Part shown: in pieces, positions 1 through 34,256 of the stretch
Layout: each line of letters opens with the position of its first letter
Numbering within the stretch: position 1 is the first letter of the stretch
DNA from: a virus
DNA: 34,256 bases
Direction: 5' to 3' (one strand)
Virus record (IMG/VR): IMGVR_UViG_3300024520_000280
Span: 1-34,256 of that record
Position numbers and translations under genes: made by a program
The notes under the pieces: model-generated
The model's database searches: none
Told to the model about the DNA's origin: nothing
What the model saw: the letters and a program-made list of their open reading frames with translations, nothing else

Positions 1-72
1 TGGAGTTATGCCGTGAAATATAACATGTCCAAACTCTGGATGCTTTACTTTTATTTCATTTTCTTTACTCAT
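1..72 (-). CDS. Hypothetical protein, N-terminal fragment (cut by window edge)
   Basis: An ATG at 72 opens a minus-strand frame of 24 codons that runs off the left edge without a stop (MSKENEIKVKHPEFG...). The start overlaps the last 8 bases of the preceding gene (stop at 65-67), the same ATG-in-stop overlap seen at most junctions here, which is the main reason to accept it. Too little is visible to assign a family or function. Confidence 0.55.
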   Translation of the reverse strand, partial: MSKENEIKVKHPEFGHVIFHGITP

Positions 73-271
73 TATTTCTTTTTTTGGGTTCAACATTCTT
101 TTTAGTAAGCATATCCATTAAATTACCCATTCTAGCAGGTAGAACTTTAAATGAATTACATACATCACAACACCTGCCTTCTTTAACAGGTGCAGCATTA
201 TTTCCATAACCTATATATTCTAATGAACATATACAGCATTCTTTTATTTCTTTTCCTTCCATGGATACCAT
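65..271 (-). CDS. Small Cys-rich, probably zinc-binding phage protein
   Basis: A 68-residue protein with a CCIC motif near residue 12 and CCDVC near residue 35, joined by a GYGNNAAPVKEGR loop and followed by LPARM. The arrangement suggests one four-Cys zinc site. I recognise the general pattern (Cys pair, GYGNN, Cys pair, PAR) from small conserved phage proteins of unknown function. It overlaps the upstream membrane protein by 28 bases. An ATG three codons downstream (at 262) is an equally plausible start. No catalytic motif is visible, so the role is unknown. Confidence 0.8.
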   Translation of the reverse strand: MVSMEGKEIKECCICSLEYIGYGNNAAPVKEGRCCDVCNSFKVLPARMGNLMDMLTKKNVEPKKRNNE

Positions 272-441
272 TTATTAGTTATTAATATAAATAATAGAAA
301 AGTACAAGTTGACCTAAGATAATTATCTGGAATAAGGTCATAAATAATTTCACGACATCCAAACCAAACTAACATCAATAACCCTATAGTTAACCCTGTA
401 TAAAATAAATTTGTTATTATAGTATATAATTTCTTACTCAT
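244..441 (-). CDS. Small membrane protein, two predicted TM segments
   Basis: 65 residues with hydrophobic stretches at about residues 8-27 (LFYTGLTIGLLMLVWFG) and 42-54 (CTFLLFILIT), ending in a basic tail (WKEKK). It is probably an inner-membrane protein of the infected cell. Its ATG overlaps the TGA of the upstream 50-aa gene (ATGA), implying translational coupling. The start is preceded by the leader TTAAACCAAAACAAAG, a 16-bp element found again at 590-605 and 30214-30229. No family recognised. Confidence 0.7.
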   Translation of the reverse strand: MSKKLYTIITNLFYTGLTIGLLMLVWFGCREIIYDLIPDNYLRSTCTFLLFILITNKWYPWKEKK

Positions 442-590
442 CTTTGTTTTGGTTTAAATGATAATGATATTCCTATACTCATCCACCCAACTATGAATTC
501 ATACTCTCCGTTGAGTGTTCTATCATAGGTTATCTTAATGAATGGTAATATATGGAACTGTCCTACTATACTGTGTTTACTTATCTTCAT
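438..590 (-). CDS. Hypothetical small protein (50 aa)
   Basis: The minus-strand ORF MKISKHSIVGQ... ends at TGA 438-440, overlapping the next start by 4 bases. It starts right after the repeated A-rich leader TTAAACCAAAACAAAG (590-605), which supports the start. The residues look like alternating beta strands (ITYDRTLNGEYEFIVGWMSIG). No motif or signal peptide is evident and the function is unknown. It is supported by tight packing, good leader and overlap architecture rather than by family recognition. Confidence 0.6.
   Translation of the reverse strand: MKISKHSIVGQFHILPFIKITYDRTLNGEYEFIVGWMSIGISLSFKPKQR
441..456 (-). promoter_or_regulatory. Repeated translation leader, copy 1
   Basis: Minus strand TAAACCAAAACAAAGA directly before the ATG of the 65-aa membrane protein. 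Identical 16-bp copies occur at 590-605 and 30214-30229. With no Shine-Dalgarno sequence present, this A-rich element probably sets ribosome binding. Confidence 0.6.
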
Positions 591-750
591 CTTTGTTTTG
601 GTTTAATCCATGCAATCTTTCTAATATGTATTGCACTAAAGGACTTGATGTAATCTTACCTCCTGCACCTATTGGATTCAATACTTGGGGATTCTCTTTA
701 ATGAACTCTAACATTTGTTCTAATTCATCTTTTCTAAATGGGTTATTCAT
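577..750 (-). CDS. Hypothetical small protein (57 aa)
   Basis: MNNPFRKDELEQMLEFIKENPQVLNPIGAGGK... with an N-terminal amphipathic helix and a charged C-terminal tail (NQNKDEDK). I chose ATG 750 rather than the upstream in-frame ATG at 783. The 750 start is preceded by the standard leader AAAAACAAAGAAG and overlaps the upstream stop by only 8 bases, while the longer form would lie within another gene. The GAGGKI loop resembles a turn, not a Walker motif. Function unknown. Confidence 0.65.
   Translation of the reverse strand: MNNPFRKDELEQMLEFIKENPQVLNPIGAGGKITSSPLVQYILERLHGLNQNKDEDK
590..605 (-). promoter_or_regulatory. Repeated translation leader, copy 2
   Basis: Same 16 bases as copy 1, ending at the ATG of the 50-aa gene, while also coding for the end of the 57-aa gene. 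Confidence 0.6.
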
Positions 751-868
751 CTTCTTTGTTTTTAATAGTTCTTGTATATTCACAATAACTTTTATTTGAA
801 TTACAATTTATACAAATGTTATCATGTTTGCTTTTTTTGTAAGCTTTACATATTTTAATTTCACTCAT
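743..868 (-). CDS. Small Cys-containing protein (41 aa)
   Basis: A minus-strand frame MSEIKICKAYKKSKHDN... with four Cys (C7, C19, C22, C29) including a CINC pair, which could form a small zinc site. The start follows the leader AAAAACAAAGAAG. The ATG overlaps the end of the 63-aa gene and its stop overlaps the next start. The residue pattern (CKAYKK, CxxC, SYCEY) parallels its upstream neighbour, so the two may be related. Function unknown. Confidence 0.6.
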   Translation of the reverse strand: MSEIKICKAYKKSKHDNICINCNSNKSYCEYTRTIKNKEDE

Positions 869-1052
869 CTTCTTTGTTTTTAGGTTGAACACTTGGTATA
901 CCATTCTTCCAAAAGAATGTATCTATACCTGATTTATCTTTACAATTAAAATCTCCATAAGCTTGCATAAACTCATTAGGTTTAGCTGTGAATCTGTAAC
1001 ATTCTTTTTTGAATTTACATTTTTCATTTTTGCACATACTTATATCTGGCAT
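861..1052 (-). CDS. Small Cys-rich protein, probable zinc knuckle
   Basis: 63 residues beginning MPDISMCKNEKCKFKKECYRF, with Cys at about 7, 12 and 18 and a fourth near 37 (FNCKDKSG). This spacing suggests a small metal site. It carries an FTAKPNEFMQAYGDF segment and a polar C-terminal tail. It sits in a run of short coupled genes and its stop overlaps the next ATG. Similar short CxxxxCxxxxxC proteins are common in phages and have no assigned role that I know. Confidence 0.75.
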   Translation of the reverse strand: MPDISMCKNEKCKFKKECYRFTAKPNEFMQAYGDFNCKDKSGIDTFFWKNGIPSVQPKNKEDE

Positions 1053-1063
1053 AATTATTTATT

Positions 1064-1267
1064 TTAATTAGTAGTTTTAAGTACTACATCTACTTCTGTA
1101 CTTATTTCACATGTATAATGAGAAGTTTCTTCTTCACCAAGACTTAATAAATAAACAACCTTTTCACTATTATCTCTTACGGTGTAGCCTGTAACTATTC
1201 TTTTGTATTGGTCAATGTCTGTCTTTAGATATACATAGTCTCCTATTTTAAAATCACTCATCTTCAT
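1064..1267 (-). CDS. Small beta-rich protein, SH3-like fold suggested
   Basis: 67 residues (start MKMSDFKIGDYVYLKTD). The opening FKIGDYVYLKTDIDQYKRIVTGY reads like an SH3/KOW-type barrel, followed by VVYLLSLGEEE and TEVDVVLKTT strands. A second ATG at 1261 fits the usual AAGATGAGT start context, so the true protein may begin MSDFK. It starts one base after the SET gene stop. The fold suggestion rests on pattern only. No enzyme motif is present. Confidence 0.7.
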   Translation of the reverse strand: MKMSDFKIGDYVYLKTDIDQYKRIVTGYTVRDNSEKVVYLLSLGEEETSHYTCEISTEVDVVLKTTN

Positions 1268-1268
1268 T

Positions 1269-1580
1269 TTAGTTTACGTTATATAAATCATACTTACAAG
1301 TAAGCTCTTCACCTGCCTTGATATCTTCTTTAGAATACAATTCTTTAAACCAACCCTTATTAATAGAATAGCAATTAGGTGTGTCACTATGATTATAAAA
1401 CCCTCCTAATGGAAGTCTTACCCAATCTTCTTGTGTTCTATTACCTGATATATGTAAGTGAGTATATCCTATCCATTTATCTTTGGGAATATCTGCAGTA
1501 GCAAATAAACCTAAACCTTCAATAGAAGATTCTTTTATTGTTAAGTACTCCGGTAGTGGTTTATAATTAGTTTTAGTCAT
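1269..1580 (-). CDS. Minimal SET-domain protein (putative protein-lysine methyltransferase)
   Basis: 103 residues carrying the core SET signatures: EGLGLFA at about 21-27 (SAM-binding GxG turn), YNHSDTPNC at about 62-70 (the NHSxxPN motif that forms the cofactor pocket and pseudoknot) and GEELTCKYD at about 90-98 (the GEELTxxY motif with the catalytic-region Tyr). SET enzymes transfer methyl groups from S-adenosylmethionine to lysine side chains. No pre-SET Cys cluster and only one residue after YDLYNV exist, so this is a bare catalytic core at the short end of the family. It lies in the small-gene block. The substrate is unknown and could be a host or a phage protein. Confidence 0.85.
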   Translation of the reverse strand: MTKTNYKPLPEYLTIKESSIEGLGLFATADIPKDKWIGYTHLHISGNRTQEDWVRLPLGGFYNHSDTPNCYSINKGWFKELYSKEDIKAGEELTCKYDLYNVN

Positions 1581-1794
1581 AATATGCTATTATTAATATT
1601 GATATTGCAGTTAAAAATAATGTTGAATAACATATAATTCTTAAAATTTTTATTTCTTTATTTAACATTACTATAACTTGCTTTATTGTTTCTATTTCTG
1701 ATTTTTCTAAAAATTCAGTAATTTCATCAACAGCATCATAGTCATTAGATGTTTCATTTATTATTTTAACTATTTTTTTTGCTTGATTTTTCAT
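1573..1794 (-). CDS. Small tail-anchored membrane protein
   Basis: 73 residues: a hydrophilic helical N-terminus (about 1-48, KKIVKIINETSN..., likely coiled) followed by one strong hydrophobic segment (ILRIICYSTLFLTAISILII) ending at the C-terminus. This is the layout of a tail-anchored or single-pass protein. Its stop overlaps the SET gene start by 8 bases, suggesting coupled translation. No homologous family recognised. Confidence 0.7.
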   Translation of the reverse strand: MKNQAKKIVKIINETSNDYDAVDEITEFLEKSEIETIKQVIVMLNKEIKILRIICYSTLFLTAISILIIAYYD

Positions 1795-1799
1795 GTGGC

Positions 1800-2198
1800 T
1801 TAATATACTTCTTTTCTGAATAGTTTACTATAAAAAGATTCAAATATTATTCCCCATATCATTTTAAGGATAATAAATAGTCCTAGACTATACCATAAGT
1901 TTTGATTAACTGTTTCATGATAGATAATTACAACCGAGAGAGCTAGGAAGCTATTACTTAAAAATTGAAATAGGTGCCATGCATCAGTTAAGAAGCTAAG
2001 TACTGTAGTTGAACCTATGAATGCAGGTCCATTAAAGACCATTTTATTTTTATATTTATTTCTCCAACTTTTTGCTGGATTCCAGTATTGTGAATTTAAG
2101 TTTTTGAATATTGATCTTTTATATTTAAATGCTATTGTGTCCATTACAGCATTACATATTGCAGCTAATATCCAACAACTTATTACCAGGTATATCAT
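1800..2198 (-). CDS. Integral membrane protein, about four TM segments
   Basis: 132 residues with hydrophobic segments at about 2-20 (IYLVISCWILAAICNAVMD), 60-72, 82-95 (SNSFLALSVVIIYH) and 103-118 (LWYSLGLFIILKMIWGIIF). Polar loops carry SQYWNPAKSWRNKYK and LTDAWHLFQ. The Trp-rich YWNPAKSW...TDAWHLFQ pattern looks conserved, but I cannot name the family. It is the first gene after the DUF932-gene terminator, so it may begin a separate transcription unit of small genes. Confidence 0.75.
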   Translation of the reverse strand: MIYLVISCWILAAICNAVMDTIAFKYKRSIFKNLNSQYWNPAKSWRNKYKNKMVFNGPAFIGSTTVLSFLTDAWHLFQFLSNSFLALSVVIIYHETVNQNLWYSLGLFIILKMIWGIIFESFYSKLFRKEVY

Positions 2199-2280
2199 AA
2201 TTATTGTTTTTTTAAATTTTTTTAGTTATATTTGAACTCATTTTGTTCATGATAACTTTTAATGGGTTAAGAGTTAAGAA

Positions 2281-2308
2281 AAGAGGGAGTTTTTAAGTTC
2301 TCCCTCTT
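2281..2308 (-). terminator. Rho-independent terminator after the DUF932-like gene
   Basis: A perfect 9-bp stem (AAGAGGGAG 2281-2289 with CTCCCTCTT 2300-2308) and a 10-nt loop lie 6 bases past the stop at 2314. A T-rich run follows on the minus strand. The plus strand also has a U-run (CTTCTTTTTT), so it can act in both directions. Confidence 0.8.
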
Positions 2309-2313
2309 CTTTT

Positions 2314-3753
2314 TTAAAATTCAAATGGCGACTCCTCTTCACTTGAACTTTGGTTATTACTTGATTTAAAATTTTCAAACACATTTTCTTCAGTAGATTC
2401 TTCTTTAGCAAGTATGTTAATAGGAGCATTAGTTATTTCTATATCTCCGTTATCTACACCGTAAAGCATTTCCGTAGTATCTTCTTCAGTTTCTCTCTCC
2501 TCAATAATCTCTTCAGTTTTAATCATATCAGATTCTTCATCAGCTTTATTATCTGGAGTAAACTGATGACCACCTTCTATACCTTCAAGACTATGCTTAG
2601 GTTCTTCTTCAGCATCAAGATCAACTGTCTGTGGAAATTCTACTTCTTTAGCTTTATCTATATCCCAATCACTACCGTTATCAGATGTAACATCTTCTTC
2701 AGGATCTTCTTCAAATTTTTCATCAATTATAAAAAGCCCTGTTTCATCAGTTTTAACTTCAGGTTCTACTTCTTCTATTACTTCTTCTACTTCTACATTT
2801 GAAATTTCATCTACTACATCTTCTTGATTAGTTTCTCCTAAATAATCATCTAAAGAAAATGAAATATTTTCATTAAGAGTGGTATCTTCTACATTAGCTT
2901 CTTCTGCTTCTTCCACTTCTTCTATGATTTCTTCTGTTTCAGGTGATGCCATATCTACTACATCTTCAGTTTCTACAGTTTCATTTACTTGATCTAATAA
3001 ACTTAGTTGATTTGGATCAGTATCTTCTGTATCTAATTTTGATAAAAATAATTCTTTAACTACTTTATGTAAATCTTTTTGATCTTCCATCCAAGTTTTA
3101 GGATGTGATTGTTTAAGAGCAAATGTTATATGATTGTATACAGTCCATAGTGAATCTTCATCTGTCCCATAGTTATGAGCAGGTGTTTTAAATTGATTTT
3201 TAACAACTATTAGTTGTGAACTTGTTAGTGTGCTATCTGTAAAATAGAGTCTTCCCATTAATAAAGCCAGGTCAGAATCTGATACAGTTATATTTTTCAT
3301 TTTTTCTTTAGCTTTTACAAGTTCATCATAGTAATTTTGAGCACCTGTAACTTGTTGCGCAATATGAGCTTTTACTTCATCTTTTGCTTCACCTACATGT
3401 TTTCTACCATAATTACTCATATCTCCAGCAATCATTCCATTACTACATACAAATACATATCCTCCAATTGCACATCTAAAACGCATAGTCTTATCATATG
3501 AATTGGCCCATGCAAACATAAGACCTAATTCAGGATCTGTTGCATGACTCAAGTGATATACACCTTGAGCTACTTCACCATTAATATTTGAATTATAAAT
3601 TTCTGTTTTAACTTCAAAACCATGATCTTCTAATTGTCTACGTGTTTCATCTATAATGAATCCATGTGATACAACAGTATAAGTCTCTCCGTGTTGTGGA
3701 AGACTTACTACTTTTAGTGATTGCTCACTTGTTATTAAACTTTTTTGTGGCAT
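2314..3753 (-). CDS. DUF932-like (phage/plasmid-type) protein with long acidic tail
   Basis: 479 residues. The first 240 or so resemble the DUF932 family found next to phage and plasmid replication genes: YTVVSHGFIIDETRR near the start, MRFRCAIGGYVFVCSNGM at about 88-106 and a helical segment ending in FALKQSHPKTWMEDQ. The rest (about 255-479) is low-complexity and very rich in Glu, Asp, Thr and Ser (EVEEVIEEVEPEV and similar), probably disordered. It is the last gene of the replication operon and has its own terminator, suggesting it is abundant. DUF932 function is unknown; a DNA-mimic or protein-binding role for the acidic tail is inference. Confidence 0.8.
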   Translation of the reverse strand: MPQKSLITSEQSLKVVSLPQHGETYTVVSHGFIIDETRRQLEDHGFEVKTEIYNSNINGEVAQGVYHLSHATDPELGLMFAWANSYDKTMRFRCAIGGYVFVCSNGMIAGDMSNYGRKHVGEAKDEVKAHIAQQVTGAQNYYDELVKAKEKMKNITVSDSDLALLMGRLYFTDSTLTSSQLIVVKNQFKTPAHNYGTDEDSLWTVYNHITFALKQSHPKTWMEDQKDLHKVVKELFLSKLDTEDTDPNQLSLLDQVNETVETEDVVDMASPETEEIIEEVEEAEEANVEDTTLNENISFSLDDYLGETNQEDVVDEISNVEVEEVIEEVEPEVKTDETGLFIIDEKFEEDPEEDVTSDNGSDWDIDKAKEVEFPQTVDLDAEEEPKHSLEGIEGGHQFTPDNKADEESDMIKTEEIIEERETEEDTTEMLYGVDNGDIEITNAPINILAKEESTEENVFENFKSSNNQSSSEEESPFEF

Positions 3754-3763
3754 AATTTAATTT

Positions 3764-5767
3764 TTAAAATATTGTTAATTGTTTAATTCTTTTTCCTGCT
3801 ACATTTTCAATTTCTCTATAAATTGCTTGAGAATAATATTGTTCATCAACATTATACTTCTCCCAGGAGTTTTCTTTATATACATTAAATATTCTTAGCA
3901 TCCATTTACCGCTTTCAACTTGAATTTCTCTTTTATCCTCATTATTACATTTAATTACTTTACAGCCTTTATTACTGATAAAATATCTAATTGTTTTTTG
4001 AAGAGATTCTTCAAAGAAATTTCTTTTGTCATCTATTAAACGTCTTTTGAATGTCCAATTTCCTCTTATTTTCTTACCTATACAATAATCAAATATGTTC
4101 TTGTTAGTATCTAAATACTTACCAGGTGTCATATCATGTACAAAGAAGTAATATAGAGCTTTAGGCACTACTAATGCACTTTTATTTTTGTGAAGAGCTA
4201 AATCATTAAATTCAAATCTACCCTTACACTTTATCTTAGCATGAAAATACTTACCTTCTTTTTCTTTTAATAAGGCCCAAGGTATTTTCTTTTTTATCTT
4301 AATATATTCTTTCTTAGTTATTTCTTTAAACTTATGTACAGCTATATAATTATTTACATCTGCTAATACTAACTTACTATATTCATCATGCTCTAATTCT
4401 AAGCTTGTTAGTTTTTCCCATTTTTCACATATTTCCAAATACTTAGGTATATATTTAGTAGGGACAATCATTTCTATACCATCAGTATTTAACATTAAAG
4501 GAGTTGCTCCTGGAATATTATTCATGATTGATTCACATAACATGGTTAAACTTAATTGACCATTTACAGTAATTTGCATAGTAAATTGAGGATCATACAA
4601 GAATGAAAATTTATCATTAGATAAACCATATGTACTATTTAATATAATTTTATATACATAATTTCTAGGATCTGATTTAGGGATCTTAACCCTTTCATCA
4701 TAAAACCATTGATATAATTCACAGAATTCTTTCTTTGGTATATGAGCAGGTGCCCATTCATTCTTAATAGCTAAATTAGGATAATAACTCTTAACATCTG
4801 ATGACATTATAGTCATACCATCCTGAGCTTTATATACTCCACTATCAGCAGCCCCATGAATTCCGCCTAAACCATAATCTATCTTTACACCATGATAGTT
4901 AAGACTATACTTTAGACTACCTTTTGTTTCTTCAGGATTTATAACTACTGATCTAAATTCTTTTAACAAGTCTTTAAATACATCAGTCTTAAACTCTACA
5001 TAAGGTAATATGATATCTTTCACTAAAATATGTTTACGATTAGTTCTAGAATACTTTATATCAGCTTTTTTCTGTTTTGTAGCTTTAGATAGAAAGTGTA
5101 AAAATAATTCTTTAGAAATCTTAGGTTCAGACGCACTCAGTAAATTTATTTTATATTCCTTAGTTAATTCTTTTCTTAGTGCTATTTGTTTTTTGCTTTT
5201 AAATAATATTGCTTTAGTAGATTCTACGTCATTTATACAATATGTTATTATATTATCTACTTGTTCTTGTGTTGTTATCTTAGTTGTATGATGTATAGGC
5301 ATATCTTGTAAGTTATGCCAATCCATTGAAAATTGTATCCACTTAAGAGATGATCTCTTAGCAGGGTTATCCCAATGATTTAACTTAAATACATCTAATT
5401 GTGGTATTGACATGGTTGATTCATTATAATCTAACCATTCTCTTTTATTTGATTTATCAATTACATATTGAGCTTTTTCATATATTTTATATGCTATTTT
5501 TTCAGCAGGTAATTTAGCCCAAAGTTCATGATGTAACAATATATATTCTGTTATTTGAGCATCAAAGGATAAACCATTATAAGAGATGTGCCTTTCTTTA
5601 TGTTGTACATTTTCTTTTAAGAACTTGATTAATGCTTTAAAATCATTTCTTAATTCATGTACAACAAATATCTTTTTAGTGTCTGTTTTATAATCTTCAA
5701 ATACTCCTGCAAAGCAGTTTATAAGAGTCTCATAATCCATGACCCAATGCATCTTATCTCTATCCAT
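3764..5767 (-). CDS. Family B DNA polymerase with 3'-5' exonuclease
   Basis: 667 residues, the phage replicative polymerase. Exonuclease motifs: DYET (11-14), NGLSFD (64-69) and YCINDVE (176-182). Polymerase motifs: A, SSDVKSYYP (322-330, catalytic D324); B, KIILNSTYG (373-381); C, LNTDG (426-430, catalytic D429). A KCKG motif follows near residue 525. Motif C reads NTDG where DTDS is usual, but the catalytic second Asp is kept. The length is short for the family (T4 gp43 is about 900) and I see no clear protein-primed TPR insertions. It starts 21 bases below a strong terminator and is followed after 10 bases by the DUF932-like gene. Confidence 0.95.
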   Translation of the reverse strand: MDRDKMHWVMDYETLINCFAGVFEDYKTDTKKIFVVHELRNDFKALIKFLKENVQHKERHISYNGLSFDAQITEYILLHHELWAKLPAEKIAYKIYEKAQYVIDKSNKREWLDYNESTMSIPQLDVFKLNHWDNPAKRSSLKWIQFSMDWHNLQDMPIHHTTKITTQEQVDNIITYCINDVESTKAILFKSKKQIALRKELTKEYKINLLSASEPKISKELFLHFLSKATKQKKADIKYSRTNRKHILVKDIILPYVEFKTDVFKDLLKEFRSVVINPEETKGSLKYSLNYHGVKIDYGLGGIHGAADSGVYKAQDGMTIMSSDVKSYYPNLAIKNEWAPAHIPKKEFCELYQWFYDERVKIPKSDPRNYVYKIILNSTYGLSNDKFSFLYDPQFTMQITVNGQLSLTMLCESIMNNIPGATPLMLNTDGIEMIVPTKYIPKYLEICEKWEKLTSLELEHDEYSKLVLADVNNYIAVHKFKEITKKEYIKIKKKIPWALLKEKEGKYFHAKIKCKGRFEFNDLALHKNKSALVVPKALYYFFVHDMTPGKYLDTNKNIFDYCIGKKIRGNWTFKRRLIDDKRNFFEESLQKTIRYFISNKGCKVIKCNNEDKREIQVESGKWMLRIFNVYKENSWEKYNVDEQYYSQAIYREIENVAGKRIKQLTIF

Positions 5768-5788
5768 ATTAAAGTTTTTAGCTAAAAA

Positions 5789-5813
5789 AAGGAGAGCCTT
5801 TATGACCCTCCTT
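5789..5813 (-). terminator. Rho-independent terminator below the 148-aa gene
   Basis: Read on the minus strand, the stem AAGGAG...CTCCTT (5808-5813 with 5789-5794) is followed directly by TTTTTT. It lies between the 148-aa gene and the polymerase start and so would attenuate polymerase expression. The hairpin core closely resembles the one at 15411-15439. Confidence 0.8.
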
Positions 5814-5833
5814 GTAGCTTGTAGTTAGTATTC

Positions 5834-6280
5834 CTATGCTTCTAGGATAATCTTAGATTCACCTTTAGTGATTCCAGATGCTCCCGGTGTTTCCATGCTT
5901 GGCGCATTAAGAAACTTGTTATAGTCATATGTATCAGCATTAACTGCTACATTTTTTACAAACTCTTCAACTTCATCAGTACCCATTACATAGTACTCAC
6001 TAAATGTTTCTAAAGTAACCCTTTGTTGTTTAGTTGGATTTTCTGTACCTCCTATTTTATTTCTTTGAGGCATTCCATTATCATCAAGTCTTGGCATCAT
6101 ATGAAAAGCTTCTTTCTTATTGATTCCAATTACTGCTAAAGTTTTAGCAGAATGATTATAAATACACTCAGTATAAGGACAATCCTTTGTTGCAGGTATT
6201 AATTTAAATGTTTCTGTTGGACCCCATGTTCCTGTGACAAGTATCATAGATGGTGTAGGCCAGTTATTGGTTTTTGACAT
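5834..6280 (-). CDS. Conserved hypothetical protein, probably abundant
   Basis: 148 residues beginning MSKTNNWPTPSMILVTGTWGP. The mixed beta-rich N-terminal half has a Cys pair (DCPYTEC, about residues 33-39). The middle carries a polar MPRLDDNGMPQRNKIGG loop, and the C-terminal EYYVMGTDEVEEFVKNVAVN looks helical. It is followed by a strong terminator, which in this genome marks probably high-level genes such as the SSB-like and DUF932-like proteins, so a stoichiometric DNA-binding role is possible. That is inference, as no family is recognised. Confidence 0.8.
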   Translation of the reverse strand: MSKTNNWPTPSMILVTGTWGPTETFKLIPATKDCPYTECIYNHSAKTLAVIGINKKEAFHMMPRLDDNGMPQRNKIGGTENPTKQQRVTLETFSEYYVMGTDEVEEFVKNVAVNADTYDYNKFLNAPSMETPGASGITKGESKIILEA

Positions 6281-6311
6281 AATTTTATTAGATTAATTTT
6301 AACAAATTTAG

Positions 6312-6902
6312 TTATTGATCTTTAAATTCCAAAGCTTTTACAGAAATTTTAAATATTTCTTTTTCAAAATTTGGTTTACTGCAGAGTTCTCCAACTTCTC
6401 TTAGAATAGATTCCATGATTAATATATCATCTTTATCCGGACATAAAAAGTCAGCATAAGATTTAAAATATTCTTCAGGATATAAGTAACTATGTATAAA
6501 AGCATAATTTGCTGTATTTATACCATAGTAACTTCTTATTCTTTTCTTTTGTTCATTAGTTATTTTAGAATATTTACCATTTAAGTAATTATCCCAATTA
6601 TCTGCATGATCACTAAAATCAAATACATATAAGGCTTTGTTATCATCAAGTTCTTTATAGTCAGAATAATAAGGGCTATTTAATAATACTCTTTCTTCAA
6701 AATTTATAAATTCTGAATCATTTCTTAAATGAAACATGCATACCAATTTCATATCTTCATTTTTGATATGCTCCTCCCAACTGGTGTAGGTTTCAATAGG
6801 AGTTATACTTCCTTTTTTATTACAAATTAAAGGATATAAAAATACTCTAGACTTTTGAAAGTAGCCTGGATATATATCCTTAAGTTTTTTTATCATTGTC
6901 AT
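6312..6902 (-). CDS. Conserved phage hypothetical protein (196 aa)
   Basis: Residues KKLKDIYPGYFQKSRVFLYPL and TPIETYTSWE (about 37-46) in the N-terminal third, then CMFHLRND, a DYKELDDNKALYVFDFSDHADNWDNYLNGKYSK segment and a C-terminal GELCSKPNFEKE. The sequence looks well ordered and conserved and I associate this pattern with uncharacterised phage proteins near replication genes, but no catalytic motif is evident. It starts 6 bases after the exonuclease gene stop. A second ATG two codons in (MIKKL) is also possible. Confidence 0.8.
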   Translation of the reverse strand: MTMIKKLKDIYPGYFQKSRVFLYPLICNKKGSITPIETYTSWEEHIKNEDMKLVCMFHLRNDSEFINFEERVLLNSPYYSDYKELDDNKALYVFDFSDHADNWDNYLNGKYSKITNEQKKRIRSYYGINTANYAFIHSYLYPEEYFKSYADFLCPDKDDILIMESILREVGELCSKPNFEKEIFKISVKALEFKDQ

Positions 6903-6908
6903 ATAAGG

Positions 6909-7979
6909 TTACAATTTTACTTGACCTAATGCAAATTCATACGGTAATTTATAGTCTCTCTTAGTATAATGGTAATTAGCTTTTTTAATTATTTCTTTTA
7001 ACCGCGCTTGCCAATCAAGCATAGATTCATTACTCACAGGAAATGCATAGACATTATTATATCTATCAAGAACAATAAAATGAAATTTAATATTCCATTC
7101 TTTTAATGATTGTTCTTTTCCTAATTCTTTCTGTACAAAAGCAATAGCTAATTTTAAATAAATAGCTGCCTGCATCCAATATTTATAGTATTCAAGACTG
7201 CTTTCAAATTCATTTAAAGATTTACTTGTTGTTTTGACATCATTAATCCGAACTTCTTTATTTTCATAATCAATAACTAAATTATCAATAATACCTTTTA
7301 AACCAAAAGGTTGATCTTTAAGTTCCATTTCTAAAGGTAGTTCATTGTGTACTTCTAATAGTTCAAAGCTTGAATCTCCAAGAGAAAGTAATTCCATTAT
7401 TGATTTGTCATCTCTAACTGCATTTACTCCTTCAAGACATCTATCATAGGTTTCCTGATCCATGACATCTCTGTCACCAGAAGATTGCAAGTAGCTAAAA
7501 TAATCAAAACAAGATGTAGTAAGAATTTTTGCAAGTCTTTTTTCATCTCCGGTCTTGGCTCCTTCTTTAGTTAGATCTTTATCATTAGCTAGATTCTGAA
7601 AGGTATTATCCTCTACGAGCCAGCTAAGAATATGTTTACTGTAATCTTTTAGTTTGGTTGTTGGTTGGTCTGAATTGGTTTTCCATACTTTATACATAGC
7701 TTCTACAACTTTTTTACTAGTTGCAGTAGGTAAATTGCCAGGAGTTACTATAAATTGTTTATCAAACTTTTCTTGTTCAAGTAATAAGCAATGAATAGCT
7801 TTACCTTCAATAAAGTAGGATTCTAAAGCATCTTCTCTTTCATTTAATACATACCAATTATAAAATGATATTGGCGAATATAGTAATTTATTTAGAGAAG
7901 AATAGCTAAACTTAAAAGGTTTATTATAAAACTTTTCAACTAAATCTGATTTAGGTATTGTTATTTTATCTGTTATCAT
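6909..7979 (-). CDS. PD-(D/E)XK exonuclease (exonuclease VIII / YqaJ-like)
   Basis: 356 residues. FSYSSLNKLLYSPISFYNWY at the N-terminus matches the opening helix of RecB/PDDEXK-type phage nucleases, and the catalytic core is GIIDNL...INDVKTT (about 229-251; D232, D247, K249). QAAIYL near 270 is the usual following helix. Such enzymes resect double-stranded DNA for recombination or replication-coupled processing. Its ATG overlaps the upstream paralog stop by 4 bases. Together with the Sak4-like ATPase and SSB-like protein it would form a recombination set. Confidence 0.88.
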   Translation of the reverse strand: MITDKITIPKSDLVEKFYNKPFKFSYSSLNKLLYSPISFYNWYVLNEREDALESYFIEGKAIHCLLLEQEKFDKQFIVTPGNLPTATSKKVVEAMYKVWKTNSDQPTTKLKDYSKHILSWLVEDNTFQNLANDKDLTKEGAKTGDEKRLAKILTTSCFDYFSYLQSSGDRDVMDQETYDRCLEGVNAVRDDKSIMELLSLGDSSFELLEVHNELPLEMELKDQPFGLKGIIDNLVIDYENKEVRINDVKTTSKSLNEFESSLEYYKYWMQAAIYLKLAIAFVQKELGKEQSLKEWNIKFHFIVLDRYNNVYAFPVSNESMLDWQARLKEIIKKANYHYTKRDYKLPYEFALGQVKL

Positions 7980-9133
7980 ATTTCTGAATTTTCTAAATTT
8001 TCTTCTTTTTCTTCTACTTTTATTTCTGGATTAAAGTATTCTTTAACTTTATCTGATACTGTTAATGTATTGATTTTAAAATGGTTATTAAATAAAGGAG
8101 TATGATTACTAACTTCAACTTTTACTCTTTTTAATATATCTTTTACATCTTCTAATGTTAAAACATCTTTAGCCATTAAAACATCCATAATATTATCAAA
8201 ATTAATATATTTCCAATTTGGCAAGTCTAAAAATTTAAGTAAACTTTTAAAATTTACATGAGATGCTTCTTTTAAAGTTACTAATTTATAACTATAGGCT
8301 CTTAACAAGATTAATATAGAGTATAAAGAACTATTAACATTACAGTTAGCTATTATTTCTAAAGCTAACACCCAGTTTTTCCTATCTGTACTATCAAGCA
8401 TTACACTTAATTGATCTACCATTTTGTAATCTATTACAGCAGCATTTTCATTTATATGCTTTATAATTTCAGTTTCAAGATATATATTAGATGAAGATGC
8501 AATTTCTTCATATTTTTTATAATCTTCAGTTGAAATACATGTAATATGATTTGTATTTAGTTTATAACCTAAATCTATAAGACTTGATTTTACACCTTTT
8601 GGATCTAGTACTCCACTATATGGTGATGAACCTGTAAGCCAACTACCATTATAATTAAGATATGATGGTAAACAAACTTTTAAAGTAGGATTATCATTTA
8701 ATAATGTAACTAAATCTTTTAATTCACCATCTATGTTTTTATAATTTATTTCAATAAAAGTTTTTAATTCACTTGCTATTAACCAAGAGCTCCAAGTAGA
8801 GTCATGAGATTGTATATGAGCTTTTAAATTTATAAAATTTGCATTAGCTTTTTCTTGCTTAGTTGTAATACTTATATTTTTAGCTTTACCCCAGTCTCTA
8901 ACTTTATATCTAGGTACATTACATTTTTTATGAAAATATAATTTATCTTTTGCGTTAGGTGTGTATACATTAACACTTAGTAAACTATTACAATTGTATA
9001 TAAATTGCCAATTATGTTCTAAGTGTTTTATTTTTTTAGGATTAATAGAATAATCAGTACCATAATCTTCTGGAGTTGGTAAATCATCTATTCTTATTAT
9101 ATCTCTAAACTGATTCAATAATTTGCTTATCAT
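7976..9133 (-). CDS. Uncharacterised protein, paralog B of the AAA/VWA-linked family
   Basis: 385 residues. Two blocks match the upstream neighbour at the same positions: DKLYFHKKCNVPRYKVRDW (about 63-81, shared core PRxKVRD) and MLDSTDRKNWVLALEIIANC (245-264) followed by helix LYSILILLRAY. The second block also occurs in the 148-aa gene at 12816. C-terminal residues are Glu/Lys-rich (KVEEKEENLENSEI). No catalytic motif is visible; the second block looks like helical repeats. It overlaps paralog A by 29 bases. Given the adjacency it may be a partner or target of the AAA/VWA proteins (inference). Confidence 0.8.
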   Translation of the reverse strand: MISKLLNQFRDIIRIDDLPTPEDYGTDYSINPKKIKHLEHNWQFIYNCNSLLSVNVYTPNAKDKLYFHKKCNVPRYKVRDWGKAKNISITTKQEKANANFINLKAHIQSHDSTWSSWLIASELKTFIEINYKNIDGELKDLVTLLNDNPTLKVCLPSYLNYNGSWLTGSSPYSGVLDPKGVKSSLIDLGYKLNTNHITCISTEDYKKYEEIASSSNIYLETEIIKHINENAAVIDYKMVDQLSVMLDSTDRKNWVLALEIIANCNVNSSLYSILILLRAYSYKLVTLKEASHVNFKSLLKFLDLPNWKYINFDNIMDVLMAKDVLTLEDVKDILKRVKVEVSNHTPLFNNHFKINTLTVSDKVKEYFNPEIKVEEKEENLENSEI

Positions 9134-10265
9134 TTTCTTCTTGTTTTAAATAGTTAACCCATACTTCATTTAAAGTATAACATATGTTCATACAATCTAT
9201 ACCTTCAGCTTTAACTAAATTATAAAAACCTGAACTTTGATTTCTAATTTCTACTTCATAAATTTCAGGTAATAATTTTTTAAATATTTCAATATTTAAA
9301 TATTCATTATTATCAGCCCAGTTTACATAATCATCAGGACCATATAAATTATTTAATGTATTCCAATCACTTACTTCTAAAAAGTATTTAACATTTTTAT
9401 CATGTCTTCTGCTTGTTAAAGCCCAATTATGTTCGTTAACAAGTTTCCATATATGATATTTAGAATAAGGATTATTATCAATTTTAGCATGTACTAATAT
9501 TTCAACACCTAATTCTATGTTTGTATCATCACTACTACGTAGCATTGAATCTATACTTCTATAAACTTCAGGATCACTTAATTTTAAATCTGAATGAGCA
9601 TGTTTAGTAAAATAATCTTGATTTATAATAGGAAGCTTCTTAGATAGTGCTTTATACAAAACCTTTAATGTTAAAGGATATATAAAATAAAGATCTTTAT
9701 TAGAATAATCTACAACACTATGATAAGCTATATTGCAGTTAGCTTTTTCACTTATAATACATGAGATATTAGGTATATCTAAGTTAGAGGTATCACCTGC
9801 TGCATAATACTTTACATCTTCTATAAACCTGTCAACACTATCATCATCATTAGCAGCATGTTTATCTACATATCTGTAATCAGATGTTTTAAACATCATT
9901 GAAGCTATTTTAGCTTGTTGAACCATGTTTGCATCTTCAATGTTATTATTACCAGCTATAACAGTTGCTTTATCTATATCACTTGTTAAATAAGCACCAA
10001 TACTTCTTAAGTATTCTTTTATTCTTGGTCTTGGTAAATTATTTCCAGGTAAAATATATACTCTATCTTTCTTTTTAATAGTTGTATCATCTCTACCTTC
10101 TAATACTTTCTGAATTTTATCATAAGTATCTTCATCAGTTTCAAAAAGACTACCTAATTGTAGTCCTTTTGATTCTGAATAATATAAGTAATTGCTAAAC
10201 TCACACGTAAATGTAAGTTTAGCAAGTTCTTCTTTTTCTATTTTTATAAAAGGGTTATAAGACAT
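9105..10265 (-). CDS. Uncharacterised protein, paralog A of the AAA/VWA-linked family
   Basis: 386 residues, nearly the same length as paralog B. Shared block 1: KDRVYILPGNNLPRPRIKEYL (about 66-86), followed by a TSDIDKATVIAG strand that recalls a BRCT-like or Rossmann-like domain. Shared block 2: MLRSSDDTNIELGVEILVHA (241-260). Shared later segment: KYFLEVSDWNTLNN (compare LLKFLDLPNWKYIN in B). It begins 4 bases after the AAA ATPase gene stop, so is almost certainly co-expressed with it. Function unknown. Confidence 0.8.
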   Translation of the reverse strand: MSYNPFIKIEKEELAKLTFTCEFSNYLYYSESKGLQLGSLFETDEDTYDKIQKVLEGRDDTTIKKKDRVYILPGNNLPRPRIKEYLRSIGAYLTSDIDKATVIAGNNNIEDANMVQQAKIASMMFKTSDYRYVDKHAANDDDSVDRFIEDVKYYAAGDTSNLDIPNISCIISEKANCNIAYHSVVDYSNKDLYFIYPLTLKVLYKALSKKLPIINQDYFTKHAHSDLKLSDPEVYRSIDSMLRSSDDTNIELGVEILVHAKIDNNPYSKYHIWKLVNEHNWALTSRRHDKNVKYFLEVSDWNTLNNLYGPDDYVNWADNNEYLNIEIFKKLLPEIYEVEIRNQSSGFYNLVKAEGIDCMNICYTLNEVWVNYLKQEENDKQIIESV

Positions 10266-10269
10266 ATTC

Positions 10270-11469
10270 TTATTTTGTTACCATTTTTACTACTTCAGGA
10301 TTCATCATTAGTTTCTGAAATTTTTGCTTATTACCATTAAGTATTTCTCTAATAGCATAATACTTTAAGTCATTTGCAAATATTTCTTCTGTAGACAACA
10401 TAACAATCCTTTTAATTATTTTGTCTGTTACAGAATTATCTTCTGCATATACTAAAGCATAATTAGCAAGTCTTGTACATAGTACACTTGCAATATCAGC
10501 TCTATAGTTTTGATCAATACCTATTGTTGATTTTAATGCATTAACAACATGTTCATCAGAATCATGTGTAAGCATAACTTTAGGCGTAACTAGTTTATCT
10601 AATTTATTATGAATAAATTGAGTAAACATAGTTGAAAATTCAGGTCCTACTGATCCTTCTCCTATCATTTGAATTAATGGTAAGTTAGCTTCAAATGAAT
10701 CAAATGAGCTAATTGCATTAAAGAATGTAGTAATAGATCTTGCATTAGTTTCTTGCGTTACTAATTCTGGATTCATTAATAGAAAGTTAATACATCTACC
10801 ATCAATATTAGATGCTTCAGCCCACATTGCCCATGTTTCTGCATCAAATTTTAGATTAGCACTAATGAATCTAGTTCTTTGTGCTGAATCTATTGATTGC
10901 ACTAAGTAGTCACCGTTGTCAGGATTAGCTGTTAAGATAATATGCCAGTCTTTAGGTAATTTCCAAGAAATATATTCTTGTCTATCAACTAATTCCATTA
11001 CAGCTTGAATAAATCTAACATCAGCTCTGTTCCAATCATCTAACAATAAGATACCACCACCTGTCTTATCTGAAATCCATTCTGGTGGACAGTAAGACAT
11101 TTGTGATTTCCCGGTTGCTTGATAACCTTTTCCTCTAGCATCTTCTATTACATGCTCATCTATCCACTTTTTGTTCCAATTTGCAGGTTCTCCTTCTTTT
11201 GCTATGTTTTTAGCCATTTGGAATTGTCTAATAGGAAATCCTACTAAATCACCAAGTTCTTCAATTTGAGCTAAATTTAATTTCACAAAATTTACTCCCA
11301 TTTCATCAGCTAATTGTAAAACAGTAGAGGTCTTACCAATACCTGATTCTCCAATTACTTCTGTTGATACCATACCCTTACCATTTTCTTGTAAGTGTCT
11401 GTTATTTGTAATAATATGTGTTAAGAAATCTTTTAACTCATTTGTGTTTAATGATACTTGATTAGTCAT
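10270..11469 (-). CDS. MoxR-type AAA+ ATPase
   Basis: 399 residues. Walker A GESGIGKT (40-47), Walker B LLLDDW (141-146) with NRAD following, sensor 1 TANPDN (180-185) and the arginine-finger-like DSAQRTRF (194-201). The order and the LDDWNRA form match the AAA_5/MoxR group, whose members remodel protein complexes and usually pair with a VWA-domain partner, which here is the immediately upstream gene (28-base gap). It probably acts with that VWA/metallopeptidase-like protein. The phage target is unknown. Confidence 0.92.
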   Translation of the reverse strand: MTNQVSLNTNELKDFLTHIITNNRHLQENGKGMVSTEVIGESGIGKTSTVLQLADEMGVNFVKLNLAQIEELGDLVGFPIRQFQMAKNIAKEGEPANWNKKWIDEHVIEDARGKGYQATGKSQMSYCPPEWISDKTGGGILLLDDWNRADVRFIQAVMELVDRQEYISWKLPKDWHIILTANPDNGDYLVQSIDSAQRTRFISANLKFDAETWAMWAEASNIDGRCINFLLMNPELVTQETNARSITTFFNAISSFDSFEANLPLIQMIGEGSVGPEFSTMFTQFIHNKLDKLVTPKVMLTHDSDEHVVNALKSTIGIDQNYRADIASVLCTRLANYALVYAEDNSVTDKIIKRIVMLSTEEIFANDLKYYAIREILNGNKQKFQKLMMNPEVVKMVTK

Positions 11470-11497
11470 TTTTTTTTAGTTTTTTTTGATTAGTAAA

Positions 11498-12823
11498 TTA
11501 ATTAAGTTTAATAGTTGCACCAGGTAAATGATCAGTCTCTGAAGAAGAGGTTGATAATACCCATAAGGTTCTACCTTTAGGTAATGGATCTGGAGCTGGT
11601 GCTTCTCCATCCGTTAAGTATACAAAGCAAGAGAAATCTCTGCTGTGTTCATTAAAATAATCTACAACTGGTTGGAAGCTAGTACCTCCTCTACCATGTA
11701 CTTTTATTTGACCATCTTCTGGCTTTTTATACTTAGCTATATTGCTAATTGATGTATCACACTGTACTACAGTTACGTCAGCTCCTGTTTTATGCATGTG
11801 ATGTATTTCATTAAAGAATTCTACTAGTTCATCATTAGAAACTGACCCTGATGTATCAACACCTACTAGAATATGCTTTTTTTGCTTTATTCTTAGACCT
11901 GGATTACCGGGATATCTTCTACTTTCTTTTCTTCTAGTCTTCTTAGTGTAGGTTTTAATAGAACCTCCAGTAAACATTCTTAAGTAACCTTTCCAATCAA
12001 ATAGCGCTGGTTCTTCTTCAAAAAGACCTGCTATATAGTTTGCTAATTCTCCAGGAACAATTCCTCTACTTTTTTGAACTTGATTTGAGATTTCTTTTAG
12101 TTGGTAATCAACTTGTTTCTCAATCATCTTCTTCTCAGCTTCTGTTAAGTCATCAAATTCATTCCAAGTACTATGTTCCCATGGAGCTTCTCTAGGATCT
12201 GCATCTGGACCTTGAGCAGGACCTAATAAGTCATTAAGATTACTACAACTACTTCTTCCTGTTTGGTCTACAGTATCTATTAATTTATTATAATAATAAT
12301 CTGTACCAGCTTTAGCATCTAAATTTAACTCATCAAAGTCTTCTAAGAAAATAGCTCTCATAGGTACTTTAGTAAGTTCTTTACGTGCCTCATCTTTATC
12401 TATTTCTTTAGCTTCTAATTTTCTTTTAACTTCATCAATAAAGATTTTAGTTTCAGCTTCATAAGTTGCTTTATCTGGATAATTACCTCCTGGTAAATAA
12501 GCTCTATCTATATACTGATTTATTTCTAAATCTGCGGCTATATTAAATAACCTGTGATCTTTATACTTATCTCTAAGAGATAAATGGTGAAATGCAATGT
12601 GTAGTAATTCATGTTTAAGTATACCTATTCTGTACTCAGAAGATAGATTTGCCCAAAAGTCTGGATTAATAGCTAACTGCTGATTAATTCCGTGTTTACT
12701 TACACCTGCTGTATCAAGATCTTTTCTCCATACTTTGTTTAACATAATGAGAAAAAGTCCATAAAAAGGCTCTTTCAACATTAATTCTTTAGTTGCTCTT
12801 GAGAGCGTTTCTGAATTATTCAT
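11498..12823 (-). CDS. VWA-domain protein with metallopeptidase-like N-terminus (DUF2201 type)
   Basis: 441 residues. The N-terminal domain has KHELLHIAFHH (70-80, an HExxH-like zinc motif written HELLH) and NIAADLEINQYI, typical of putative metallopeptidases of the DUF2201 group. The C-terminal VWA domain opens VGVDTSGSVSN (320-330), a complete DxSxS MIDAS metal site, with a GGTSFQPV and YLTDGEA later. It pairs with the following MoxR-type ATPase, as this architecture does in bacteria. Glu in HELLH is present, so peptidase activity is possible but unproven. It overlaps the upstream 148-aa gene by 8 bases. Confidence 0.92.
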   Translation of the reverse strand: MNNSETLSRATKELMLKEPFYGLFLIMLNKVWRKDLDTAGVSKHGINQQLAINPDFWANLSSEYRIGILKHELLHIAFHHLSLRDKYKDHRLFNIAADLEINQYIDRAYLPGGNYPDKATYEAETKIFIDEVKRKLEAKEIDKDEARKELTKVPMRAIFLEDFDELNLDAKAGTDYYYNKLIDTVDQTGRSSCSNLNDLLGPAQGPDADPREAPWEHSTWNEFDDLTEAEKKMIEKQVDYQLKEISNQVQKSRGIVPGELANYIAGLFEEEPALFDWKGYLRMFTGGSIKTYTKKTRRKESRRYPGNPGLRIKQKKHILVGVDTSGSVSNDELVEFFNEIHHMHKTGADVTVVQCDTSISNIAKYKKPEDGQIKVHGRGGTSFQPVVDYFNEHSRDFSCFVYLTDGEAPAPDPLPKGRTLWVLSTSSSETDHLPGATIKLN

Positions 12824-13262
12824 TTATTTTTTGTTTAATTTCAATATCTAAATACTCTAAGAAAGTAAATCCATACTGGGTTAATAATTCTAGTAATTCA
12901 TTTTTAAATATATTAAGTAAAAATTCTATTTCACTTTTATTTTCTTTTGTTTCAGACCTTTCTACAGCTCTTTCATATATATTTCTAAAAGATATTTTTA
13001 AATCTATTATAGATTTATTTTTACAATAATCTTCAAGTTTAAGATATAGAGCATTAGCTTCAGTTTTTATTGTATACATGTTTACATTATTTTCATTAAG
13101 TTGTTTTAACATACATAATAAAAATATTTCTGATTCTTCATAGTTTACATTTTCCAATACTGAAAACCCTACTACTTTTGATCCTCCATCTTCTGAAGTA
13201 ATCATATTATATACTGAGTTATAATTATCCTTATTTAATATACTTAGTTTTTCTGCTATCAT
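12816..13262 (-). CDS. Small protein sharing a motif with the AAA/VWA-linked paralogs
   Basis: 148 residues, mostly helical and charged. Residues 20-54 (MITSEDGGSKVVGFSVLENV... LLCMLKQ) align with the second shared block of the 385- and 386-aa paralogs: MxxSxD, variable G/N, then (A/G)xExxxN and a hydrophobic helix. It therefore looks like a stand-alone version of that helical domain. It lies directly before the VWA gene, overlapping it by 8 bases, so the three related proteins bracket the AAA/VWA pair. Similarity was judged by eye. Confidence 0.75.
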   Translation of the reverse strand: MIAEKLSILNKDNYNSVYNMITSEDGGSKVVGFSVLENVNYEESEIFLLCMLKQLNENNVNMYTIKTEANALYLKLEDYCKNKSIIDLKISFRNIYERAVERSETKENKSEIEFLLNIFKNELLELLTQYGFTFLEYLDIEIKQKINE

Positions 13263-13606
13263 TTTTTAATATTTAAAGTTTTTAACATCCATTTTGGTTT
13301 AATTTCTGCATTAAAGCCTTCTAACCATTCTTTTGCACTTGGTATATAACCATTGCAATCTTCTTTTACATGTTGTTCTCCAATGTATCTAACAAATACT
13401 TTCTTATCATCTGAATTACGAATATATATTCCAAAAATCTTTTCAGCTTCAAATATACCTTCTGAATGATGTCTAAAGCATCTATGCATACTATGTCCAA
13501 CCCAACTTTTAGTAGCATCAAGCCACTCATGTACTTCTAAATAATCTTCTGGCTGACCACCCCACTTTCTACAAGATGATTCTGCATGTTCATAAGGATG
13601 TGCCAT
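13259..13606 (-). CDS. Conserved phage hypothetical protein, His/Cys-rich (DUF6915-like)
   Basis: 115 residues starting MAHPYEHAESSCRKWGGQPEDYLEVHEWLDATK. The body has HSMHRCFRHHSEGIFEAEKIFG and VRYIGEQHVKEDCNGYIPSAKEWL. I recognise this pattern (HP.EHA.SS.RK.GG..EDY..IH.W.D..K) as a conserved phage and bacterial family of unknown function. The His and Cys cluster suggests a metal site. Its start shares one base with the preceding stop, and its stop overlaps the next start by 4. Confidence 0.85.
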   Translation of the reverse strand: MAHPYEHAESSCRKWGGQPEDYLEVHEWLDATKSWVGHSMHRCFRHHSEGIFEAEKIFGIYIRNSDDKKVFVRYIGEQHVKEDCNGYIPSAKEWLEGFNAEIKPKWMLKTLNIKK

Positions 13607-14007
13607 TATTTTGTAAGTTTTTTGTCATAAGTATAGTTTATAGTTTTTTCTACTCTAACATCAATATCTAAATTATATTGATTACTATTTAAATCTATAA
13701 TACATTTACCAAAACCACCTTCATTATTCCACCAATCATCTTCAGATGATGAAATTTTATCAAATTCATCAGAAACAAATGCTTGTAATTCATCTGATAG
13801 GTCTAACTCTGTTATATCTATACCAGTATCAAGATTCCAAACATTATTTTCTTCAAGTTTTTCTAAACTGTTACTTGCTCTTATTTGTTCTATGTAACCT
13901 GAATCACCAGCTCCATTAAAATAAGCTCCTAGATATCTATATCCTAGGTCTTTTATACGCATAGCAACTGTAGCCCATGTTAGAGCTTTTTCTTTATTTT
14001 TATTCAT
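13606..14007 (-). CDS. Conserved hypothetical protein (DUF6878-like)
   Basis: 133 residues. The segment YRYLGAYFNGAGDSGYIEQI (about 24-43) with its GAGDSG turn, followed by acidic helices and a DWWNNEGGFGKCIIDLNSNQYNLDIDVRVE C-terminus, resembles a phage family whose hallmark is a YxGxGDSGxI element and a WxNxGG beta sheet. The function is not known to me. It sits tightly between the GIY-YIG nuclease (7-base gap) and the DUF6915-like gene. Confidence 0.8.
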   Translation of the reverse strand: MNKNKEKALTWATVAMRIKDLGYRYLGAYFNGAGDSGYIEQIRASNSLEKLEENNVWNLDTGIDITELDLSDELQAFVSDEFDKISSSEDDWWNNEGGFGKCIIDLNSNQYNLDIDVRVEKTINYTYDKKLTK

Positions 14008-14014
14008 AATTAAG

Positions 14015-14452
14015 TTATTTACAGCCTTCCATGTCTTTTCTATAGTACTTTCCTAGAATGTTTCCATTATAAGAATCTATCTTAAGAACATCAGCTTTAA
14101 TTTGATATGATATCTCCGTGTAATTCATATATTTTTTTGAACAACAATATTCAAGAATGGATTTATGAAATGCTTTTTCACCAAGTTCTTGTATATCTTC
14201 ATTCAACTCTTTACAGGAACCTGTATAACTTTTCCAATTAGATTCCTTAACTACTATTTTAAATCTTTTTCTTGTCTTAGTTTTTTCTTTTTCTCTTTTA
14301 CTTATTCTTGTTTTTCTTTTAGATATTATAACTTTTCTTCCTATATAAAATTTACCAGTTTTCAAGTTGGTAATTTTATATACAAAACCGATAGTATCTT
14401 TAGGCATTTGTTTTACTTCATGTATAGCTTTACCATTATATGTCCAAATCAT
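14015..14452 (-). CDS. GIY-YIG-type nuclease domain protein
   Basis: 145 residues. GFVYKITNLKTGKFYIGRK (22-40) gives the paired GIY-like (FVY) and YIG motifs of this endonuclease superfamily, followed by a very basic region (KRKTRISKREKEKTKTRKR) for DNA contact, WKSYTGSC, and a C-terminal SYNGNILGKYYR. An IEYC-like stretch and YTEISYQIKADVL supply acidic residues. It resembles T4 Seg-type stand-alone nucleases more than an intron endonuclease. Overlaps the primase stop by 4 bases. It may process replication intermediates or be a homing-type element. Confidence 0.78.
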   Translation of the reverse strand: MIWTYNGKAIHEVKQMPKDTIGFVYKITNLKTGKFYIGRKVIISKRKTRISKREKEKTKTRKRFKIVVKESNWKSYTGSCKELNEDIQELGEKAFHKSILEYCCSKKYMNYTEISYQIKADVLKIDSYNGNILGKYYRKDMEGCK

Positions 14453-15396
14453 GTATTAGGAATTAATGTTTTTAAAATCATTTTTGTAGCATCTTTTCCA
14501 AAATCTTTTATTGAATCAGCTACATCTTTAGCTAAGTTTAAGTATAAACCCTGAATACCATAGTTATTTTTATATTTTTCCATGGCCTTATGACCAGCTT
14601 CATCATTATCAAATAATGTATATAAATTATCATACTTAAGCATATATTCAGCTAAGTTAGATCTAGGTATCATTGTATTTTCACTATTTGGAGCTACAAA
14701 TTCTATATTCAAGTTTAATTCCATTAATGCTAAACCATCTTTCATTGATGAGCATAAAATAAGAGTATCTGATTTATAAGTTAATTGATCACTACCTTGT
14801 ATAAAACCTTTTACATTTATAAACTTTAAAGATTTAGCTTTAGGTCTATAAACTTTTGATAAGTCACCATTTGCTTTAAAATAACCATACATATATTGAC
14901 CTTTAAGTTTAGATTCAATTATATTACCATCTACATTTTTAGACATTATTACTAAATCAAGCGGGAATATATTGTATTCTTCTAAAGATTTAGAACTTAC
15001 ACCAAACTGTGTCCAGTATTTCTGATCAAGTACATTCCATTTTCTTTTAATATGAGATGTTACTTTAAACTTTGATTCTTGTTTTAATATAGTCTGTTCA
15101 TATGGAGCCTGGTTTACTTTACTAAAATCAGTTGTAAGCTTATCTACAGCTTCTGAGTAATCTAATTGAAATAACCTTTGTACAAGCTGTGTTGAGTCAC
15201 CAGCATATCCTGTTGAAAAATCTTTAAAAAGATATTCATCATTTTTATAATAAATGCACATTGATGGTGTTCTTTCTGTTGGTTTAAATAAAGACTTGAT
15301 TTTTAAATCTTGACCATGTAATTTTTCATTTAAATTACAATAATGTTCAAAAACCCAAGTATTAGGTATTTTATTAGTGTTTATTATTCTTATCAT
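14449..15396 (-). CDS. DnaG-type primase with Toprim domain, zinc finger lost
   Basis: 315 residues. The N-terminal part keeps the shape of a CHC2 primase domain (FKPTERTPSMCIYYKNDEYLFKDF, then GYAGDSTQLVQRL) but not its Cys/His ligand set. The Toprim domain is seen in TLILCSSMKDGLALMEL and the DxD motif LFDNDEAG. Where canonical Toprim proteins have a catalytic Glu (xEGxxD), this one reads SSMKDG, an oddity shared in my memory with some phage primases. It would make RNA primers for the family B polymerase, working with the DnaB-type helicase encoded upstream. Confidence 0.85.
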   Translation of the reverse strand: MIRIINTNKIPNTWVFEHYCNLNEKLHGQDLKIKSLFKPTERTPSMCIYYKNDEYLFKDFSTGYAGDSTQLVQRLFQLDYSEAVDKLTTDFSKVNQAPYEQTILKQESKFKVTSHIKRKWNVLDQKYWTQFGVSSKSLEEYNIFPLDLVIMSKNVDGNIIESKLKGQYMYGYFKANGDLSKVYRPKAKSLKFINVKGFIQGSDQLTYKSDTLILCSSMKDGLALMELNLNIEFVAPNSENTMIPRSNLAEYMLKYDNLYTLFDNDEAGHKAMEKYKNNYGIQGLYLNLAKDVADSIKDFGKDATKMILKTLIPNT

Positions 15397-15410
15397 AACT
15401 GAGGTATTAA

Positions 15411-15439
15411 AAAGGGAGAGCTTTATAAACCCTCCCTTT
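15411..15439 (-). terminator. Rho-independent terminator after the SSB-like gene
   Basis: An 8-bp perfect stem (AAAGGGAG 15411-15418 with CTCCCTTT 15432-15439) followed by TT on the minus strand, 5 bases past the SSB-like stop. It lies 15 bases ahead of the primase start, so it probably lowers primase relative to SSB. Confidence 0.82.
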
Positions 15440-15444
15440 AATTA

Positions 15445-16125
15445 TTAATCTAAATCAAATTCATCAACAACTGCTGGTTTGTCTTCTGGAGCAAACCCAT
15501 CAACTGTTTTTGGCTTAAATTTAATAATATGTTCAGTATCTGAAAATGTTGATATTCTTGATTTAGCTACATCTGTTGTTATAGCTTCATAAGGAATACC
15601 CATTTTAGAGAATTTAGGAAAGAATAAATCATAGTTAGTATAACCATCTTTATTTTGATATTCTTTACCACCAATACAAGCTCTCATGAATTTATTTGCA
15701 TAAGGTTTATCTGTATTTAGTTTATCTACTAAAGACTCAATTGTTTCATGTTTATTATCTTGTTCAGATAACCAATCAGCACAATCAGTTGCATCACAAA
15801 GATATTTTAGATTTTTAAGGATTTCAAGATCTCTACTAAATGAAATATCATTAATAGTTTTATCTTCAAAAGTCCATCTACTTGCTCTTATTCTTCCAAC
15901 TTGTCCTGCATATTTACCTGCTTCAGGATTATCCCTATCTACATTAAAACCTTCAAAACTTTCACCTAAATCAGGTCCTTCACAATCATACATTAAATTG
16001 TATGCTTCTTCTGACCACGGTACTCTATCTAAGTATACTCTGTTAATTTTAACTTCTGTATTTCCTGGTTCTAAAACTTTAGAAATTTTATCTCCTCCTG
16101 CTTGAATGTTTTTTGTACTAATCAT
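15445..16125 (-). CDS. Single-stranded DNA-binding-like protein
   Basis: 226 residues from the MISTKNIQAGG start. An upstream in-frame ATG (16161) would add an MSMNNKNKKRRK leader that looks like translated A-rich 5' untranslated sequence, so I prefer 16125. The features are a beta-rich body (VKINRVYLDRVP, GQVGRIRASRWTFEDK), an aromatic FFPKFSKMG near the end, and an acidic hydrophobic tail ending DEFDLD, the hallmark of SSB proteins that recruit partners. It is located between the Sak4-like ATPase and primase genes, with its own terminator, as expected for an abundant SSB. Sequence alone does not prove the OB fold. Confidence 0.75.
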   Translation of the reverse strand: MISTKNIQAGGDKISKVLEPGNTEVKINRVYLDRVPWSEEAYNLMYDCEGPDLGESFEGFNVDRDNPEAGKYAGQVGRIRASRWTFEDKTINDISFSRDLEILKNLKYLCDATDCADWLSEQDNKHETIESLVDKLNTDKPYANKFMRACIGGKEYQNKDGYTNYDLFFPKFSKMGIPYEAITTDVAKSRISTFSDTEHIIKFKPKTVDGFAPEDKPAVVDEFDLD

Positions 16126-16144
16126 TTTTCTTCTTTTTTTATTT

Positions 16145-16828
16145 TTATTGTTCATACTCACTTATTGCACTTTTAACTAATTGTAAATCATTTGCGATAT
16201 CAGCTGTTTCAAACATCTCCATTGGTGATTTACAAGTATTAGAACCATCATTAACAGTTTCAAATACATACTTTAGATTACCTTCTTCATTCCGCTTTAC
16301 TTTAGCGTATAATACAATAGAAAATAATCCTTCAAGTGTTAGTTTTTCATCTACCATTCTACCAATAGTTTTGGCTTTGGTTTTCTTTATACCTTTTTTA
16401 TCTTGATTTTCTTCAGAATGTGTAAAGAAAAATATTGTTAAGTCATCTCTAAGAGTAATTGGTTTTTTAGCAACTCTTGCTAACCATTTACCAATATCAG
16501 TGAACTTATCATATCCTTTTTCATCAGCTCTATCAAAAAATTCAAAAGCAGACATATACTGCCAATCATCTATAATTAGATTTTTGATTTCAGGTCTTTT
16601 TTCATTAATATAATCCATTGCTTTAATAATGCTATTTGGATCACTTGCTGTTGATAACCTACCTTTAGGATTTTCCTTACTAAATTTTGGATATTTTGTT
16701 TTCCAACCTTTAAAGGGTAATGATTTATTAGCAACATTTATCCAAAAGGTTTCTTCTGAATTTAAATGTCTTGCTGAGGTAGACTTCCCTGAGCCTGACT
16801 CTCCTATTATTAATATACTATCTGCCAT
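16145..16828 (-). CDS. Sak4-like RecA-fold ATPase / recombinase
   Basis: 227 residues. Walker A GESGSGKST (9-17), Walker B LIIDDWQYM (84-92) and a following FFFTHSEEN (sensor-like His). The layout matches the phage AAA_24/Sak4 group of single-domain RecA-fold ATPases that promote strand annealing with a cognate SSB. The next gene encodes the SSB-like protein, which fits. A plain replication ATPase is the alternative. The stop lies about 20 bases ahead of the SSB-like start. Confidence 0.88.
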   Translation of the reverse strand: MADSILIIGESGSGKSTSARHLNSEETFWINVANKSLPFKGWKTKYPKFSKENPKGRLSTASDPNSIIKAMDYINEKRPEIKNLIIDDWQYMSAFEFFDRADEKGYDKFTDIGKWLARVAKKPITLRDDLTIFFFTHSEENQDKKGIKKTKAKTIGRMVDEKLTLEGLFSIVLYAKVKRNEEGNLKYVFETVNDGSNTCKSPMEMFETADIANDLQLVKSAISEYEQ

Positions 16829-16830
16829 AA

Positions 16831-17373
16831 TTATTTACTACTGTTTTTAATAATTTCATTTAACCATTTTTTCTCACTTACTGGAGTTTTTAGCAACAAT
16901 GCGGCAACATCCCTCATAGTCATTTGATCTAAAGGTAAGTCTACATTAGCATTTGGTAAGTTAAATTCATTTTCTACTTTAAGAGCATCCTTTAATCTTC
17001 CATGAACACCTATTACTTCTAATTCATCAAGAGGTATATAATACCTTACATGACCATTAGACATAGGTTCTGAAGTTGCATATTCTTCTTCAAAGAAAGG
17101 GTTGAACTTAATTCTGTACAAAGTGCGATTTGGATCTTCAGATTCCATCTGCATACTGATACATTCTGTAAAAACATCTTTACCATGATCAAGTTCACTT
17201 TTAAAGAAACCCATATGGATACCTTCTAAGTCTTTAACATGATGAGCCATTTTAGGAATGTATGCAGGATCAATGATACCTAATCCATCAAACACTTTTT
17301 GCTGATACTGTTTTAGTTCAGCAGAAGCCTCTTTTCTTTCTTGAGGCGTTGGTTTTTTACTTTTTGTTTCCAT
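16831..17373 (-). CDS. Hypothetical protein between helicase and Sak4-like ATPase
   Basis: 180 residues. A charged, probably helical N-terminus (KKPTPQERKEASAELKQYQQ) precedes a mixed domain with KMAHHVKDLEGIHMGFFKSEL, RIKFNPFFEEEY and YYIPLDELEV. The C-terminal QMTMRDVAALLLKTPVSEKKWLNEII is helical. It is 2 bases upstream of the Sak4-like gene and 31 bases after the helicase, so belongs to the replication unit. No family is recognised and no enzyme motif seen. Confidence 0.8.
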   Translation of the reverse strand: METKSKKPTPQERKEASAELKQYQQKVFDGLGIIDPAYIPKMAHHVKDLEGIHMGFFKSELDHGKDVFTECISMQMESEDPNRTLYRIKFNPFFEEEYATSEPMSNGHVRYYIPLDELEVIGVHGRLKDALKVENEFNLPNANVDLPLDQMTMRDVAALLLKTPVSEKKWLNEIIKNSSK

Positions 17374-17404
17374 TCTTATTTTACTACTTATTTATATTGT
17401 GAGC

Positions 17405-18400
17405 TTAACGACCTGTATCCATTGTTGGTGGAGTTTCAGCATCTCTAATGCTCATTGATTCAAAAGCTGCTTCAAAGAAAGCTAACCCACCTTCTCCATT
17501 TCTACACTTAACAAAGTGCATAACTAGAACACGTAGACCTTCAATGATGTATCTTTCTGGACCATAAAAGCGGATTTTCTGTTTAGCTGGACGATTAAGA
17601 CCTATTACTGTATCTGCATGTTGCAGGAGAGCATCTGCTCCAAAAATGTCTGAGTCCAAAATATAGTTTCCGTATTTACCATCTTCATTTCTATCTGGGT
17701 GATCAATTGATCTATTTAATTGACTTAAGATTATCCAAGCAATAGGGTAGAGTCTTTTTAACTCTGTTATTACTTCTCCTAATTCAAATAACATATCATT
17801 TAATTTTTGCCCTTTTTCTTTTTTCACTAACAATGAGTGATCTAATGTAATTATTACATTCTTGTATTGAGTTACAGTTTTTTCTATACCGTTTACATCT
17901 TTAACAATCTTCAAACTTGAATGCTGTTTCATATAATCATGTACTATAGCTTTTAACTGTCTAACTGTTGGTGCATCTTCTACTATATCAATTGGATACT
18001 TTACCATTTCTTTAGCATAATTTACACATTTCTCAAAATCTTCATCTGTTAATTTTCCATCAGCACTACATAAGTATTTATAACTTCTATTTAAATGTGC
18101 TGAATAACCTCTAATAGCTGAATTTTTACCTAACATTTCTAATGAGAACTCTAAAGTTCTAAAGTTTTCTGCAGGGTTCAACTTATAAGATTCTCTTATT
18201 ATTTGATCTTTAACTAATGTTTTTCCAGATCCGGGTCTTCCACCTATAACAGTCATAGAATGCCATTCTAAACCATTAGTGGTGGCATCATTTACTTTTA
18301 CCCATGGGGTTAACAGACTAGTAATTGTACCAGCTTGCCTTCCTTTTATATATTTTAGTGATTCTTGATATGCATCTTTTTGTGATTTCCAATTCTTCAT
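17405..18400 (-). CDS. DnaB-type replicative helicase
   Basis: 331 residues, a single RecA-like core without the DnaB N-terminal primase-binding domain. Walker A GGRPGSGKT (53-61), then FSLEML (H1a-like), Walker B ITLDHSLLV, the H3/H4 region WIILSQLNRS and the C-terminal FGADALLQHADTVIGLNRP followed by KCRNGEGG (arginine-finger region). It unwinds the fork in the 5'-3' direction. It lies upstream of the Sak4-like, SSB-like and primase genes and after a candidate loader. The shortened form is typical of phage helicases that use a separate loader. Confidence 0.92.
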   Translation of the reverse strand: MKNWKSQKDAYQESLKYIKGRQAGTITSLLTPWVKVNDATTNGLEWHSMTVIGGRPGSGKTLVKDQIIRESYKLNPAENFRTLEFSLEMLGKNSAIRGYSAHLNRSYKYLCSADGKLTDEDFEKCVNYAKEMVKYPIDIVEDAPTVRQLKAIVHDYMKQHSSLKIVKDVNGIEKTVTQYKNVIITLDHSLLVKKEKGQKLNDMLFELGEVITELKRLYPIAWIILSQLNRSIDHPDRNEDGKYGNYILDSDIFGADALLQHADTVIGLNRPAKQKIRFYGPERYIIEGLRVLVMHFVKCRNGEGGLAFFEAAFESMSIRDAETPPTMDTGR

Positions 18401-18459
18401 AAATATAGAGAGTCTAATTCCTAGTCCAAAAAAGCTTGGATTAAGAAAAGCTAATAAAT

Positions 18460-18654
18460 TTAAATGATATTACCTGTTGCTAAATTAAGCATTTTTCTTG
18501 AAATTGAAAAGAGAATTTCTAAATATAAATAACTCAAAAAAGTTATTTCAACTATAAATATGTTTATAGCCATATATAGAATAATCATTGTTAGCATACT
18601 TAGAAAAAGCTTTTCTAAAGTTACCTTATCGCGTTGTGTTTTTAATTTTTCCAT
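18460..18654 (-). CDS. Small membrane protein
   Basis: 64 residues: a basic amphipathic start (MEKLKTQRDKVTLEKLF), one long or two short hydrophobic segments at about 18-35 (LSMLTMIILYMAINIFIV) and 38-50 (FLSYLYLEILF). Start and previous stop overlap as TGATG. It lies between the putative loader and the helicase, separated from the helicase by 59 bases that contain a small hairpin. It might tether replication to the membrane, but that is a guess. No family recognised. Confidence 0.65.
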   Translation of the reverse strand: MEKLKTQRDKVTLEKLFLSMLTMIILYMAINIFIVEITFLSYLYLEILFSISRKMLNLATGNII

Positions 18655-19241
18655 CAGAATACTTTTTCTTTAAAATGGTTAGTATCATGATTTTGCCCTC
18701 CACTTTCTATGTGTGTACAAAAATCAGCTAGTAAGGAGTCCCAAGTTTTATCTACATTTTGTTTTCTTACAAAATATTGAGATTTCCTTGTAAACTTCCA
18801 ATTTTCTCTTTCTCTTTCTCCAATATATTGCTTTGTAGCTTTTAGTATAGTATCCCAAGTGAATTCATGATTAGAAAAAAACCATCTGAATGCAGATTCT
18901 AAATTACTAACTGCAGATCTTGCTGCTTGTCCACTGGGTAATTTTCTATTAGGATAGATTTCATTAAATTTTTTAATTTTATCTGTAAAATCGTCTCCCA
19001 TTAACTGAGTGCTACTCTTTTTTCTTATTATTTTAAAATGAGCTTCTATTTCTTTAATTAATTTTTTAGATTTAGCTGATAATTTTAAATCTTCTAATAA
19101 CCAATTTTCTCTTTTTAAAACTCTTAATTCAGCTTCAGTATTAACTAAAGGTGTTGTTAATTTTTGATTTATTGCCCACAAAACATAAAACCGATTAGGT
19201 GTGAGCTTGTTCCTAATTAGTGTATTAAACATTTCTTTCAT
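18654..19241 (-). CDS. Putative helicase loader / replication initiation protein
   Basis: 195 residues, helical. The N-terminus MKEMFNTLIRNKLTPNRFYVLWAI looks like a winged-helix start. Later come NEIYPNRKLPSGQAARSAVSNLESAFRWFF and AFRWFF...TILKATKQYI, which recall the DnaT/loader-like replisome proteins found before DnaB in phage operons (NExYP, pattern of helices, then Trp). First gene of the leftward replication operon, two genes before the DnaB-type helicase. The role is inferred from position and pattern; no AAA domain is present. Confidence 0.72.
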   Translation of the reverse strand: MKEMFNTLIRNKLTPNRFYVLWAINQKLTTPLVNTEAELRVLKRENWLLEDLKLSAKSKKLIKEIEAHFKIIRKKSSTQLMGDDFTDKIKKFNEIYPNRKLPSGQAARSAVSNLESAFRWFFSNHEFTWDTILKATKQYIGERERENWKFTRKSQYFVRKQNVDKTWDSLLADFCTHIESGGQNHDTNHFKEKVF

Positions 19242-19262
19242 AATTTATTTAATTGTGTATGT

Positions 19263-19270
19263 CAAAGATA
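19263..19270 (-). promoter_or_regulatory. Candidate Bacteroidota -7 element for the leftward replication operon
   Basis: The minus strand reads TATCTTTG, an exact match to the Bacteroidota TAnnTTTG -7 consensus, 22 bases before the ATG of the 195-aa gene. No clear TTTG is found 19-21 bases further upstream, so only half of the promoter is supported. Confidence 0.5.
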
Positions 19271-19303
19271 ATTACTATATTATACTAGTGAGATTATATT
19301 TTT

Positions 19304-19372
19304 AGTGTACTATTCTTTATTTCTCACTTTTTCAGGTTCTAACACGTAAGTAAACTTACAGGATAGTACACT
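19304..19372. repeat. Divergent intergenic region with a 10-bp inverted repeat and a 14-bp palindrome
   Basis: AGTGTACTAT (19304-19313) and ATAGTACACT (19363-19372) are perfect inverted copies 49 bp apart. Between them is a near-palindrome GTAAGTAAACTTAC (19346-19359, 6-bp arms). The block lies between the leftward replication operon and the rightward lysis cassette, where a regulator should act. An operator pair for a dimeric repressor or activator is the natural reading; no cognate regulator can be named. Confidence 0.6.
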
Positions 19373-19389
19373 TTTTTAAAACATATATT

Positions 19390-19569
19390 ATGAAAGCAAA
19401 AGTAGATAAATTTTTAGGACATTTTGTAAGTAAAAAACTAAGCGTATTTATTGTAGCTAGTTTTTTTGTTGGTTTTGGTAAAATAGCTCCAACAGAATGG
19501 GTTGATATCTCATTAGTATATATAGGAGGTCAAGCTGTAATTGATGCAGTAGCTAAGTTAAGAAAATGA
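19390..19569 (+). CDS. Holin-like small membrane protein
   Basis: 59 residues, MKAKVDKFLGHFVSKKLSVFIVASFFVGFGKI..., with a hydrophobic segment at about 17-32 and a weaker one at 37-54 (WVDISLVYIGGQAVIDAV), between basic ends. It is first in a plus-strand trio, its stop overlapping the next start (ATGA). Small size, membrane segments and position before spanin-like genes suggest a holin that permeabilises the inner membrane at lysis. Holins share little sequence, so the call is by context. Confidence 0.7.
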   Translation: MKAKVDKFLGHFVSKKLSVFIVASFFVGFGKIAPTEWVDISLVYIGGQAVIDAVAKLRK

Positions 19570-19889
19570 GAATAAAAATATTACTTATTGTATTATTTCT
19601 TATTATTCTTATTCAGGGATACATCCTTATTTTTAAAAGTAATCCTTTTGAAATTAAACCTTTTGATGATTCAATTCTTAAAAAAGAAATTCAATTAGCA
19701 GATAGTGCAGCTGTTTACTGGCAAGAAAGATCTCTTCATTGGAAGAAAATAGCAGTAGATGCTGAAAAGTATAGTGACTCTTTAGAGAATCTTAAACCAA
19801 TTATTCAACATCATTATCATGAAATATATAAATTTATTCCTGGTGGTACTGTTATTCAACTTGACAGTATCATACGCACAAACTGGTAA
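19566..19889 (+). CDS. Spanin-like inner-membrane protein (Rz-like)
   Basis: 107 residues: a short basic start, one TM segment (LLIVLFLIILIQGYILIF, about 5-22), then a periplasmic charged helical region (KKEIQLADSAAVYWQERSLHWKKIAV...). This is the topology of an i-spanin. The following gene begins inside it in a different frame (71-base overlap), the arrangement known from lambda Rz/Rz1. It would link inner and outer membranes at the last lysis step. Assigned from topology and neighbours, not from sequence identity. Confidence 0.72.
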   Translation: MRIKILLIVLFLIILIQGYILIFKSNPFEIKPFDDSILKKEIQLADSAAVYWQERSLHWKKIAVDAEKYSDSLENLKPIIQHHYHEIYKFIPGGTVIQLDSIIRTNW

Positions 19890-20256
19890 TGTTTTCATTG
19901 TTAATGGAGACACTTTAGTTGGTTATAATAAATCTGAATTACAAAAAATAGCTACTAGAGTAGTCAGATCACATGAATGTGATACTTTATTGCTACTGGG
20001 GGAGTTACAGTTAATTCAAAAGAATATTGCTTTAGTTGCTAAAGATTCTGCATTATTAGCTAAAGATTCTGTTATTTTTAAAAAGGATAATATAATAACC
20101 TTTAATGAAAATATTATAATTGGTAAAGATGCTGAATTAGAAAGAGCTTATAAAGGAATAAAAAAGCTTAAAAGAAAACTTAAGTTATCTAAGATTGGCC
20201 TTTATTCTTTTGCTGTTGGTGCATTCTTAAGCATATTGCTTCTTCTGACAAGTTGA
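19819..20256 (+). CDS. Secreted/membrane protein with coiled coil, probable spanin partner
   Basis: 145 residues. A signal peptide (MKYINLFLVVLLFNLTVSYA, cleavage after YA likely) and a short NGDTLVGYNKSELQKIA segment precede a coiled coil with near-repeats of AKDSALLAKDSVIFKKDN. A C-terminal TM segment (IGLYSFAVGAFLSILLLL) follows. Embedded start within the Rz-like gene supports a spanin role, though lack of a lipobox Cys means it is not a classical Rz1. Similar proteins with a signal peptide, KDSxxxxKD repeats and C-terminal TM occur in Bacteroidota phages, as far as I recall. Confidence 0.75.
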   Translation: MKYINLFLVVLLFNLTVSYAQTGNVFIVNGDTLVGYNKSELQKIATRVVRSHECDTLLLLGELQLIQKNIALVAKDSALLAKDSVIFKKDNIITFNENIIIGKDAELERAYKGIKKLKRKLKLSKIGLYSFAVGAFLSILLLLTS

Positions 20257-20262
20257 TATTAT

Positions 20263-20284
20263 AATAGATTCTTAAATATCTATT
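20263..20284 (+). terminator. Weak hairpin between convergent genes
   Basis: AATAGAT (20263-20269) pairs with ATCTATT (20278-20284). It lies just after the lysis cassette, in the 93-base gap before the convergent 73-aa gene. AT-only stem and no clean U-run, so a weak terminator at best. Confidence 0.35.
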
Positions 20285-20349
20285 TACAACTTTAATATTT
20301 ATTATATTTTTCTTAATACATTTCTTTAATACAGATTTTATTATACAAT

Positions 20350-20571
20350 TCATAATGTGCCGGTTTTTACTTTTACTTCTAAAACATCTTTTGCAATATT
20401 AATATCTTTTACTGATACTGAAGATAATAATTTTTTAATACCTAAATGTTCTTCTTTATTAATAAATTTACGTGTAAGAGCCCAATCATTAAATATGTAT
20501 AAATGATGTTTTTCAGCTAATAATTGAACAGTTTCTTCTGTTTTTTGAAGTTTATTGTTCATTTTTTGCAT
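20350..20571 (-). CDS. Hypothetical protein (73 or 70 aa)
   Basis: Starts MQKMNNKLQKTEETVQ; the second Met (20562) is an equally good start since the first lies within the stop of the upstream gene. Mixed fold: LLAEKHHLYIFNDWALTRKF then KKLLSSVSVKDINIAKDVLEVKV. It is last in the minus-strand cluster and converges on the lysis cassette. No family recognised. Confidence 0.7.
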   Translation of the reverse strand: MQKMNNKLQKTEETVQLLAEKHHLYIFNDWALTRKFINKEEHLGIKKLLSSVSVKDINIAKDVLEVKVKTGTL

Positions 20572-20956
20572 CTTTTAAGAATTTATACTTTTCTTCTGAA
20601 TCCACAAAAGCAATACCATCAACTTTATTTTCTAATAAAGAATCTTTAACTTTTAATAATTCATTTTGAACTTCTGACTCTAAGGTATCTCTTTTTAACT
20701 GTAAAAACAAAGTTTTATCTGATGTATGTTCTGTATAATCTAATTTACATTTAGGATGGGCACATTTAATTTTTTGACAGATTTCTTCACTTAATACTCC
20801 TGCATTATGTTTTGATGCATAATCAACATGTTTATTACCTACGGTATAAGGATGAGGTTTATGATTAACTTCATGTATACCGGATACTTTTAATATTTCT
20901 GCTTCAGACAATATATTTGAAAATATAGTCATTAATTCTTCTTTAGTTTTTCCCAT
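20552..20956 (-). CDS. Conserved Bacteroidota-phage hypothetical protein
   Basis: 134 residues with VNHKPHPYTVGNKHVDYASKHNAGVL in the first half, CQKIKCAHPKCKLDYTEHTSDKTLFLQL in the middle (Cys/His cluster, possible zinc site) and a C-terminal VKDSLLENKVDGIAFVDSEEKY. The HPYTxGxKHVxYAS motif looks strongly conserved and I associate it with unnamed proteins of Bacteroidota phages. It overlaps the next gene by 20 bases. Function unknown. Confidence 0.8.
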   Translation of the reverse strand: MGKTKEELMTIFSNILSEAEILKVSGIHEVNHKPHPYTVGNKHVDYASKHNAGVLSEEICQKIKCAHPKCKLDYTEHTSDKTLFLQLKRDTLESEVQNELLKVKDSLLENKVDGIAFVDSEEKYKFLKDAKNEQ

Positions 20957-20960
20957 AGTC

Positions 20961-21446
20961 TTATATGTATATTAATTTTATTTTTTCTTTTAATGCTTTG
21001 TATTCTATTTTATAAGCTTTGTCTAATTCAATATATCCAGACATTGTTTTTATAGCATAAATTATACTAGCATGATTATGATTAAAATATCTTCCTATAT
21101 CTGAATCGGATAAAGATAGTTCTTCTCTCATAAAATACATAGAAAAATATTTAGGTTTTATAACATTAGGTTTTCTACTATCTGATAAAGCCTTTTCTAC
21201 AGGTATATCAAAATGATTAAAACAAATTTCTACTATTTTATGACATAAATTGCTTGTACTTAATTCTTTTTGCATACTAGCTATTTTAGCTTCTCTTACA
21301 GTTTCTGCTATATCTATTTTAATATCAGAATCAATATTTAAATGTAAAATACCTTCTAAACTACCTATTAAAGAACCATTTAGTTTACTTAGCTTCAGAA
21401 TCTCTTTTGAGAGTTGCAGTTCGTATGGTGAGAGTTTTCTGTTCAT
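20961..21446 (-). CDS. DnaA domain IV-like (HTH) DNA-binding protein 1
   Basis: 161 residues. The C-terminal region carries IGRYFNHNHASIIYAIKTM (117-135), matching the DnaA C-terminal signature (IGxxFxxxHxTVxxAxxxI) that contacts DnaA boxes. SxDSRKPNVIKPKYFSMYFMRE before it matches the helix and R-rich entrance of that domain. There is no AAA ATPase, so it binds DNA but cannot load helicase as DnaA does. Phage origin recognition or transcription control are candidates. A second protein of this type lies at 22628. The first 60 bases overlap the upstream HTH gene. Confidence 0.82.
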   Translation of the reverse strand: MNRKLSPYELQLSKEILKLSKLNGSLIGSLEGILHLNIDSDIKIDIAETVREAKIASMQKELSTSNLCHKIVEICFNHFDIPVEKALSDSRKPNVIKPKYFSMYFMREELSLSDSDIGRYFNHNHASIIYAIKTMSGYIELDKAYKIEYKALKEKIKLIYI

Positions 21447-21681
21447 TTTCTTTTAATTTAATTTCCTTTAAAAGCTTAGTTTTTCTATAATAAGTTCTTA
21501 ATGAAATGTTTAACATATTTGCAGCACTATCATCATCTTGAGCAACTTTAATTGCAAATTTTAATCTTTCATTTTCATCTGAAAGTATTTTGTGAATAAA
21601 TTCTATAATATTATCTGGAGGATTAGCCGTTAAATATTGTGATAATTGTATTCTTTCATAACTAGTTTTAATATTATCCAT
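21385..21681 (-). CDS. Small helix-turn-helix protein
   Basis: 98 residues. The region DDSAANMLNISLRTYYRKTKLL (about 50-71) has the shape of a Fis-like or short HTH: helix AANML, turn, helix SLRTYYRK. N-terminal LSQYLTANPPDNIIEFIHKIL is helical. It overlaps the DnaA-domain gene by 62 bases, which is large, but both frames have A-rich leaders and strong protein-like composition. It may be a regulator; no target is known. Confidence 0.72.
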   Translation of the reverse strand: MDNIKTSYERIQLSQYLTANPPDNIIEFIHKILSDENERLKFAIKVAQDDDSAANMLNISLRTYYRKTKLLKEIKLKENEQKTLTIRTATLKRDSEAK

Positions 21682-21928
21682 CTTCTTTAGTTTTAAGTGC
21701 TTTTATTAAAGTATCATACATTCCTAAATTAAAAGCATAATTACTATCTATATTTTCCATAGTTCTACTAAATCCAAAGTTTTCTTCAAAATGTTCTATT
21801 AATTTAGCTTTACTTTCTATAGCAACCTCTAATGATTTATATTCACTTAATTCAATGTGAGTAGTTAATTTATTTGCTGCCCATAAACCTTCCATATATT
21901 GAGAGTTATTTTTTAATTTATTTTTCAT
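21674..21928 (-). CDS. Hypothetical helical protein (84 aa)
   Basis: I choose ATG 21928 (MKNKLKNNSQYMEGL...), not the longer frame beginning at 22027, because the extra 33 residues are low quality and lie opposite the plus-strand gene at 21941. The start has the common leader ACAAAGAT. Helical with LWAANKLTTHIELSEYKSLEVAIESKAKLIEHF. It overlaps the HTH gene by 8 bases. Function unknown. Confidence 0.7.
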   Translation of the reverse strand: MKNKLKNNSQYMEGLWAANKLTTHIELSEYKSLEVAIESKAKLIEHFEENFGFSRTMENIDSNYAFNLGMYDTLIKALKTKEDG

Positions 21929-21940
21929 ATCTTTGTTTTT

Positions 21941-22249
21941 ATGAGTGATAAAATAAAGGTTAAAACAATAGAAAACATATCTACTGTAAATATTAAAGTA
22001 AGTGGATCTTTTATGCAAAGAATTCAAAATGTTTATTTTGAATATATTGAAAAGATTGGTATAGATAAAACTAATGAAATATTACCTTATTTAAAAAATA
22101 ATACAATAAAAGATATATCTGATCCACAATTAAAACTTGATGCATATAACATAGAAGCTTTAATTATATTATTAAAAGAAATGGAAACATCTTTTGATAA
22201 AGAAAAATTAGTTAATGATACTGAAGTAGATATTCCTAGCGAAGATTAG
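21941..22249 (+). CDS. Isolated plus-strand hypothetical protein (102 aa)
   Basis: MSDKIKVKTIENISTVNIKVSGSF... is helical and acidic towards the C-terminus (TEVDIPSED). It is the only plus-strand gene between 20350 and 34256. It starts 12 bases from the divergent minus gene and its end overlaps the convergent minus gene by 14 bases. Codon and residue composition look coding and no minus-strand gene occupies the space. A TATCTTTG (-7 consensus) lies at 21928-21935, which would give a near-leaderless mRNA. Function unknown; opposite orientation suggests separate timing. Confidence 0.75.
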   Translation: MSDKIKVKTIENISTVNIKVSGSFMQRIQNVYFEYIEKIGIDKTNEILPYLKNNTIKDISDPQLKLDAYNIEALIILLKEMETSFDKEKLVNDTEVDIPSED

Positions 22250-22631
22250 TATTAACTGTATCTCCTATTTCAATACATGCTTGTATAGCTAAATTAATTT
22301 CTTCTATTGAACATGTACCAAATGATTTCCAATCTTGATATTCTTTATCATCTATAGTTACAGATAAATATAAACCTGCTCTATCTTTAACTGCAAGTTT
22401 CATTTCTTCAAATGTATATCCTATTTCATTAGCTAATACACGAATGCATTTATGAACTTTAGCTAATTGAGCTAAACTTTTACTTGCATCTGTAAGTTCC
22501 ATGAATACATTTACAACTTTACCTTCTGGTATTCCTTTTACAAATTCTTTAAATCTTTTTTCTTCTTCAGATTTAGTATAAATTAATTTACCATCTACCT
22601 TTTTAAAATAACTTGTGAATATATCTGTCAT
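22236..22631 (-). CDS. Conserved hypothetical, possibly NinB-like
   Basis: 131 residues. EGKVVNVFMELTDASKSLAQLAKVHKCIRVLANEIGYTFEEMKLAVKDRAGL (about 35-86) and SFGTCSIEEINLAIQACIEIGDT recall the architecture of NinB-type phage recombination proteins (KSxxQ...IxxxIG, then ST/CSxEE and a final helix), but the match is by eye. NinB helps RecA-family strand exchange in lambda. It overlaps the downstream stop of the plus-strand gene and the upstream DnaA-domain gene by 4 bases. Confidence 0.75.
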   Translation of the reverse strand: MTDIFTSYFKKVDGKLIYTKSEEEKRFKEFVKGIPEGKVVNVFMELTDASKSLAQLAKVHKCIRVLANEIGYTFEEMKLAVKDRAGLYLSVTIDDKEYQDWKSFGTCSIEEINLAIQACIEIGDTVNTNLR

Positions 22632-22978
22632 CTTTCTATTTTTCTTTTATTTATGTTAGCATTTAAAATATCAATTTTATGTTTAATTGTAGTATTTTGT
22701 TCACCAAGTATTTTTGCCATATTAACATTATGTATTACTGTTGCATGGTGTCTATTAATACTTTTACCAATTACATCTAAAGTATAATATAATTTTTTTC
22801 TAGTTATATAACAATATGCAAATCTTGCTTCTGTTATATATCTTTTTCTACTTTTTGACATAAGTTCTTCCGCTGTTACATTAAATATTTGTGTTACGGC
22901 TTTCATAGCAGTTTTTGTATCATAAATATTATATGTTAATCCTGGGTAAATCCAGTAATTAATATTGTGTTTTTCCAT
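22628..22978 (-). CDS. DnaA domain IV-like (HTH) DNA-binding protein 2
   Basis: 116 residues from MEKHNINYW (an earlier in-frame ATG at 23005 lies inside the upstream gene). SRKRYITEARFAYCYITRKKLYYTL then IGKSINRHHATVIHNVNMA (70-88) gives the DnaA C-terminal domain signature, including the R+xxARxxAxYLxR entry helix and HHATVIHN recognition loop. It is closer to bacterial DnaA than the protein at 20961. No ATPase domain. It may bind origin-like boxes in phage or host DNA, or compete with host DnaA (inference). Confidence 0.85.
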   Translation of the reverse strand: MEKHNINYWIYPGLTYNIYDTKTAMKAVTQIFNVTAEELMSKSRKRYITEARFAYCYITRKKLYYTLDVIGKSINRHHATVIHNVNMAKILGEQNTTIKHKIDILNANINKRKIER

Positions 22979-22983
22979 AAGTT

Positions 22984-23151
22984 TTATTTTAAATGTCTTA
23001 AACAAATTATTGCAGACTCAATAAGACTGACTATTTCACGAATATCATCACAAAGTATTGAGTAAGCTTGCTCCTCTTGTTCTTTAATATAATACTCATA
23101 CTCTGCAATTCTATCTTCATGACTTTTATGTTCTTCATATTCTCTATTCAT
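22984..23151 (-). CDS. Small acidic helical protein (55 aa)
   Basis: MNREYEEHKSHEDRIAEYEYYIKEQEEQ... is a continuous charged helix, probably coiled coil, followed by ILCDDIREIVSLIESAIICLRHLK. The start lies 3 bases below the SF2 helicase stop and the stop is 5 bases before the next start. It bridges an otherwise empty 150-base gap with good spacing on both sides, which is the main support. Function unknown. Confidence 0.65.
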   Translation of the reverse strand: MNREYEEHKSHEDRIAEYEYYIKEQEEQAYSILCDDIREIVSLIESAIICLRHLK

Positions 23152-23154
23152 AGC

Positions 23155-24273
23155 TTAAAATATATCTGGATCATACCATGATATTTTACTTTGGTCAAGA
23201 TCTTCTAAAGCTGATTTAACCCATTTTAGATCTACAGTATCTTTATAACATAATATATGTATAGTAGCTGTATCATTTGGATTAAGTCTTAGTAATCTTC
23301 CAATTCTTTGTGCACTTTTACGGTTATTACCATAAGCATGCATTATTATACCTTCTTTAAGATGAGGTATGTTAGCACCTTCATTAAGTTGAAGTACACA
23401 AGACATTTTAGTAATTTGACCTTCTTTAAATAGAGTCATATTATCTTCAGAGTCTGCATTCTTACTATGATAACTATGTTTGCATAATTTATCAGCTTGT
23501 TTTTGTGTATTAGCAAAAAGTAGACACTTATGTTTACTTTGATCTAATAATCTTTTAGCATAATCATCTTTAGAAGGGAATGTTTGCATAGCTTTCATTC
23601 TTTGTACAGAAGTTATCTGTCTTTCTTTAGGTGTATTTGAATTACTTATTCTATCACTCCAGTAATTATAATTTTTAATTTCTGATGTGTGCCATTTTTT
23701 AGAACCTTTTTCAATTAACATATTGTTAGTGTTTTCAAGTTCTAATAAATGTACTGTAATAGCATATTCATTTAGAATATTATCATTTACAGCTTCATCT
23801 ATAAAATATTCATATACAATTGGACAATACTTAACTATCATTTTACCTTTTTCAGATTTCTCCATTCTAGGCGGAGTACCTGTAGCTCCTATAATATTTC
23901 CATTAAATTCTTTTAACCAAGATTCATGAGAATATAATAAACTATGACATTCATCTAAATAAACTATATCATAGTCTAAGTGTTGTTTTTTAAGAGATAT
24001 ATAAGTTGTAAAATCCATATTATCAATTAAATATTCCATATCCCATTTAATAGCTTCTACTTTCCAAGTTTCAAGAATAACTTTTTTTGGTGCTACTACT
24101 AAAGCTCTAGCATTTCTATCATATTTTTTTCTTATTACTTTTTCTACTAATCTAAAATGATTAAGGCAAATACGAGTTTTACCAACTCCCATTGAGATAC
24201 CCATACCTGCTCTTTTTAAAGGTTTAATTGTAGATAAAGCTTCAGACTGTATTTCATCTTTAGTTTTAGCCAT
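23155..24273 (-). CDS. Superfamily 2 DEAD/DEAH-type helicase
   Basis: 372 residues. Motif I GVGKTR (29-34), motif Ia VVAPKKV, motif II LDECHS (106-111), motif III GATGTPP (129-135), then motif IV LLFANTQKQ and motif VI SAQRIGRLLRL in the C-terminal half. Both RecA folds are complete. It resembles phage UvsW or RecG-like helicases that remodel forks and recombination intermediates. DECH rather than DEAD/DEAH is found in several phage members. Starts 8 bases inside the upstream 76-aa gene stop. Confidence 0.92.
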   Translation of the reverse strand: MAKTKDEIQSEALSTIKPLKRAGMGISMGVGKTRICLNHFRLVEKVIRKKYDRNARALVVAPKKVILETWKVEAIKWDMEYLIDNMDFTTYISLKKQHLDYDIVYLDECHSLLYSHESWLKEFNGNIIGATGTPPRMEKSEKGKMIVKYCPIVYEYFIDEAVNDNILNEYAITVHLLELENTNNMLIEKGSKKWHTSEIKNYNYWSDRISNSNTPKERQITSVQRMKAMQTFPSKDDYAKRLLDQSKHKCLLFANTQKQADKLCKHSYHSKNADSEDNMTLFKEGQITKMSCVLQLNEGANIPHLKEGIIMHAYGNNRKSAQRIGRLLRLNPNDTATIHILCYKDTVDLKWVKSALEDLDQSKISWYDPDIF

Positions 24274-24496
24274 AATAATTTTTTATTTCTTCTTTGCGGA
24301 ATAGGAATTTTTTACCAGCCCATGGACCAGTTGTAAATTTAATATTAATAGATTTTTTTATTACACCTATTTGTTTTTTTAAATTTTCATCAAATTTATA
24401 TCCTAAAACATCTTCTTGTGCATAAGCATTACCTATCATATATTTTAAGTTTATACGGTTATTTTTTTTTATTCTATAATATTTACTTTTTTTCAT
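24266..24496 (-). CDS. Small basic hypothetical protein (76 aa)
   Basis: 76 residues, rich in Lys and Asn (MKKSKYYRIKKNNRINLKYM), with GPWAGKKFLFRKEEIKNYYG at the end. It is basic enough to contact nucleic acid. Overlaps the helicase start by 8 bases and the upstream gene by 14. No family recognised. Confidence 0.65.
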   Translation of the reverse strand: MKKSKYYRIKKNNRINLKYMIGNAYAQEDVLGYKFDENLKKQIGVIKKSINIKFTTGPWAGKKFLFRKEEIKNYYG

Positions 24497-24743
24497 TTAA
24501 AGCTGTTAATTTAATATCAAACCCACAATCTAATAACTCAATAAGAGTTGTAGAATAAAATATAGGATAATCATCCATAGGTTTCATTTTTTCTTGTGGT
24601 ATTATTGATAGTTTAGTTAAAGTATTTATTTCACTGTCACAACCTATTTCAACAAAAACTTCTTTTGTATAAGGAACTTTAATTCCTTCTTTAGTAATAC
24701 CAGTAGTTTTTATTGTTAATTTATGTGTATTCTTAAATTCCAT
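24483..24743 (-). CDS. Hypothetical beta-rich protein (86 aa)
   Basis: MEFKNTHKLTIKTTGITKEGIKVPYTKEVFVEIGCDSE... alternates hydrophobic residues as in a beta sheet and ends in a helical TTLIELLDCGFDIKLTALNEKK. Starts 21 bases after the zinc-ribbon gene and overlaps the basic 76-aa gene. No family or active-site pattern identified. Confidence 0.65.
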   Translation of the reverse strand: MEFKNTHKLTIKTTGITKEGIKVPYTKEVFVEIGCDSEINTLTKLSIIPQEKMKPMDDYPIFYSTTLIELLDCGFDIKLTALNEKK

Positions 24744-24764
24744 AAGTCTTAATTTTAATTTATT

Positions 24765-25118
24765 TTATCTATAATAAGGTTTAGTTTTTTTACATATTGG
24801 GTAATCACTGCAACCTAAAAACTGAGTTCTTGTTGATTTATTTATTCTAACTTTTAACTTAGAACCACAATTACATGTTAAATAAGCTTGTGTTATTAAT
24901 TCTTTGCTTTTTTTCCCATTATTATAATTAAAAAAATAAGGTTTTTCAGGTATTTTTACAATTACTTCAGGTGGTGTTAATGCATCAAATGTTTTTCTTA
25001 ATTCATCATCTGATTTCAATAACTGTCTACATCTTGGGCAAGTTATATCTTTAAATATTTTAACTTCAATATTACGTGGTTGTTTACATTCAACCCCTAT
25101 TGCATGTCTTAATTTCAT
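24765..25118 (-). CDS. Zinc-ribbon protein, topoisomerase C4 type
   Basis: 117 residues. CPRC (27-30) gives one zinc half-site. The C-terminal half, TCNCGSKLKVRINKSTRTQFLGCSDYPICKKTKPY (C82, C84, C103, C109), is a textbook topoisomerase I C-terminal zinc ribbon (CxCG...FxGCSxYPxCxxT). Such ribbons bind single-stranded DNA. There is no topoisomerase catalytic domain, so it is a stand-alone ssDNA-binding module. Its start overlaps the HNH gene stop by 4 bases. Confidence 0.85.
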   Translation of the reverse strand: MKLRHAIGVECKQPRNIEVKIFKDITCPRCRQLLKSDDELRKTFDALTPPEVIVKIPEKPYFFNYNNGKKSKELITQAYLTCNCGSKLKVRINKSTRTQFLGCSDYPICKKTKPYYR

Positions 25119-25534
25119 AAGTCTGTAAGTTTTGACTCTCTAAATCCCATTTCTGTAGCCTCTTCTGGATGTTCTTCTATCCAATTGTGACATTTTCTAC
25201 ACACTGACATCCATGTACTTACTACTAAGAGATAAGGTCCACGACCTTTTTTATGGTGTACATCAGTAGCAGACTGCATACATCCAATCAATGCCGCTTG
25301 ACACATTGGATACTTTAACATAAATGGTTTTCTAAGCTGAGTATAAGATTTATCAAGAATTATTTGTTTCTTGGACTTATTAGCTATAGGAGTTTTTGGT
25401 TTATATTTAGGAGGGTTATCATTATATTTAATATTACCCCAACAATATTTACAATATTTATTTCCTTTATGATTTTTCCATATATATTGTTCAGATTCAC
25501 ATCCATTACATATCTTCTTCCGGGTTTTCATCAT
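25115..25534 (-). CDS. HNH-type endonuclease, zinc-binding
   Basis: 139 residues. An N-terminal zinc ribbon (CNGC 9-12, CKYC 28-31), then C78 and C85 before DVHHKKGR (91-98) and CRKCHNWIEEHPEEA (112-126): the beta-beta-alpha-metal order H, N-like, H with structural Cys pairs. This resembles NinG-like recombination nucleases and HNH proteins beside terminase genes, but the operon context (SF2 helicase, zinc ribbon) favours recombination. The double start MMK is at 25534 and 25531. Confidence 0.82.
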   Translation of the reverse strand: MMKTRKKICNGCESEQYIWKNHKGNKYCKYCWGNIKYNDNPPKYKPKTPIANKSKKQIILDKSYTQLRKPFMLKYPMCQAALIGCMQSATDVHHKKGRGPYLLVVSTWMSVCRKCHNWIEEHPEEATEMGFRESKLTDL

Positions 25535-25841
25535 TCAGGTTTACTGGAAATATTATTTTATGTATTTCATTTGACATTTCAGGATAAGAATCATTTATAA
25601 TATCAACAACTGGAGATAACTTCTTAATACTGTTTGTTAAAAGTTTATGCTTTTTACCATTTTTCATTTCTTCAACGGCTTCTTCTTCTAATTGCATAAA
25701 CAAAGATACTTTACCAACAGGGGAGTCAACAATGTGTTTAACTCCCTTGTTTATAATAATTTCATTCATATCACCTAGTATATCTTCTATCAAAGTATAC
25801 ATTAATAACACTTCTTCATTACTTAAGTCTTGAATTTTCAT
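25506..25841 (-). CDS. Hypothetical acidic protein (111 aa)
   Basis: I start at ATG 25841 (MKIQDLSNEEVLLMYTLIEDIL); the longer frame to 25898 adds a poor leader lying inside the upstream gene. Helical; FMQLEEEAVEEMKNGKKHKLL in the middle, then KLSPVVDIINDSYPEMSNEIHKIIF and an acidic end (NLNDENPEEDM). The stop overlaps the HNH start by 29 bases. Function unknown. Confidence 0.72.
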   Translation of the reverse strand: MKIQDLSNEEVLLMYTLIEDILGDMNEIIINKGVKHIVDSPVGKVSLFMQLEEEAVEEMKNGKKHKLLTNSIKKLSPVVDIINDSYPEMSNEIHKIIFPVNLNDENPEEDM

Positions 25842-26334
25842 AGTTATTTTTATTATGAAAATCTTTTGGTAAAATACCTTCACCAATAAATCTTTCAATC
25901 ATTTTATCTTTAGTTATACCTAAGCCTTTTAATTCTAATGTATTTACAAATTTAGAATCTGTAAAGTTTTCTAAACCTAAAAGTGACTTAGTAATATTAG
26001 TTTTAGGAAAGAATGTATCAAATATACGATTTGTTATTTGATTTACTTTCTCTTGCTTCATAATATTTAAGCTTTTTTGAGCTCTTCTATGAACTTTATT
26101 GATTCTTTTTCTTTTATCTTTATGCATAAGTGTTAATTCTTCTGCTGTAAACATTTTTAAACCATATAACGCTCTTTTATAAAGATTGTTCTGAATTTGT
26201 GAGTATTTATCTATTTCATATTTTGAAACTCTCTTTTTAATTGAGCTATTTCCTTTTTGTTGGTATTCATGTAATTGTCCTTTATATTCTTTTGAATTTA
26301 TAGAACTGAGTTGTGAAAAGTCTTTTAGTATCAT
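25819..26334 (-). CDS. Hypothetical basic protein (171 aa)
   Basis: 171 residues, rich in Lys, Arg and Asn, with a long helical middle (YKRALYGLKMFTAEELTLMHKDKRKRINKVHRRAQKSL) and IFDTFFPKTNITKSLLG. The C-terminal GLGITKDKMIERFIGEGILPKDFH may be a second small domain. It is the first gene after the terminator at 26368, so may start a transcript. DNA or RNA binding is suggested by charge only. Confidence 0.72.
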   Translation of the reverse strand: MILKDFSQLSSINSKEYKGQLHEYQQKGNSSIKKRVSKYEIDKYSQIQNNLYKRALYGLKMFTAEELTLMHKDKRKRINKVHRRAQKSLNIMKQEKVNQITNRIFDTFFPKTNITKSLLGLENFTDSKFVNTLELKGLGITKDKMIERFIGEGILPKDFHNKNNYENSRLK

Positions 26335-26367
26335 ATTGGAACTGTATTAAATTGTTAGACATAAAAA

Positions 26368-26393
26368 AAGGGGAGACAATACTATCTCCCCTT
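26368..26393 (-). terminator. Strong Rho-independent terminator
   Basis: A 9-bp perfect stem (AAGGGGAGA 26368-26376 with TCTCCCCTT 26385-26393) and then TTTTTT on the minus strand, 20 bases past the stop of the 155-aa gene. Confidence 0.9.
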
Positions 26394-26412
26394 GTTATTT
26401 ACTTAATTTATC

Positions 26413-26880
26413 TTAAGATTCTAAGTCAGCTTCTATTTCAGCTTTTTCAGAGCTTACTGCATTTGCATGAGCAGCTTTGATATCTTCTGTGTTTGTATGT
26501 GCAAGAAAAGTATCTTGTTTTGTAGCTGATTCAGAATATGTATTTCTTCTGTAAATAGGTTCTCCATCTACACAACATACTATACCTGTATCACCTGCTT
26601 TTTTGTAATCTTTTTCAGGATTTTTAGCATTGAAAGGTGTTAAAGCCTCTGTAATGATAATATTTCCTGGTAAAACTTTACCCACTGTCCAGTTAAATCC
26701 CTGAAGGTCTTTTACTGTTCCTGGTATTAAAGCACTAACATTTGTTAATCTTGCCCATCCACTGTCATCAAAGATTGGTTTATCTTGTTGTACACGGATG
26801 TATCCATAATCTGGATTGTTTTCTGATACATTTACTACTTGACCTGCGTCATTTGCGGTTACTGTTACTGATCTGTTCAT
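26413..26880 (-). CDS. Conserved hypothetical protein, probably abundant
   Basis: 155 residues: MNRSVTVTANDAGQVVNVSENNPDYGYIRVQQ..., beta-rich with VNVSENNPDYGYIRV and GWARLTNVSALIPGTVKDL, then FNWTVGKVLPGNIIITEAL and a helical, acidic tail (AHANAVSSEKAEIEADLES). It has its own upstream gap, an A-rich leader (AAAAAAAAATTATG) and a strong terminator, so is likely expressed at high level. A small structural or DNA-associated protein is possible; crAss-like phages have short proteins of similar look, which I cannot verify. Confidence 0.8.
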   Translation of the reverse strand: MNRSVTVTANDAGQVVNVSENNPDYGYIRVQQDKPIFDDSGWARLTNVSALIPGTVKDLQGFNWTVGKVLPGNIIITEALTPFNAKNPEKDYKKAGDTGIVCCVDGEPIYRRNTYSESATKQDTFLAHTNTEDIKAAHANAVSSEKAEIEADLES

Positions 26881-26930
26881 AATTTTTTTTTTAATTGATA
26901 AATAATTGGGTTAATGAGTATAAATGAAAA

Positions 26931-26955
26931 AATCTGAGTTACTCAATCTCAGATT
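26931..26955 (-). terminator. Terminator overlapping the 86-aa gene end
   Basis: AATCTGAG (26931-26938) pairs with CTCAGATT (26948-26955). The stop codon at 26939 falls in the loop, and TTTTTT follows the stem on the minus strand. Confidence 0.85.
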
Positions 26956-27199
26956 CATAATCTTGGTCATCTCTTTTTATATCACTAGGGATGTCATTGA
27001 TATCTTGTTCAGTGATATCAGGTTCATCATCAGGATCTGCTTTGATGCTTTTTGTAATAGCTGATCCATATTGAGGATTATTAATCATGTCCCCTATATG
27101 TCCGTAGCCTATTAAGCCAGCAAGTTCAGCGTCACTGAATTCTAAGTAGTCATGTACAGATATCTCAACTGTTCTGCCATCAGGTAATTGATATAACAT
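26939..27199 (-). CDS. Small acidic protein with LPDGR start
   Basis: 86 residues: MLYQLPDGRTVEISVHDYLEFSDAELAGLIGYGHIGDM, then NNPQYGSAI, followed by a very acidic tail (DPDDEPDITEQDINDIPSDIKRDDQDYESEIE). The LPDGRxxExSxxDYLxxSDxELxxLI pattern is one I associate with conserved small proteins of crAss-like and related Bacteroidota phages, function unknown. It has its own candidate -7 element upstream and terminator downstream, so it is a one-gene unit, probably strongly expressed. Confidence 0.8.
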   Translation of the reverse strand: MLYQLPDGRTVEISVHDYLEFSDAELAGLIGYGHIGDMINNPQYGSAITKSIKADPDDEPDITEQDINDIPSDIKRDDQDYESEIE

Positions 27200-27222
27200 T
27201 TGTGTTTTTTCAAGTTCTGATA

Positions 27223-27230
27223 CAAATATA
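27223..27230 (-). promoter_or_regulatory. Candidate -7 element (TATATTTG) for the 86-aa gene
   Basis: The minus strand reads TATATTTG, matching TAnnTTTG, 24 bases before ATG 27199. No TTTG is seen at the -33 distance. A promoter is likely somewhere here because the preceding gene is terminated at 27406-27429. Confidence 0.5.
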
Positions 27231-27491
27231 GTAAGATATTAAACATAATGTTCTTAGTAAACCTTTATGATTTAAAAATGTCTGATATATATAGCTACAA
27301 TATACATTATTAGTTTATCACACTTCATTTCTTATTATAACCTAACTGGTCAAGATAAGTGTGTCTATTTGTCATTGAGCGGGTAAGATTCAAGTTTAAG
27401 AAAAAACAGACATCATTTAAGATGCCTGTCTTTACTGTAAGCTAACAGTTCCATCTATTAACTAAATTTTGTTATATAGTGCTGTTAGTAA
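27231..27491. other. Non-coding stretch with an inverted repeat
   Basis: No credible gene in about 260 bases. It holds a 7-bp inverted repeat (CACACTT 27319-27325 with AAGTGTG 27357-27363) enclosing a second CTTAT/ATAAG pairing, and the terminator at 27406-27429. The inverted repeat could be a 5' leader structure of the 86-aa gene or an operator. Confidence 0.5.
27406..27429 (-). terminator. Rho-independent terminator after the 290-aa gene
   Basis: Read on the minus strand, ACAGGCATC (27429-27421) pairs with GATGTCTGT (27414-27406), 9 bp including one G-U, followed by TTTTT. It lies about 60 bases past the stop at 27492. Confidence 0.85.
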
Positions 27492-28364
27492 TTAAAAAGG
27501 TAAATCTTGATAATTTTTAATATTATCACCTTTATTCCATAAATTTGATATTTCTATAAGTAATTTATATTTTTTATTACAAGATTTTATAAATTCTTCA
27601 TTAGCTATTTTATAAACTGAATTGAATAAATTACCTTGAGATGATTTATGTGTTTTCAATATAAAATTAGACCAATCACATTTTAAATTTAAAGCTTCAA
27701 TTTTTTCTAAAAAAAGAATATCAATTTTAGGATCAAACTTAAATGCTTCATCATTAATAATATTTATTATAAAATCATTTGGATAAAGAGCTGTTCTTAA
27801 TAACATATTACCTTGATATTTATTATATCTTTTATAATATGTAATTAAATCTTTTGCTCTATCTATAGAAATTTTATAACCTCTTAATGAATATTTAATA
27901 TAATACTTATAAAATTCAATAGGTGTAGTAATTTTACTACAAGCTATCATAGAAAATGTACCTTTTGTAAACATTTGAGAGTCAATATAAGGTTTTATAT
28001 TTTTTTTATAATTTGAGATACAATCTAAATGAAAAAGTAAATATTCATAAATAATAGAATCAAAATTATTAGAATTTTTTCCATAACTTTTCCAAAAGGT
28101 TAGTCTTGATGAACTTCTACCTTTTTTTTTAAAAGTTAACCCTGTATTAATTTGTTTATTTTTAAATGCACCATTAGAGCCCATTCTAAGGCAATAAGTT
28201 ACATCAACTATACATATTTTGTCATCATCTTCATATTTAGTTATTTCATTATAACTATGATCACCATTTCTATAATTTAATTTTTGATAAGCTAAAGGTG
28301 CTCTTAAATAATCTATAACTTCTTTTTTATTTGAGCTTTCAAATAAAATTGTATTAATTCCCAT
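27492..28364 (-). CDS. Hypothetical protein (290 aa), AT-rich
   Basis: 290 residues, very rich in Lys, Asn, Ile and Tyr. N-terminal FESSNKKEVIDYLRAPLAYQKLNYRNGDHSYNEIT, then IVDVTYCLRMGSNGAF and RSSSRLTFWKSYGKN, a middle of helical Tyr-rich residues (EFYKYYIKYSLRGYKISIDRAKD) and a C-terminal IEISNLWNKGDNI. Neither enzyme motifs nor membrane segments are evident. It starts 20 bases after the tmRNA terminator and ends above a strong terminator. Its base composition is more AT-rich than the replication genes, which may indicate a newer acquisition. No family recognised. Confidence 0.75.
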   Translation of the reverse strand: MGINTILFESSNKKEVIDYLRAPLAYQKLNYRNGDHSYNEITKYEDDDKICIVDVTYCLRMGSNGAFKNKQINTGLTFKKKGRSSSRLTFWKSYGKNSNNFDSIIYEYLLFHLDCISNYKKNIKPYIDSQMFTKGTFSMIACSKITTPIEFYKYYIKYSLRGYKISIDRAKDLITYYKRYNKYQGNMLLRTALYPNDFIINIINDEAFKFDPKIDILFLEKIEALNLKCDWSNFILKTHKSSQGNLFNSVYKIANEEFIKSCNKKYKLLIEISNLWNKGDNIKNYQDLPF

Positions 28365-28384
28365 ATAAAAGTTTTTTTAATGAA

Positions 28385-28415
28385 AAAGCCCAGGTACTAT
28401 ACTTCACTGGGCTTT
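28385..28415 (-). terminator. Terminator at the 3' end of the tmRNA coding piece
   Basis: AAAGCCCAG and CTGGGCTTT (28407-28415 and 28385-28393) form a perfect 9-bp stem around a 13-nt loop, followed by TT and a T-rich stretch on the minus strand. It begins 8 bases past the tag stop codons. Confidence 0.88.
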
Positions 28416-28660
28416 AACTGTTACTATGCGGCAATAGCCATACGGCTACCTGGCTTAATAACGAACATTGGTATAACTTTGTCAGTTATATATAATTATC
28501 ACACAATACTCCAGCTACTATTCATGCCTGTCAAATCCAAGTCAGCCCCATAATAATCCCCTAGAGTTTGCAAAAGCCTTATCTAGGTCTCATTGGAAAT
28601 GAGTGGTGGAGCTGCAGGGGTTCGAACCCTGGTGCAAACAAGTCTTCATTGGTGCGTGAG
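28387..28660 (-). ncRNA. ssrA: Circularly permuted (two-piece) tmRNA
   Basis: tmRNA rescues stalled ribosomes by acting as tRNA-Ala and as mRNA for a degradation tag. On the minus strand the acceptor half comes first: T-stem CAGGG (28631-28627), loop TTCGAAC, CCCTG, acceptor strand CAGCTCC (28614-28608), A, CCA (28606-28604). After 54 nt the coding half begins at 28549 with GGGGCTG, pairing perfectly with CAGCTCC and giving the G3-U70 alanine identity pair, then the D-loop ACTTGGATTTGACA. ATTGTGTGA (28507-28499) can pair with TCACG/CAAT (28659-28648). Hairpin TATAACT/AGTTATA precedes a tag frame ending PGSRMAIAA, then TAG TAA (28426-28421). This order requires processing into two RNAs. Ends are approximate; the tag start is uncertain. 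Confidence 0.88.
28550..28603 (-). other. Intervening segment of the permuted tmRNA precursor
   Basis: Joins the CCA end to the mature 5' end, as in permuted tmRNA precursors. It folds on its own: CTCATT/AATGAG directly after CCA, then CCTAGA/TCTAGG, so the precursor presents the acceptor stem closed by hairpins. Expected to be excised by tRNA-processing nucleases such as RNase P at 28549. Confidence 0.75.
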
Positions 28661-28666
28661 AACATG

Positions 28667-28698
28667 CAAATTTATGATTAAGAAGTTAATTATGCAAA
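28667..28698 (-). promoter_or_regulatory. Bacteroidota-type promoter of the tmRNA
   Basis: On the minus strand TTTG (28698-28695), exactly 20 bases, then TAAATTTG (28674-28667): full match to the Bacteroidota -33/-7 consensus. Transcription would start near 28660, just where the acceptor piece pairing begins. The TTTG overlaps the base after the upstream stop. Confidence 0.8.
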
Positions 28699-28872
28699 TT
28701 ATTCTTCTCTATCAATATTTATAAGTTTAGTATAACTTCCCCCATTAACATTTGTAATTTTAGCTTTAATCTCATTTGTTTGAGATCTTGCTATTGCAAT
28801 AGTTAAGTTAGGTGTAGCGAAAGATTTATTATTTCTTTCATAAAAGTATAATACTTTTTCATCATCTGTCAT
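28699..28872 (-). CDS. Small hypothetical protein (57 aa)
   Basis: MTDDEKVLYFYERNNKSFATPNLTIAIARSQ... alternates strands (TIAIARS, IKAKITNV) and ends INIDREE. The start lies 5 bases after the upstream 45-aa gene stop and the end abuts the tmRNA promoter. Protein-like composition and spacing support it; function unknown. Confidence 0.6.
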   Translation of the reverse strand: MTDDEKVLYFYERNNKSFATPNLTIAIARSQTNEIKAKITNVNGGSYTKLINIDREE

Positions 28873-28877
28873 TCTGT

Positions 28878-29015
28878 TTAATTTAAAAAGTGTAAATTAT
28901 TATCATAAGATAATCCTCTTATGCCTAAATATTCTGTTTGAAAATTGAATTTCATTGGCGCGCTTATTACAAACCTATAAGGTATATAATAACTATTATT
29001 TACAAGTACATTCAT
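28878..29015 (-). CDS. Small hypothetical protein (45 aa)
   Basis: MNVLVNNSYYIPYRFVISAPM... beta-like, ending NNLHFLN. Its ATG overlaps the TAA of the preceding 70-aa gene (TAATG), a coupling arrangement common in this window. No motif seen. Confidence 0.5.
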   Translation of the reverse strand: MNVLVNNSYYIPYRFVISAPMKFNFQTEYLGIRGLSYDNNLHFLN

Positions 29016-29227
29016 TAGTATAAATTTGTATAATAAAGACTTAATTCTAAGCTATAAACAATTAGCATAAACAAAAGTAATACAATTGCTGATATTTCAC
29101 CATCATGATTATTTTTCTTTAGTAAATGTTTATTATTTAAATCTTCTATCAGCATAACAATTGTAATAGAAATTGCAATCATTCCTGCATTAGTTAATAT
29201 ATGTGTAAATACTTCAATAACTGTCAT
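29015..29227 (-). CDS. Small membrane protein, two TM segments
   Basis: 70 residues with hydrophobic segments at about 7-27 (HILTNAGMIAISITIVMLI) and 45-63 (ISAIVLLLFMLIVYSLELSL), linked by a basic, polar loop (NNKHLLKKNNHDGE). A hairpin topology resembling class II holins, but without lysis neighbours on this strand. ATG overlaps the TGA of the 34-aa gene. Confidence 0.65.
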   Translation of the reverse strand: MTVIEVFTHILTNAGMIAISITIVMLIEDLNNKHLLKKNNHDGEISAIVLLLFMLIVYSLELSLYYTNLY

Positions 29228-29328
29228 TTTGATTGGTTTTTGATTGTTAGTAATTTCTTATATAATTCTACATTGAAGTGGCCATCTTTTGACCACCATT
29301 CAATGTATTCTTTTAAAGTTTTTTTCAT
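29224..29328 (-). CDS. Very small hypothetical protein (34 aa)
   Basis: MKKTLKEYIEWWSKDGHFN... basic with Trp-Trp, sandwiched between a stop 2 bases upstream and an ATGA overlap downstream. Coupling on both sides is the only support besides composition. Confidence 0.5.
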   Translation of the reverse strand: MKKTLKEYIEWWSKDGHFNVELYKKLLTIKNQSK

Positions 29329-29330
29329 TT

Positions 29331-29834
29331 TTAGTTATTAGTAAAAGTAAGTATATTATTAATAAATTCATATTCTAGGTCAGTTGATATACTTAAATTA
29401 TTTTCATTAAAGTCTTTACCCATTATAGTAAAAGTAAAATAATCTTCTCCATTTATAATAAGTTGATAATCCGATCCTGGAGCTAAATATAAGTTAACTA
29501 AATTATCATCTATTGTATATGAAGTTATTTCATAATATATATCATCAACAATATTAGATAACTCAATTTCCTTTATTTCTTTATCTAAAGAGATAGGTAA
29601 TTCTATCAAGTTATTCTTACTTACACTAAGTTTGAGTATTGTACTTTCAATATTTTTAATGTAGAGAGCTCCTTTCATTGAGTCTATATCTCCTGTATAC
29701 ATATCCCACATCATCCATTCTTTCATATCTTCTAATGTATTAATAGCTTCATTAATTTGAAAATTATTATTTGGTTTAGATGAAGCAAAACTTAGTAATA
29801 TTATTACTACTGGTATTATTAGTATTTTTTTCAT
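29331..29834 (-). CDS. Secreted or periplasmic hypothetical protein
   Basis: I choose ATG 29834 (MKKILIIPVVIILLSFASS...), a clear signal peptide of about 20 residues with cleavage near ASS. A GTG at 29876 would add residues that look like translated leader. The mature part of about 147 residues starts acidic and helical (INEAINTLEDMKEWMMWDM), continues with strands (YYEITSYTIDDNLVNLYLAPGSDYQLII) and ends in FINNILTFTNN. No lipobox Cys. It may act in the cell envelope; no family recognised. Confidence 0.72.
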   Translation of the reverse strand: MKKILIIPVVIILLSFASSKPNNNFQINEAINTLEDMKEWMMWDMYTGDIDSMKGALYIKNIESTILKLSVSKNNLIELPISLDKEIKEIELSNIVDDIYYEITSYTIDDNLVNLYLAPGSDYQLIINGEDYFTFTIMGKDFNENNLSISTDLEYEFINNILTFTNN

Positions 29835-29872
29835 GATTTGATTTTTTAATTGATTAGTTAATAAAAAGACAT

Positions 29873-30213
29873 ACACCTACTTGTATATCTTTTTCTCGTA
29901 AAAACTTAAAGAACTTTGTAGGTATTTAGTGCCACTAAGTAACTTGCATTACTCCTGCTATATTATTTAAGCGTACTATAACTCTTAGAGAGCTTTAATG
30001 GCATATATATCAATAGAGTGCTTATCCACTGCTGAATACTTGCAGTGAGAGTGTCTTTAAACTAGTTTACCTCTGGTATTGCGTGACCCATTTCTCTATT
30101 GATAATAATATAAGAGGAACATTTAAACCTACTCTCTATACAATCTAAAACTAAATAACTATGAAAAATTTAGGTATAGGTCATGGCAAAGGTGTTCCTC
30201 TTAATATGTTTAT
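29873..30213 (-). ncRNA. Candidate structured RNA region of about 340 nt
   Basis: No credible ORF in 390 bases. Two perfect 11-bp inverted repeats lie side by side: TATCAATAGAG (30008-30018) with CTCTATTGATA (30094-30104), and TAAGAGGAACA (30111-30121) with TGTTCCTCTTA (30193-30203). The first encloses a CACTGC/GCAGTG hairpin (30027-30047). At the low end ACACCTAC (29873-29880) pairs with GTAGGTAT (29918-29925) with one position that is a G-U only on the minus strand, then CTTTTT follows, as in a terminator. No RNA family is assigned. Confidence 0.5.
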
Positions 30214-30229
30214 TCTTTGTTTTGGTTTA
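30214..30229 (-). repeat. Repeated leader, copy 3, without a start codon
   Basis: Identical to the 16-bp leaders at 441 and 590 but followed by ATAAACAT instead of ATG at the right distance. It marks the start of the structured noncoding stretch below 30213. Confidence 0.5.
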
Positions 30230-30436
30230 AGGTAAATAAATTATAATATTCACTATTATATATACTAATGCTATAAGATTAAGGATAAGTGAAAAACCAA
30301 AGAGTAAGGAATTATCTCCAACAGCCTTTTCTAAAGCATCTTCAATATTGTGTTTAATAAAATATTTATATCTTTTGTATATAATCCTATCTAATAAGAA
30401 AGTTATTATAAATACTAATACTGTTAATGTTATCAT
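30227..30436 (-). CDS. Small membrane protein, two TM segments
   Basis: 69 residues: TM at about 3-15 (LTVLVFIITFLLD), a basic amphipathic loop (RIIYKRYKYFIKHNIEDALEKAVGDN) and TM at about 46-66 (FSLILNLIALVYIIVNIIIYL). Starts 18 bases after the 47-aa gene. Its stop is embedded in the third copy of the 16-bp leader motif. Function unknown. Confidence 0.65.
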   Translation of the reverse strand: MITLTVLVFIITFLLDRIIYKRYKYFIKHNIEDALEKAVGDNSLLFGFSLILNLIALVYIIVNIIIYLP

Positions 30437-30454
30437 AATTTAATTTATTTTATC

Positions 30455-30598
30455 TTAAGTTAATTCTTCTTCTTCAGAATTATTTATGTAAATACCTTCA
30501 ATTTGTTCACCTAATTCATCAAAAATTTCAACTTCCAATAAACCGTTTTCTTGGTAATTAATTGTAATTAGATATTCACCTAAATTAATTTCTTGCAT
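30455..30598 (-). CDS. Small acidic conserved protein (47 aa)
   Basis: MQEINLGEYLITINYQENGLLEVEIFDELG... is an alternating beta pattern, ending with an acidic tail (NNSEEEELT). It overlaps the glucosaminidase stop by 14 bases. The pattern seems familiar from small phage proteins, with no known role. Confidence 0.65.
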   Translation of the reverse strand: MQEINLGEYLITINYQENGLLEVEIFDELGEQIEGIYINNSEEEELT

Positions 30599-30947
30599 AG
30601 TTTAATATTTTTAATTTATTAATATAATCTGGGTCTTTAGCATATCCTAATTCATCTAAGAATGTGTAATAGTCTCCACTTTTGTATTTATATTGTATTT
30701 TAGACATATATGCATCACAAGATTCTTTCCAATTGTCAAATATAAGATATTTATGGTCATATCTAAGTCCAAATAAATTATGTCTTTTTCTACAGCTATA
30801 AGATTTAAAGTGTCCTGTTTCTAATATAGCTTGAGCTGTTACTATTTCTGGATACTTGCAATTTATAGATACTAAATAATTATAAACTGTTTCCTTATTA
30901 GGTGGTTCAGAGCATATAAATAGTATTATTAAATAAATAATTTTCAT
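30585..30947 (-). CDS. Glucosaminidase-domain peptidoglycan hydrolase
   Basis: 120 residues. A short hydrophobic N-terminus (MKIIYLIILFICS) acts as a signal or lipoprotein-type signal (Cys 12). The domain shows AQAILETGHFKSYSCRKRHNLFGLR (38-62), the glycoside hydrolase 73-type signature with catalytic Glu 43, followed by FDNWKESCDAY and a C-terminal YAKDPDYINKLKIL. It would cleave the glycan strand of peptidoglycan, either during lysis or with virions. It is remote from the plus-strand lysis cassette, which lacks a recognisable lysin, so it could be the endolysin. Confidence 0.82.
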   Translation of the reverse strand: MKIIYLIILFICSEPPNKETVYNYLVSINCKYPEIVTAQAILETGHFKSYSCRKRHNLFGLRYDHKYLIFDNWKESCDAYMSKIQYKYKSGDYYTFLDELGYAKDPDYINKLKILNYARN

Positions 30948-30960
30948 AATATTTTTAATT

Positions 30961-31890
30961 TATAAAAGCTGATACTGGCTGCGCGGTTGCATACGTATCT
31001 AATTAAGGGTTATGATGACTAGCAAATCTCCAAATCCACTCTTAATATTTTTAATGAATAGTAAGCAAATAGACTGTGATTAAATCAGCCTATTTACCTA
31101 CTTGCTCCACATTCGTAGTATTACTAGCTACTGGGCCGTCATGGGGAACCTCCCTGTCCTTGATAATAAGAAATCACTCAAATTATCCGTGGACTAGTAT
31201 GTTGTAAAACAAAAGATAAGTGCTAAAGGTAATGGATTGCCGCCCACTATTATTCCTTTGCTAACCCTATCTCTTGTTAAATAGCCGTTTGTTCTAAGAA
31301 TATATACCGACACTTGTTTCTCACCTCTTTCTGGGTTTTTGAAACTTGTATATATAATAGGAGGACTGATTACCCTCCCTGTACCGTTTAACCGGTTGAC
31401 CTTAAGTGTTTAACCTTATAAAAAACCTCTTATTACACATAAGGTAGAGGTTCCACCTAATCACAACACTTCTGTTGTTTGGCTTACAAGCCAGACTAGG
31501 ATTAGTATTATACTCTCACAAGACAGCAATCCTTGATTCTCTCACTTACTCCGCTAAGATTTAGTAAGAGAGTTCACATGGTTTTTAGGTATAGTACTCT
31601 ATTATAACCGCTAAATTATAATGTCTGCCTAACTTTAAGCTCCTTTCACATGCTACTGATTTTTCATCATCCCTGCAAATTGGATGAGAGTAATATTAAT
31701 TATTTAATAAAATACCTACACCAGTAATTAGCTGATGTAGGGTTACAGTGGCATCAAGGATATTATATACCCTCAAAGTTCTGGAGCCTGTTAACTCCTT
31801 TTATTAACAAAACGATACTACAGTTTGTAAGAGCGCCAGTAACTTACTGGATATTTATGAGGTTAAGGAAATCATAACAATACCTAATTC
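30961..31890 (-). ncRNA. Candidate large structured noncoding RNA of about 900 nt
   Basis: About 930 bases hold no gene but a dense series of stems: 30971-30999; 31061-31072 with 31090-31101 (12 bp); 31300-31307 with 31348-31355 enclosing nested hairpins; 31360-31378; 31383-31396; 31424-31452; a three-way junction 31457-31505; 31539-31572; 31667-31687; 31715-31724 with 31732-31741 (10 bp); and 31836-31850. Two of the longest stems contain pairs that are G-U on the minus strand but A-C on the plus strand, so the RNA is minus, like the flanking genes. The size and density recall GOLLD and ROOL RNAs of phages; no motif of a known family was identified. Confidence 0.6.
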
Positions 31891-32040
31891 TTATTCATCA
31901 TCTCTTACTATACTGATGATATTGCTTGATGCAACATCTTCCATACATTGTTGACATACGTGAACTTCATCACATTGACAAGTTAATTCTGGGCTGATAT
32001 TATATAATTCAGCCATATCTTGAGCTTCTTCAAAATCCAT
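31891..32040 (-). CDS. Small Cys-rich protein (49 aa), zinc-site candidate
   Basis: MDFEEAQDMAELYNISPELTCQ... The centre has CQCDEVHVCQQC, two close Cys pairs that can hold one zinc ion, then an acidic tail (SIVRDDE). It lies just upstream of the large noncoding region and 23 bases after the 160-aa gene. Composition is clearly coding. Function unknown. Confidence 0.65.
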   Translation of the reverse strand: MDFEEAQDMAELYNISPELTCQCDEVHVCQQCMEDVASSNIISIVRDDE

Positions 32041-32063
32041 AATTTCTTAGTTATAGCTATATA

Positions 32064-32546
32064 TTAAATAGCTTGATTAGTACTTAGTTCTGATTTATCA
32101 TCAAACAAATCAGTATTCAATTCAGCATGCCCACTTGGATAATATCCACAACCACCATCTCCTGTTGAGAAGCATAGTTGTATATCATCTGTGGTTTTAA
32201 CTGCAATTGAGGTAGCATCAAATTGGTAATCTCCATTCTCAAAAACAGAATGTCTTACACTTCCATTGACAACATTGACAAAGATATCAGTTATTGGTGG
32301 GAATATTAAAGTGGGTTTCTCATTTAATTCAACAAGTCCCATATTCATATCTCCCCAAGAAGCACTAGTATAACCTGAACCACAACTTCCATAAGAAGAG
32401 CAGATATCAAATCTATAATAGTTTCCTTCTAATTCCAAATAGATAAACCAAGTAGTATGTCCTGTTGGCCATTCCACATACCCATCTTCAGTACCGTCAT
32501 AATGTTCTTTTATAGAGTCATACCCTATTATCTTAGCTTGTTTCAT
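32064..32546 (-). CDS. Hypothetical protein (160 aa), Gly/Cys/Trp-rich
   Basis: 160 residues, beta-rich: KIIGYDSIKEHYDGTEDGYVEWPTGHTTWFIYLELEG, then SSYGSCGSGYTSASWGDMNM and CFSTGDGGCGYYPSGHAELN. The Gly and Cys clusters are arranged as loops between strands; no catalytic triad or transmembrane segment. It reads like a folded cytoplasmic domain. It is 5 bases downstream of the 50-aa gene. I do not recognise the family. Confidence 0.75.
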   Translation of the reverse strand: MKQAKIIGYDSIKEHYDGTEDGYVEWPTGHTTWFIYLELEGNYYRFDICSSYGSCGSGYTSASWGDMNMGLVELNEKPTLIFPPITDIFVNVVNGSVRHSVFENGDYQFDATSIAVKTTDDIQLCFSTGDGGCGYYPSGHAELNTDLFDDKSELSTNQAI

Positions 32547-32551
32547 ATCTC

Positions 32552-32704
32552 TTAGTCTTGTTTAAGTCTGACATTCTCAGTGAGAACCTCAATAGTTATT
32601 TTATCATGAAGGGTCTTAATTTCATTTCTCCCCCAACCGGTCTTAGCTTCTAGAGCTACTTCAAACCGGGTTTTAATTTCATATATTATCTGAGTCAGCG
32701 TCAT
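32552..32704 (-). CDS. Small hypothetical protein (50 aa)
   Basis: MTLTQIIYEIKTRFEVALEAKTGWG... helical, with GWGRNEIKTLHDK and a charged end (ENVRLKQD). The internal ATG at 32704 is preferred to 32734, as the latter lies within the upstream gene and 32704 is 1 base from its stop. No family. Confidence 0.6.
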   Translation of the reverse strand: MTLTQIIYEIKTRFEVALEAKTGWGRNEIKTLHDKITIEVLTENVRLKQD

Positions 32705-32705
32705 A

Positions 32706-32981
32706 TTACGATAGTTTAAAAGGTTTCCAGCCAACAGGCTTAATCATTTTATCTTCAAATTCTCCATTCATGCCTTCATGGTATACTGAGAACAGAACTT
32801 CTTCATCTTCAGGCATAGCTTCCTTATAGTCATCTTGACCATTAAAGTGCTTAATGAAGTATTCAGAATGTTCCGGTTTTTCAAAGGATAACTTAGCAGA
32901 TGCGTTAAAGGAGTCAAATGCAGATAAATGTTTATATACTGCATATGGTACTTTTTGATGTATGCTTATAATTAGTATCAT
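32706..32981 (-). CDS. Hypothetical protein (91 aa)
   Basis: I start at ATG 32981 (MILIISIHQKVPYAVYKHLSAF), preceded by the leader CTCTAAATCAAATTAAA; the longer frame to 33122 lies entirely within the neighbouring 133-aa gene in another frame. KPEHSEYFIKHFNGQDDYKEAMPEDEEVLFSVYHEG is polar and likely folded; the end is MIKPVGWKPFKLS. Function unknown. Confidence 0.65.
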   Translation of the reverse strand: MILIISIHQKVPYAVYKHLSAFDSFNASAKLSFEKPEHSEYFIKHFNGQDDYKEAMPEDEEVLFSVYHEGMNGEFEDKMIKPVGWKPFKLS

Positions 32982-33000
32982 TTTAATTTGATTTAGAGGG

Positions 33001-33402
33001 TTATACATTTTTACACCATTCAGTGTGACTACCAAAGGCAGAACCACAAACGTGGCATACTTCTTCATCTTCCATATCTTCAATTCTTTCAAACCAAGCA
33101 TCAGGTAGTAAGCGATGGTCATATTTCCATTCAGCCATTAGTGCTACCATAATATCTTCTATTGAATCCGGGATACTAGTGTCATTATAGTACTCACCGT
33201 TAAGAATTAACTTCTTTAGATTATTTCTATTATAGACTAACCATAAAGAATAATCATCACAAGGGTCTATAGTATGAATAGCACCACCTTCAATTGTTGA
33301 GTCTTTGTGAAAGCAATTGATGTTTAGGTATCCATATATAAAACAAAAGTTAAAGGTAAAGTTAAGTATAGTGAATTCATCTATTAACATATAATTTTTC
33401 AT
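33001..33402 (-). CDS. Hypothetical protein with C-terminal zinc motif
   Basis: 133 residues. The N-terminal half is mixed (IDEFTILNFTFNFCFIYGYL, then GGAIHTIDPCDDYSLWLVY), and the C-terminal end has CHVCGSAFGSHTEWC, a CxxC...HxxxC arrangement that can bind zinc. EDIMVALMAEWKYDHRLLPDAWFERI is helical. It shares with its neighbours a leader beginning TCTAAATCAA, different from that in the left half of the window. Function unknown. Confidence 0.72.
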   Translation of the reverse strand: MKNYMLIDEFTILNFTFNFCFIYGYLNINCFHKDSTIEGGAIHTIDPCDDYSLWLVYNRNNLKKLILNGEYYNDTSIPDSIEDIMVALMAEWKYDHRLLPDAWFERIEDMEDEEVCHVCGSAFGSHTEWCKNV

Positions 33403-33420
33403 CTTGATTGATTTAGAGTG

Positions 33421-33600
33421 TTATAATGAAGTTGAAGTAATAATACAGTTATCAGGTAATACATCAGTTAGGAAATAATTTTCTATTCCTTCATCTGGTT
33501 GTTTATCTAACCAAGCAGTAAGTCTTTCTTCTGAAGCTTCATTAAGTAATATAGTTTCTTTAGAGCCGTGCTCTAGTGTAATATTTTTAAGTAAGTACAT
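33421..33600 (-). CDS. Small hypothetical protein (59 aa)
   Basis: MYLLKNITLEHGSKETILLNEASEE... with a short beta start, a helix (EERLTAWLDKQ) and a strand end (NCIITSTSL). It lies 18 bases after the next gene upstream and 18 bases before the one downstream, in series with them. Family unknown. Confidence 0.6.
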   Translation of the reverse strand: MYLLKNITLEHGSKETILLNEASEERLTAWLDKQPDEGIENYFLTDVLPDNCIITSTSL

Positions 33601-33618
33601 TGTCTTATCTTTAAAGGG

Positions 33619-33912
33619 TTACATGTGTATAATTTCATAGGCATCACTTAAGCGTTCCATTGTAGCTTTTAACATTTCAAAGTAGTCTCTATTATTTACA
33701 GGACTGCGGAACCAATGGTCTGTATCAAACAGATGTTGGGTATACTCTGAATGAGCATTAAGAAAGTCTGCATAGTATGAACTATTAGTTAACTTTATAG
33801 TGGTATTAATGTTATTAGGTTCACTATCTCTAGAACAAGTAAGATAGATAATATGTGTTATTGGTTCTATTGTAAATGTGTAGGTATGTTTACCTGATTT
33901 AATTATGTTCAT
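33619..33912 (-). CDS. Hypothetical protein (97 aa)
   Basis: MNIIKSGKHTYTFTIEPITHIIYLTCSRDSEP... starts with beta strands, then has a helical, aromatic-rich second half (SSYYADFLNAHSEYTQHLFDTDHWFR, ending MKxxERLSDAYEII in outline). It is preceded by CACTAAACTAAGAGCA and no other gene directly upstream, so may be the first gene of a transcript that leads through the right-end small genes. Function unknown. Confidence 0.68.
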   Translation of the reverse strand: MNIIKSGKHTYTFTIEPITHIIYLTCSRDSEPNNINTTIKLTNSSYYADFLNAHSEYTQHLFDTDHWFRSPVNNRDYFEMLKATMERLSDAYEIIHM

Positions 33913-34127
33913 TGCTCTTAGTTTAGTGGGTTATAGTATTATTTTTTCAATTTCCGGGATACTATTATAGGGCTATTACTCTTACAGAATAACATAGTAC
34001 TAATACTAGTAGTTATAATAGTAAGCATATAGGAGAGTATAACAGTAGTAATGTTGTTTAAGTGTGTATTGTTAGTGTGATTATAGCAATGTATTATCTT
34101 AGAGTGTGTGTGTTTTAGAGTAAGTGA
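33913..34127. other. Non-coding stretch with a 10-bp inverted repeat
   Basis: No convincing gene; a 29-codon minus ORF at 33939-34028 looks random. TACTATTATA (33960-33969) is the perfect inverted copy of TATAATAGTA (34014-34023), and the sequence between them contains further TAGTA/TACTA pairs. Possibly a leader or operator of the 97-aa gene, or another structured RNA. Confidence 0.4.
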
Positions 34128-34256
34128 TTATTGGATGGATATAGGGTGTTGGTTATTCTCACTGTCATTCAGTGCCATAAACACCAATAAAATCAGTAGT
34201 TTCAGCAAAAAAGAGGGTGTAATCAGTATAAAGTAACTACGTACACCGTAAAAACT
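34128..34256 (-). CDS. Possible C-terminal fragment of a membrane protein (cut by window edge)
   Basis: A minus-strand frame open from the right edge for 42 codons to TAA 34128-34130. It contains a hydrophobic stretch (FLLKLLILLVFMAL) and a polar tail (NDSENNQHPISIQ). A hairpin (GGTGTT 34145-34150 with AACACC 34180-34185, inner CACTG/CAGTG) overlaps the same DNA, so noncoding RNA is equally possible. Confidence 0.3.
   Translation of the reverse strand, partial: SFYGVRSYFILITPSFLLKLLILLVFMALNDSENNQHPISIQ

Follow-up and report, generated by a model that had tools for sequence, protein, structure and literature searches.

A circularly permuted tmRNA gene in phages of Bacteroidota, probably permuted independently of the known two-piece lineages

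A locus at about 28383-28661 on the minus strand of a viral DNA (IMG/VR record IMGVR_UViG_3300024520_000280; the whole stretch of 34,256 nt is called the window here) raises the question of whether a phage of Bacteroidota carries a working two-piece tmRNA and, if so, where its permutation came from. ARAGORN and Rfam both place a permuted tmRNA gene at this site. Run in permuted mode, as the earlier note on this DNA had proposed, ARAGORN called a permuted tmRNA at 28333-28696 with the tag DKVIPMFVIKPGSRMAIAA followed by two stops. The tmRNA_permuted model of Rfam release 15 (RF04321, cut-off 47 bits), which merges RF01849, RF01850 and RF01851, matched at 28424-28664 with 57.3 bits (E = 8.7e-9) over its full length, model positions 1-213 of 213. 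The search with Rfam permuted models, also proposed earlier, thus succeeded with the merged model and failed with the separate alpha, beta and cyano models, which stayed below their cut-offs. RF00023, the model of the standard one-piece tmRNA (47 bits), had no match above its cut-off in the window, and dinucleotide shuffles of the window gave 0 ARAGORN tmRNA calls in 200. With the shuffles empty and the gene conserved in 16 other distinct loci, the window gene is confirmed as a circularly permuted tmRNA above chance.

The anatomy of the gene agrees with what had been described from the letters alone: on the minus strand, an acceptor half with its T-arm and a CCA end lies 54 nt ahead of the half that begins GGGGCTG. 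Directly upstream is a candidate Bacteroidota-type promoter, TTTG-N20-TAAATTTG, at 28667-28698; the pattern searched, TTTGN{17,22}TANNTTTG, occurs 4 times in the window against 2.6 expected, which is weak by itself, and the argument for this copy is its position. The acceptor piece starts with the 3′ strand of P2 (28632-28661), which has UCACGCA at its far end and CUUGUUUG adjoining the T-arm and is complementary to 28494-28506 and to CAGGCA after the D-loop. There follow the T-arm CAGGG-UUCGAAC-CCCUG (28615-28631) and the acceptor 3′ strand CAGCUCC with discriminator A and an encoded CCA ending at 28604 (28604-28614). This strand pairs with 28543-28549, and all 7 of the 7 acceptor pairs reported earlier, G3-U70 among them, are present. 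The 54-nt intervening sequence, predicted to be excised, spans 28550-28603 and holds two hairpins, at 28589-28603 and 28560-28587. The coding piece opens with the acceptor 5′ strand GGGGCUG and the D-loop to UUUGAC (28530-28549), in which the conserved D-loop reads GGAUUUGAC. The distal part of the P2 5′ strand, where UGUGUGA pairs with UCACGCA, lies at 28494-28506 and is followed by a resume hairpin, UAUAAC-UGACAAA-GUUAUA, at 28472-28490, a motif conserved in the family, with the resume codon GAC in its loop. The tag frame called by ARAGORN, to which homologous tags exist in the family, runs over 28424-28483 and, as noted before, ends in MAIAA and then UAG, with UAA at 28421-28423. The terminator that had been reported is visible, by fold and coordinates, as a terminator-like hairpin, AAAGCCCAG...CUGGGCUUUUU, with a U run at 28383-28415; a simple terminator scan with a loop limit of 8 did not report it.

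Counting the window, 17 distinct loci make up the family of this gene, the others being 15 phages and one prophage; L347 and L377 are near copies. Members come from contigs of IMG/VR, from isolated Maribacter and Chryseobacterium phages, from crAss-like phages and from a prophage of a Bacteroidota genome. When known phages were searched by BLASTN with the window gene, divergence was too high for any match, and an exact T-arm pattern, which was too strict, gave none in the viral contigs. A gapped pattern found the same arrangement in contig L088, where the tag AKVINLFTPQLRVAA aligns with DKVIPMF... of the window. The spacers of the two genes each form two hairpins with changed base pairs (stems CUCAUU/AAUGAG and CCAUU/AAUGG; CCUAGA/UCUAGG and CCAGAG/CUCUGG). 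Among 395 genomes of the Bacteroidota phylum searched with RF04321, only one match exceeded the cut-off, locus L181 in genome G286, with the tag GKVIQMNNAPVRLAA. Patterns made of shared features added L275, L276, L277, L297, L311, L342, L348, L355, L374 and L383, and BLASTN from these members reached Maribacter phage Panino, Chryseobacterium phage MA9V-3 and the crAss-like cr50_1 and cr53_1. The tmRNAs of Panino and MA9V-3 are of the same permuted family, with the tags GKVMNVSFAPTVRQFA and GNVIDINKYVAKLEVAA.

Three candidates were rejected. L179, the only match in a pattern scan of the genome collection, is a chance gene end (ENFSTII and a stop) before a one-piece Bacteroidales ssrA, and L312 and L345 are chance matches to a palindromic hairpin with no tmRNA at the site. 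Among relatives of the window phage by polB, 0 of 50 had a permuted gene above the cut-off. Three of the 50 have a one-piece gene. The polB relatives L083, L084 and L085 carry the standard one-piece form with exceptionally long tags of 26 aa (for example GTSNVDRVAEGEAILASIFGEVAIAA), so that a single phage group contains the permuted and the one-piece gene alike. Another polB relative, L233 (IMGVR_UViG_3300008255_000115), has at 15360-15480 on the minus strand a T-arm and acceptor half, a 15-nt gap and a GGGGGTG half containing a D-arm-like stretch, with ACAGA and TCTGT as complementary flanks; RF04321 scores it at only 22 bits, and it may be a permuted tmRNA that has diverged or else a tRNA in circularly permuted form. 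Related or tmRNA-bearing phages also carry Rfam tRNA genes of 110-143 nt with long inserts (L082 1253-1395, L083 1910-2019 and L355 530-648), and in cr50_1 (L388) a strong RAGATH-22 RNA match of 155.6 bits at 854-1020 precedes the permuted tmRNA by about 0.45 kb.

The earlier note had made its interpretation conditional on a Bacteroidota host, and the sequence evidence supports this host for the window phage through its lysin, its missing Shine-Dalgarno sites and the homologues in Bacteroidota phages and a prophage. The lysin, a glucosaminidase at 30585-30947, matched 54 phage records; among the matches listed, the named hosts are all Bacteroides or Flavobacterium, and the remainder are uncultured or crAss-like. 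A Shine-Dalgarno-like tetramer stands upstream of 2 of 31 window genes (shuffled mean 0.98). Assignment through the DNA polymerase and the VWA protein of the window was dropped, since the nearest isolates are about 30% identical with mixed hosts and replication genes do not discriminate. An alphaproteobacterial phage of SAR11 type, suggested by the low G+C, was rejected on the grounds of the D-loop, the tag, the lysin and the lack of Shine-Dalgarno sites. Elsewhere in the window, a small protein at 1269-1580 (minus strand) matches the SET domain (PF00856, E = 2.3e-12), which is best known in eukaryotic lysine methyltransferases, and separate small proteins at 20961-21446 and 22628-23005 (minus strand) have the C-terminal DNA-binding domain of DnaA (PF08299) without the ATPase part.

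G286 falls in one phylum with a named Bacteroidales MAG. Its permuted gene, at 986035-986308 of a 1.6-Mb contig, is surrounded by phage genes (a UvrD-type helicase, DNA ligase, RIIA, RIIB and PolA, with relatives of the DnaB-like helicase, primase and exonuclease of the window), an integrase follows at 997091-998419 and ordinary metabolic genes lie beyond. Judged by this gene content, the permuted gene sits in an integrated prophage, and the genome also has smpB and a one-piece ssrA with the tag GEDNYALAA. Since ssrA is a common integration site, and a role of such kind was proposed in the Panino paper (PMC11590407), one might suppose that the permuted gene is an unexpressed piece of host ssrA taken up at the attachment site of a temperate phage. 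We regard this as very improbable. The gene is complete at both ends and has promoter-like and terminator-like signals; in G286 it lies about 11 kb from the integrase, with the host ssrA on another contig; and a one-piece tmRNA with a match above the cut-off was present in 59 of 61 Bacteroidota-phylum genomes, so that a permuted copy cannot derive from the site.

Both halves of the gene appear to be constrained across the family. All acceptor and T-stem pairs are kept across the 16 members compared, the T-stem with compensatory changes. Covariation is full at acceptor pairs 5 and 6 and in the T-stem; at pair 5 all four Watson-Crick types occur (C-G, G-C, A-U and U-A). The third pair is G-U in every one of the 16. 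Because the acceptor pairs connect the halves across the spacer, the two halves are under joint selection. For P2, the segments between D-loop and tag and before the T-arm fold better with their cognate partners (mean −15.7 kcal/mol) than when swapped between members (−12.2 kcal/mol; permutation p = 5e-5), a family-wide result; the cognate partner of the window by itself ranks 11 of 16 and is not individually significant. Most members have the hairpin AUAAC-UGnnAAA-GUUAU, in altered versions in MA9V-3 and the crAss-like members, and ARAGORN reads this stretch as the resume consensus. A resume hairpin with the resume codon in its loop accounts for the constancy of KV(I/M) in the tags, which are mostly of the form (A/D/G)KVI..., reach their stop in 13-19 codons and end in AA in 14 of 17 loci. 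The hairpin was found in none of 67 other permuted phage tmRNAs.

Where did the permutation come from? The earlier note had left two options, an independent permutation or a long-range transfer, and the D-loop and P2 signature and the tree of the tRNA-like domain favour the first with moderate statistical support. Of 16 family members 15 have the D-loop UUUGAC, as do 13 of the 57 Bacteroidota-phylum one-piece genes. Several members were found by patterns containing TTTGAC, and the first of these counts is therefore partly selected; among members found without it the count is 5 of 6. When the scan was repeated with the base left open, U stood there in 9 of 9 hairpin-bearing loci, and of the 67 other permuted phage genes, recovered with a pattern that likewise left that base open, none had the UUUGAC D-loop. 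In a tree built on 79 columns of the tRNA domain, 14 of 16 members split off together with 13 Bacteroidota one-piece genes and 3 Bacteroidota-type phage one-piece genes (support 96/92), and 12 of the 13 UUUGAC one-piece genes, including the own ssrA of G286, are in this group. The family itself was not recovered as one clade; L297 stands at the group edge, and the window is a long branch among the other permuted genes (91/89, unstarred). In a further sample of 396 genomes from the order of G286, a permuted gene was found only in G286; scoring of the large genome samples used stricter filters and was limited to five candidates per genome, so that absence in them is not absolute.

The placement of the window bears on the second option, in which a functional two-piece tmRNA was acquired horizontally from a permuted gene of Proteobacteria or Cyanobacteria, or of their phages, and later drifted to the Bacteroidota signature. 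Permuted tmRNAs are common among other aquatic phages (PMC9004378), the free tree puts the tRNA-like domain of the window with other permuted genes, and the beta model is the top-scoring clade-specific model for most members, though below its cut-off. The window scores 34.9 bits with it and the relatives tested 30-47 bits, all below the cut-offs (alpha_tmRNA RF01849, 50 bits; beta_tmRNA RF01850, 84 bits; cyano_tmRNA RF01851, 70 bits), and the control phage genes L105, L144 and L135 pass clade-specific models at 101-141 bits. We nevertheless consider such a transfer unlikely: Bacteroidota one-piece genes share the UUUGAC D-loop and the GUUUGGAC ahead of the T-arm, most members group with those genes in the tree, and the resume hairpin is missing from the other permuted genes. 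Forcing all permuted genes together was borderline rejected in the AU test (p = 0.0496), and forcing the family together with these Bacteroidota genes, window included, was not (p = 0.17). We suggest that the family is probably a fourth, phage-borne lineage of two-piece tmRNA, with an independent permutation that arose inside Bacteroidota phages from a Bacteroidota-type gene. That this fourth independent permutation has been kept as a mobile, phage-only gene with its own resume hairpin and tag, beside the one-piece tmRNA of the host, seems to us the likelier account, held with some reserve.

Two-piece tmRNA has been named for three main bacterial lineages (PMC9004378, PMC11915505). With the permuted genes of Alphaproteobacteria, Betaproteobacteria and Cyanobacteria the window family shares the order of acceptor half, spacer and coding half, a tRNA-like domain with G3-U70, an inter-piece P2, a tag frame with a stop and a passing score with RF04321. 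Unlike them, the window is below the clade-specific cut-offs, and its family has the UUUGAC D-loop, a resume codon in a 5-6-bp hairpin, a tag of the form xKVI... instead of the AND...ALAA type, and a phage-borne gene in hosts with one-piece genes. OM43 phage Melnitz and the pelagimyophages likewise carry a permuted ssrA on an aquatic phage (PMC9004378), but that of Melnitz is alphaproteobacterial by its tree and lies under a glutamine riboswitch (PMC9004378), whereas the window family has Bacteroidota signatures. One-piece ssrA genes of Bacteroidota hosts and phages (Cellulophaga phi38:1, Calle_1) have the same signature of the tRNA-like domain, UUUGACAG and CUUGUUUGGAC, but differ from the window family in their standard order, longer RNA and match to RF00023.

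Permuted tmRNAs of phages were known as such before. In a 2022 survey, 53 of the 133 unique tmRNA structures from phages were two-piece, and phage ssrA was linked to three lineages of hosts (PMC9004378). The earlier note omitted this precedent, and it also omitted that the window gene is a member of a family. Some members had been annotated plainly as tmRNA: those of Panino, MA9V-3 and cr50_1 are already labelled SsrA, and the Panino and MA9V-3 papers mention the tmRNA and are silent on its permutation (PMC11590407, PMC13120357). Of this Bacteroidota-phage lineage we found no report in the open-licence papers searched. A phage-borne lineage in a one-piece phylum suggests that mobile elements can give rise to the permutation or carry it along, and a phage-borne permuted gene would offer a host lineage a direct route to a permuted tmRNA. 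The Maribacter and Chryseobacterium phages are cultivable systems in which to ask why phages carry a trans-translation RNA and whether a phage tag gives proteins another fate than a host tag.

We conclude, with a probability of roughly 0.8, that the window gene is a working permuted ssrA of a Bacteroidota phage, in a family whose permutation was probably an event apart from those of Alphaproteobacteria, Betaproteobacteria and Cyanobacteria. The sequence itself supplies the order of the halves, the stems, the tag frame, the family and the host phylum; transcription, processing, charging, use of SmpB, tagging and a benefit to the phage are what we infer. Known two-piece tmRNAs are made as a single precursor that tRNA-processing enzymes cut into acceptor and coding RNAs (PMC9004378, PMC11915505), and by analogy the phage precursor would be cut into two RNAs in the same way. 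A single precursor would be transcribed from the candidate promoter at about 28667-28698, and host tRNA-processing enzymes would excise the 54-nt spacer, RNase P cutting at 28549 and 3′ processing occurring at the CCA at 28604. The products would be two RNAs, the acceptor piece about 57 nt long and the coding piece about 160 nt, joined through P2 and the acceptor stem. The RNA would be charged by host AlaRS via G3-U70 and brought by host SmpB to stalled ribosomes, where the tag DKVIPMFVIKPGSRMAIAA would be added, with release following at UAG. The most plausible benefit to the phage would be ribosomes recycled from broken mRNA during infection, with a tag unlike the GEDNYALAA type of the host.

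Among the 18 phage records, some of which are fragments, none has a recognisable SmpB, so that host SmpB must serve. The same result would suit an RNA that competes for SmpB and blocks host trans-translation rather than rescuing ribosomes, and a tag-less DS6A-type phage form with little beyond the tRNA-like domain is reported to inhibit tmRNA (PMC4131195, PMC11915505). A decoy of this kind has no need of a tag frame, yet the family conserves the frame together with its length, the AA at its C-terminus and the stop; selection on the tag frame favours true tagging, and we judge the decoy improbable. In addition to its tmRNA, Chryseobacterium phage MA9V-3 (L385) encodes a ClpX homologue (PMC13120357), a pairing that hints at a phage-controlled tag-and-degrade route.
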